DNA from: a virus
IMG/VR virus record: IMGVR_UViG_3300017956_003450
Coordinates: 1-42,028 of that record
Length of the DNA: 42,028 nucleotides
Reading direction: 5' to 3' (one strand)
Made by a program: the position numbers and the translations under genes. Every line of letters begins with the position of its first letter. The first letter of the stretch is position 1. Positions 1 to 42,028 of this stretch are shown in pieces. The notes beneath the pieces were generated by a model that was given only the letters and a program-made list of their open reading frames with translations, had not been told where the DNA came from and did not search any database.

Positions 1-2
1 AC

Positions 3-473
3 TTAACAACTAATTTAGAAAGACTCAAATTTTTAAGTAATCTAATTAACGAAGTCAGATCAGGAGGTAACACATTGATTTTAATTGATCGTATTAAGTC
101 AGGAGAACTATTGCAAGAACTTATTCCAGACTCGGTGTTTATACAAGGTAAAACAAAAACAGAAGATAGAGAAGAAGAATATGGTGAAATTGCTACAGAA
201 CAACACAAAGTTTTAATTGCAACGTATGGTATTGCGGCTGTGGGTATCAATATACCCAGAATATTTAATTTGGTGCTTGTAGAACCCGGAAAAAGCTTCG
301 TAAGGGTAATACAAAGCATTGGTAGAGGTATACGTAAAGCTCAAGATAAAGATCATGTACAAATTTGGGATATAACTTCGGCTTGTAAATTTTCAAAAAG
401 ACACTTAACGGCAAGAAAAAAGTTTTACAAAGAAGCAAATTATCCGTATACTATAAACAAGGTAAACATATGA
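3..473 (+). CDS. uvsW: UvsW-type superfamily 2 helicase, C-terminal part (cut by left edge)
   Basis: The frame is open from the window edge, so this is the 3' part of a longer gene (about 156 residues visible). It looks like the second RecA-like domain of a UvsW-type helicase. A stretch resembling motif V (ATYGIAAVGINIP) is followed by motif VI, QSIGRGIRK, whose arginines contact ATP in superfamily 2. The tail after motif VI (VQIWDI) also resembles UvsW. In T4, UvsW unwinds R-loops and branched DNA and drives the switch to recombination-dependent replication. The stop overlaps the next start as ATGA (470-473), which implies translational coupling. A TTG lies near 75, but the reading frame clearly continues upstream, so it is not the start. 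Confidence 0.85.
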   Translation, partial: LTTNLERLKFLSNLINEVRSGGNTLILIDRIKSGELLQELIPDSVFIQGKTKTEDREEEYGEIATEQHKVLIATYGIAAVGINIPRIFNLVLVEPGKSFVRVIQSIGRGIRKAQDKDHVQIWDITSACKFSKRHLTARKKFYKEANYPYTINKVNI

Positions 474-970
474 AAATTTTAACAACATATAATCAAAGTT
501 ATAATTTAAACAAAGTACCAGAACTTGTAGATGATTTACAATACTGTGTGCTTGATACTACAAATAAAAAGAATATGGATTTCTTTTTTATTCCTTTAAT
601 TTTTTTAGAGTCGTTTAATGCACCAAGCATGATTCTTGAAATTGGAGAACATTCAGTTCAAATGCCAATTGATTGGAGTATTATGATTATTGAAAAAGAG
701 TTAGGTATTTGCGAAATGGTTCCGTTAACAAGTTTAAATGATAGAGGTTTTGAAGTTTTTACGTCTAACCCATTGTCAGAATATATGATTAGATCAGCTG
801 AACCTAAAGTTGTAAATGTATTTCAAGATGTAAAATGGTATATGCCAAAATTAAAACATGGACATATTCTTGCAGTTCCTTTACATGATAAGCCAGAACC
901 ACCGTGTGTGTATTTTGCAAAAGATATAAATCAAATACCAGATGAACTTTTAGTTGGAGATTTCTTTTAA
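470..970 (+). CDS. Unknown protein downstream of uvsW
   Basis: This 166-residue protein has no family I recognise. It is mostly beta-rich and acidic, with hydrophobic strands near residues 37-47 and 65-75 and a short stretch rich in Pro, His and Lys near 125-145. It has no signal peptide or membrane segment. It starts inside the uvsW stop (ATGA overlap) and its stop overlaps the next ATG (TAATG), so it belongs to the same operon as the replication genes. A role in replication or late-transcription control can be guessed only from position. Confidence 0.75.
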   Translation: MKILTTYNQSYNLNKVPELVDDLQYCVLDTTNKKNMDFFFIPLIFLESFNAPSMILEIGEHSVQMPIDWSIMIIEKELGICEMVPLTSLNDRGFEVFTSNPLSEYMIRSAEPKVVNVFQDVKWYMPKLKHGHILAVPLHDKPEPPCVYFAKDINQIPDELLVGDFF

Positions 971-1437
971 TGTCAAAGTTAAATCTTAATACAATGTTAT
1001 ACAATATTGATATTGGAAACATGGAATGGTATGAAAGTTTGTCTGACGAGGAGAAAAAATCTTTTTCTCCTTATGTTTCTATGAGATTTGCATCAAGTGT
1101 AAAAGGAATAAAAAGTCTTCAATTAGAATATATTGAAAATGTTAATGAATTTTGCAATAAAGATTTTTCATTACTACAAAAACATGATGGTGATAGTAAA
1201 TTATTTTGGAAATTATTAGCACTATGCGGTGTTGGAAAAAAAATGTTTCATCCATGGATAAAAGCACCCAAAGGCAAAGGCAAAAAAACAAAATTAATGG
1301 AGTTTTTAGATGATATATACCCAACTCTTAAAAATGACGAAAAAGAATTATTAAAAAAATTATTAACAAAACAGGACATAAAACAGTTAGCCAAAGATGC
1401 TGGATTAAATGATAATGAAATTAAATCATTGGTGTAG
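970..1437 (+). CDS. Unknown protein; possible gp62-like clamp-loader small subunit
   Basis: A 155-residue, Lys-rich, mostly helical protein. A central basic patch (PKGKGKKTK, about residues 99-107) is followed by a helical tail. The general plan, a WYESL-type start, an aromatic-rich middle and a basic C-terminal half, resembles the small clamp-loader subunit gp62 of T4-like phages. The resemblance is faint, no diagnostic motif exists, and the large subunit gp44 is not in this window. It overlaps the preceding gene at TAATG and sits 3 bases before the next gene, so it is co-transcribed with uvsW. Confidence 0.7.
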   Translation: MSKLNLNTMLYNIDIGNMEWYESLSDEEKKSFSPYVSMRFASSVKGIKSLQLEYIENVNEFCNKDFSLLQKHDGDSKLFWKLLALCGVGKKMFHPWIKAPKGKGKKTKLMEFLDDIYPTLKNDEKELLKKLLTKQDIKQLAKDAGLNDNEIKSLV

Positions 1438-1440
1438 ATT

Positions 1441-2118
1441 ATGAGCTTTGAATGTAAATTTTGTAAAAAATCATTTGGTAGTGAAAAAACATTAATAACA
1501 CATCTATGTGAACCTAAAAGAAGATGGAATAATAGAAAAGATAAAAATGTACAACTTGCTTTTAGATGTTATCAGCATTTCTGGAGAATAACATCGTCAA
1601 CAATGAAAACTGAAAGAACATATGATGATTTTATGACTAGCAAATATTATACTGCATTTGTTAAATTTGCAAATTATATTATTGACGTATATGTAGCATC
1701 AATTGAAGATTATATTGAATGGTTATTAAGAAACAGAGTCAAGGTAGATCGTTGGTCAAGTGATACCATATATGAGGAGTATATTACAGAATTTGCAGTG
1801 AGAGAGTCGGTGGAAAGAGCAATTGAAAGAACTGTACTTTCTATGAAAAATTGGGGTGAACAAAATCATATGCCTTGGAATGCATTTTTTCAAAAAATTT
1901 CAAAGCCACGTGGAATACACATGATTCGTTCTGGAAAAATATCTCCATGGGTACTTTACAATAGTAAATCGGGATTAAAGTTTTTAGAATCTTTAACAGC
2001 ACAAGAAACAGTTATGATTGAAGATTATATATGTCCTACTAGTTGGACAAAAAGATTTAATCAAAGCCCAACAGATGTTGAGTTTGTTCATGATATAATG
2101 AAGAAAGCAAATATATGA
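1441..2118 (+). CDS. Zinc-finger protein of unknown role
   Basis: A 225-residue protein that opens with a classical-looking finger: Cys5-x2-Cys8, then a Phe/Leu core, His20 and Cys22 as candidate third and fourth ligands. The remaining 200 residues are helical and rich in Trp and Tyr, with no domain I can name. The finger suggests nucleic-acid binding in the replication/transcription cluster. It begins 3 bases after the previous stop and its stop overlaps the next gene as ATGA. No Shine-Dalgarno stands out, as expected for a coupled internal gene. The function is unassigned. Confidence 0.75.
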   Translation: MSFECKFCKKSFGSEKTLITHLCEPKRRWNNRKDKNVQLAFRCYQHFWRITSSTMKTERTYDDFMTSKYYTAFVKFANYIIDVYVASIEDYIEWLLRNRVKVDRWSSDTIYEEYITEFAVRESVERAIERTVLSMKNWGEQNHMPWNAFFQKISKPRGIHMIRSGKISPWVLYNSKSGLKFLESLTAQETVMIEDYICPTSWTKRFNQSPTDVEFVHDIMKKANI

Positions 2119-2387
2119 AAACTGATGATTTTTTAGAAGATGTAATTATGGGTTTGACTTTATCTGAAACCAAAAATAAGTCTTTGAAAAAACAATGGTT
2201 ACAATTAAAAGTGTTAGCACAACTAACTGAGCGAGAATTATTTACAAAGAATTTAGAAAATATACAAAGTGTAATAGACAGTTATAGTAACCTAGACTCT
2301 AGAGTTAAACAACTTGAAATATATTTAGGCGCATTAAAAAATCAATTTGAAGAATATAAAAGAAAAAATGATAAAAGCAAAGACTGA
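2115..2387 (+). CDS. Small coiled-coil protein
   Basis: A 90-residue, charged helical protein. Residues 45-85 carry heptad-like Leu, Ile and Val spacing (LENIQSVIDSYSNLDSRVKQ and following), typical of a coiled coil. It overlaps its upstream neighbour (ATGA) and runs into the start of the DnaE-like gene downstream. Its size and acidic N-terminus would fit a late-transcription co-activator of gp33 type, but I see no motif that settles this. Function unknown. Confidence 0.65.
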   Translation: MKTDDFLEDVIMGLTLSETKNKSLKKQWLQLKVLAQLTERELFTKNLENIQSVIDSYSNLDSRVKQLEIYLGALKNQFEEYKRKNDKSKD

Positions 2388-2964
2388 TATTGATATTGAT
2401 ACTGGTGATAGAGATAAATTACTAAATTTATTTAAACATAATAAAGCCAGTATAAAAGATAATGCTGTATTTAAAAAGCACAACACTGGAGTATATTTTA
2501 CTGATATTCCAATTAATCCAATTGAAGATTTTTCGTCTATTGATTATGAAGAAGCAGAAAATAGAGGATACATTAAAGTAGATGTTTTAAATGTATCTTT
2601 GTACAAAGATATTAAAAATGAAGATCATTTAGATCGATTGTTGGGACAAGAGCCGTTGTGGGAATTACTTGGTCATGCAGAGTTTGTTAAAGACTTGTTT
2701 CACGTAGGGGAATACAGTCAAATTTTAAAACAATTACAACCACAAAACATAGAACAACTAGCGGCAGTGCTGGCAATAATACGTCCATCAAAAAGACATT
2801 TGATAGGAAAATCGTGGCAAGATATTATGAAAGAAATATGGATAAAACCAAATGATGGTGCATACTATTTTAAGAAAGCTCATGCTGTTGCGTATGCTCA
2901 TGCAATCGTAGTGCAGATGAATTTAATATGTGAAAAACTTGGAGCTCAAAAAGTAGGTAGTTAG
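2368..2964 (+). CDS. Miniature DnaE-like (C-family polymerase-like) protein
   Basis: A 198-residue protein that reads like short pieces of a bacterial DNA polymerase III alpha subunit joined together. An aspartate cluster (DIDID, residues 7-11) followed by an Arg matches the DnaE palm motif holding the first catalytic Asp pair. IKVDVLN (Asp72) matches the third palm Asp motif. LQPQNIEQLAAVLAIIRPS resembles the DnaE fingers segment before its RPGP, and YYFKKAHAVAYAH resembles the GFNKSH-AAYA motif. DnaE is normally over 1,100 residues, so PHP, exonuclease and beta-binding parts are absent. It may be a polymerase relic, a binding protein or a mini-enzyme. An in-frame TTG at 2347 could extend it; the ATG at 2368 is preferred. 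It overlaps the upstream gene by 20 bases. Confidence 0.65.
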   Translation: MIKAKTDIDIDTGDRDKLLNLFKHNKASIKDNAVFKKHNTGVYFTDIPINPIEDFSSIDYEEAENRGYIKVDVLNVSLYKDIKNEDHLDRLLGQEPLWELLGHAEFVKDLFHVGEYSQILKQLQPQNIEQLAAVLAIIRPSKRHLIGKSWQDIMKEIWIKPNDGAYYFKKAHAVAYAHAIVVQMNLICEKLGAQKVGS

Positions 2965-3326
2965 CCTTTTTTTACTAAAGATATATTTCTTCTTATAATT
3001 CGCTTTTTTTGTACGTTATTAAGGCTTGTAGCAGGCCCAAAAACAATTTCAGTATCTTTTGTATTAAAACTTTTAATATATTTTTTAAAAATATCAAATT
3101 CACGGTTAAAGAATATGTTAATTGGAATTGTTCTGTTTGATTCCCACCACCATTCGTCACCTAGATTTAAAAATCTTTGCTTTAATGACATATTATCTAT
3201 GGAATCATAGACATAGATAGAGGTAACATACTGATCTTGATTCAGTAATATACCAACAAATTCTTCGTTTGCGTGTCTAACACACGTCAAAAAAGGAAAC
3301 TTTTCTTTTAGTTCTATATAATCCAT
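2961..3326 (-). CDS. Unknown protein, lone minus-strand gene
   Basis: A 121-residue protein on the minus strand, convergent with the DnaE-like gene (the stop codons overlap) and divergent from the structural gene at 3346. It contains a striking WWW (residues 58-60) and an alternating hydrophobic pattern that suggests a small alpha/beta fold. There is no signal peptide or membrane segment. I accept it as real because neither strand carries another long frame here and its composition is protein-like. On the minus strand TATAAGTA (3346 down to 3339) is one base off the T4 late box and could drive it. I do not recognise the family. Confidence 0.65.
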   Translation of the reverse strand: MDYIELKEKFPFLTCVRHANEEFVGILLNQDQYVTSIYVYDSIDNMSLKQRFLNLGDEWWWESNRTIPINIFFNREFDIFKKYIKSFNTKDTEIVFGPATSLNNVQKKRIIRRNISLVKKG

Positions 3327-3332
3327 GTTTAC

Positions 3333-3340
3333 AATAAATA
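3333..3340 (+). promoter_or_regulatory. Late-type promoter box, AATAAATA, 5 bases before the ATG
   Basis: AATAAATA matches the T4/cyanophage late consensus (T or N)ATAAATA, read by the phage sigma factor gp55. In T4 late promoters the box spans about -13 to -6, so +1 would be the A of the ATG at 3346. No Shine-Dalgarno precedes this ATG. The same 8-5-ATG spacing occurs at 8902 and 30534. Confidence 0.5.
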
Positions 3341-3345
3341 CTTAT

Positions 3346-4128
3346 ATGAGTACTTATGACCTTTATATTTACAACCAAACGCACACACTAACTCTTAATT
3401 CAGGAGTAAATAGTAATATGCCAATGTACGATAAAAATATTATACTATATAACGGAGTAGATAACAATATCAAATTTGTCTTTAAGGATAAAGACAGAGC
3501 ACCGTATGACATTACAAATAATAATGTTTATTTCAATATGATTGAAGCCAATACTAATGAAACTGTTGTTAACAAACTTATGACAGTTACAAGTGCAATT
3601 GAAGGAAAAGCAGACTTAGATTTAACTGCACAGGACGTTTATAATATATCAGAAGGATTTTATAACTATTCTGTGTATATAGAATCAACTGATACCCAGG
3701 TACAAAAAATTGCTTTTACAGACAGAGCTGGTGATTTTATTGGAACAGCAGAAGTTCGTTCTGGAGGATTACCTTCGCCAAGGCCTACACAAACAGTAGA
3801 TAGTTTTACTCAAGCAGGTAGTTATTATTATAGCAATTCTATGAGAGGAAGCAGTGAAAGAAATTTAACAGCTAGAAATCATACGATTGCAATTTATACA
3901 ACTGGATTTACTGGTAATGTTTGGGTAGAAGGAAATTTAGATGATCAAGCTAGTACAAATAACAATCATTGGTTTCCATTAGATGTTAAAGGACAAGGTA
4001 CTAGTGCAATACAATTTACAAGTCATACGGATGTTGATCCTTTCTTTTTTGAAACTTCAGTAAAATGGATAAGAATCAAATACGAAGTTACAGCAGGATC
4101 ACTTGATAAAGTTTTACTAAGGAATTAA
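3346..4128 (+). CDS. Probable virion structural protein (baseplate or fibre type)
   Basis: About 260 residues, rich in Asn, Thr, Ser, Gly and Tyr with long beta-strand patterns. The first 130 residues (FVFKDKDRAPYDI, then ...GKADLDLTAQDV and a GFYNYSVYIE strand) resemble the N-terminal beta-sandwich of phage baseplate upper proteins of BppU type. The C-terminal half (GNVWVEGNLDDQ ... WIRIKYEV) looks like a second beta-sandwich. I choose the ATG at 3346 over 3325 because a late-promoter box occupies 3333-3340 and because this avoids overlap with the divergent gene. It probably decorates the particle and is made late. Confidence 0.6.
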   Translation: MSTYDLYIYNQTHTLTLNSGVNSNMPMYDKNIILYNGVDNNIKFVFKDKDRAPYDITNNNVYFNMIEANTNETVVNKLMTVTSAIEGKADLDLTAQDVYNISEGFYNYSVYIESTDTQVQKIAFTDRAGDFIGTAEVRSGGLPSPRPTQTVDSFTQAGSYYYSNSMRGSSERNLTARNHTIAIYTTGFTGNVWVEGNLDDQASTNNNHWFPLDVKGQGTSAIQFTSHTDVDPFFFETSVKWIRIKYEVTAGSLDKVLLRN

Positions 4129-4131
4129 ACC

Positions 4132-5106
4132 TTGGAGTACAACATTGTTTTTAGTGATATTAGAGAATCTGACAAAGTAGCTATTGTGCTATCTGAGTTC
4201 GAGCATGATGATAATTTGACTAATTTAGTTAGATATTCGTTTACTAAATTTACCAACAAAGATTCTTTTATACAAAATTGTAAAGATATTTGTTATAATG
4301 AACAAGCAAAAAAAATATTATATGGTCTACAAGAAAATTTTAAAACATTTACTGTAGCAGATGACTTTGATCAAAAAGGTAAAGTTATACAAAAACATAT
4401 TAATCAAGTAGTTGCGGCCACTTTGAAAAATCAAAATATAACAGTTTATCCAGATGGGTCTGTAACCAACAAAGATTTTTATAGAGTAACACAGGACAAA
4501 AATTACTGGTCTGATGCTGAAGCAATTGAAGGAGATTTTAATTCAATTACACGAGTTTTAGTAGCAACAAGACGTATAAAGAATTGTTATAAAGTTAAAT
4601 TTGATTTCCAATATTGGCAACAAGAATACATTGATCATTTTAAAAAAGTTTTAAAGTATTGGTCAATTGAGTTAGTTGATAAAATTGACAAACATACAAT
4701 AGTACTTACTGATAGAGTTATTGATAGAGAATTTATTAGTGAGTTTCCTTATATGGAAAAACCCATAATAATATCTTTAGCTGATTATTCTACAAATTAC
4801 ACAGACAAAGATTATATTTTAGAGTTATGTAAAAGAAAAGTGCATGTAATTCCATCATATTTTGTAAACATTGGATCAACAATTATAGCTGAAGGGTTAG
4901 CAATGGGTACTAGAAATATAAAAGACAGTTTCCAGTTGATGCAATTAATTGATGATAAGATAGAAAAATTCTGGAATTTTGCTGATAATAAGCATATGAA
5001 TTTTTATGAAGTTTGTAAAGAAGTTATAGATAATTATTTTTTTGATAAGCCCAATAAATTTAGAAATACACCAGTTGGCGTTGGTGTAATGACCTTAAAA
5101 GTTTAA
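4132..5106 (+). CDS. Unknown 324-residue protein, TTG start
   Basis: A long, well-formed frame with no ATG near its 5' end. It most likely begins at TTG 4132, eight bases after AAGGA (the end of the preceding gene supplies the Shine-Dalgarno). It is mixed alpha/beta, rich in Asp, Lys and Tyr, with a hydrophobic segment near residues 215-225 that is too polar around it to be membrane-spanning. No nucleotide-binding or catalytic motif is apparent. Its place between a structural gene and the primase gives no clear hint. Family not recognised. Confidence 0.7.
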   Translation: MEYNIVFSDIRESDKVAIVLSEFEHDDNLTNLVRYSFTKFTNKDSFIQNCKDICYNEQAKKILYGLQENFKTFTVADDFDQKGKVIQKHINQVVAATLKNQNITVYPDGSVTNKDFYRVTQDKNYWSDAEAIEGDFNSITRVLVATRRIKNCYKVKFDFQYWQQEYIDHFKKVLKYWSIELVDKIDKHTIVLTDRVIDREFISEFPYMEKPIIISLADYSTNYTDKDYILELCKRKVHVIPSYFVNIGSTIIAEGLAMGTRNIKDSFQLMQLIDDKIEKFWNFADNKHMNFYEVCKEVIDNYFFDKPNKFRNTPVGVGVMTLKV

Positions 5107-5135
5107 TTGACTTTTTGAAAAAAGTATAGTACTAT
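5107..5135 (+). promoter_or_regulatory. Host-type promoter before the primase gene
   Basis: TTGACT (5107-5112), a 17-base spacer and TACTAT (5130-5135) form a good sigma-70-type promoter. Transcription would begin around 5142, only about 3 bases before the primase ATG. No Shine-Dalgarno is present, so the mRNA may be essentially leaderless. The nearby TATAGT at 5125 is too close to the -35 to be the -10. Confidence 0.5.
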
Positions 5136-5144
5136 ATAAGAACA

Positions 5145-6143
5145 ATGGACATACAAACAACAATTCTTTCGCATATCAGTGTTAAATCAAAGAAAACACC
5201 TTCTGGCTGGATAGCAATTAATTGTCCAATGTGTACGTCTCAAGGTCAAACTAGACCAGATACACGTCAACGAGGGGGTTTTAAAATAGGTGAAGTAATT
5301 AGTTATCATTGTTTTAACTGTAATTACAAAGCATCATTTACACATGGCAGGTTGTTAAACAAAAGAATGCGTGAACTTTTATTAGCAGTAGGGGTTCCGG
5401 ACCAAACAGTCAAAGAACTACAATTTCAGGCCATTAAAGAACAAGACAATCAAAAGCAAACGCCAGGTTTAAGTAAATGGACTTTAGATTTTAAAGAAAT
5501 TGCATTGCCAAAAGATGCAAAGCCAATTGAAGAAGTTATTAATCATTCTAATCCACCTGATGATGCAGTTTTTGTTTACAAATATATGATTGATAGAGGT
5601 TTAGATTTTTATAAAAGTTTTTTCTGGTCCCCGGATCCTTATATGAAAATTAACCAACGTTTGCTATTACCTTTTTATTATAACAATAAAATTGTAGGAT
5701 ATACTGGAAGACTAATTAAAGAAATTAACAATGTACCAAAATACTATTCTTCGGTACAACCAAACTACTTGTTTAATATTGATAAGTTATTTGAAGATAG
5801 AGTATATACTGTAATTGTTGAAGGTGTTTTTGATGCAATAGCAATAAATGGTATTTCTTCTTTAGGAAATAAACTAACTCAAGCACAAATAGATTTATTG
5901 AATAATTTGCAATCAAAGATTATTGTTTGTCCAGATAAAGATAAGTCTGGAGGACATTTAGTTGATATTGCAACAGATAATAATTGGGCAGTTAGCTACC
6001 CAAATTGGGAAGATAATAATATTAAAGACACAGCCGAAGCAGTACAAAAATATGGAAGATTATATACATTACAATCTATAATAAAATCTGCTACAACAAA
6101 TAATGCAAAAATACAAGTTATGAAAAAGATAGGAATCAATTAA
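5145..6143 (+). CDS. DNA primase, T4 gp61 type
   Basis: A 332-residue protein with the two expected primase parts. The N-terminus holds a zinc ribbon: Cys-x2-Cys in NCPMC (about residues 26-29) and CFNC (about 56-59). The C-terminal half carries a TOPRIM fold: VIVEGVFDA with the conserved Glu and IIVCPDKDKSG with the metal-binding Asp-x-Asp. Length and arrangement fit gp61 of T4-like phages, which lays RNA primers for lagging-strand synthesis with the gp41 helicase, encoded at 7461. It has its own promoter ending near the ATG. ClpP follows 4 bases later. Confidence 0.9.
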   Translation: MDIQTTILSHISVKSKKTPSGWIAINCPMCTSQGQTRPDTRQRGGFKIGEVISYHCFNCNYKASFTHGRLLNKRMRELLLAVGVPDQTVKELQFQAIKEQDNQKQTPGLSKWTLDFKEIALPKDAKPIEEVINHSNPPDDAVFVYKYMIDRGLDFYKSFFWSPDPYMKINQRLLLPFYYNNKIVGYTGRLIKEINNVPKYYSSVQPNYLFNIDKLFEDRVYTVIVEGVFDAIAINGISSLGNKLTQAQIDLLNNLQSKIIVCPDKDKSGGHLVDIATDNNWAVSYPNWEDNNIKDTAEAVQKYGRLYTLQSIIKSATTNNAKIQVMKKIGIN

Positions 6144-6147
6144 CAAA

Positions 6148-6750
6148 ATGACAGAAGAAAATAACAAAAGAAAAAACACAGATAAACCTATGCAACAACA
6201 ACCATTACAACCAGGTATGTTAATGTATGAAGCTGGAATTATTTATTTTAGTGATGGTTTTGATAGTTCAACAACCAAACCAGTTATTAACACAATAATT
6301 GAAAAAAACCTTTTACCAAATTCACAAAGACCAAATGAAATTACATTAGTAATTAATTCCCCGGGTGGTCAAGTTCATTCAGCATTTGCACTTATTGATA
6401 CAATGAAAGGTAGTGCTATACCTGTAAAAACAGTAGGATTAGGAATGATTGCAAGTTGTGGGCTATTGACTTTTATGAGTGGTACAAAAGGCCGTAGAGT
6501 TATTACACCAAACACATCAATATTATCACATCAATATAGTTGGGGTTCCGGCGGTAAAGAACATGAGCTATTTGCTAGAGTAAGAGAATTTGAATTAAGT
6601 ACTGAAAGAATGATTAATCATTATAAAAAATGTACTGGATTAACTGAAAAGCAAGTAAGAGATATTTTGTTACCACCAGAGGATAGATGGCTATCAGCCA
6701 AAGAAGCAGTTAAGTATGGTATTGCAGACAAAATTGTATCTACATATTAG
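6148..6750 (+). CDS. clpP: ATP-dependent Clp protease proteolytic subunit
   Basis: A 200-residue ClpP with a complete catalytic triad visible: Ser103 in GMIASCG, His128 in ILSHQ and Asp179 in EDRWLSA. The oxyanion-forming NSPGG is at 70-74. ClpP forms a 14-subunit chamber that degrades substrates unfolded by ClpX or ClpA; a phage-borne clpX lies at 32383 and a clpS at 41567. The first 20 residues are Asn/Lys/Gln-rich and lack the usual pro-peptide look. It follows the primase by 4 bases and precedes thyX by 9, so it is expressed with replication and nucleotide genes. The phage enzyme could replace or mix with host ClpP; that is inference. Confidence 0.93.
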   Translation: MTEENNKRKNTDKPMQQQPLQPGMLMYEAGIIYFSDGFDSSTTKPVINTIIEKNLLPNSQRPNEITLVINSPGGQVHSAFALIDTMKGSAIPVKTVGLGMIASCGLLTFMSGTKGRRVITPNTSILSHQYSWGSGGKEHELFARVREFELSTERMINHYKKCTGLTEKQVRDILLPPEDRWLSAKEAVKYGIADKIVSTY

Positions 6751-6759
6751 GAGAAAAAA

Positions 6760-7443
6760 TTGAAAGTAACATTAATTGATAAAATGGGTTCAGATCTTAC
6801 TGTGGTAAATGCCGCAAGAGTATCTTTTGCAAAAGAATCTGACTGGGAAACAATTACTCCGGCTGGAAAAATGCCAGGTATTTTAAAAGACAGTGATGAG
6901 AAATTAATTAGGTTTTTAGCAAAGCATAATCACTGGTCACCATTTGCTCATTGTAGTTTGCAGTTTAGAATTAAAGCACCTATTTTTGTTGCTAGGCAAT
7001 TAGTTAAACACCAAGTAGGATTAAGTTGGAATGAAATATCAAGACGTTATGTTGATTATGAACCTGATTTTTATGATCCAGATATCTGGCGAGCTCGAGC
7101 TGAAGATAAAAAACAAGGTTCTGATGAAGATTCAAATGTAGAATGGATTGACAGAGATACTAGAACCGGTAGATTACATGTTGAAGTTTATGAGTTGGCA
7201 AAACAAAATTATAAAAAAATGCTTGATGCAGGAGTGGCACCTGAACAAGCGAGAATGATTTTACCACAGTCAATGAATACAGAATGGTATTGGAGTGGTA
7301 CTCTTTATGCATTTGCTAGAGTCTGCAACTTAAGGTGTAAAAAAGATACCCAATTGGAATCAAGAATAATTGCAGATATGATTGACGAATTGGCAGAAGA
7401 AAGTTTTCCAATTAGCTGGAAATACTTGCAAAATAGGGATTAA
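6760..7443 (+). CDS. thyX: Flavin-dependent thymidylate synthase
   Basis: A 227-residue ThyX, which makes dTMP from dUMP using methylene-tetrahydrofolate, FAD and NADPH. Recognisable parts are the FLAKHNHWSPFAHCSLQFRI segment, the ARQLVKHQ...NEISRRY signature region and PEQARMILPQSMNTEWYWSG, which carries the substrate-contacting residues. The RHR of the classical signature is replaced by KHQ, a variation worth noting. The start is TTG at 6760, preceded by GGAG at a normal distance; no ATG fits the conserved N-terminus. It is made with ClpP and the primase and supplies dTMP for an AT-rich genome. Confidence 0.9.
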   Translation: MKVTLIDKMGSDLTVVNAARVSFAKESDWETITPAGKMPGILKDSDEKLIRFLAKHNHWSPFAHCSLQFRIKAPIFVARQLVKHQVGLSWNEISRRYVDYEPDFYDPDIWRARAEDKKQGSDEDSNVEWIDRDTRTGRLHVEVYELAKQNYKKMLDAGVAPEQARMILPQSMNTEWYWSGTLYAFARVCNLRCKKDTQLESRIIADMIDELAEESFPISWKYLQNRD

Positions 7444-7454
7444 TATAGTATAGT
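7426..7454 (+). promoter_or_regulatory. Host-type promoter whose +1 falls on the helicase ATG
   Basis: TTGCAA (7426-7431), a 17-base spacer and TATAGT (7449-7454). Seven bases beyond the -10 lies the A of the helicase ATG at 7461. The only purine-rich run (GGGA, 7436) is too far away to act as a Shine-Dalgarno. The promoter sits across the end of thyX. Confidence 0.45.
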
Positions 7455-7460
7455 AAAAAT

Positions 7461-8876
7461 ATGGCAACAGTTTATTCAGACGATTTACAACAACTTTTTT
7501 TAGAATTTATGGTTACTGATCCTGAATTATATGTTAGGGTAAGGAACATTATTAGACCAGAATTCTTTAGCAAGAAATATACAGAAACAGTAAGTATGTT
7601 TGTTGAGTATACTGAAAAGTATAAATCTCTACCAACAGTTGATCAAGTACAAGCAAAAACAGAACTGCAATTATCTTTAGTTCCTGATTTAGATGAATCA
7701 CAAAAAGATTGGTTCTTAGATGAATTTGAAACTTTTTGTCGACACAAGGCACTTGAAAAAGCAATTATTGAAAGTGCTGACATGTTAGAAAAAGGCGAGT
7801 ACGGACCAGTTGAACAAAAAATTAAAGATGCAGTAAGGGTTGGGTTAACAAAAGATTTAGGTACAGATTATTTTGAAAATCCAAAAGCTCGTTTATTGAA
7901 ACTAAAAGATAACAATGGTACAGTAAGTACAGGCTGGCAAGCACTGGATAAAAAATTGTATGGTGGATTTAACAAAGGTGAATTGAATATTTTTGCAGGA
8001 TCTTCTGGTGCTGGTAAATCTCTTTTCTTACAAAATTTAGCAATGAATTGGATGTCACAAGGTATGCACGTATTGTATTTTACATTTGAATTAAGTGAAG
8101 AATTAAGTTCTATGCGGGTTGACTCAATGACTACAGGTGTTGCATCTAATGAAATCTTTAAAAAGATTGATGATGTTGATTTGTCTGTTAGAATGGAAGG
8201 TAAAAAATCAGGTAAATTTCAAATCAAATATATGCCTTCTGGCACAACAACAAATGATTTACGTTCGTATTTAAAAGAATATCAAATACAAAAAGGAATA
8301 ACACCTGATGTAGTTTTAATTGATTATCTAGATTTAATGATGCCAATTAGTAAAAAAATATCGCCAGCTGATATGTTTTTAAAAGACAAATTTGTATCTG
8401 AAGAACTTCGTAATTTTGCAGTAGAGCAACAATTTGTATTAGTAACAGCATCTCAATTAAACAGAGGTGCTATTGAAGAAATTGAATACGATCAAAGTCA
8501 TATTGCAGGAGGTATTAGTAAAATTAATACAGCAGATAATGTGATAGGTATCTTTACAAGCAGAGCAATGAGAGAACGTGGTAGATATCAAATTCAGCTT
8601 ATGAAAACAAGATCAAGTGGTGGAGTTGGAAGCAAAATTGATTTAGCATTTGATATTGATACTTTAAGAATTTCTGATTTAGATGAAGATCAAGAAGTTA
8701 GTGATTCAGCCGTGCATACAGCTGATGCATTAACCTCAGCAATTAAAAAGCGAACATCAACTGTGTCAAATAAAAGTGAAAATGTTGCAGTAGTTGAAAA
8801 AGTAGAGAGAAGTGTAGCACTAAAAGACATGTTAAAGACCCAGAAATCAGTTTTTGACGATGATAATGACGAATAG
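7461..8876 (+). CDS. Replicative DNA helicase, T4 gp41 / DnaB type
   Basis: A 471-residue helicase. An N-terminal helical domain of about 140 residues precedes a RecA-like domain with Walker A GSSGAGKS (180-187), a Walker B region VVLIDYLDLM, and the DnaB-family glutamine/SQLNRG motif (VTASQLNRGA) with a downstream arginine-rich segment (SRAMRERGRY, MKTRSSGG). It forms a hexamer that unwinds DNA 5' to 3' and stimulates the gp61-type primase at 5145. The C-terminal 60 residues are low-complexity and acidic, perhaps a partner-binding tail. A leaderless start is suggested by the promoter spacing and the lack of a ribosome-binding site. Confidence 0.92.
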   Translation: MATVYSDDLQQLFLEFMVTDPELYVRVRNIIRPEFFSKKYTETVSMFVEYTEKYKSLPTVDQVQAKTELQLSLVPDLDESQKDWFLDEFETFCRHKALEKAIIESADMLEKGEYGPVEQKIKDAVRVGLTKDLGTDYFENPKARLLKLKDNNGTVSTGWQALDKKLYGGFNKGELNIFAGSSGAGKSLFLQNLAMNWMSQGMHVLYFTFELSEELSSMRVDSMTTGVASNEIFKKIDDVDLSVRMEGKKSGKFQIKYMPSGTTTNDLRSYLKEYQIQKGITPDVVLIDYLDLMMPISKKISPADMFLKDKFVSEELRNFAVEQQFVLVTASQLNRGAIEEIEYDQSHIAGGISKINTADNVIGIFTSRAMRERGRYQIQLMKTRSSGGVGSKIDLAFDIDTLRISDLDEDQEVSDSAVHTADALTSAIKKRTSTVSNKSENVAVVEKVERSVALKDMLKTQKSVFDDDNDE

Positions 8877-8901
8877 CATCATATAAAGCAAGAAAAAAGA
8901 T

Positions 8902-8909
8902 AATAAATA
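8902..8909 (+). promoter_or_regulatory. Late-type promoter box, AATAAATA, 5 bases before the ATG
   Basis: AATAAATA followed by ATTTT and then ATG at 8915. By T4 late-promoter geometry +1 is the A of that ATG. No Shine-Dalgarno is present. The sequence from box to ATG is nearly identical to that at 30534-30549. Confidence 0.55.
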
Positions 8910-8914
8910 ATTTT

Positions 8915-9175
8915 ATGATGAAGAAACAAACACGTTCAATATTAGAAGAGATTAGTAGGGTAGTACCAAAAGCAGATACAAACAGTTTGCTTGAAGCTCG
9001 AGCTAATCATGTTATTAGTTCTGCAATAAATTTAACAAAGTTAATATATGAATCATACGATGAACCAGTTGCAGAAGATCTAGTAAAAAGGTTAATCAAC
9101 AGCATAAGATCTCAAGACTCAAGAAAGTTTGAACGTGGCATCAGGAAAATTATTGAATCAAATGAAAGCGAATGA
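8915..9175 (+). CDS. Small helical protein, probable late gene
   Basis: An 86-residue protein, nearly all helix by composition, charged throughout, with no membrane segment. A second ATG at 8918 could also serve. The upstream gap holds a late-type box placed so that the transcript starts at the ATG, so the gene probably begins a late operon with the long KxDG protein that follows and overlaps it by 14 bases. It might be a head-assembly or packaged protein; I do not recognise the family. Confidence 0.6.
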   Translation: MMKKQTRSILEEISRVVPKADTNSLLEARANHVISSAINLTKLIYESYDEPVAEDLVKRLINSIRSQDSRKFERGIRKIIESNESE

Positions 9176-11054
9176 TCTTATTGTAAAAGAAGATGTTAAT
9201 ACACATCTTACACATTTAGAAGATTTGGCTCTTTTTCAAGGAAATCAAGGGGCTAAAAATGCCATTGCATTTCTACGAAACTTATCAGATTTAGCAAAAA
9301 CATCTAGCCCAAAAAAATATAATGTCACTATTAAATGGGATGGATCTCCGGCTATTTTTGCTGGCATAGATCCAAGTGATGGGAAGTTTTTTGTAGGTAC
9401 AAAAGCAGTTTTTAATAAAGGTGCTAAACTCAATAAAAGTATTAAAGATATTGATATTAATCACCCAGATGCTAAAGAACCAGGTGACAAAGCTGATTTA
9501 AGAGTAAAACTTAAAAAAGCATTCACTGGATTGTCTCAACTAGGTATCAAAGGTGTGTTACAAGGAGATTTGTTATTTACACAAAGTAGTTTAAAATCAA
9601 TACAGTACAACGGCGAATCATATATTGCTTTTAAACCTAATACTATAACGTATGCAGTTCCAACAAATTCTGAATTAGCACAAAAAATACAGAAGGCTGA
9701 AGTTGGAGTTGTATTTCATACATCGTATTCAGGTGATTCTTTAGAAAATATGAGTGCAAGTTTTGATGTTGATCTTTCAAGTTTAAACAAAGTTGATAGT
9801 GTTTGGTATGATGATGCTTATATAAAAGATTTTACTGGTATTGTTAATTTAACAACAGGAGAGTATCAAGCAATTCAGAATGCAATTAATGATGCTGAAA
9901 ACTATTTGAAACAATCCGGAGATATTTTTAGTTGGTTTGATCAAATGGGTATACCCGGAAAAAAATTAAAAGAATTAATTCATGCAAACCATAACAAAAT
10001 GGTTAAGGCAGGAGCAATTGAGCAAGACCCTGCACAATTTTTTGATGGATTTGCAAAAGATTATGAACAGCGAATTGAAAATGATATTGCAACTTTGAAA
10101 ACTGGCAGAGAAGGTCCAGCTGGCCAACGAAAATTAGTCAATTTAGAAAATTTTAAAAAAGCATATTATAGTAACAGAAAAAACATTGAAGCATGGTATA
10201 GTTTATGGTTAAAGTTAATAGCCATTAAAAACAAATTATATCAAAAGTTAAAAAATATTAAAGCCATTGACGCCTTTGATCAAAATGGTGATTCATATGA
10301 AGTTAGAGATCAAGAAGGATTTGTTGCTGTTGATCATATTGGAAAAGCAGTAAAAGTTATTGACAGATTAGACTTTTCAAGAAAAAACTTTGCAAAAGAA
10401 AATATACAATTAGTTAATGATTTAACTGAAAGTAGAGCGTTTAGGTCAAGACAAGACATTGGAAAATTTAATGCACAACAAATTGGGGAATTGGTATATG
10501 TGTATTTCTTAGCTTTAGTCACATTAAAAAATGAATTTAAGTATAAGAAGATTGCTAGAGAGTATGCCTCACGAACTATGAGTTACAATAATTTTGATTA
10601 CTTTAGAAACAATGGTACAGATTTATATCTATTAATACATAGTTTATTAGGATCAGGTAGTATTGTACAATTTAGCAACAAAGATTTCAGTCAAAATTAC
10701 ATTGATAGATTATCAACAAATAAATTTACAATTTTAGATTTTTTAAATTACATAGAAATCACCGAAATAGATCATGCATTGTGCAATCGATTGTTAATGA
10801 AGATTGAAAGACAATTTAAAATTGATTCTTTTCAATCTAGGAAAATTCGAAGAGAATTATCTGTATATGATTTACTCAAAATAAAAGATAAAGCCAACAT
10901 TGTAAATTTAGTAATGCAACAAATAAAGCAATATGCACCTCGTAGTGAGTTGTATGTTCCTTTGCAAAATATGTTTAGAGAGCGTAAGTTATCAAATGAT
11001 GACACTGTACAACAGAAAAAGATAAAGAAAAATGTTGGTACAGGTGCTTTATAA
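9162..11054 (+). CDS. Large protein with a KxDG nucleotidyltransferase/ligase-like domain
   Basis: About 630 residues from the ATG at 9162; a TTG at 9129 in the same frame is a less likely start. Lys58-Trp-Asp-Gly61 followed by SPA resembles motif I of covalent nucleotidyltransferases such as RNA and DNA ligases, where the Lys is adenylated. VLQGDLLF and YIAFKPN downstream could be the acidic and lysine motifs of the same fold. The C-terminal 300 residues are helical and unassigned. Related long proteins recur in marine T4-like phages as conserved hypotheticals. The ligase idea rests on motifs only, and a structural role is equally possible. The stop abuts the next ATG. Confidence 0.7.
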   Translation: MKANDLIVKEDVNTHLTHLEDLALFQGNQGAKNAIAFLRNLSDLAKTSSPKKYNVTIKWDGSPAIFAGIDPSDGKFFVGTKAVFNKGAKLNKSIKDIDINHPDAKEPGDKADLRVKLKKAFTGLSQLGIKGVLQGDLLFTQSSLKSIQYNGESYIAFKPNTITYAVPTNSELAQKIQKAEVGVVFHTSYSGDSLENMSASFDVDLSSLNKVDSVWYDDAYIKDFTGIVNLTTGEYQAIQNAINDAENYLKQSGDIFSWFDQMGIPGKKLKELIHANHNKMVKAGAIEQDPAQFFDGFAKDYEQRIENDIATLKTGREGPAGQRKLVNLENFKKAYYSNRKNIEAWYSLWLKLIAIKNKLYQKLKNIKAIDAFDQNGDSYEVRDQEGFVAVDHIGKAVKVIDRLDFSRKNFAKENIQLVNDLTESRAFRSRQDIGKFNAQQIGELVYVYFLALVTLKNEFKYKKIAREYASRTMSYNNFDYFRNNGTDLYLLIHSLLGSGSIVQFSNKDFSQNYIDRLSTNKFTILDFLNYIEITEIDHALCNRLLMKIERQFKIDSFQSRKIRRELSVYDLLKIKDKANIVNLVMQQIKQYAPRSELYVPLQNMFRERKLSNDDTVQQKKIKKNVGTGAL

Positions 11055-11420
11055 ATGTACACATATAATCAGAATAAAAATTCATATATTAAAATTGCTG
11101 ATACATTAGAAATTTATAAAATATCTACTAAAATTAAATTATCTTACAATGATGGTAAAACCGAATCTGCTTGTGAAAAAGACTTTGATCATATCAAACA
11201 GTTAATATCAGTATACTCAAAAATATTATTTTTTACTAAACCAGAATTATGTAATGGTATGTATTCTTTTAAATTTGGTGTAGAACAGCAGAATTTGTTT
11301 TTAAAAGGAAAAGATCCTGTGGGTGTGTTAAAAGACAGATTACACGGTATTATACTGTTTAATGATACTATATCAATTAATGATAAAAGTATAAATATGT
11401 ATATTACAAAGGAGCTTTAA
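11055..11420 (+). CDS. Unknown 121-residue protein
   Basis: It begins immediately after the preceding stop and ends immediately before the next ATG, so it is part of a tight operon. The protein is mixed alpha/beta with repeated Ile, Lys and Asp-rich strands, no cysteine pattern and no membrane helix. The segment LKDRLHGIILFNDTISIND near the C-terminus looks like two beta strands and a turn. Family not recognised. Confidence 0.65.
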   Translation: MYTYNQNKNSYIKIADTLEIYKISTKIKLSYNDGKTESACEKDFDHIKQLISVYSKILFFTKPELCNGMYSFKFGVEQQNLFLKGKDPVGVLKDRLHGIILFNDTISINDKSINMYITKEL

Positions 11421-11693
11421 ATGGAAAACAACCCAAAACCGGCATTAAATCCAATCCCAGCCAAAGATATAGAGTCTGAAAGTTTGGAATTTCATGTGGC
11501 AATTTCACGCCAGCGTCACGATGAAATAAATGCAAGATTTGATAGGGTTGATGCACGTATGGAAAAAATAGAAACAAACATGGAAAAAGGATTTTCAAAA
11601 ATTGAAAAAATTATTATGTGGTCAGTTGGAACAATGTTTTTTACAATGATTTCTATATATATTTCTACACTAGTAATTCCATTAATGAAATAA
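11421..11693 (+). CDS. Coiled-coil protein with one C-terminal membrane anchor
   Basis: A 90-residue protein. Residues 33-62 form a heptad-type coiled coil (INARFDRVDARMEKIETNME and following). Residues 66-88 form one hydrophobic helix (IIMWSVGTMFFTMISIYIST...). This plan matches small phage proteins of XhlA type, which sit at the inner membrane and help lysis or infection. The N-terminal 25 residues are Pro-rich. The ribosome-binding site AAGGAG ends 7 bases before the ATG at 11421 and lies within the end of the upstream gene. The lysis role is inference. Confidence 0.65.
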   Translation: MENNPKPALNPIPAKDIESESLEFHVAISRQRHDEINARFDRVDARMEKIETNMEKGFSKIEKIIMWSVGTMFFTMISIYISTLVIPLMK

Positions 11694-11699
11694 GATAAT

Positions 11700-12011
11700 A
11701 TGTTAATAACAGAAGTAACAGGCACACCGCAGATATTTGGAAAGTATAAGCAATCTATTAAGAGAAGATTTCGTTGCCAATCTGGACCTCGAAAAGGTAG
11801 AATAGTTGCCGATCCAGCCACATGTACTAAACCTATTAATCTTAGAAAAAGACAACAGTTTAAAGCTACTAGACAAAAGTTAAGCACAATTCAAGGTAAG
11901 AGAGCTTCTTATACTAAAAAGTACGATCCTACATCAAAGGTTGTTAAAAATTTAAATAGACAAATTCAAAAAACTCGTCCAATTAAAGTTAGAAAAAGGT
12001 CAAAAAAATAA
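11700..12011 (+). CDS. Small, very basic protein, paralogue 1
   Basis: A 103-residue protein dominated by Lys and Arg. Its core, R-R-F-R-C...G-x-R-K-G-R-I-V-x-x-P-x-x-C, recurs in the next gene, so the two form a tandem duplicated pair. The two Cys and the basic clusters suggest nucleic-acid binding, and phage internal head proteins are similarly small and basic. Its last base is shared with the next ATG (TAATG). The N-terminus MLITEV resembles MLISDI of the neighbour and may be a shared targeting tag. Function inferred from composition only. Confidence 0.7.
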   Translation: MLITEVTGTPQIFGKYKQSIKRRFRCQSGPRKGRIVADPATCTKPINLRKRQQFKATRQKLSTIQGKRASYTKKYDPTSKVVKNLNRQIQKTRPIKVRKRSKK

Positions 12012-12304
12012 TGCTAATATCAGATATTTTCACTAATAGTATTGATGAAGCCAAAATGATCTATGGTAAAAAAGGGCGTGATGTGGTTAGAAAATACAGA
12101 TGCACTTTTGGAAGAAAAAAAGGTAGGATTGTTTCTAATCCTAGTGTGTGTTCTGCACCATTGGATATTAAGAAAAGGCTTAATATGAAAAAAATGAAAG
12201 CCAGATTGGGTTCAAGATTAGTACGAAAAATTAAATTTACTAAGAGATTCAATCCAGCTTCAAAGCGTGTAGCGTCAATGAATAAATCATTAAGACGAAA
12301 ATAA
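12011..12304 (+). CDS. Small, very basic protein, paralogue 2
   Basis: A 97-residue homologue of the preceding protein. It shares the KYRCTFGRKKGRIVSNPSVC core, the following Lys/Arg-rich helices and the KxFNPASK/KYDPTSK motif near the C-terminus. The pair probably arose by local duplication and then diverged, keeping the two cysteines about 18 residues apart. It could bind DNA inside the capsid or act as a transcription factor. It overlaps its partner at TAATG, so translation is coupled. Confidence 0.7.
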   Translation: MLISDIFTNSIDEAKMIYGKKGRDVVRKYRCTFGRKKGRIVSNPSVCSAPLDIKKRLNMKKMKARLGSRLVRKIKFTKRFNPASKRVASMNKSLRRK

Positions 12305-12307
12305 TAC

Positions 12308-12339
12308 TTGATCTTTTTTAAATTTTTTGTTATTATAAT
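12308..12339 (+). promoter_or_regulatory. Possible promoter before the 12365 gene
   Basis: TTGATC (12308-12313) and TATAAT (12334-12339) are both good boxes, but the spacer is 20 bases, longer than usual. The -10 alone may suffice in this AT-rich gap. The predicted start near 12346 leaves room for the GGGAAAGG ribosome-binding site at 12352-12359. Confidence 0.3.
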
Positions 12340-12364
12340 AACATAACATATGGGAAAGGCCACA

Positions 12365-13072
12365 ATGAAAGTAAACACTACTACTGTAAACAGATCATAT
12401 CCTGAATATAAATCAGTAAATGATGCATATGAACATTTTCGTTTAATTACAATTTTGTTTAAATATGACGGAGTTCCGACTGATTATTTAAAACATATGA
12501 AGAAGCAAGTGGCTAAATTCAAGCATAAACTTGATAGGGTATCTGTAAACAAGATTAATGAAATAAAAACATTATTAAATGGATTAGAACAATCATTTAG
12601 TGATAGTTTTAAAAAAATAGTTTCAGAATCTTCCAGTGACGAATCTTTTATTTTGGCATTAAAAACTAAGAAAAAAGACGACGGAGTTGTAATTGGTAAC
12701 TATTTTATTAAAATTATTAGTAACAATGATCGAGATAAAAAGTCATATACTGTTTTTGGACCAGATCGTACACCAATAATAACAGATTTATATCTATATG
12801 AAGTTGCATATATTCTTGTTTATTATTTTCATAAAGGATTTGGGTTAGATAACCCAGAGGTTAACAGTCTAATGGACTTACATGCCGAATATAAGAAGAT
12901 TGCTAATAATTATAGCACTCAGAAATCTAACTACGACGCTGTAAAATCAGACGATCCTAACTTAAATTATCATAAAAATATGGTATCAGGCTTAAAAAAG
13001 AGCTTAAATCAGGTGTACAGTCAGGTCAACAGTAAATATTCCCGTTTAATAAATCAAGAAAAGACTAAATAA
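12365..13072 (+). CDS. Unknown protein, probable head or structural gene
   Basis: About 235 residues from the ATG at 12365, chosen because GGGAAAGG lies 5 bases upstream; an earlier ATG at 12350 would place that site inside the gene. The protein is helical at both ends with a central beta region (VVIGNYFIKIIS...KSYTVFGPD). The C-terminus is a Lys/Asn/Ser-rich helical tail. It is followed within 5 bases by the Cys/His-cluster protein. No family recognised; its position among small, repeated, late-type genes suggests a virion or head-assembly role. Confidence 0.65.
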   Translation: MKVNTTTVNRSYPEYKSVNDAYEHFRLITILFKYDGVPTDYLKHMKKQVAKFKHKLDRVSVNKINEIKTLLNGLEQSFSDSFKKIVSESSSDESFILALKTKKKDDGVVIGNYFIKIISNNDRDKKSYTVFGPDRTPIITDLYLYEVAYILVYYFHKGFGLDNPEVNSLMDLHAEYKKIANNYSTQKSNYDAVKSDDPNLNYHKNMVSGLKKSLNQVYSQVNSKYSRLINQEKTK

Positions 13073-13076
13073 AAGT

Positions 13077-13922
13077 ATGAAACTAAACGATTTAACATCT
13101 AACTATGAAACACGTATAGCTCGAGTAAATCGATGGCTAGAAGAAACTTATGGTTTTAAAGTGTACGACAAAGTAAGTCTAGAAGAGCTGTATAAAGTAA
13201 AAGCCGATTTAGACACTCAGCGTGAAAATTTAAAATTATCGCTTCCTTTTAATTCTTATCATCAACATCCGGAGTATGCAAAAAATATTTTGTTATCTGA
13301 AGCAGTTGTATTAATGATTGGTCAAATTGATGATTCAGAGATTGAAAAGTTAAAAGGGGATCATACTCACAGTTGTGGTTGTGATCATAGCGAACCGTGT
13401 GAATGTTCAAGCGATTGTGAATGCGGTTGTAATGCAGAACAGCCAGCAGTACAAAGCATGGAACCTGCAGAGTCTAAAGAAGTTGTAAAAGAGCAAGATG
13501 AACTTGAACAAGCAGAAGTTGTTCTTGCTTCTAAGCAACTAGTAGATGAAATGCAACAGATTATTGAAAAACTAGGTAAGATGCAAAATGATGAGTTAGG
13601 TGCTATTGTTGATCAAATGACGTATCAACATGGGGCAGAAACTGCCGTTGCTTTTAACGATTCAGTTTCATCAGCATTAGAGAATTTATTAGTACTTGCA
13701 AGAGAAACAAAAGAATCACTAAACAACGAAGTTCTAAAACTTCAAGGGGAAGCACCAGCATCTGATATGGCATCTGTTGGTGACGAAGAAGAAATTGATT
13801 CAATTGATGATCAGATGGACGATGAAGAAGTTGAACCAGTTGATAGCGATATTTCAACAAATGGTGATGAAGCGGCTTCGGGTCCAGAAGATGAACCACT
13901 AGGAAGAGCTAAGAAATCATAA
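13077..13922 (+). CDS. Acidic protein with an internal Cys/His cluster
   Basis: A 281-residue protein in three parts. Residues 1-92 are helical. Residues 95-119 pack seven Cys (100, 102, 108, 110, 114, 116, 118) and three His (96, 98, 104) with little else, like a metal-binding loop. Residues 125-281 form an acidic helical region ending in a Glu/Asp-rich tail and a basic tip (GRAKKS). Acidic, helical proteins of this type are common among phage scaffold or prohead-core proteins, but the metal cluster is unusual. The N-terminus (MKLNDLTSNY) resembles that of the next gene (MRLHELNSNY). Confidence 0.7.
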   Translation: MKLNDLTSNYETRIARVNRWLEETYGFKVYDKVSLEELYKVKADLDTQRENLKLSLPFNSYHQHPEYAKNILLSEAVVLMIGQIDDSEIEKLKGDHTHSCGCDHSEPCECSSDCECGCNAEQPAVQSMEPAESKEVVKEQDELEQAEVVLASKQLVDEMQQIIEKLGKMQNDELGAIVDQMTYQHGAETAVAFNDSVSSALENLLVLARETKESLNNEVLKLQGEAPASDMASVGDEEEIDSIDDQMDDEEVEPVDSDISTNGDEAASGPEDEPLGRAKKS

Positions 13923-13926
13923 TGCA

Positions 13927-14253
13927 ATGCGTTTACACGAATTAAACTCAAATTACTTTTCTCAAATCAGTATTGATGCAAAAAATCTTTTAATGAGTCT
14001 TGTAGCTCAAGATAAAGATAGTATCAAAACACAAGAATTTATTGATGAACTAGAAACAATGGGACATTCTGTTACAATCTCATCATTACAAGATTTACTA
14101 AAAAATTCTAAATTAATACAAAGTGTAAATGATAAAGAAATAAAAATTAATAACAATTTAAATTTGACAACTTATAGCAAAGATGCTAAAATGGATAATG
14201 AAAAAATAGTTGATAAGTTGGCAAGTAAATCATTAAACAAAGCAATAAAATAA
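13927..14253 (+). CDS. Unknown 108-residue protein
   Basis: A small, helical, Ser/Lys/Asp-rich protein with no membrane segment. Its first ten residues match those of the preceding protein in pattern (M-[KR]-L-x-[DE]-L-x-S-N-Y), which is more than chance would give and may mark a shared sorting or assembly signal. It starts 4 bases after its neighbour and ends 4 bases before the nuclease gene. Family not recognised. Confidence 0.65.
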   Translation: MRLHELNSNYFSQISIDAKNLLMSLVAQDKDSIKTQEFIDELETMGHSVTISSLQDLLKNSKLIQSVNDKEIKINNNLNLTTYSKDAKMDNEKIVDKLASKSLNKAIK

Positions 14254-14257
14254 AACT

Positions 14258-14932
14258 GTGACATTATTAGTAAACAAGTTCAATTACCATGAACTTAAAA
14301 GAACAACAATTGAAGGCAAGAGACATTATCTAGATCCTAATGGTAATGCAGTTCCATCAGTGACAACAATTCTTTCACATATGAAAGATATGACTGCTTT
14401 AAATAAGTGGAAAAAAAGAGTTGGTGATACTGAAGCACAACGTATTGTAACAGAGTCTGCAAATATAGGTACAATAACACATAAACATCTTGAAAATTAT
14501 ATTGTAGGTGAACCTCGGCCATCGGGCAATAATTTAATTTATCAACAAGCAAAACAGTTAAGTGATATAATTATTGAAAATGGAATGTCTGATGTTAATG
14601 AAGTATGGGCAATAGAGCAAAGTTTATGTTTTCCAGGTCTATATGCCGGCACAGCTGATATGATTTGTGTACACAAAAATAAACCTGTTATTGGAGATTT
14701 TAAAACATCAAGACAAGTTAAAAAACGTGAATGGGTTGAAGATTATTTTATGCAGTGTGCCGCTTATGCTTTAGCACACAACGAATTATATGGTACTACT
14801 ATTGATTCTGGGCTTATTTTTATAGTTTCACACTCAGGAGAATACCAAGAATTTATAGTGGAAGGCGAAGAATTTAAAAAATATACTGATCAGTGGCTTG
14901 ATAAAGTAGAGCAATACTATAAAACAAACTAA
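14258..14932 (+). CDS. PD-(D/E)XK exonuclease, MGME1/Cas4-like
   Basis: A 224-residue nuclease. PSVTTIL near residue 29, GTITHKHLE (the His before the core) and YAGTADMIC then PVIGDFKTSRQ form the PD-(D/E)XK active site: the Asp of TAD, the Asp of GDFKTS and its Lys. QCAAYALAHNE supplies the usual C-terminal Gln-x-x-x-Tyr motif. This arrangement is that of MGME1-type and related single-strand exonucleases. A role in recombination or end processing is likely. The start is GTG at 14258; the conserved region begins too early for any internal ATG. Confidence 0.8.
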   Translation: MTLLVNKFNYHELKRTTIEGKRHYLDPNGNAVPSVTTILSHMKDMTALNKWKKRVGDTEAQRIVTESANIGTITHKHLENYIVGEPRPSGNNLIYQQAKQLSDIIIENGMSDVNEVWAIEQSLCFPGLYAGTADMICVHKNKPVIGDFKTSRQVKKREWVEDYFMQCAAYALAHNELYGTTIDSGLIFIVSHSGEYQEFIVEGEEFKKYTDQWLDKVEQYYKTN

Positions 14933-14961
14933 ATAACAGTATAGTTTTTAGGATATTAAAG

Positions 14962-16188
14962 ATGACAACAACGTATGTAAGATTAAAAAACAGAAGAGGA
15001 AATAGAGAAAATCTTCCACAACCTCTTGCTGAAGGCGAAATTGGGTTAGCCACTGACACTAGAGAACTGTTTATTGGTGCTGGATCACAAGATTCAAAAA
15101 ACCGAATGGTACAAGTGGATAGTTTTTTAAATGCTGAAGTACAAACACAATCTTTAATTGATACAAGACTTGTCATGTTTACTCTTGCTGGAACACAAAG
15201 TTTTTTAGGTGATGGTATAAATGCAAGTTCAACTGTATTAAACAGCAATGTTGCTTTAACATTACCAACAGGTAAAAGCACACCAGTTGACCCAGATGAT
15301 ATCACTGTTACAAAGTTTGATCTTAATAACAGTCCAACAGCAATACCTAGTTCAAACTACACAGTATCAGTAGCAGGGTCTGATTTTATAGTAACATTTG
15401 TTTCGACAGCAATACCAGAAGCAAACAGCAAAATTGTAGTAACACCTTGGACGGTAAATGAAATTGTTTCTTCAGTTTCAAGTTCAGGACTAGGAGTTGA
15501 GACAAATCAAGATTTATCAAATAATGCATTGTACATAGACTTAACAACAGGAACTGGATTTGTTGATATTGGGTCAGGGACACAATCAACATCAGCAACT
15601 ACTTTAAGTGGATTAACTGAAATTGCATCTGCAAATGATAATGCTAATCTTAATATTAGAGGAACTATATCCGATCTTGGATATGCTTCAAGCAAATTAA
15701 CAGTACCGGGTACATTATTAGTAGAAACAGATTCACCTACACAGGCTATACTATTATCTAAATTTTTAAACAAGGCACTTGGAACGTCACAAACATCAGT
15801 TGCAAGTAATATTAAAATTTTTACACAAGATTCAAAACCAGTTTTAGAAACAGATCAGTACATTGGACAAAATGGACTAATTAAATCTACTTTATCTGCT
15901 AACACTTCTTCCACAGTTTTTACATATGATGTCACATCAGAAAATACAATCATTGTTGATTATTCTTTAAAGATTAACAATGCTTATGCCGTAGGAACAA
16001 TAAAGATTATATCTGACGGTGCAAACGTTGAATACATGGACGACAGAATTGAAACCAATGACACATCAGCAGTTGCATTTTCAACACCGAGTATTTCGGG
16101 TACAGATATTAAATTATCTTATACTAATGCGGATACAACTTACGATGCGTCTATGTCTTATGTATTAAAGCGTTGGTTAACTTCCTGA
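14962..16188 (+). CDS. Tail-fibre or other surface structural protein
   Basis: A 408-residue protein, Thr/Ser/Asn/Ala-rich with strong beta-strand alternation. The opening RRGNRENLPQPLAEGEIGLA and TRELFIGAG is the phrase found at the N-terminus of many phage fibre and receptor-binding proteins, where it forms the attachment domain. The middle is low-complexity beta structure and the end (VEYMDDRIETND ... YVLKRWLT) is a globular tip. A late-type box with one mismatch (ACTAAATA, 14928-14935) lies upstream and AGGAT precedes the ATG. The product probably contacts the host surface. Confidence 0.75.
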   Translation: MTTTYVRLKNRRGNRENLPQPLAEGEIGLATDTRELFIGAGSQDSKNRMVQVDSFLNAEVQTQSLIDTRLVMFTLAGTQSFLGDGINASSTVLNSNVALTLPTGKSTPVDPDDITVTKFDLNNSPTAIPSSNYTVSVAGSDFIVTFVSTAIPEANSKIVVTPWTVNEIVSSVSSSGLGVETNQDLSNNALYIDLTTGTGFVDIGSGTQSTSATTLSGLTEIASANDNANLNIRGTISDLGYASSKLTVPGTLLVETDSPTQAILLSKFLNKALGTSQTSVASNIKIFTQDSKPVLETDQYIGQNGLIKSTLSANTSSTVFTYDVTSENTIIVDYSLKINNAYAVGTIKIISDGANVEYMDDRIETNDTSAVAFSTPSISGTDIKLSYTNADTTYDASMSYVLKRWLTS

Positions 16189-16218
16189 TAAAAAAATTAA
16201 ATATTTCTAAAAGAGAGA

Positions 16219-16248
16219 TTGACAAATCTACTCTTGATATCATAAAAT
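16219..16248 (+). promoter_or_regulatory. Host-type promoter for the nrdA-nrdB operon
   Basis: A perfect TTGACA (16219-16224), an 18-base spacer and TAAAAT (16243-16248), with TATAAT overlapping at 16248-16253. Transcription would begin around 16255, giving a leader of about 45 bases with GGAG before the nrdA ATG. It lies in the 110-base gap between the fibre gene and nrdA, which fits an early or middle metabolic operon starting here. Confidence 0.6.
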
Positions 16249-16298
16249 ATAATAAAATGAGGTAAATATAAGACAATACCTTCATTCTTGGAGCAAAA

Positions 16299-18641
16299 AT
16301 GAATAAGAACAACGATTTATATATTATAAAAAGAGACGGGCACAAAGAGTTACTCAATATTAGTAAAGTACAAAAAATGACTGAAGCGGCATGCGAAGGT
16401 CTTACTGGTGTTAGTTCATCTGAAGTTGAAATGAATTCTGGATTACAATTTACAGACGGTATGACTACAAATGAAATTCAAGAAATTTTAATTAAGTCTG
16501 CAAATGACTTAATAAGTTTAGAAGCACCAAATTATCAATATGTTGCGGCAAGACTTTTGCTTTATAGTCTGCAGAAGCATGTGTTTGGAAAATTTACACC
16601 AACAGATGCACACACTCCTTTAAGATTTGTTGTTGCTAGAAACATTGAAAGAGGTGTGTATGATAGATTAATTTTAGAAAAATATAATGATGACGAATGG
16701 AATAAATTAGATTCTTATATAAAGCACAATAGAGATCTTAATTTTACTTATGCTGGATTACGACAAATTATTGACAAATATCTTGTGCAAGATAGATCAT
16801 CGGGTGCAGTATTTGAAACTCCACAATACATGTATATGATGATTGCGGCAACACTGTTTGCTGATTATCCAAAAGACACAAGATTAAAATATATTAAACG
16901 ATATTACAATGCAGTTTCTGAATTTAAAATTAATATACCAACACCTGTTATGGCCGGCGTTAGAACACCAATGAGACAGTTTGCAAGTTGTGTTCTTGTT
17001 GATGTAAATGATACATTGCCGAGTATCTTTAGTAGTGATATGGCAATTGGTAGATATATTGCACAACGAGCCGGAATTGGCATCAATGCAAGTAGAATTA
17101 GAGGCATCAATGCAAAAATCAGAGGCGGAGAAGTAGCACACACAGGTGTTATCCCTTTCCTTAAAAAGTTTGAAGCAACAGTGAGATGTTGTACACAAAA
17201 TGGTGTACGTGGTGGTAGTGCTACAGTTCATTTCCCAATTTGGCATCAAGAAATTAAAGATATTCTTGTGCTAAAAAACAACAAAGGTACTGAAGATAAC
17301 AGAGTAAGAAGACTTGATTATTCAATTCAGTTATCAAAATTATTTTATGAAAGATTTTTAAATAATGAAGATATTACATTATTTTCACCGCATGATGTGC
17401 CTGGACTTTATGAAGCATTTGGTACACCAGAATTTGATGAACTATATACATCTTATGAGCGTAAGAGATCAATTCCAAAAAAAACTATTTCTGCACAAGA
17501 ACTGTTTGGAGATCTTTTAAAAGAACGAGCCGAAACTGGTAGAATTTACATCATGAATATAGATCATGCTAACTCTCATAGTTCTTTTGTTGATAAAGTT
17601 AGTATGTCAAATTTGTGTCAAGAAATTACGTTACCAACAACACCAATTGAACATATTGATGGCGATGGTGAAATAGCATTATGTATTTTATCTGCAATAA
17701 ATGTTGGATTAGTTAAAGAGCTTAGTGAACTTGAGGAACTTTGTGAGTTGGCGGTAAGAGCATTAGATGAAATTATTGATTATCAAAAATATCCAGTTAA
17801 AGCGGCCGAGATTAGTACAAAGGCACGTAGAAGTTTAGGTATTGGTTATATAGGGTTAGCACATTATCTTGCTAAAAACCAAGTGTTATACAGTGATAAA
17901 AGTGCTTTAAAATTAGTGCATGAGTTAACTGAAGCATTTCAGTACTACTTGATAAAAGCATCAGTTGATCTTGCAAAAGAAAAAGGACAATGCGAATATT
18001 TTGAAAAAACAAAATATGCACAAGGTCTTTTACCAATTGATCATTATAAAAAAGATCTTGATGGTGTATGCAATACAAAATTAAAATTAAATTGGGAAAA
18101 ATTAAGAAAAGAAGTTAAACAAAATGGGATGAGACATTCTACATTGTCAGCACAAATGCCATCAGAAAGTTCTTCAGTTGTTAGTAACTCGACAAACGGA
18201 ATTGAACCACCAAGAGCATATTTAAGTATTAAGAAAAGTAAAAAAGGTCCTTTAAAACAGATTGTTCCACAATACAGTCAGTTAAAGAATTTTTATACTT
18301 TGTTATGGGACATGCCTGGTAATGACGGATATATTAATATAATTGCTGTCATGCAGAAGTTTTTTGATCAAGCAATTAGTGGTAATTGGAGTTATAATCC
18401 AACTCAGTATGAAAATAATGAAATTCCAACAAGTGTTATGTTTAAAGATCTTCTTACAACATATAAATTAGGATGGAAAACTAGTTACTATCAAAACACA
18501 TATGATTTTAAAACTGATCCAGCTGAAATTGAAACACCGCCTATACAAAATGCGGCAGAAGAGTTTCCTACATTCGAACAAGAAGGAAAAATATTAGCTG
18601 ACATTGAAGACGAAGCTAATTGTGAAGCATGTACTATATAG
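16299..18641 (+). CDS. nrdA: Ribonucleotide reductase class Ia, large subunit
   Basis: A 780-residue alpha subunit that reduces ribonucleoside diphosphates. An N-terminal ATP-cone covers about residues 6-95, so allosteric activity control may be kept. Active-site residues are visible: Cys231 (FASCV), Asn438/Cys440/Glu442 (SNLCQE) and Cys462 (ALCILS). The phosphate-binding and radical-transfer segment PSESSSVVSNSTNGIEPPRA is intact. The C-terminus ends in Cys-x-x-Cys (NCEACTI), the swinging redox pair reloaded by thioredoxin or glutaredoxin. It is followed at 24 bases by nrdB and preceded by a host-type promoter. Confidence 0.96.
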   Translation: MNKNNDLYIIKRDGHKELLNISKVQKMTEAACEGLTGVSSSEVEMNSGLQFTDGMTTNEIQEILIKSANDLISLEAPNYQYVAARLLLYSLQKHVFGKFTPTDAHTPLRFVVARNIERGVYDRLILEKYNDDEWNKLDSYIKHNRDLNFTYAGLRQIIDKYLVQDRSSGAVFETPQYMYMMIAATLFADYPKDTRLKYIKRYYNAVSEFKINIPTPVMAGVRTPMRQFASCVLVDVNDTLPSIFSSDMAIGRYIAQRAGIGINASRIRGINAKIRGGEVAHTGVIPFLKKFEATVRCCTQNGVRGGSATVHFPIWHQEIKDILVLKNNKGTEDNRVRRLDYSIQLSKLFYERFLNNEDITLFSPHDVPGLYEAFGTPEFDELYTSYERKRSIPKKTISAQELFGDLLKERAETGRIYIMNIDHANSHSSFVDKVSMSNLCQEITLPTTPIEHIDGDGEIALCILSAINVGLVKELSELEELCELAVRALDEIIDYQKYPVKAAEISTKARRSLGIGYIGLAHYLAKNQVLYSDKSALKLVHELTEAFQYYLIKASVDLAKEKGQCEYFEKTKYAQGLLPIDHYKKDLDGVCNTKLKLNWEKLRKEVKQNGMRHSTLSAQMPSESSSVVSNSTNGIEPPRAYLSIKKSKKGPLKQIVPQYSQLKNFYTLLWDMPGNDGYINIIAVMQKFFDQAISGNWSYNPTQYENNEIPTSVMFKDLLTTYKLGWKTSYYQNTYDFKTDPAEIETPPIQNAAEEFPTFEQEGKILADIEDEANCEACTI

Positions 18642-18664
18642 AGATAGAGAGATAAAGAAATAAA

Positions 18665-19765
18665 ATGATAAAGACGGTATTCAATAGAAATGATATTGAT
18701 TTTACAAAAGAGCCAATGTTTTTTGGCGAAGATCAAAATGTACAAAGATATGATGTTTTTAAGTATCCTGCACTAGATAAACTAAATCAAACTATGCTTG
18801 GTTATTTTTGGCGTCCTGAAGAAGTTTCACTTCAAAAGGATAGAGCAGATTATCAAAACTTTCGTACTGAACAAAAACATATTTTTACAGCAAATTTAAA
18901 ATATCAAACTCTGCTTGACTCAGTTCAAGGACGTGGACCATGTCTAAGTTTTTTACCTTATGTATCAAATCCAGAACTTGAAGGTTGTATTATTACATGG
19001 GACTTTTTTGAAACAATTCATTCACGTTCATATACACACATTATTAAAAATGTTTATCCTGATCCAAGTGAAGTGTTTGACACAATCCTTGATGATGAAG
19101 AAATTATTAAGAGAGCAATTTCAGTAACAAAAAATTATGATAGCTTTTCTGAAATAGCTCAAAATTATTTTGTTAAAGGTGTTGGGAATATTAAAGAAGT
19201 TAAACGTCAGTTGTATCTTGCAATGGTCAATGTAAACATACTAGAAGGTTTAAGATTTTATGTTTCGTTTGCTTGTACTTTTGCGTTTGGCGAACTGAAA
19301 CTAATGGAAGGCAGTGCTAAGATTATTTCGCTTATTGCTAGAGATGAATCGCAACATCTTGCATTGTCAACACACATTATTAAAAATTGGCAACAAGGTG
19401 ATGACAAAGACATGTTAAAAATTGTTAATGAAGAAAAAGATAGTGTGTACAAAATGTTTAAAACGTGTGTAGAAGAAGAAAAAGCATGGGCAAGACATTT
19501 AATGAAAGACGGTACAATAATTGGATTAAATGAATTGTTGTTAGGAAGATACGTTGAATTTATTGCTAATAAAAGATTAAAAGCAATTGGGTTAGATCCA
19601 ATATTTGATCAACCAATTACACAGAATCCATTGCCATGGACACAGCATTGGTTAAGTTCGGCTGGATTACAAGTGGCTCCTCAGGAAACTGAAGTAGAGA
19701 GTTATATTGTAGGTGGTGTAAAACAAGATGTTGAAAAAGATACATTTAAAGGATTTAAACTTTGA
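18665..19765 (+). CDS. nrdB: Ribonucleotide reductase class Ia, small subunit
   Basis: A 366-residue beta subunit with every expected di-iron ligand: Asp85 (LLDSVQGR), Glu116 and His119 (ETIHSRSY), Glu194 (LEGLRFY), and Glu228 and His231 (DESQH). Tyr123 in HSRSYTHI holds the radical, so this is the tyrosyl-radical class Ia type rather than a Phe-bearing class Ic enzyme. It pairs with the nrdA product to supply deoxynucleotides during infection. The C-terminal tail should dock onto NrdA. It shares the nrdA promoter. Confidence 0.96.
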   Translation: MIKTVFNRNDIDFTKEPMFFGEDQNVQRYDVFKYPALDKLNQTMLGYFWRPEEVSLQKDRADYQNFRTEQKHIFTANLKYQTLLDSVQGRGPCLSFLPYVSNPELEGCIITWDFFETIHSRSYTHIIKNVYPDPSEVFDTILDDEEIIKRAISVTKNYDSFSEIAQNYFVKGVGNIKEVKRQLYLAMVNVNILEGLRFYVSFACTFAFGELKLMEGSAKIISLIARDESQHLALSTHIIKNWQQGDDKDMLKIVNEEKDSVYKMFKTCVEEEKAWARHLMKDGTIIGLNELLLGRYVEFIANKRLKAIGLDPIFDQPITQNPLPWTQHWLSSAGLQVAPQETEVESYIVGGVKQDVEKDTFKGFKL

Positions 19766-19768
19766 TTT

Positions 19769-19906
19769 ATGAAAAAAGGTATCTTTGCCAACATGGACGA
19801 AGAGTCGTTTGCTAAAATTAAAAAATTATTAGTGAACACAAAAAAAGAAAAATCAAAAAATAAACACAAAAAACAAAAAGGAAAAAATGTTACAAGAAAA
19901 ATTTAA
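19769..19906 (+). CDS. Short Lys-rich protein (45 residues)
   Basis: A short frame starting at ATG 19769, three bases after nrdB. The first 22 residues are ordinary (MKKGIFANMDEESFAKIKKL); the rest is almost entirely Lys, Asn, Gln and Ser. It overlaps the start of the next gene by 20 bases, as many genes here do. There is no strong ribosome-binding site, but it fills a gap that is otherwise empty and its N-terminus looks protein-like. Possibly a nucleic-acid-binding tail protein, or a chance frame in A-rich DNA. Confidence 0.4.
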   Translation: MKKGIFANMDEESFAKIKKLLVNTKKEKSKNKHKKQKGKNVTRKI

Positions 19907-20195
19907 CAAAGATGATATAGTGGTATTTCGTACTGTAAGCAGTGATGAAGTGATTGCAAAAGTGATTGAAGAAAATGATATAAACTTAGTAGTATCAAAA
20001 CCTCTTGCATTGGCACAAACACCACAAGGTATAGGTATGACATTTTATATGATTATGGCAGATCAAGATAGTACTTTTACATTTAACAAAAGTAGTATAA
20101 TCACACTAACAAAAGCAAATAAACAGGCTGAAGAATCATATACAAAAAGTACATCAAAAATTGTTCAACCACCAAAATCACAGATTATAACTTAA
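19887..20195 (+). CDS. Small Sm-like beta-barrel candidate
   Basis: A 102-residue protein. Residues 1-75 have the strand order of an Sm/Hfq-like barrel: KDDIVVFRTVSSDEVIAKVI, INLVVSKPLAL, FYMIMADQDSTFTFNKSSIITL. The tail is Ser/Thr/Lys-rich and probably disordered. Sm-like proteins bind RNA; similar small proteins occur in marine T4-like phages, though I cannot name the family. AAAAGGAAAAA precedes the ATG. Confidence 0.6.
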   Translation: MLQEKFNKDDIVVFRTVSSDEVIAKVIEENDINLVVSKPLALAQTPQGIGMTFYMIMADQDSTFTFNKSSIITLTKANKQAEESYTKSTSKIVQPPKSQIIT

Positions 20196-20201
20196 TAAAT
20201 A
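20194..20201 (+). promoter_or_regulatory. Late-type promoter box, AATAAATA, before the PAAR gene
   Basis: AATAAATA with the predicted +1 at about 20207. This leaves a 14-base leader containing AAGG in front of the ATG at 20221. Late transcription suits a virion spike-tip gene. Confidence 0.5.
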
Positions 20202-20220
20202 CTATTATTAAGGTATAACT

Positions 20221-20499
20221 ATGACACTACCAGTAACAAGATTAGGTGATTTATGTACAGGACATGGTCCATGTCCTCCAAGACCAAGCAACGGTGCAAG
20301 TCCAAATGTTTATGCAAATGATATTGCAGTACATAGACACACTGATGGATGGGCAGTTCATTGTCTTCATGGAAGTACATTGTCTGCAGGATCCGGAACA
20401 GTGTTTGCTAATGATTTAGGTGTTGGTAGAATTACTGACCCTGTTGCTTGTGGAAGCACAGTGCAAACGGGCAGTCCAAACATATACGCAGGAAAATAA
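20221..20499 (+). CDS. PAAR-type spike-tip protein
   Basis: A 92-residue protein with the PAAR-type pattern: RLGDLCTGHGPCPPRP near the N-terminus, VHRHTDGWAVHCLHG in the middle and NDLGVGRITDPVACGS near the end. Several His and Cys residues probably bind one metal ion at the tip of a cone. In T4-like phages such a protein (gp5.4 type) caps the central spike and pierces the host envelope. Its short leader follows a late-type promoter box. The next gene starts 4 bases later and may be a spike or hub partner. Confidence 0.85.
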   Translation: MTLPVTRLGDLCTGHGPCPPRPSNGASPNVYANDIAVHRHTDGWAVHCLHGSTLSAGSGTVFANDLGVGRITDPVACGSTVQTGSPNIYAGK

Positions 20500-20503
20500 C
20501 ATT

Positions 20504-21439
20504 ATGGCAACTGGACAACAAATACCGGGTTTACAACTAGATAGTTTAAATTTTCCCACAGACATAAATGCAAATACTATAACTATATCCGATGTACAAA
20601 AAAACTTAATTGCCAGTGGAGCATTAAACATAGTTGATCATGTTGATCCGTGGGGAAGAACATGTAAAGCCTATGCTGGATTTAAAAATCCGCATGACGA
20701 ATCAATTAAAGAAATTGCTCAAATCATCAATCAACAAAAAGCCTCATTACCAGATGGCTGGGGACATAATGATTATAACCAGAGAGCAGTTGTGCCTGGA
20801 AATTTGATTGGCCCTGGGCAACCAGATCGTAAGTTAACTGATATGGAAATTAATGATATTAATTTTGTTGAAGGTGCAATGCAAGATATTACTTGGTTAC
20901 AAAATAGACAGAGTGGTATGTGTATTACTGAGTATGCTGATCCTAATGCACAGTGGGTAGCAATGGGAAAGACTGCATTGTATCCTAATTATGGAGTTGA
21001 TATTCCTACAACTGCTAGTTCACCTGGCGGCGTTGCTGTTCCTACTTTAGGAACATATCTAAGTGCTTTGAGCAGTATAAATTCACTTGCTACTACATTA
21101 GGGAATATACCTGCAACATCAGGTGGTCCATGTAAATTTATGGAAGATATGCTAGGTGCTTTATTTAAAGCCGGACAAGTTTTAGGAGAAATACTTGGCA
21201 AATTAAGACAGGTGCTTGGAATACTTGCTATGGCATTAGCAATTATTGGATTGGTAAAATTATTAATCGATATAATTAAAGAAGATTTAAGAAACCTTGG
21301 AAGATTTTTAGAGTTACTGAAACAAGCGGCATTGGCAGGTCTGCTCGAAGGATTAATGCAAGATCCTTGTGCAAGGTATTTGCTTCAGTCAGCCATTGCA
21401 ACCACACAAACAATTAATAATCTAAAAACAACTCTTTAA
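20504..21439 (+). CDS. Probable virion protein with hydrophobic C-terminal helices
   Basis: About 311 residues from the ATG at 20504, preceded by GGAAAA. The frame opens earlier, but that would overlap the PAAR gene by 80 bases. The N-terminal two-thirds are Pro/Gly/Asn-rich and globular. Residues 210-300 hold long hydrophobic or amphipathic helices (QVLGILAMALAIIGLVKLLI) that could insert into a membrane. Position directly after the spike tip suggests a hub, tape-like or injected protein. Family not recognised. Confidence 0.65.
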   Translation: MATGQQIPGLQLDSLNFPTDINANTITISDVQKNLIASGALNIVDHVDPWGRTCKAYAGFKNPHDESIKEIAQIINQQKASLPDGWGHNDYNQRAVVPGNLIGPGQPDRKLTDMEINDINFVEGAMQDITWLQNRQSGMCITEYADPNAQWVAMGKTALYPNYGVDIPTTASSPGGVAVPTLGTYLSALSSINSLATTLGNIPATSGGPCKFMEDMLGALFKAGQVLGEILGKLRQVLGILAMALAIIGLVKLLIDIIKEDLRNLGRFLELLKQAALAGLLEGLMQDPCARYLLQSAIATTQTINNLKTTL

Positions 21440-21443
21440 TATC

Positions 21444-21755
21444 ATGTATAAGCCATTGCCAGACGGATTAACTATTAAAGAATCAAATGTGCAAGGTTTA
21501 GGTTTGTTTGCAACAAAAGATTTTGATGCCGATGTGGTATTGGGTATAGTACACGTATTAAATAAAAATTTTCCACATGGCAGTATTAGAACAGCCTTAG
21601 GTGCATTTTATAATCATTCAGATGATCCTAACTGTAAAAATGTTTCAGGATTTTGGCATCAACTGCCAGTAAAATATCTTATCACAATTAAACCAATCAA
21701 AGCTGGTCAAGAACTCACAGCCAAATATACTCTTTATAACGATTTTCATGATTGA
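21444..21755 (+). CDS. SET-domain methyltransferase-like protein
   Basis: A 103-residue protein containing the SET signatures: GLGLFATKDFDAD, the FYNHSDDPNC motif that forms the pseudoknot with the SAM pocket, and IKAGQELTAKYTLY with the catalytic-side Tyr. SET enzymes transfer methyl groups from SAM to protein lysines. Bare SET domains of this size occur in some bacteria and phages. Substrate unknown. The SAM synthase encoded at 26070 could feed it. The gene ends just before the tmRNA promoter; the -35 box starts 4 bases upstream of its last base. Confidence 0.8.
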   Translation: MYKPLPDGLTIKESNVQGLGLFATKDFDADVVLGIVHVLNKNFPHGSIRTALGAFYNHSDDPNCKNVSGFWHQLPVKYLITIKPIKAGQELTAKYTLYNDFHD

Positions 21756-21782
21756 CAGAATCTGTTTTCTGTGCTATAAATA
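21752..21782 (+). promoter_or_regulatory. tmRNA promoter, host-type and late-type boxes merged
   Basis: A perfect TTGACA (21752-21757), exactly 17 bases, then TATAAA (21775-21780). The -10 is also the first part of a perfect T4 late box, TATAAATA (21775-21782). Both readings give a start near 21787-21788. This is the best promoter in the window and could be used by host and phage sigma factors alike. Confidence 0.75.
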
Positions 21783-21847
21783 TTTATACAATGTTGAAAT
21801 AACTTAAAAGTTGAGTAGGACCCGGGGGCGGTACCCGGCGGCTCCAC

Positions 21848-21947
21848 CATAAACATATTAGGAGTTAAATGGAATTTTTGTGGATAGGAATAGCAGTAGC
21901 ATTTGCTACCATATTGTGGGCATTAACACTTTAACAATATGTTTATG
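21848..21947 (+). repeat. Inverted repeat enclosing the tmRNA intervening segment
   Basis: CATAAACATATT (21848-21859) and AATATGTTTATG (21936-21947) are perfect 12-base complements. They extend the acceptor stem of the tmRNA precursor, so the spacer between the two halves forms one long stem with a 76-base loop. This would help the two halves fold before nucleases remove the spacer. The loop holds a Shine-Dalgarno and a complete short ORF. Confidence 0.85.
21869..21934 (+). CDS. 21-residue membrane micropeptide inside the tmRNA spacer
   Basis: AGGAG sits 4 bases before ATG 21869, and the frame runs 21 codons to TAA. The product (begins MEFLWIGIAVA, ends LWALTL) is one hydrophobic helix with a Trp near each end, exactly long enough to cross a membrane. 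It lies wholly inside the loop of the tmRNA intervening segment, flanked by the 12-base inverted repeat. It may be translated from the precursor or the excised spacer. Peptides of this shape can be toxins, membrane-complex subunits or holin-like. Short frames occur by chance, but a consensus ribosome site plus a perfect membrane helix makes this a good candidate. Confidence 0.5.
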   Translation: MEFLWIGIAVAFATILWALTL

Positions 21948-22126
21948 CTGGGGCCGAACTTAGGATCGACTATCATATTAGTAGAGTTATGGAGTTGTCC
22001 GGCGGGAGCTCGGTTAACGCAACAAAAAATATAAATGCAGATGAAAATCTAGCACTTGCGGCCTAAATTAGGCTAACGGGGTTGGCAACTTACCTGGCAA
22101 CAGAAAAGTTGCACATAAGGATTAAA

Positions 22127-22843
22127 ATGCAAATATTATCTCAGAGTTTTCCTAGTTGTTATGAATATAATATAGAACAATCTGGAAAATTAACATTAAG
22201 AACTAGAACCACGTACTTCAATGAAGGACAGTTATGGCCAATAGCAAATACTAATATTGGTTATCTTTCAATAACCAAATGTCTATCATCAAGTTTTACA
22301 GAGTTTTTGAGATTGCAAAATTTAATAACTGATCAATTCTTATTTTCTAAAGATAATCAGTTAGACAACGTTGATAAGATATTAGTATTTCTTCGAGATC
22401 CTTGCCAGCGTTATATGTCAGGTATTGCAGAATATATTCATATGCAGTTTGCTTCTGACATACAGACAATGTCACGACAAACACTGATACACATAGTAGA
22501 AGCATTGATAGGAATCAGTGATATAGACGAACACAGCATAGAACAAATTCATTTTTTTAGAGATTTTAATTTGCAAAAGTTTTCAGTTTTTCTAATGAAC
22601 GATAAATTTTCCGAACAACAGGTGTTTGATTGGATGCGTGACAACGGGACAATCTTTAGAAACGACATACCATTGACAATACCAAAAATCAATAGAACAG
22701 TAGACAATGAGATTAAACAAAAAATTTATGATGCAGTACAATCTGTAGGCATGAGAAGAGGTTTTTCTATAATGAACAAGTGTATAGGTGATACAGAGTT
22801 AATTAATCATTTTAAATCAAATGGTCAGGTAATAAATGTTTAA
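22127..22843 (+). CDS. Sulfotransferase-like protein
   Basis: About 238 residues from the ATG at 22127, with AAGGATTAAA just upstream. The frame is open to a TTG at 22082, but that overlaps the tmRNA 3' hairpins and is rejected. ILVFLRDPCQRYMSGIAEYI resembles the 3'-phosphate-binding motif of sulfotransferases (FVRDPxxRxxSxY). A clear 5'-phosphosulfate loop is not obvious, so activity is uncertain. Such genes occur in marine phages and are thought to modify surface glycans. It lies directly downstream of the tmRNA and may be transcribed from its promoter. Confidence 0.65.
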   Translation: MQILSQSFPSCYEYNIEQSGKLTLRTRTTYFNEGQLWPIANTNIGYLSITKCLSSSFTEFLRLQNLITDQFLFSKDNQLDNVDKILVFLRDPCQRYMSGIAEYIHMQFASDIQTMSRQTLIHIVEALIGISDIDEHSIEQIHFFRDFNLQKFSVFLMNDKFSEQQVFDWMRDNGTIFRNDIPLTIPKINRTVDNEIKQKIYDAVQSVGMRRGFSIMNKCIGDTELINHFKSNGQVINV

Positions 22844-23114
22844 AACAATCAAAGAATTCTGGATCAACAGTTATAATTCTAATACAACTGCATTTTATTA
22901 TGAAATGATGAGTGCTGTAACTGTTATAATTGGTAGTGCAATACTAACTTATACTGTTCTTGCACCAAGACCAGATCTTTTTATACCTTTTTACTGGATT
23001 GGTAGTATTGCAGGTTTCATTGGAGCCTATTACAGAACAAGTGCGTGGACAATGGTACTAACTGCTTGGTTTACTACTATGAACACGATTGCATTATATA
23101 GATTATTTTTATGA
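22836..23114 (+). CDS. Small integral membrane protein
   Basis: A 92-residue protein with three predicted membrane helices (about 25-44, 50-66 and 72-91) after a short polar N-terminus. It overlaps the preceding gene by 8 bases and the next (SufE) by 4, so it is translationally coupled. The protein at 23517 has the same size and layout, and the two flank sufE. Function unknown. Confidence 0.65.
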   Translation: MFKTIKEFWINSYNSNTTAFYYEMMSAVTVIIGSAILTYTVLAPRPDLFIPFYWIGSIAGFIGAYYRTSAWTMVLTAWFTTMNTIALYRLFL

Positions 23115-23515
23115 TACAAGAAAAACTTAATAGATGGGCTGATGATTTATCTCTGTTAGAAGGTACAGAACGATTAACATATCTAGTAGAATTAGCCAAA
23201 CAATCAACAACATTACCAGAAGAACTAAGAACAGATGACAGATTAGTACCTGGGTGCATAAGTAAAATATGGGTAGAAGTTGGTTTGGTTGAAAACAAAG
23301 TCAAAGTGTATTACGATAGTGATGCAATGATACCTAAAGGTATTGCAACAATAGTTTGTGATATCTTTACTGACTGTACAAAACAAGAAGCAAGAGATTT
23401 TGACTGGGAAACTGGTCTACAAAAATTAGGATTTGTGCAATTAGTAACACCACAAAGACGTAATGGTCTTTATAACTTGATAGGAGTTTTGCAAAATAAA
23501 ATAGCAATGATATAA
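23111..23515 (+). CDS. sufE: SufE-like cysteine desulfuration protein
   Basis: A 134-residue SufE. The active Cys49 lies in VPGCISKIW, the signature loop that takes a persulfide sulfur from SufS and hands it to the SufBCD scaffold. The surrounding order (RLTYLVELAKQ, LPEELRTDDRLVPGC, a central sheet, then GLQKLGFVQLVTPQRRNGL) matches full-length SufE. A phage copy would raise Fe-S cluster output for the ferredoxin and three radical SAM proteins encoded nearby. It overlaps the upstream membrane-protein gene by four bases. Confidence 0.92.
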   Translation: MIQEKLNRWADDLSLLEGTERLTYLVELAKQSTTLPEELRTDDRLVPGCISKIWVEVGLVENKVKVYYDSDAMIPKGIATIVCDIFTDCTKQEARDFDWETGLQKLGFVQLVTPQRRNGLYNLIGVLQNKIAMI

Positions 23516-23516
23516 T

Positions 23517-23816
23517 ATGGCAAGAGCTGGTCGTAAAAATGTTGTAAATTGGATACAAGAAGACTATCAAAGTAACAAGTTAAGATTTATAGCTGAAATT
23601 ACAGGAATGACAAGCAATTTAATGGCTAGTTTAATTCTGATGTGGTATTCTCCAAATCCTCCAATGTTTTGGGCTTATGTGTTTTTTTTAATAGCAACTA
23701 TTTTATTAATGAGTGCGGCAATATCAAGAAAAAGTTTTGGCTTTACTGTAATGTATATTGCATATTTGGCAATTGATGGCATAGGATTTTTAAAAACATT
23801 ATCATGGCTTGGGTAA
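23517..23816 (+). CDS. Small integral membrane protein, downstream of sufE
   Basis: A 99-residue protein with three membrane helices (about 29-45, 47-67 and 74-94) after a basic, polar N-terminus. Size and layout match the protein at 22836, though sequence identity is low by eye; they may be distant duplicates. It begins 1 base after sufE stops and overlaps the next gene by 13. Function unknown. Confidence 0.65.
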   Translation: MARAGRKNVVNWIQEDYQSNKLRFIAEITGMTSNLMASLILMWYSPNPPMFWAYVFFLIATILLMSAAISRKSFGFTVMYIAYLAIDGIGFLKTLSWLG

Positions 23817-24325
23817 AATATTTTTTAATTGAGGAAAATTGGTGTAATGGATTTCCTGATGCACTTGTTGGAGCAGATGAAAAAGAAAAAGATTTATTAG
23901 ATTTTCTTAAAAAGAACGAAATTGATTATGGATATAAATGCGATCAAACTATTCCTTCATTTATTTTTAATGGTGTTAGTTGGTATTGTCATGAAAAGAG
24001 TGCAAAAAAAGTAGAAAAAAAGTTTAACATAACTGCAATACACACAGACAAAGCACAATTGAAGCAATCCAAACAAAATGAAGAACAATTAAAGAAAGAA
24101 ATGAAAACTGAAGAATGGTTGTTAAACAAATTACAGCAAGATGCCAGTGGTATGTTTGATCAACATAAAAAATTAAAGTTTTGTCAACAATTAAAAGATA
24201 AAAATACTGATATTGCCAAAACCAGATTACCAAAAGCAATTCAAAAGTTATTTGATCAAAATGCATTTAGTATTGGTACTGATAGTATAGTAAGAAAAGG
24301 CGAAGCATTTAATATAAATGAATAA
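23804..24325 (+). CDS. Unknown 173-residue protein
   Basis: Residues 1-85 look globular (VKYFLIEENWCNGFPDAL, FIFNGVSWYCHE). Residues 85-135 form a charged helix, and the C-terminal 40 residues are helical. Two Cys near residues 14 and 46 are not in a recognised pattern. It overlaps the membrane-protein gene upstream and is followed 3 bases later by tRNA-Ser. Family not recognised. Confidence 0.65.
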   Translation: MAWVKYFLIEENWCNGFPDALVGADEKEKDLLDFLKKNEIDYGYKCDQTIPSFIFNGVSWYCHEKSAKKVEKKFNITAIHTDKAQLKQSKQNEEQLKKEMKTEEWLLNKLQQDASGMFDQHKKLKFCQQLKDKNTDIAKTRLPKAIQKLFDQNAFSIGTDSIVRKGEAFNINE

Positions 24326-24328
24326 ATT

Positions 24329-24418
24329 GGAAGGGTGGCTGAGCGGTTGAAAGCACTGGTCTTGAAAACCAGCATAGGGGCAACTCTATCGTGGGTTCGA
24401 ATCCCACCCCTTCCGCCA
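24329..24418 (+). tRNA. tRNA-Ser (anticodon TGA), CCA encoded
   Basis: Acceptor stem GGAAGGG/CCCTTCC, anticodon stem CTGGT/ACCAG around loop CTTGAAA (anticodon TGA), a long variable arm typical of class II tRNAs, T-arm GTGGG-TTCGAAT-CCCAC, discriminator G and an encoded CCA. It is 90 bases long. It reads UCA and related Ser codons, which are common in this AT-rich genome. Confidence 0.96.
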
Positions 24419-24429
24419 TTATAATTGTG

Positions 24430-24461
24430 TTGACGAACTTCAATAAATATAGTAATATAAT
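24430..24461 (+). promoter_or_regulatory. Combined host-type and late-type promoter for ferredoxin
   Basis: TTGACG (24430-24435) with TAATAT (24453-24458) at 17 bases, or TATAAT (24456-24461) at 20 bases. A late-type box AATAAATA (24442-24449) lies between them, with a predicted +1 near 24455. The ferredoxin leader then contains AAGG before the ATG at 24486. Confidence 0.5.
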
Positions 24462-24485
24462 AAAAAATAGTTAATAAGGTAGAAT

Positions 24486-24836
24486 ATGACATATTACGTA
24501 AATCAAGCATGTGTAATGTGCAAACATACAGATTGTGTAGAAGTTTGTCCAGTAGATTGTTTCTATGAAGGTGAAAACATGTTAGTGATCAACCCAGATG
24601 AATGCATTGATTGTGGAGTTTGTGAACCAGAATGTCCAGTTGATGCAATCAAACCTGATAGTTTTGATGAGCCAGACAAAGCTCATTGGTTAGATGTTAA
24701 CAAACAGTTTTCAGAACAATGGCCAAATCTTACAAAAATAATAAAAGAAATGCCTGAAGCTGAAAAATACAAACCAGAAAACTACGGCAAGGATAAAACA
24801 GACCTATTTTCAAAAAACCCAGGAGCAGGAGATTAA
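24486..24836 (+). CDS. fdxA: Seven-iron ferredoxin (3Fe-4S/4Fe-4S), FdxA type
   Basis: A 116-residue ferredoxin very like bacterial FdxA. The N-terminal Cys set in [20 protein letters not shown] and the second set in [15 protein letters not shown] provide ligands for one 3Fe-4S and one 4Fe-4S cluster. The tail after residue 60 is the usual FdxA extension. It carries electrons at low potential, and radical SAM proteins at 35500, 36662 and 38618 are possible partners. It has its own promoter and its stop overlaps the next start. Confidence 0.93.
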
Positions 24837-25837
24837 TGTCTAACAAGAAAAAACCAAGTGCGGCCAAACAAGCATACGAAGAAAAAAAAGCGGCCAAAGA
24901 AGAAATTAAAAAACAAGAAGAAGTTAAAAAACAACAAGGTCAAAATCTTGATAAAGCCTTAGGTGCAAAAGTTGAAATTGACCTTTCATCATTTAATGGT
25001 CAGCATTTATTTGTTGCCACGCCTGCATATGGTGGATTAGTGGGCGAAGCATATCTTAAATCAATGACAAAAGTAGGAATATTATTTTCTAAACACAATA
25101 TCAATTTTACATTGGCTACGATTGCTAATGAAAGCCTTATTACAAGAGGGCGTAACACCTTAGTATCAATGTTTATGAGTGATCCAAAATATACTCACAT
25201 GCTTTTTATTGATGCTGATATTCATTTTCAAGCAGAAGATGTATTAAAACTATGGTGGAGAGCTGTAAAGAATCCTGATGTAAAAGTAATAACTGGTGCA
25301 TATCCAAAAAAATCAATTAACTGGAAAGGAATTAGAGAACAAGTAATTTCAAACAGTGCAGATGAAGAAGAAATGCAAAAACATCAAGCATCATATGTAT
25401 TAAATCTTAGAACTGACAATGACGGTCGAATTCCATTACAGAATGGACTTTTACCTGTTTATGATGCTGGTACAGGATTTATGTTATTTGGAAGAGAAGT
25501 TATCCAAGCAATGATGGATAAATGGCCTGAATTACATTATAAGAATGATTTAAACACAGATCCAAAATTTAATCCTTATTGTTATGCTTTGTTTGACACA
25601 ATAATTGACCCTGAAACACGAAGATATCTTTCAGAAGATTATACATTCTGTCGAAGATGGCAAGAACTAAATGGAACAATTTGGATGGATCCAAGTATTA
25701 ATTTAGATCACCAAGGAACTTATCTGTTTAAAGGAAACATTGGAAATCAGTTTATGGTTCAAGAAAAGATATCAGATGAAACTGCTGACCAAATGCTCAA
25801 AGAAGCAGAAAACAAACAACGAAATCAAAATACCTAA
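24836..25837 (+). CDS. Glycosyltransferase-like protein (GT-A fold)
   Basis: A 333-residue protein. The first 45 residues are Lys/Glu/Ala-rich and helical. The rest is a GT-A type fold: LFVATPAYGGLVGEAYLKSM at the donor pocket, MLFIDADIHF with the metal-binding Asp-x-Asp, a TGAYPKK segment, then EDYTFCRRW and LDHQGTY, typical of the acceptor side. Proteins of this kind are widespread in marine T4-like phages and may glycosylate virion or host-surface molecules. It overlaps ferredoxin upstream and the next gene downstream by one base. Confidence 0.8.
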   Translation: MSNKKKPSAAKQAYEEKKAAKEEIKKQEEVKKQQGQNLDKALGAKVEIDLSSFNGQHLFVATPAYGGLVGEAYLKSMTKVGILFSKHNINFTLATIANESLITRGRNTLVSMFMSDPKYTHMLFIDADIHFQAEDVLKLWWRAVKNPDVKVITGAYPKKSINWKGIREQVISNSADEEEMQKHQASYVLNLRTDNDGRIPLQNGLLPVYDAGTGFMLFGREVIQAMMDKWPELHYKNDLNTDPKFNPYCYALFDTIIDPETRRYLSEDYTFCRRWQELNGTIWMDPSINLDHQGTYLFKGNIGNQFMVQEKISDETADQMLKEAENKQRNQNT

Positions 25838-26073
25838 TGGATTGGGAAGTAAAAGATTTTAGACAACAGCCAGAACCACCCAAAGAAGATTGGCCAATAT
25901 GGGCAGTTCCAGTAGATCTTATTATTGATTATCTTTTAAAAGTTGCAGGATTTATTTTATTTTTACCTTGGATATTTGGTTATGTATTAACACCTTTTGG
26001 TTTATTTTTTAATTTTATACTTATTGATTGGATAGTGTATAGACAATATAAAAGAGCAAGGATAATAAGATGA
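25837..26073 (+). CDS. Small membrane protein before metK
   Basis: A 78-residue protein: a polar, Pro-rich N-terminus, then two closely spaced membrane helices (about 25-47 and 50-66) and a basic tip. It overlaps the upstream gene by one base and metK by four. Function unknown. Confidence 0.6.
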   Translation: MDWEVKDFRQQPEPPKEDWPIWAVPVDLIIDYLLKVAGFILFLPWIFGYVLTPFGLFFNFILIDWIVYRQYKRARIIR

Positions 26074-27173
26074 ATAATAGATTACGTGAATATATATTCA
26101 CATCAGAAAGCGTCAGTGCTGGACATCCTGACAAAGTAGCTGATCAGATATCTGATATTATTTTAGATGAAGCATTAAAAGTTGGTAACGAAACAACACG
26201 AGTTGCTGTAGAAACTCTTGTTACAACTAACCACGTTACTGTTGCCGGCGAGGTTAAAAATTTTAATATTTCAGCTGACAAAGTAGAAAGCATAGTTAGA
26301 AATAAAGTTAAAGAGATTGGTTATGAACAAGATGGATTTCATTGGGAAACATTAAATTTTGAAAATAAATTACATTCGCAATCAAGTGATATAGGATTAG
26401 GAACTGACAATTTTGGTGCAGGTGACCAAGGTATTATGTTTGGTTATGCCTGTAGTGATACTTTGAGTTATATGCCTGCTCCAATATATTATTCTCATGA
26501 AATTTTAAAAAAACTAGACACAGTAAGATCACACAATAAAGATATACTTGGCCCTGATGCAAAAAGTCAAGTATCTATTAAATACATCAACGGAAAGCCT
26601 GCATACGCAACAAATGTAGTTTGTTCAACTCAGCACACTAACGGTAAAGGCAAACAAGCAAAAGAACTAGCAGAACAAGTTATAAAAGATCAGCTTGAAA
26701 ACTTATATGATGAAAAGTATACTAAGTTTTATATTAATCCAACTGGTAATTTTGTAATTGGCGGCCCAGATGGTGATACTGGGGTTACTGGTCGAAAGAT
26801 TATTGTAGACACATATGGCGGTTATGCTCCACATGGGGGTGGAGCCTTTTCTGGTAAAGACCCAACAAAAGTTGATAGGTCTGCTTCGTACATGGCACGA
26901 TGGTTAGCAAAAAATGTAGTAGCAAACGGAATGGCAGATTGGTGTATAATACAATTAAGTTATGCTATTGGTTTAGAAACACCCATGGCAGTGTATATTG
27001 ATTGTAATATTGATGCAGATAAAACAGCAATAGATGAATTTATTTCTCAATCAACTTTGACTCCAAAAGGTATTATTCAAGGTTTCAAATTATTTAATTT
27101 TACAGAATACAGTAAAAATTGTATATATGGTCATTTTGGCAACAAAGATGTACCATGGGAAGTTATAAACTGA
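26070..27173 (+). CDS. metK: S-adenosylmethionine synthase
   Basis: A 367-residue MetK, slightly shorter than the usual 380-400. It shows the signatures FTSESVSAGHPDKVADQISD at the start, GAGDQGIMFGYA and GGPDGDTGVTGRKIIVDTYG (phosphate and metal binding). It makes SAM from methionine and ATP. Within this window possible SAM users are three radical SAM proteins and a SET protein. The stop is 5 bases before tRNA-Leu, so the tRNA is co-transcribed and processed out. The upstream overlap leaves no room for a SAM riboswitch. Confidence 0.95.
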   Translation: MNNRLREYIFTSESVSAGHPDKVADQISDIILDEALKVGNETTRVAVETLVTTNHVTVAGEVKNFNISADKVESIVRNKVKEIGYEQDGFHWETLNFENKLHSQSSDIGLGTDNFGAGDQGIMFGYACSDTLSYMPAPIYYSHEILKKLDTVRSHNKDILGPDAKSQVSIKYINGKPAYATNVVCSTQHTNGKGKQAKELAEQVIKDQLENLYDEKYTKFYINPTGNFVIGGPDGDTGVTGRKIIVDTYGGYAPHGGGAFSGKDPTKVDRSASYMARWLAKNVVANGMADWCIIQLSYAIGLETPMAVYIDCNIDADKTAIDEFISQSTLTPKGIIQGFKLFNFTEYSKNCIYGHFGNKDVPWEVIN

Positions 27174-27178
27174 TGTAT

Positions 27179-27263
27179 GCGTCTATGGTGGAACTGGTAG
27201 ACACGCTAGACTTAGGATCTAGTGCTGAAAGGCATGGGGGTTCGACTCCCTCTAGACGCACCA
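27179..27263 (+). tRNA. tRNA-Leu (anticodon TAG), CCA encoded
   Basis: Acceptor stem GCGTCTA/TAGACGC, anticodon stem CTAGA/TCTAG around loop CTTAGGA (anticodon TAG), a long variable arm, a T-arm with TTCGACT, discriminator A and encoded CCA. It is 85 bases long. It decodes CUA and, by wobble, other CUN Leu codons. A frame running across it (27119-27301) is a shadow. Confidence 0.96.
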
Positions 27264-27279
27264 ACAAAAAGGAGAAGTT

Positions 27280-27477
27280 ATGGCAGATCAATCAAAACTA
27301 ACAAATAGACACAAATCATTGTCTGATAAGGTAGAAGACTTTGAAACTCAAAGAAAGTGGAAAAGAAGTTTTGAACACAAAACAGATTTAATTAATTTAA
27401 AAAAAGAAAAATTAAAAATAAAAGATAAAATATTAAGATCAGAATCTGAACAACTTGAACTGTTTAGCAAAAATTAA
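27280..27477 (+). CDS. Small charged helical protein
   Basis: A 65-residue protein, over a third Lys/Glu/Asp, predicted as one or two long helices (VEDFETQRKWKRSFEHKTDL). AAGGAG sits 7 bases before the ATG, which supports a real gene despite its size. It lies between tRNA-Leu and the nuclease gene, whose ATG starts 2 bases after its stop. Function unknown. Confidence 0.6.
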   Translation: MADQSKLTNRHKSLSDKVEDFETQRKWKRSFEHKTDLINLKKEKLKIKDKILRSESEQLELFSKN

Positions 27478-27479
27478 TC

Positions 27480-27905
27480 ATGTATGAATATAAATGTAAA
27501 ATATTAAGAGTAGTTGATGGTGACACAGTTGATGTTGACATTGATTTGGGTTTTGGTGTTTGGCTTAAAAATGAACGTGTAAGAATGATGGGTATAGATA
27601 CACCAGAATCAAGAACTAGAGATAAAGAAGAAAAACGTTTTGGCTTGGCGGCAAAAAGTTTTGTTAAAAGTCATATGCCAGTGGGATCAATTCAAGTGTT
27701 AAAAACTGAAATTGATAAATCAGGTGAAGATAAAAAAGGTAAGTTTGGTAGAATACTAGGTGATTTTTTAATTGATGGTAACAAATTTACTAAAATAATG
27801 ATAACTGAATCACATGCAGTGGCCTATCATGGACAAAACAAAGCCAATGTCCAAAAGCAACATATGGCAAACAGAAAAAAGTTAATTGCTAAAGGTAAGG
27901 TTTAA
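27480..27905 (+). CDS. Thermonuclease-family (SNase-like) nuclease
   Basis: A 141-residue protein with the staphylococcal-nuclease fold. VVDGDTVDVDIDLGFG supplies the Ca-binding Asp residues, ERVRMMGIDTPES the first catalytic Arg, KEEKRFGLAAKSFV the Glu region and GRILGDFLIDG the second Arg. No signal peptide is visible, so it probably acts inside the cell, for example in host DNA breakdown. SNase genes of this type are common in marine T4-like phages. It follows the small gene by 2 bases; the next gene starts after a 102-base gap. Confidence 0.9.
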   Translation: MYEYKCKILRVVDGDTVDVDIDLGFGVWLKNERVRMMGIDTPESRTRDKEEKRFGLAAKSFVKSHMPVGSIQVLKTEIDKSGEDKKGKFGRILGDFLIDGNKFTKIMITESHAVAYHGQNKANVQKQHMANRKKLIAKGKV

Positions 27906-28007
27906 CAAAAGTTTAATATTACTGTAACATAGATTTAATCTTTTTATGTTTAAATAGTAATAAGAATATAACAATATTGAGCATCGTCGAGCTCTAGGAG
28001 AAACAAA

Positions 28008-28970
28008 ATGGACGTAATTACTTTATGGATGGCAATAGGCTTTCTCTTAGCCGCCTATTCAGTTATCGCAAATGACAGTGTACAAACTCTTGGTACATGG
28101 ATAGCATCAAACAACGAAAAATATAATTGGAAAATATTATGGATAGCCGCTTCGGCGGTTTTGCTTTGGGCCTTGTGGTATGGCTGGACAGTAAACGGAG
28201 GAGATATATCATACGGAAGATTGAACAAGATTCCGTGGCAAGAAGTAAAATGGTATCATGCAATGGCACCAGCATTACTATTATTGCTAACAAGGATTGG
28301 TGTACCAGTTAGTACATCATTTTTAGTATTATCAGCATTCGCTAGTACATTTGTATTAGAAAAAATGTTAATGAAATCTATTATGGGTTATGCAGTCGCG
28401 GCAGTGGCGGCGTATGCCATATGGTGTGTTATAACTAAATTTGTAGACGAAAAACGAGACCCTGTTCCAGAAACACATAAGCCTTATTGGCGAGTTGCTC
28501 AATGGATAACAACTGGCTTTTTATGGTGGACTTGGTTGAGTCATGATATGGCAAACATTGCCGTATTTTTACCTAGGCAGATACCTGTAGACTTAATGAT
28601 GATAATCAGTTTTGTGTTTGTAGGTGGTCTTGGATTTATGTTCCGTGAAAGCGGAGGTAAAATACAAAAGATAGTTTTAGAAAAACACAACACTAGATAT
28701 GTTAGATCCGCAACTATCATTGATTTGTTTTATTGGTTGGTACTTTGGTTCTTTAAAGAGTTAAATGATGTACCAATGTCAACAACATGGGTGTTTGTTG
28801 GACTATTATGCGGACGTGAACTTGCTATGGCTACAATGCTAGGCAATGGAAAACTCAAAGTAGTGTTTCCATTAATTGGTAAAGACTTCCTTAAGATGAT
28901 AACTGGTTTGTTAGCATCAGTAGGAATTGTTATAACAATCCACTATGTATTAATACCAAACGGATTTTAG
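28008..28970 (+). CDS. PiT-family inorganic phosphate transporter-like protein
   Basis: A 320-residue protein with about eight to nine membrane helices and the internal two-fold repeat of PiT transporters. The first half has AYSVIANDSVQTLGT and GVPVSTSFLVLSAF. The second half has WLSHDMANIAVFLPR and NDVPMSTTWVFVGLLCG. These match the two Asn-Asp and Pro-x-Ser-Thr-Thr sites. It would import phosphate, the usual limiting nutrient for DNA synthesis in the ocean. TAGGAG lies before the ATG. The 102-base upstream gap has no clear Pho box. A strong terminator follows the gene. Confidence 0.85.
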   Translation: MDVITLWMAIGFLLAAYSVIANDSVQTLGTWIASNNEKYNWKILWIAASAVLLWALWYGWTVNGGDISYGRLNKIPWQEVKWYHAMAPALLLLLTRIGVPVSTSFLVLSAFASTFVLEKMLMKSIMGYAVAAVAAYAIWCVITKFVDEKRDPVPETHKPYWRVAQWITTGFLWWTWLSHDMANIAVFLPRQIPVDLMMIISFVFVGGLGFMFRESGGKIQKIVLEKHNTRYVRSATIIDLFYWLVLWFFKELNDVPMSTTWVFVGLLCGRELAMATMLGNGKLKVVFPLIGKDFLKMITGLLASVGIVITIHYVLIPNGF

Positions 28971-28971
28971 A

Positions 28972-29000
28972 TAGACTTTTAAAAAAGCCTTTGCTATAAT
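28972..29000 (+). promoter_or_regulatory. Promoter embedded in the terminator, driving the Smr gene
   Basis: TAGACT (28972-28977), a 17-base spacer and TATAAT (28995-29000) with the extended -10 TGC. The -10 lies in the loop of the terminator hairpin. The start would be near 29007, giving a 15-base leader whose AAAGG (29009-29013) is also part of the 3' arm of the hairpin. Confidence 0.6.
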
Positions 29001-29020
29001 TACAAAGTAAAGGCTTTTTT
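28981..29020. terminator. Bidirectional-looking terminator after the PiT gene
   Basis: AAAAAAGCCTTT (28981-28992) and AAAGGCTTTTTT (29009-29020) are perfect 12-base complements around a 16-base loop. The 3' arm ends in a T-run, and the A-run on the other side gives a T-run on the minus strand. It ends PiT transcription at 28970. Confidence 0.85.
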
Positions 29021-29021
29021 T

Positions 29022-29264
29022 ATGACTGAAAAATTAGATTTACATGGCTACACAGTTATGGACGCATGGCGTCTTTTTAATCAATGGATAAAAGAAAAAC
29101 ATCTTGATTCATCAATTAAAAAAGTAGTAATAGTAACAGGAGATGGCGCAATCAAACAAGAATTTGAAAGATGGTGTATGGATATGAGTTTTGTGAGACA
29201 AGTTGAATTACACAAATCCGGTGGCGCTTTTATAATTTATTTTTATAAGAAAAGGAATAGATAA
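29022..29264 (+). CDS. Smr-domain protein (short)
   Basis: An 80-residue protein made of almost nothing but an Smr domain: LDLHGYTVMDAW (the HGxx motif), VVIVTGDGAIKQEFERW and GGAFIIYF. Smr domains bind and cut nucleic acids and are found in MutS2 and in ribosome-rescue nucleases such as SmrB. It is therefore tempting to connect it with the phage tmRNA, but that is inference. It begins 2 bases after the terminator and uses the embedded promoter. The last base overlaps the next ATG. Confidence 0.8.
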   Translation: MTEKLDLHGYTVMDAWRLFNQWIKEKHLDSSIKKVVIVTGDGAIKQEFERWCMDMSFVRQVELHKSGGAFIIYFYKKRNR

Positions 29265-30040
29265 TGGAAAAAATTGTATTAGTTACTGGTGGGTTTGATC
29301 CTTTACATTCTGGACATATTGAATATTTTAAAGAAGCAAAAAAATTAGGAGATCTATTATATGTAGGTATAAACTCTAGTGCTTGGCTTGAACGTAAAAA
29401 AGGACAAGCATTTATGAGTTTTACAGAAAGAAAAGCAATTATAGAAAATCTAAGTATGGTTGACAAAGTTATTAGTTTTGACGACAGTGACGACACTGCT
29501 TGTGGAGCCATATACAAACTAATGGCCACAGATGGTCATGGAAAGCATATTATATTTGCAAATGGTGGCGACAGAAATAGTGCAAATATTCCTGAAATGC
29601 AAACTTATGAAAATCAAATTGAATTTGTGTTTGGAGTAGGTGGTACTAATAAGATCAATTCATCAAGCACAATATTAGAAAATTGGAAACAGCCTAAGGT
29701 CAATAGAACATGGGGGTGGTACAGAGTATTACAAGATCGTCCTGGATACAAAATAAAAGAACTAGTAATTAGACCAGAATCCAGTTTAAGTATGCAACGT
29801 CATTTCAAAAGATCAGAAAACTGGTATATTTTAAAAGGAAGTTGTCAATTAGTTACTGTTGAAAACAACAGAACAAAGAATCAAGTTCTTAATCCTAATC
29901 AATCATATAATATACCAGAACAAACATGGCATCAAGCATCTAATCCTTTTTATGATTATTGTCATATTTTAGAAGTACAGTATGGAACAGAATGCATTGA
30001 AGAAGATATTGAAAGAAAAAACATTGACAATACTGGCTAG
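29264..30040 (+). CDS. Fusion: cytidylyltransferase-like domain plus sugar-isomerase cupin
   Basis: A 258-residue fusion. Residues 1-130 are a nucleotidyltransferase of the HxGH family: VTGGFDPLHSGHIEYF with the His-x-Gly-His site, then NLSMVDKVISF. Residues 145-258 are a cupin like the C-terminal part of mannose-6-phosphate isomerase / mannose-1-phosphate guanylyltransferase: RPESSLSMQRHFKRSENWYI, an IPEQTWHQ segment and EVQYGTECIEEDIERK. The pair suggests synthesis of an activated sugar for glycan or capsule modification. AAGGAA precedes the ATG. The next gene has its own promoter inside the end of this one. Confidence 0.85.
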   Translation: MEKIVLVTGGFDPLHSGHIEYFKEAKKLGDLLYVGINSSAWLERKKGQAFMSFTERKAIIENLSMVDKVISFDDSDDTACGAIYKLMATDGHGKHIIFANGGDRNSANIPEMQTYENQIEFVFGVGGTNKINSSSTILENWKQPKVNRTWGWYRVLQDRPGYKIKELVIRPESSLSMQRHFKRSENWYILKGSCQLVTVENNRTKNQVLNPNQSYNIPEQTWHQASNPFYDYCHILEVQYGTECIEEDIERKNIDNTG

Positions 30041-30052
30041 ATCATGTACTAT
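30024..30052 (+). promoter_or_regulatory. Host-type promoter before the QueD-like gene
   Basis: TTGACA (30024-30029), a 17-base spacer and TACTAT (30047-30052). The -10 is the same as at the primase promoter. The start near 30059 leaves a 19-base leader with TTTTAGGAGA before the ATG at 30078. Confidence 0.65.
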
Positions 30053-30077
30053 TAACTTATACTTTTAGGAGACATTT

Positions 30078-30530
30078 ATGGCAAAATACTATAGCACAAA
30101 AACATATGGACACAACATTGGATTGAGTGCAGTGTTTAGACAACCAAATGCAGATCATTCACATTGTCATCTGCTACATGGATACAGTTTACAGTTCAAA
30201 TTCACATTTGGATGTGATCAATTAGACAACAAAAATTGGGCAGTAGACTTTGGTGGGTTGAAACCACTGAAAGCATGGCTTGAAGACAATTTTGATCACA
30301 AACTTTGTTTAGATAAAAATGATCCTTATATTGAAAAGTTTAAAGAACTAGAAAAATTAGATCTAGCAGAAATTAGAATTTTTGATGGCGTAGGAGCAGA
30401 AAAATTTGCCGAACACGCTTTTAACTATGCAGATGGATTAATCAGAGAAGCAACTAATAACAGATGTTATGTTGTAGAAGTTGAATGTGCAGAGCACGGT
30501 GCCAACAGTGCAATTTATTCTGTAAAATAA
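30078..30530 (+). CDS. QueD / 6-pyruvoyltetrahydropterin synthase-like protein
   Basis: A 150-residue T-fold protein. Cys30-x3-His34-Gly matches the catalytic Cys and first half of the HGH motif. Asp73-His74 (FDHKLCL) and ECAEHGANSAIYS with the substrate-binding Glu are also present. QueD makes 6-carboxytetrahydropterin on the way to preQ0, which phages use for tRNA or DNA 7-deazaguanine modification. Two of the three usual zinc ligands are changed: the AAH position is AVF and HGH is HGY (Tyr36). A His-rich run, HSHCH (27-31), might replace them. Reaction therefore uncertain. No other pathway gene is visible here. Confidence 0.75.
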   Translation: MAKYYSTKTYGHNIGLSAVFRQPNADHSHCHLLHGYSLQFKFTFGCDQLDNKNWAVDFGGLKPLKAWLEDNFDHKLCLDKNDPYIEKFKELEKLDLAEIRIFDGVGAEKFAEHAFNYADGLIREATNNRCYVVEVECAEHGANSAIYSVK

Positions 30531-30533
30531 TCA

Positions 30534-30541
30534 CATAAATA
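30534..30541 (+). promoter_or_regulatory. Late-type promoter box, CATAAATA, 5 bases before the ATG
   Basis: CATAAATA followed by ATTTT and ATG at 30547. By late-promoter geometry +1 is the A of the ATG, and no Shine-Dalgarno exists. It matches 8902-8917 almost base for base. Confidence 0.55.
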
Positions 30542-30546
30542 ATTTT

Positions 30547-32112
30547 ATGTTTATAGCAATACTGACATTATTATCAGCATTATCTATTAGTGCCGTTGCA
30601 ATTTATTATTCAATTGCTGGTTTGGCGGCTATTTTTGCTGGTGCAGTTATTCCTATTATGATAATGGGAACTGTGTTAGAGGTGGGTAAATTAATAACAG
30701 CCTCTTGGCTATATCAGTATTGGAAACTTGCTCCGCGGTTCTTAAAATATTATCTTTCAGTTGCAGTTCTTGTGTTGATGTTTATAACAAGTATGGGTAT
30801 TTTTGGTTACTTGTCTAAAGCACATATTGAGCAAACTAGTTTATCTCAAGAGCAAGTAGCATTAATTGATACGTTAGATGACAAAATAGATAGATCAACT
30901 CTTAAAATTGATAGATGGACAGGCGATATTGATCGCTTAATGAAAGGCGAAGATGTACGAGTTGACAATTTAATATCAGCCGAACAACAAGTTCTTAATG
31001 ATTTATATGCCAAAATCAAACAAGAAAAAGATGATATTAGGGTTGATTTTGACAAGCAAATTGAATTACAGAACAATAGATTAACTCAAGCAAAAGAACG
31101 TAAAGATGCCGACATTGCCGCGGCACAAGAACGTTACAAAGGTGCGTTTAGTAAAAAAGGTTTAGATGATGCAATAGCACTAGCCACAAGCAATGAATTA
31201 GCAGTAGCATCAGCGGCTCAAACAGAAATTAAACTTATTAACAGTAAATTAGACGAAGCATTATCAAGTATTGATACAAAATATGCTGAACAAATTAGAA
31301 CAATAGAAAGTAGAATACAGAGCCTTAGAGATCAAGCAAATGCAAAAACTGAAGATATTGATGGTAGAATATTAGAACTTGAAGGATTTATTGATCAAGA
31401 ACAACTGATTGTTGATCAGGCTAGAGAAGAAAAATTCATATATGAAAAAGAATATCGTAAACTTGAAGCAGAAGTTGGACCAATCAAATACATTGCAGAA
31501 TTTATTTACGGTCAAGAAGCAGATAGGGATTTACTAGAAGAAGCAGTGCGTTGGGTTATTATTGTTATCATATTTGTGTTTGATCCACTTGCTGTTTTAT
31601 TATTAATAGCGGCCAATTTTACATTTAAACACAGATATGGAAGATCATTTGAAGAAATGATAGGCGTTCCTGGACCAGATGGTTCTCCGGGTGGTGTAAC
31701 ACCTGATTCGTATTGGAAAGAAAGATACGAAGATATGCAAAGTCAACTTAATGAATTTAATAAACTCAAAGAACAGCAAGATACACAAAAAACAAAAGAA
31801 AATCCAGGAATAGATCTTCCTTCTGCATCGTATCAACTAGACATGGATTATTCTATAACAGAGGAACAAAAAGAAGATTTTAAAAAAAGAGAAGAAGCTG
31901 AAAAGAAAAAACTAGAAGAAATAGCTCAAAAGGCAAGGGAAGAGATTATTGAAGAAGTTTATCCAATGCCAGATGTATCAACAGATGTAGAATCTAGAAA
32001 AGAGCCTGAAGTTACAATAGATGATATGCATGAAACTGATCCACCCAAAACTATTGTGGAAGAAGTTGAAGTAAAAGATCTGTCCGATGAAGACCTAAAA
32101 AAAAAGACTTAA
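30547..32112 (+). CDS. Membrane-anchored coiled-coil protein (probable -1 frameshift product)
   Basis: A 521-residue protein. Three membrane helices lie near residues 3-25, 27-50 and 66-90, then a long coiled coil (about 98-310, with many Glu, Lys, Gln and Leu), a fourth membrane helix (335-357) and a charged, Pro-poor tail. Membrane proteins of this layout occur in marine T4-like phages, role unknown. The frame ends at TAA 32110-32112 just after A AAA AAG; reading -1 there extends the protein by 94 residues (see next entry). Transcription is from a late-type box with a leaderless start. Confidence 0.75.
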   Translation: MFIAILTLLSALSISAVAIYYSIAGLAAIFAGAVIPIMIMGTVLEVGKLITASWLYQYWKLAPRFLKYYLSVAVLVLMFITSMGIFGYLSKAHIEQTSLSQEQVALIDTLDDKIDRSTLKIDRWTGDIDRLMKGEDVRVDNLISAEQQVLNDLYAKIKQEKDDIRVDFDKQIELQNNRLTQAKERKDADIAAAQERYKGAFSKKGLDDAIALATSNELAVASAAQTEIKLINSKLDEALSSIDTKYAEQIRTIESRIQSLRDQANAKTEDIDGRILELEGFIDQEQLIVDQAREEKFIYEKEYRKLEAEVGPIKYIAEFIYGQEADRDLLEEAVRWVIIVIIFVFDPLAVLLLIAANFTFKHRYGRSFEEMIGVPGPDGSPGGVTPDSYWKERYEDMQSQLNEFNKLKEQQDTQKTKENPGIDLPSASYQLDMDYSITEEQKEDFKKREEAEKKKLEEIAQKAREEIIEEVYPMPDVSTDVESRKEPEVTIDDMHETDPPKTIVEEVEVKDLSDEDLKKKT

Positions 32113-32390
32113 AACTTGAAGACAATACTCAAATTATATCAATCAACAAAGATGGTAATTTATCACGTTCTGGAAACAGTCTGGAAGCAAGAAAAGAGAA
32201 CATCAAAAGGATTGACATCAATGATGAAATTAGTATAAACTTAACTGAAGTAAAAAAGATTATTGATATGGATGGTATTCATAAATTAACACAACAAACA
32301 CTACAAACTCCATCAGTCTCTCAAACACAAAATTTTTCAAGAGATAAAAAATGGATAAAAGATTGGTTAGAAAATAATAAAAATGAATAA
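32100..32390 (+). other. Slippery site A AAA AAG and 94-codon -1 frame extension
   Basis: The last codons of the upstream frame read CTA AAA AAA AAG ACT TAA. The heptamer A AAA AAG (32100-32106) is in the right phase and is the same slippery sequence as in E. coli dnaX. After a -1 shift the frame runs from GAC at 32106 without a stop to TAA 32388-32390, overlapping the ATG of clpX. The added 94 residues look like protein: Asp/Lys/Ile-rich, ending [14 protein letters not shown]. No ATG with a ribosome site opens this region on its own. A homopolymer sequencing error (nine A) would give the same picture, as would transcriptional slippage. Confidence 0.65.
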
Positions 32391-33627
32391 AGATGAAAAT
32401 ATGAAATGTTCTTTTTGTGGTAAGTTACGAAAAGATGCTGAAAAGTTAGTTGCTGGTCCAGAAGGCGCTTATATATGTGATGAATGTATTGAACTTTGTC
32501 ATAGTATAATTGACGACACTAGCAAAGGTAAAGAAAAAGTAATAGAAGAAACATTTGAAATTCCTGATCCAAAAGATTTGCATGATCATTTAAATGATCA
32601 TGTTATTGGTCAAGAACAAGCAAAAAAAGTTTTAAGTGTTGCAGTATATAATCATTACAAAAGATTATTTTCAAATAAAGAAGAAGATCATGATGATGGT
32701 ATTGAAATTGAAAAATCAAATGTATTAATGCTTGGACCATCGGGTGTTGGTAAAACACTTATGGCAAGAAAAATTGCTGACTATGTTAATGTGCCTTTTG
32801 CTATTGGTGATGCTACAACTCTAACTGAAAGTGGATATGTAGGAGATGATGTTGAAAACATTATTGTAAGACTGCTGGCCAATGCAGATTATGATGTTGA
32901 AAAAGCACAAAGAGGAATTATTTACATTGATGAAATTGATAAAAAATCACGTAAATCAGAATCTACATCAATCACAAGAGATGTATCTGGTGAAGGTGTA
33001 CAACAAGCACTTCTAAAAATTATTGAAGGTACAGTAGTAAGAGTACCACCACAAGGCGGTAGAAAACACCCACAGCAAGAAATGATTGAAGTTGACACAT
33101 CAAACATATTGTTTATATGTGGAGGTGCGTTTGTTGGCTTAGAAAAAATTATTAATAAAAGAGTGAATACAAATGCAATGGGTTTTGGCAGACCTGTCGA
33201 GGTAGATCAAACTTTAAACCAAGCGGTACAACCAGAAGATGTTATAAAGTTTGGATTGATTCCAGAACTAGTAGGTAGATTGCCAGTTTTAGTATCAGTG
33301 TTAGAATTAACTAAAGCCGAAATGAAAGATATTTTAATTAAACCTGAAAATTCATTACTCAAACAAACACAAAAGTTATTTAAAATGGAGTCTATTGATC
33401 TTGAGATAACAAATGATGCTATTGAGCAGATTGTTGAAAATGCTTATGAGAAAAAGTTAGGTGCTAGAGCATTAAAATCAGTTTTAGAAGATTTATTGCT
33501 AGACATACAATATGAATTACCAAGTTATCGAAAAGCAGGAGTAACAAGACTAGTTGTGAACAAAGATACATTTAAAAATAAAAACCCTCTTTTGATTTAC
33601 CAAGATACAGGAACCCAATTAGAATAA
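32383..33627 (+). CDS. clpX: ATP-dependent Clp protease unfoldase subunit
   Basis: A 414-residue ClpX. The N-terminal zinc domain has Cys9, Cys12, Cys32 and Cys35 and normally binds substrates and adaptors. The AAA+ domain has Walker A GPSGVGKT (118-125), Walker B IIYIDEID and the sensor-2 segment LGARALKS. It unfolds tagged proteins and feeds them to ClpP, which this phage also encodes (6148). It should recognise the tmRNA tag ending in LAA. The start overlaps the end of the -1 frame extension. An ATG at 32401 would remove six residues but keep the zinc site. infC begins at the base after the stop. Confidence 0.95.
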
Positions 33628-34164
33628 ATGAAATCTCGTTTTGGTCCAAAAGATATTAGTAGAAACAATTCTCTAATAAACGAAAAAATTCGAGCATCTA
33701 AAGTAAGAGTAGTTGACGACAATTTTAATGTTATAATGAATCTTAATGAAGCAATAGCAAGAGCAAAAAATGAAGGATTGGATTTAATTTGTATCACACC
33801 AAATGCAAATCCACCTGTTTGCAAAATAATGGATTTTGGTAAGTATCTTTATCAACAAAAAAAGAAAAAAAAAGAATCTGCTAAAAACCAAACAGTCACT
33901 GAATTAAAAGAAATACAGTTTAGGCCAACCATTGATATTGGTGATATCAAAGTAAAAACCAAAAGAATAAATGAATTTTTAGCACAAGGACACAAAGTTA
34001 AATTGATTATGCAGGTTCGTGGTAGAGAGCAAGGAATGAAAGACTTTTGTTATCAAAAGTATGAAAATTTTGTTGGATTTATTGATAAATTTGAATATGA
34101 CACAAATCCAAAGTGGCAAGGTAATAAAGTTCTTGCAATTTTAAAAAAATCTAGTATAATATAG
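33628..34164 (+). CDS. infC: Translation initiation factor IF-3
   Basis: A 178-residue full-length IF3. The N-terminal domain (NNSLINEKIRASKVRVVDDN ... GLDLICITPNANPPVCKIMD) and the Lys-rich linker helix (YLYQQKKKKKE) lead to the C-terminal domain (ELKEIQFRPTIDIGDIKVKT ... KVKLIMQVRGREQ). IF3 binds the 30S subunit, blocks premature 50S joining and checks the start codon. The start here is ATG, not the AUU that bacterial infC uses for self-control, so that feedback seems lost. It directly follows clpX and carries the promoter of rpsU in its 3' end. Confidence 0.95.
   Translation: MKSRFGPKDISRNNSLINEKIRASKVRVVDDNFNVIMNLNEAIARAKNEGLDLICITPNANPPVCKIMDFGKYLYQQKKKKKESAKNQTVTELKEIQFRPTIDIGDIKVKTKRINEFLAQGHKVKLIMQVRGREQGMKDFCYQKYENFVGFIDKFEYDTNPKWQGNKVLAILKKSSII
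34133..34160 (+). promoter_or_regulatory. Host-type promoter for the S21 gene
   Basis: TTGCAA (34133-34138), a 16-base spacer and TATAAT (34155-34160), inside the end of infC. The start near 34167 gives a short leader with GAGGT before the ATG at 34184. Confidence 0.6.
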
Positions 34165-34183
34165 TTTAACAAATGAGGTAAAA

Positions 34184-34525
34184 ATGAAACCAAACAACAG
34201 AAACTTTAAATCAAATAAAAACTTTAAAGGGGACTTTAAAGGGGGCTATTCTAATAACAAGCCAAAATTTGATAGACCAAAACCAGTAGGATTACAAGTC
34301 TTTGTACGTGAAGGAGAAGATCCTATGAAAGCATATCGTAAATTAAAAAAACGAATTATGCAAGATGGTTTATTACAAGAAGTCAAAGATAGACGTTATT
34401 ACCAAAAGCCGAGCGAAAAGAAGAAACTAGCAAAGCAACAAGCAAAACGTAGAAATGAAAAAAGACAACGTGAGTTGGCAATGGAATACGGTATCCGATA
34501 TAAAAATTATACACCTGGATACTAG
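34184..34525 (+). CDS. rpsU: Ribosomal protein bS21, extended
   Basis: A 113-residue bS21. The core VFVREGEDPMKAYRKLKKRI ... EVKDRRYYQKPSEKK starts near residue 39. It is longer than the usual 70 residues because of an N-terminal Asn/Lys/Phe/Gly-rich extension (with FKS/FKG repeats) and a basic C-terminal helix. bS21 sits near the anti-Shine-Dalgarno end of 16S rRNA and influences start selection. S21 genes are known in several large and marine phages. Next to a phage IF3 it points to control of translation initiation. It has its own promoter and GAGGT ribosome site. Confidence 0.92.
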   Translation: MKPNNRNFKSNKNFKGDFKGGYSNNKPKFDRPKPVGLQVFVREGEDPMKAYRKLKKRIMQDGLLQEVKDRRYYQKPSEKKKLAKQQAKRRNEKRQRELAMEYGIRYKNYTPGY

Positions 34526-34536
34526 AGGAAGTAAAA

Positions 34537-34722
34537 ATGAGTATTTTTGAAACAAATGTTTTAAACACAATTGAATCTTTGGCTAGAATGAATGAACAAG
34601 ATAAAGAATTATTTTGTCAGTTGTTAGTTGAAAGGTTTCCAAATCTAGCACAAGAGATTATGACAGCAATTGGTTTTACACTACAAGACCAAGAAGAACA
34701 CCATAGTTACTATCCTAAATAA
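34537..34722 (+). CDS. Small acidic helical protein
   Basis: A 61-residue protein, MSIFETNVLN then helical and acidic, ending in a His/Tyr-rich tip (HHSYYPK). AGAGGAAG stands 6 bases before the ATG, which supports expression. It lies between S21 and the 2OG oxygenase gene. No family recognised. Confidence 0.6.
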   Translation: MSIFETNVLNTIESLARMNEQDKELFCQLLVERFPNLAQEIMTAIGFTLQDQEEHHSYYPK

Positions 34723-34739
34723 TTAAGGAGGTAAGTCAA

Positions 34740-35510
34740 ATGATATTTGACGACAAATTTCGTAAACAAGTTGAAGACTATCTGTCAGTATCAAAGCATT
34801 ACCCTGACACTTTTAATAATGATGAAATCAAAGAGTTAGTAGATTTCATGTTCAAAGGAACAAAATGGTGGAGAACAAGTCCTACAGGTAACTTGTTTTT
34901 AGGTGGAAATTTTAATCAACTTTTTGAAAAGCATATCAAACACAAAATAGAAAATCTTTTAGATGTATCATTAATAAAAACTTGTAGTGGTAACTTTTTT
35001 CATACTCCTCATCAGTATGGAGTACACACAGACATGCCAGAACCTGATAATACATATGAAGATAATGAAGTAACGTATAAAAGTATATTGATACCTTTAT
35101 ATATGCTACCAGATACTCACAATGGTCGCATAGTTTTTTATGATCAACGTGTAATTGACAGTGGATGCACACTTGATTGGGGACCACATCGTAGTACAAC
35201 ACATTATAGAAGTTTTACAGATTACAGTAAAATAGATAATGTTTATACTTTTGACAAAGGGTATCATACAATTAACATTGATGAAAAAATGAGCCAAGAA
35301 ATTTTTGAAAATTCAGGCTTACAATATGCTCCAAGTAAAATAGATAGATACCATGGGCTAACAATTGAAAATAGTTTTCCGTGGTTACCTGGATCGTTAT
35401 ATGTATTTGATACTTGTCAAATACACAGTAGTACACTTGGCCAGAATACTTTCAAAACTAAAGCAGGTCTTAGAATTAGTTTTATAACTGAAAGAACTAA
35501 TGAATCATAG
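34740..35510 (+). CDS. 2-oxoglutarate/Fe(II)-dependent oxygenase-like protein
   Basis: A 256-residue protein with the cupin-type iron triad: His96-x-Asp98 (YGVHTDMP) and His229 (DTCQIHSS), then Arg245 (GLRISF) for 2-oxoglutarate. Such enzymes hydroxylate proteins, nucleic acids or small molecules. Several marine phages carry them, some of prolyl-hydroxylase type. AAGGAGG gives the best ribosome site in this stretch. The stop lies within the start of the first radical SAM gene (overlap of 11 bases), so the two are translated together and may act on one substrate. Confidence 0.8.
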   Translation: MIFDDKFRKQVEDYLSVSKHYPDTFNNDEIKELVDFMFKGTKWWRTSPTGNLFLGGNFNQLFEKHIKHKIENLLDVSLIKTCSGNFFHTPHQYGVHTDMPEPDNTYEDNEVTYKSILIPLYMLPDTHNGRIVFYDQRVIDSGCTLDWGPHRSTTHYRSFTDYSKIDNVYTFDKGYHTINIDEKMSQEIFENSGLQYAPSKIDRYHGLTIENSFPWLPGSLYVFDTCQIHSSTLGQNTFKTKAGLRISFITERTNES

Positions 35511-36675
35511 AAGTCATAAAATGTGTCCATTATTATGGAAGCATTTGTGTATAAACACCGACGGTGGAATGTCTCCATGTTGCGAGATATCACATTTTGA
35601 CAAGCCAATGCAATCTTCTGAAAGTTTAAGCACATCTTATAATTCAGAAAACTTTAAAAAAATAAGACGTTCTATGTTAGCAAACCAAAGCAATTTGCAT
35701 TGTGAAAATATTTGTTACAGCAAAGAGCAGATGGGTTTTGAAAGCAAACGGTTACAAGAGATAAAAAATTATGAAAAACAATATGGTGTTGCCTTTAATG
35801 GAAATGAAACTGAAATTGGTAACGTAAAAGATATTGATTATTTTGACATTAAACCTAGTAATTATTGTAATAGTAAATGTGTAATGTGTAACAACAATAG
35901 AAGTAGTCAATTTGCATTAGAAAGTAAAAAACACAAAGGATATAAAGGACCAGTATTAATTGGTAATTGGTATAATGATAATAAGCATAAATTAGATCAG
36001 TTATATTCTAAAATAACAAAATTAAAAATTAATGGCGGCGAAACTACAGTTATGCCTGAGTTTCCTATAATATTAGAATCAGTACGTGACAATAAAAATT
36101 TAAAACTTCAATTGAATATTAACAACACAATTGACATAACCAAGTATATAGATATTTTTAGTAGTTTAAAAAAAGTCACTATTGATTGCAGTGTAGAAGG
36201 ATATGGCAGTAATAACGAATACATAAGATATCCAGCCAATTGGTCAACAGTTTATAATAATTTAAAAAAAATAAATGATCTTGTTGCTAATTACAAAAAT
36301 ATAAATGCTTCTTTTTGTATGACAATAATGAGTTTGAATTATGTTTCATGGCCAAATGATTTTTATCAATTGACAACTGAGTTTGACAATTTTGAAAAAA
36401 AACCTTTTGTTTATTTTATAACACAGCCAGAAAGTTTATTAATACAAGGATTACCACAGCAGATGTTAGACAAAGGTTATCAAAATGTTTTAGATTTAAA
36501 AGCAAAACTGCCTGAATTAGATAATGATATTGTGGAAACATATAAACAGTATGCAGAAAAAGGACAAGACAGTTTGATAACAAAGAAATTAATTAGTTAT
36601 ACAACGTATATAGATACTGCAAGAAGTATTGATATAAAAAATTATATACCAGAAATTGAAAATGCACTATCTTAA
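35500..36675 (+). CDS. Radical SAM protein 1 (twitch/SPASM-like)
   Basis: A 391-residue protein. The 4Fe-4S/SAM motif Cys123-x3-Cys127-x2-Cys130 (NYCNSKCVMC) sits unusually far into the protein. It is preceded by an N-terminal Cys-rich segment (Cys9, Cys17, Cys27, Cys28, Cys68, Cys72) that may hold a second cluster. A GGETTV segment follows, like the GGE motif that binds the SAM amino group. The rest resembles a partial TIM barrel. Substrate unknown. The start overlaps the oxygenase gene, and the next radical SAM gene overlaps its end. Confidence 0.82.
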   Translation: MNHRSHKMCPLLWKHLCINTDGGMSPCCEISHFDKPMQSSESLSTSYNSENFKKIRRSMLANQSNLHCENICYSKEQMGFESKRLQEIKNYEKQYGVAFNGNETEIGNVKDIDYFDIKPSNYCNSKCVMCNNNRSSQFALESKKHKGYKGPVLIGNWYNDNKHKLDQLYSKITKLKINGGETTVMPEFPIILESVRDNKNLKLQLNINNTIDITKYIDIFSSLKKVTIDCSVEGYGSNNEYIRYPANWSTVYNNLKKINDLVANYKNINASFCMTIMSLNYVSWPNDFYQLTTEFDNFEKKPFVYFITQPESLLIQGLPQQMLDKGYQNVLDLKAKLPELDNDIVETYKQYAEKGQDSLITKKLISYTTYIDTARSIDIKNYIPEIENALS

Positions 36676-37762
36676 AAATCCAATTAGTATAACTTTTGAA
36701 TTGAGCAATGTTTGCCAAGCATTATGTCTTGGCTGTTCTCGTACTATAATTGACTATGATGAATTAAAAAAATTAAACACACCTGTTACTATTGAGAATG
36801 TACCAGTTAAATCTGTTTTTAGTGGTAAAGATCAAGTTTACTTAAAATTAGATGCATTAAAAAATGCACTTAGTCCGCAGTTTATGAAATCAGTTAAAGA
36901 TGTTTATTTTATTGGAACAATTGATGATCCCCTTGCACACCCAAATTTGATTGAATATATAGATTGGCTAATAACAACACATCCATCTGTTTATTTTTGT
37001 CTTCATACTAATGGCGGTTTACAAAGTCCTAAATATTTTAAAGAACTTGCATTGGTGTTAAAAAAACATAACAACTACAAAATATGGTTTAGTATAGATG
37101 GATTAGAAAATACCAATCATTATTATAGAAAAAGAGTACAATGGACAAAAATTATGGACAATGCTAAATCTTTTATTAATGCTGGTGGCAAAGCAGGATG
37201 GCAGTATTTGATTTTTCCATGGAATCAACATCAAGTAGGTGAAGCCCGACAGTTAGCAAAGCAAATGGGTTTTTTTGCTTTTAAAGAAAGATGGAACAGA
37301 GTAAAATATTTAAATAATAACAGTTTTAGTTGGCAAGAAAGAGAAAAAATAGAAGACAAGCATAATTTTCAAAACCCTGCTGAATATGAAATACATTGTG
37401 GCTGGGCACATGACTTAAAACAATATCATGTAGGACATGATGGAAGGTTATGGCCATGTTGTTATCTTGATAATTATAGAAGAATAGGACTACATGAAGG
37501 CGATGAAGGAGATGTAAATTGGGAAAACAGATTTGCTATCTATGAAGATGGTTGGAATGATTTATACACTAAAACGTCAGATGAAATATTAAAACATAGA
37601 TTTTTTACAGAAGATCTAGTAGATAGTTGGAGTAGTAATAAACACGGATTAAATTATAAAGATAGAATATACAAATGCACAACAACCTGTAGTAAAAAAC
37701 AACAACTAAAGCAAGGAACTTTTGTTCCTGCATCAAATACTAAAAAGGTAACAAAACTATGA
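36662..37762 (+). CDS. Radical SAM protein 2 (SPASM-like)
   Basis: About 367 residues from ATG 36662; a TTG at 36656 is possible too. The cluster motif Cys18-x3-Cys22-x2-Cys25 (NVCQALCLGC) is at the usual N-terminal place. WFSIDGLENTNHYYRK resembles the barrel strand that binds SAM. The C-terminal region has HCGWAH, DGRLWPCCYLDN and CTTTC, the cysteines of an auxiliary SPASM/twitch cluster. Enzymes of this class often modify peptides. The overlap with its neighbours suggests one complex or one pathway. Confidence 0.85.
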   Translation: MHYLKNPISITFELSNVCQALCLGCSRTIIDYDELKKLNTPVTIENVPVKSVFSGKDQVYLKLDALKNALSPQFMKSVKDVYFIGTIDDPLAHPNLIEYIDWLITTHPSVYFCLHTNGGLQSPKYFKELALVLKKHNNYKIWFSIDGLENTNHYYRKRVQWTKIMDNAKSFINAGGKAGWQYLIFPWNQHQVGEARQLAKQMGFFAFKERWNRVKYLNNNSFSWQEREKIEDKHNFQNPAEYEIHCGWAHDLKQYHVGHDGRLWPCCYLDNYRRIGLHEGDEGDVNWENRFAIYEDGWNDLYTKTSDEILKHRFFTEDLVDSWSSNKHGLNYKDRIYKCTTTCSKKQQLKQGTFVPASNTKKVTKL

Positions 37763-37983
37763 TAGAACAATTAAATCTAAGACAGTTGCAAATTGAGTCT
37801 AGTATAGCTCTGCAAGTATTACAAAATGCTGACAATTTATCGCTATCTAGTATTAACCGCAAAGTAGACCACGATAGTACCATATTTTACAAGCAAGTGT
37901 TGGAAGTTTTTGTCAAAGAATATGGTAATTTACCTACTCAAACAGAAATAGGTAAAAAAATTAAATTAATTTGTCCAGAATAG
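37759..37983 (+). CDS. Small unknown protein
   Basis: A 74-residue protein, helical, with no Cys motif other than one Cys near the end. It starts inside the stop of the second radical SAM gene (ATGA), so it is co-translated. It might be a partner or peptide substrate of the radical SAM proteins, by analogy with peptide-maturation operons, but it lacks a leader-like double-Gly or a repeated core. Family not recognised. Confidence 0.6.
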   Translation: MIEQLNLRQLQIESSIALQVLQNADNLSLSSINRKVDHDSTIFYKQVLEVFVKEYGNLPTQTEIGKKIKLICPE

Positions 37984-38015
37984 GTCGTAATTTTAAAAAA
38001 AGTTATTATATTATA

Positions 38016-38041
38016 TATACAACAAAAAAGTTGTATAAATA
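38016..38041 (+). promoter_or_regulatory. Perfect late box TATAAATA inside an inverted repeat
   Basis: TATACAAC (38016-38023) and GTTGTATA (38030-38037) are perfect 8-base complements around six A. The right arm merges with TATAAATA (38034-38041), a perfect T4 late box. The +1 would be near 38047, right where the leader hairpin TGTAGAT/ATCTACA begins. The repeat may be an operator or a terminator for the upstream gene. Confidence 0.6.
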
Positions 38042-38045
38042 ACAT

Positions 38046-38104
38046 TGTAGATTGCTTAGATAGGATCTACATTAAATTAAACTTGCTTAAAAGGAGGAGT
38101 TAAA
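38046..38104 (+). promoter_or_regulatory. Leader of hsp20 with ROSE-like thermometer hairpin
   Basis: The 5' leader holds two hairpins. The first is TGTAGAT/ATCTACA (38046-38052, 38065-38071). The second pairs CTTGCT (38082-38087) with AGGAG of the Shine-Dalgarno (38092-38096): five pairs, one bulged G (38085) and a TAAA loop. A UUGCU strand masking AGGA with a bulged G is the hallmark of ROSE thermometers, which control small heat-shock genes in alphaproteobacteria. The full Shine-Dalgarno is AAGGAGG, 7 bases before ATG 38105. Confidence 0.5.
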
Positions 38105-38548
38105 ATGACTAATAAACATCTATCTATTTTTAATCAACTAAGACCAGTAACAGTAGGATTCGACAACATGTTCGATCATTTTGAACGTATGTTTGATGAA
38201 GACTATACTTTCAATGTTCCTACAGTTAACTTTCCACCGTACAACATAGTAAAAACAGGTGACTTCACTTATGACGTAGAACTTGCTTTAGCAGGCTTCT
38301 CAAAAGATGACATCACAGTTGACTATGCTGATAACGTACTAACAGTAAAATCTGTTAAGAAGTCAGAAGAAAACAAAGAAGACGGTGTACTACATAGAGG
38401 TATCTCAAAAAGATATTTCTCAAAAGCGTTTACAATCGCTGATGATGTAGAAGTTAAAGGTGCTGAGTTGAAAGATGGCTTACTTAAAATCTCTATGGAA
38501 CGAATAATTCCAGAAGGTAAAAAGCCTAGATCCATTAAAATCAAATAA
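38105..38548 (+). CDS. Small heat-shock protein, Hsp20 family
   Basis: A 147-residue IbpA-like chaperone: FNVPTVNFPPYNIVKTGDFT, the alpha-crystallin domain VELALAGFSKDDITVDYADN ... HRGISKRYFSKAFTI and an Ile-x-Ile tail (SIKIK). Hsp20 holds unfolded proteins until other chaperones refold them. Similar genes are common in marine T4-like phages and may assist virion assembly. It has a late promoter, a structured leader that may sense temperature, a very strong ribosome site and its own terminator, so it is an independent unit. Confidence 0.93.
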   Translation: MTNKHLSIFNQLRPVTVGFDNMFDHFERMFDEDYTFNVPTVNFPPYNIVKTGDFTYDVELALAGFSKDDITVDYADNVLTVKSVKKSEENKEDGVLHRGISKRYFSKAFTIADDVEVKGAELKDGLLKISMERIIPEGKKPRSIKIK

Positions 38549-38564
38549 CTCTAGTATCAATAAT

Positions 38565-38592
38565 AAGTGGTGTGGGTGGTCTCACACCACTT
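38565..38592 (+). terminator. Terminator after hsp20
   Basis: AAGTGGTGTG (38565-38574) and CACACCACTT (38583-38592) are perfect 10-base complements around an 8-base loop, followed by TACTTTTC. The T-run is interrupted but adequate. It lies 17 bases after the hsp20 stop and before the third radical SAM gene at 38618. Confidence 0.75.
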
Positions 38593-38617
38593 TACTTTTC
38601 TCATAAGTAGTATTACA

Positions 38618-39820
38618 ATGAAGAAAAAACCTTTAACCTGCCATCTTGGTATGGCCGGCATTAATTTTAAACATGATCGAGTAGATCTTTGCTACAGGTC
38701 AATACGAGGAACAAAGGTACAATACAACTCAGTTTCAGAAGCAGTAAATGATCCAATTCTTTGCAATCAACGACTTGCGTTATTAAATGGCAATTTTCCA
38801 AAAGGATGTTATGATTGTGAATTTATGGAAAAACAAGGAGTTGAAAGTTATAGACAACGTATCAAACTTGGTAATAAACCAGATCAGTGGTATATTGATA
38901 ATGTTGATCCAACTACAGGTAAGATAAAACATTTAAAAAGAATAGAACTCCGCTTCAATAATGTGTGCAATTATGCTTGTAGGCATTGCAGTGCAGAATA
39001 CAGTTCTACTTGGGAAAAAATTCTCAAACAAAATCCAGACATAGCAAAGTTTGATTATCAAAATACAAAAGAAATTAGAACAGAGAGTTATACTGCTTAC
39101 TTAGAAAAATTTGATCTTGAAAAATTCTTAGAAGATGATGACTCACTTGAAATAGAAATTACTGGAGGCGAGCCTTTTTTTCAAGCATCTTTCTATGAAT
39201 TTTTAGAAAAAATACAGCCTTTTGCTAGTAAGATAAGATTAATAATTACAACCAATGGCAGTATAGCAGGCAAATTCAAACAATATGATGTGATAGATTT
39301 ATTAAAAAACTTTCAAAGAATTAACTTAAAAGTTAGTTTAGATGCATCTGAATCTTTTTACAGTTATTTTAGACAAGGTGGCAATTGGAACACAGTATTA
39401 AAAAATGTAATGTTTTTTAAACAAATACCACAATTAATATTATCACCTATTTGTACTATATCAGTTTTTCAATCAGCTCGAATGCCTGAAATTTATTGTG
39501 ATTTTTTAAAAATAACTACAGCAGATACTTTTTCTAGTGGAGAAGTACTTCACCCACCTGTATTGAATCCATGGATTCTTCCAGATCCTTTAAAAATCAA
39601 ATATTTGGAAGAATGGGAAACATTTAGAGAATCGTTGCCTGAAAATGAAAAACCATGGGCAGATAAATTTGCTATATTTTCAGTTCAGATGTTAAAATCT
39701 CAAACTAAAGATCAAAGAAAACTTTGGAAAGATTTCTGTTCATACACAGCTAAATTGGATAAAATTCATAATAAAAAAGTATTTGATTATTTCCCAGAAT
39801 GGGAGCAATACTGGAAATAA
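38618..39820 (+). CDS. Radical SAM protein 3 (twitch-like)
   Basis: About 400 residues from the ATG at 38618; the frame is open further upstream only because it reads through the terminator. It carries Cys8, Cys25, Cys49, Cys64 and Cys67 in an N-terminal region, then the SAM-cluster motif Cys117-x3-Cys121-x2-Cys124 (NVCNYACRHC) and ITGGEPFF for SAM binding. The late position of the motif matches protein 1 at 35500, so these two are probably related, with auxiliary N-terminal clusters. Members of this group recur in marine T4-like phages, substrate unknown. Confidence 0.85.
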   Translation: MKKKPLTCHLGMAGINFKHDRVDLCYRSIRGTKVQYNSVSEAVNDPILCNQRLALLNGNFPKGCYDCEFMEKQGVESYRQRIKLGNKPDQWYIDNVDPTTGKIKHLKRIELRFNNVCNYACRHCSAEYSSTWEKILKQNPDIAKFDYQNTKEIRTESYTAYLEKFDLEKFLEDDDSLEIEITGGEPFFQASFYEFLEKIQPFASKIRLIITTNGSIAGKFKQYDVIDLLKNFQRINLKVSLDASESFYSYFRQGGNWNTVLKNVMFFKQIPQLILSPICTISVFQSARMPEIYCDFLKITTADTFSSGEVLHPPVLNPWILPDPLKIKYLEEWETFRESLPENEKPWADKFAIFSVQMLKSQTKDQRKLWKDFCSYTAKLDKIHNKKVFDYFPEWEQYWK

Positions 39821-39857
39821 CCCTTGTTTTTACGAAGTTGTTATAACTTTACTTTTT

Positions 39858-39865
39858 AATAAATA
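39858..39865 (+). promoter_or_regulatory. Late-type promoter box, AATAAATA, before the ExbB-like gene
   Basis: AATAAATA with a predicted +1 near 39871, then a short leader with AAAGGA and the ATG at 39888. It would drive the membrane module that runs to about 41564 and perhaps clpS. Confidence 0.5.
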
Positions 39866-39887
39866 TAAACAAGTAAAGGAAAAAACA

Positions 39888-40415
39888 ATGCTCAAATATA
39901 AAGTATTTCTAGAATGGTGGTGGTTTTTTTGCACAGCTTGTTTAATAACTATAGTTTTAGCATCATTTGATGTTTTTAAAATTATATGGGAAGCTGACAA
40001 AACAAAAATTAGTTTTGTTATTATATCTTTGTTTACAGCCGTATCACTTTTTTGTGGCCACGAAGCATGGAAACTTAACAAATTAAAGATTAATAATTTA
40101 GAAATAAGTAATCATCTTAAAAAAAGATATGAAACCGGTTGGTTCTCTTCAGAAATTTGTTTGACACTTGGATTGGTTGGAACTGTAAGTGGTTTTATTC
40201 TTATGTTAGTAGGAGCATTTGCTGAATTAAACATTTCAGATCCAGATAGTGTACAGCAGAGCTTAAAAAATATGAGTCTAGGAATGAGTACAGCATTATA
40301 TACAACGTTGGTTGGATTGATATCAAGTGTGTTGCTTAAAGTTCAGTTTTTTAGATTAGAATCACATTTTGATAGTTTTGTAAAAGAAAATGAAGATGCG
40401 AAGAGATCGATATAA
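39888..40415 (+). CDS. MotA/TolQ/ExbB-like proton-channel subunit
   Basis: About 175 residues from ATG 39888, preceded by AAAGGA. Helices lie near 10-28, 41-58, 90-108 and 126-145. LGLVGTVSGFILMLVGAF and the downstream LGMSTALYTTLVGLISSVLL are the two conserved TolQ/ExbB/MotA channel segments. These proteins form pentamers that let protons flow around a dimer of ExbD/TolR/MotB. The next gene has that partner's helix. The pair overlaps by 26 bases, which strengthens the match. Its job in a phage (lysis, entry block, anti-defence) is unknown. Confidence 0.8.
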   Translation: MLKYKVFLEWWWFFCTACLITIVLASFDVFKIIWEADKTKISFVIISLFTAVSLFCGHEAWKLNKLKINNLEISNHLKKRYETGWFSSEICLTLGLVGTVSGFILMLVGAFAELNISDPDSVQQSLKNMSLGMSTALYTTLVGLISSVLLKVQFFRLESHFDSFVKENEDAKRSI

Positions 40416-41034
40416 AACATCAATTGCGTTTATAGATCTTCTTTTTAATATCACAGTAGGTTTAACAATGCTATTCATAATAGCATTTTTATTAATTAAC
40501 CCTGTTGCTAAAAAAGGAGACATAATTGTCAAAGCAGAATTTATTATTACTATGTCATGGCCTAGTTCAAGTCGAGATGATATAGATTTGTATCTCAAAG
40601 ATCCAGCAGACAACATGGTTTATTTTAGACAAAAAGACAAAGGTCTAAATAACCTTGATAGAGATGATTTAGGTACAAGTAATGATGTTGTTAGCACAGT
40701 ATCAGGAGATGTGTTTTACAGATTAAATGAAGAACATATTACCATACGAGAAATAATACCTGGACAGTACATAGTGAATGCACACTGGTATGCAAAGTCA
40801 ACTGTAACAACAAGAATGGATAACGGAGAAATGTATCAACCAAGTGATAATGTGCCAGTTACTATAAAGATTGAAAAATTGAATCCTTATCAATTGATAT
40901 ATGTAGGAACTAAAGTTTTAAATTACCAGGGCGATGAGACAACTTTTTTAAGATTTACACTTGACGATGATGCTAAAGTAGTAGAAACCAATGATTTACC
41001 TTTTAAAATGACACAGAAGTTGAGCGGAAGATGA
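40390..41034 (+). CDS. ExbD/TolR/MotB-like partner with C-terminal beta domain
   Basis: A 214-residue protein. SIAFIDLLFNITVGLTMLFI (residues 11-30) is an ExbD/TolR-like membrane helix, with the Asp16 that carries protons in that family. The periplasmic part starts near residue 45 and has a beta-rich domain: MSWPSSSRDDIDLYLKDPAD and FRQKDKGLNNLDRDDLG resemble the Asp-rich, YfaP/DUF2135-type domain. There is no OmpA-like peptidoglycan domain, so it differs from MotB and ZorB. It overlaps the channel gene by 26 bases and the next by 4. Confidence 0.75.
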   Translation: MKMRRDRYKTSIAFIDLLFNITVGLTMLFIIAFLLINPVAKKGDIIVKAEFIITMSWPSSSRDDIDLYLKDPADNMVYFRQKDKGLNNLDRDDLGTSNDVVSTVSGDVFYRLNEEHITIREIIPGQYIVNAHWYAKSTVTTRMDNGEMYQPSDNVPVTIKIEKLNPYQLIYVGTKVLNYQGDETTFLRFTLDDDAKVVETNDLPFKMTQKLSGR

Positions 41035-41564
41035 TATCAGGACATTTAATAATTCTTATAGGACTAGCCATATATGGAAGTTTCCTCTGTATGGCAGTAA
41101 TCAGCAGAAAAGTTTTTAAAACTTCATTTAAAATATTAGCAACCACTTTGATTGTGTTAACTGTAATTTTGATGTATCAAGGCTTAAACATGATTTATGG
41201 TTGGTCATCACCGCAAAAACAACTGCCAGAAGGCAAAGCAATTATGTTAAATTACTATGCTGATGAAAGAAATGACAAGATTTATGTATGGTTAATTTCT
41301 CCAAAATATGAATATGACTATGTATTTCCACAAATAATTGACTTAATTAATCATAGACAACCAAGAGGAATTCATGTACAATACAATAAAGAATTACATG
41401 ATCAATTGGAACAATTAAGAAAAATGAGTGAAGGACAACCAATTAAAATAGAAATTAAAAATATTAATGGCAAGCCAATTAAAACCACTGACAAAGGTGA
41501 AAACACAGAAGGCGGAGATACAAAGCAATATGTTTTGCCTGATGTAGAAATGATGGAGAAATAA
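41031..41564 (+). CDS. Third membrane protein of the proton-channel module
   Basis: A 177-residue protein with two N-terminal membrane helices (about 5-24 and 34-57), then a soluble domain (YADERNDKIYVWLISPKYEYD) and a polar, Gly/Thr/Lys-rich tail. It overlaps the ExbD-like gene by four bases (ATGA), so all three are translated together. No family recognised. It may be a third complex subunit. Confidence 0.7.
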   Translation: MISGHLIILIGLAIYGSFLCMAVISRKVFKTSFKILATTLIVLTVILMYQGLNMIYGWSSPQKQLPEGKAIMLNYYADERNDKIYVWLISPKYEYDYVFPQIIDLINHRQPRGIHVQYNKELHDQLEQLRKMSEGQPIKIEIKNINGKPIKTTDKGENTEGGDTKQYVLPDVEMMEK

Positions 41565-41566
41565 AA

Positions 41567-41884
41567 ATGACAGCAAATGCATCACCTAATGTATCACCTA
41601 ATGTTGATACTGTTGGAGATATTAAATTACATGAACCAAATCAGTATCATGTAATTTTTTTAAATGATGATTATACACCAATGGAATTTGTAATAAGTAT
41701 TCTAATTGATATATTTCATCATGATAATGATACAGCTAGTGAATTAACTCAGTTAATTCATGACAAAGGAAAAGCAGTAGTTGGTACTTATGTACACGAA
41801 ATTGCTGAACAGAAAGCAATTGAATCAACTGCAATGGCTCGTTCCGCTGGTCATCCTTTAAACGTTACAGTTGAGTCTGAATAA
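41567..41884 (+). CDS. clpS: ClpS adaptor (N-degron recognition)
   Basis: A 105-residue ClpS. YHVIFLNDDYTPMEFVISIL contains the Asn-Asp-Asp and Thr-Pro-Met-Glu motif that binds an N-terminal bulky residue. QLIHDKGKAVVGTY has the His that holds the amino group, and EIAEQKA the following helix. ClpS normally hands N-degron substrates to ClpA. No clpA is seen in this window, so it may use the host ClpAP or compete with it. It follows the membrane module by 2 bases. Confidence 0.93.
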   Translation: MTANASPNVSPNVDTVGDIKLHEPNQYHVIFLNDDYTPMEFVISILIDIFHHDNDTASELTQLIHDKGKAVVGTYVHEIAEQKAIESTAMARSAGHPLNVTVESE

Positions 41885-41906
41885 CAAAAGCTAGAAAATA
41901 TGTGGC

Positions 41907-41923
41907 ACTGTAAAGGTCACAGT
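41907..41923 (+). other. Short hairpin upstream of the FTR1 gene
   Basis: ACTGT (41907-41911) and ACAGT (41919-41923) form a 5-base stem around AAAGGTC in the 59-base gap between clpS and FTR1. No T-run follows, so it is not a clear terminator. A leader structure for the iron-permease gene is possible; the stem is short enough to be chance. Confidence 0.25.
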
Positions 41924-41943
41924 AAGCATCGGAAGGAGTTTAT

Positions 41944-42028
41944 ATGAGTATAGCACCATTTATGGGATCTTTCTTTATCATATTAAGAGAAGGATTTGAG
42001 GCAATGTTGATTGCCATGTTGATTTTTA
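41944..42028 (+). CDS. FTR1-family iron permease, N-terminus only
   Basis: The first 28 codons of a gene cut by the right edge. FIILREGFEAMLIAMLIF contains the Arg-Glu-Gly-x-Glu-Ala motif that binds Fe(III) in FTR1-type permeases (REGLE in yeast Ftr1). AAGGAG stands 6 bases before the ATG. If complete it would import iron, matching the many Fe-S and Fe(II) proteins in this window. Confidence 0.8.
   Translation, partial: MSIAPFMGSFFIILREGFEAMLIAMLIF

Follow-up and report, generated by a model that had tools for sequence, protein, structure and literature searches.

Tail assembly chaperones are the best-known recoded genes of tailed phages. In gpG/gpGT, a C-terminal extension in the -1 frame is added to the product of a phage gene that sits among tail genes, beside the tape measure gene. 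The dnaX gene of Escherichia coli contains the phased heptamer A AAA AAG together with an upstream SD-like stimulator and a downstream hairpin, and gives two products with a common N-terminal part (PMC3711429). The heptamers A AAA AAG and C CCA AAG are among the strongest shift heptamers in E. coli (PMC4066793). The dnaX gene of Thermus thermophilus carries nine A near its 3' part and also gives two products sharing the N-terminal part (PMC1088944, PMC5009743). Bacterial RNA polymerase slips efficiently at nine A, as in Thermus dnaX, and IS elements of Deinococcus carry 8 or 9 A at the corresponding position (PMC1088944; PMC5009743). In Shigella spa13, transcriptional slippage adds a C-terminal extension of 112 aa, the end of which overlaps the start of the next gene (PMC5009743). 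In IS-element transposases (orfA/orfB), ribosomal and transcriptional slippage occur within one gene kind.

A gene encoding a membrane coiled-coil protein was analysed in the window, a 42-kb IMG/VR virus contig; the gene with its tract and tail, its flanking genes and the promoter-like motif described here lie on the + strand. The 0-frame ORF (30547..32112) encodes 521 aa, and its codons around the slip site are CTA AAA AAA AAG ACT TAA. These include a tract of nine A (32097..32105), followed directly by G32106, and the heptamer A AAA AAG (32100..32106), which satisfies the X XXY YYZ phase. The stop of the 0-frame, TAA, is located at 32110..32112, four bases past the heptamer, as a first-pass annotation of this DNA had claimed; the codons likewise agree with its statement that the heptamer is the same as that of E. 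coli dnaX and is correctly phased. An open -1 frame begins just 5' of the tract, reads GAC TTA AAA CTT ... GAA TAA after the heptamer and ends at 32390. The tail that is accessible by a shift only (32106..32390), referred to here as T1, consists of 94 codons and a stop (32388-32390), and is open in all relatives. It extends into the start of clpX (32383..33627), the ATG of which, at 32383, overlaps the tail stop (ATGAATAA), also as annotated. The first in-frame ATG, GTG or TTG of the tail lies 156 nt 3' of the 0-frame stop. The predicted fused product comprises 520 + 94 = 614 aa.

The window gene resembles Thermus dnaX in its nine A near the 3' part and in two products with a shared N-terminal part, but the template frame encodes the long form in Thermus and the short form in the window, and the proteins are unrelated. 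The phased heptamer and the common N-terminal part are shared with E. coli dnaX, whereas neither an SD-like stimulator nor a downstream hairpin was found at the window site, and the shift leads to the short product in E. coli but would lead to the long product in the window. An extension ending over the start of the next gene, as in Shigella spa13, is proposed for the window, in an unrelated protein and system. Like gpG/gpGT, the window gene is a phage gene with a C-terminal extension in the -1 frame; its assignment as a tail assembly chaperone was rejected, as its neighbours encode ClpX, IF3 and bS21 and a PHROGs search of the protein gave no match. Two kinds of slippage within one kind of gene, as in orfA/orfB, appear in the family described below, although the window protein is not a transposase.

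The same arrangement was identified in close relatives carrying tail T1, some of the IMG/VR contigs being near-duplicates. L002 (99%), L003 (79%) and L004/L005 (72%) have nine A, an instant 0-frame stop and a conserved -1 tail, and further scans added L037, L044, L294, L297, L091, L222 and L224 with identical design. Among the matches listed, a tract of eight or nine A and the tail are kept in 12 of 12 T1 members, and the tail is in the -1 frame in 11 of the 12; the comparison of homologues suggested by the first-pass annotation thus came out in favour of a retained -1 arrangement. Nine A are present in 8 of these 11 (L002, L003, L004/5, L044, L091, L222 and L224, as in the window), and eight A in L037, L294 and L297. 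The heptamer A AAA AAG is in phase in every -1 member, the eight-A members included. In L007, eight A are out of phase and the tail is in the +1 frame, which reflects either an assembly error or RNA slippage that tolerates a change of length. Neither ten A nor a tail fused in frame was found in T1 members among the matches listed. Reads with ten or eight A had been named as a refutation of the shift, but only ten (or seven) A would fuse the frames, not eight. The codons 5' of the tract vary among the T1 relatives (CTA, GTA, GTT, GCT, or AAG AAA AAA AAA). At the T1 loci the clpX start overlaps the tail stop or lies close beside it, and 5' of the gene a homologue of the window's neighbour at 30078..30530, which we take to be a putative queD-like gene, is present in 11 of 11 -1 loci.

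Substitution patterns indicate that the T1 tail is under purifying selection. The dN/dS of the tail is 0.17-0.51 in most T1 pairs and 0.82 in one pair. A Met in the motif D/N-M-D/E-G is invariant in the T1 core, and the stretch from the tract to this Met (30-54 codons) has an open -1 frame in all 7 T1 sequences tested, with 0 stops as against 3-10 stops in the other frames. The pooled pN/pS of the tail is 0.16/0.34 before the conserved Met and 0.23/0.49 after it. An independent translation start for the tail was rejected, since the segment between tract and Met is open and evolves as coding sequence. In L091, L222 and L224 the Met motif is absent and the -1 tail is still open. The claim of two products, of about 521 and 614 residues, through programmed access to the -1 frame is strongly supported by the homologues; the dnaX-type ribosomal shift that had been proposed for it is not, because the phased heptamer is accompanied by neither a stimulatory hairpin nor a conserved SD-like element.

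The window gene belongs to a family of 4-TM coiled-coil proteins of large marine phages with at least 101-103 unique members that have a visible stop. A -1 shift leads to a C-terminal tail in at least about 44 of these. Four tail types were found among the matches listed, namely T1 (that of the window), T2 (..Y.QN.EQ..S.W/F..), T3 (GDLF.RVD.LP.K.FRYTG..W.EI..) and T4 (EVYVEA..D.S.P..V.ELE..). In other members of the family, tails T2, T3 and T4 are found in frame 0 as well (e.g., T3 in L027, 8.6e-30; T2 in L160, 1e-16; T4 in L038, 4e-16), and the frame state switches at least 13 times on a tree built from the N-terminal part that the listed members share. The combination of a -1 extension of 20 codons or more, an A AAA AAN heptamer in phase and the lack of a start codon nearby was found in 35 of 95 family ORFs and in none of the 691 remaining ORFs at these loci; the -1 arrangement in the family is beyond chance, and no formal p-value is attached to this comparison because the family members are related and not independent. 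In one sister pair, the tail of L158, which has nine A, is in the -1 frame and that of L291, with ten A, is in frame; the tract lengths differ at an alignable place. Runs of nine or ten A are located 3' of the fourth TM in 13 of 59 in-frame members (e.g., L006, L033, L056, L117, L184, L189 and L279), where slippage would possibly yield short forms. In L288, the frame of which is fused, C CCA AAG is found near codon 406 of the ORF and is followed by a stable fold (z -4.3); a -1 shift at this site would truncate the protein. A distant relative in the huge phage LR756501 (L307, near 5422) seems to end after an A-rich tract, with a -1 extension of 32 codons.

The sites of the T3 subgroup appear to be organised as in classical ribosomal -1 frameshifting. 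The heptamers of T3 members are C CCA AAG, A AAA AAC, A AAA AAT and A AAA AAG, with runs of 3-8; in the main clade the sites have short runs (6-8) and lie at the 0-frame stop, with C CCA AAG in L057/L170. Stems of 8-14 bp begin 2-6 nt downstream of the site. The z-scores of the folds are -3.6 in L163, -4.5 in L164, -5.6 in L166 and about -1 to -2 in five others, and L168 gave no fold signal in this test. In L163, L164 and L166, a heptamer, a short spacer and a strong hairpin are found at the stretch of about 60 bases that follows the 0-frame stop near 5794, 5770 and 5758, respectively, which makes these three clear candidates for -1 ribosomal frameshifting. The family thus appears to employ two mechanisms, a ribosomal shift with a hairpin in T3 and slippage on nine A elsewhere.

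At the window site, folding without pseudoknots gave no downstream structure (z +0.7 to +0.9). By the same folding, z is mostly near 0 in the T1 relatives, and no stimulatory structure was found in T1, T2 and T4, the only exceptions being weak stems in L091 and L240. No SD-like stimulator conserved in the 40 nt 5' of each site was seen by eye. Exactly nine A are present in 21 of 21 T2 -1 members, in T4 and in L228 among the matches listed, and the nine-A tracts of T1, T2 and T4 occur in three codon phases. In the other coding sequence of the family loci (280 kb), runs of six A occur 298 times, of seven 77 times, of eight 12 times and of nine once; this control is unmatched for the Lys-rich tail, which accounts for part of the enrichment of A runs, and the family members are related. 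The Lys-Lys pairs at the T2 tract are AAA AAA in 24 of 24 cases (excluding 3 AAA AAG pairs that close AAA AAA AAG tracts) as against 7 of 45 elsewhere, and AAG in these pairs would still preserve the heptamer. In T1, 87% of Lys codons are AAA, so that three Lys codons already account for most of the tract; the clearest sign of selection for nine A therefore comes from T2, not from T1.

Slippage of RNA polymerase on the nine A, which the first-pass annotation had listed as an alternative, is the preferred explanation at the window site and has a somewhat better than even chance of being right, because about nine A are kept in T1, T2 and T4 whatever the codon phase and a stimulatory structure is absent. 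The preference over ribosomal slippage is modest, since the T1 -1 members always keep the heptamer and encode Lys mostly by AAA anyway. Programmed -1 ribosomal frameshifting at A AAA AAG without strong stimulators is accordingly a serious reading, with a probability of roughly a third. It predicts the phased heptamer seen in the eight-A T1 members, which counts against polymerase slippage; the heptamer is a shift-prone one, and the T3 cousins, with hairpins and short-run heptamers beside the 0-frame stop, clearly look ribosomal. However, the window and its T1 relatives have no hairpin or SD-like element except the weak hairpin of L091, heptamers without a stimulator yield only about 0.3% in an E. 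coli assay (PMC4066793), the tract exceeds the length that the heptamer requires, and L007, with its out-of-phase tract, could not produce its tail in this way.

Phase variation, in which the tract would mutate in length at replication and genomes with nine and ten A would represent the short and the long state, finds some precedent in the sister pair L158/L291 and in the eight A of L007. It is improbable, as the tract length is nearly constant (nine in all the T2 members, nine or eight and never ten in T1) and the short-run hairpin sites of T3 are not phase-variable. Another reading is that the sequence past the stop is conserved only as a promoter for clpX plus a short ORF of its own, with the conserved ATG near 32268 as start codon. 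A sigma70-like motif, TTGACA-18 nt-TAAACT, is indeed located inside the tail (32212..32241) and may drive clpX; its TTGACA-like element is conserved among the T1 relatives and may explain part of the nucleotide conservation, and the invariant Met would fit a small ORF. Promoter-like matches in the tail region are no commoner than in shuffles, and this reading is very improbable given the open, coding-like segment before the Met, the members that keep the tail without the Met motif, and the other tail classes that are fused in frame in sisters. Homopolymers are prone to error and L007 is possibly one such case, but an error in the window sequence, also raised at first pass, is not credible because independent contigs, which come from different metagenomes and range in identity from 99% to about 50%, carry the same arrangement with varying flanking bases; its probability is negligible.

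Under polymerase slippage as preferred here, ordinary decoding would stop just past the A tract and give the protein of 521 aa. In some presumed fraction of expression events, slippage on the nine A would produce mRNAs with ten (or seven) A, and translation would then continue in the -1 frame to the clpX start to give the long form. The ribosome may also slip into the -1 frame on A AAA AAG and so contribute. The stop of the long form overlaps the clpX start codon, and the shift may therefore also bring ribosomes to clpX.

The gene product would be an inner-membrane coiled-coil protein with two C-terminal forms. An AlphaFold2 model of the 521-aa protein (mean pLDDT 71, pTM 0.33) predicts three N-terminal TM helices, a coiled coil at about 100-321, a fourth TM at about 335-357 and a charged, disordered C-terminal tail; at this confidence the model is too weak to support a fold search. 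As positive charges flank the loops, the coiled coil is expected in the periplasm and the tail in the cytoplasm. As a best guess, the protein would serve as an anchor in the inner membrane, with exchangeable binding modules on its cytoplasmic tail and the long tail on only a part of the subunits. ClpX is a weak candidate for a partner or a coupled product of the membrane protein, since it is encoded beside the T1 members and also adjoins the relative in Salicola SCTP-2. Searches with the window protein gave only sub-threshold Tetraspanin matches in Pfam and weak coiled-coil matches in a PDB profile search. The GTDB genomes gave one distant match without the recoding arrangement. The isolated phages Mosig EXVC030M, Salicola SCTP-2, XacN1, RAS14, immuto and Mel-JY01 were set aside, as the relatives they encode are shorter and lack a -1 tail.

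Searches of the open-access literature yielded no account of recoding in this family of genes. The family would be a second, widespread recoding case in tailed phages, in large marine ones. As its tails come fused, by nine A, or by a heptamer with a hairpin, the family can serve as a natural series for how recoding arises, changes mechanism and disappears. It is tentatively proposed, at somewhat less than even probability, that the ratio of short to long C-terminal tails is itself the conserved trait, which is made interchangeably by nine-A slippage (T1, T2 and T4), by a hairpin-aided ribosomal shift (T3) and possibly by truncating slippage in the fused members, mechanism and direction having switched repeatedly. 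The long proteins are probably missing from databases, because gene callers without a frameshift model would overlook the tail.

The window contig also encodes ClpP, a tmRNA (tag ADENLALAA), ClpX, IF3, ribosomal protein bS21 and ClpS (6148-6750, 21753-22157, 32383-34525 and 41567-41884), which is a viral set for translation rescue and proteolysis. The product of the clpX gene of this set matches the Pfam families zf-C4_ClpX (3e-17) and AAA_2 (7e-32). A second run of nine A is located within the IF3 gene (33865-33873); such runs are otherwise nearly absent from the coding sequence of the related loci.
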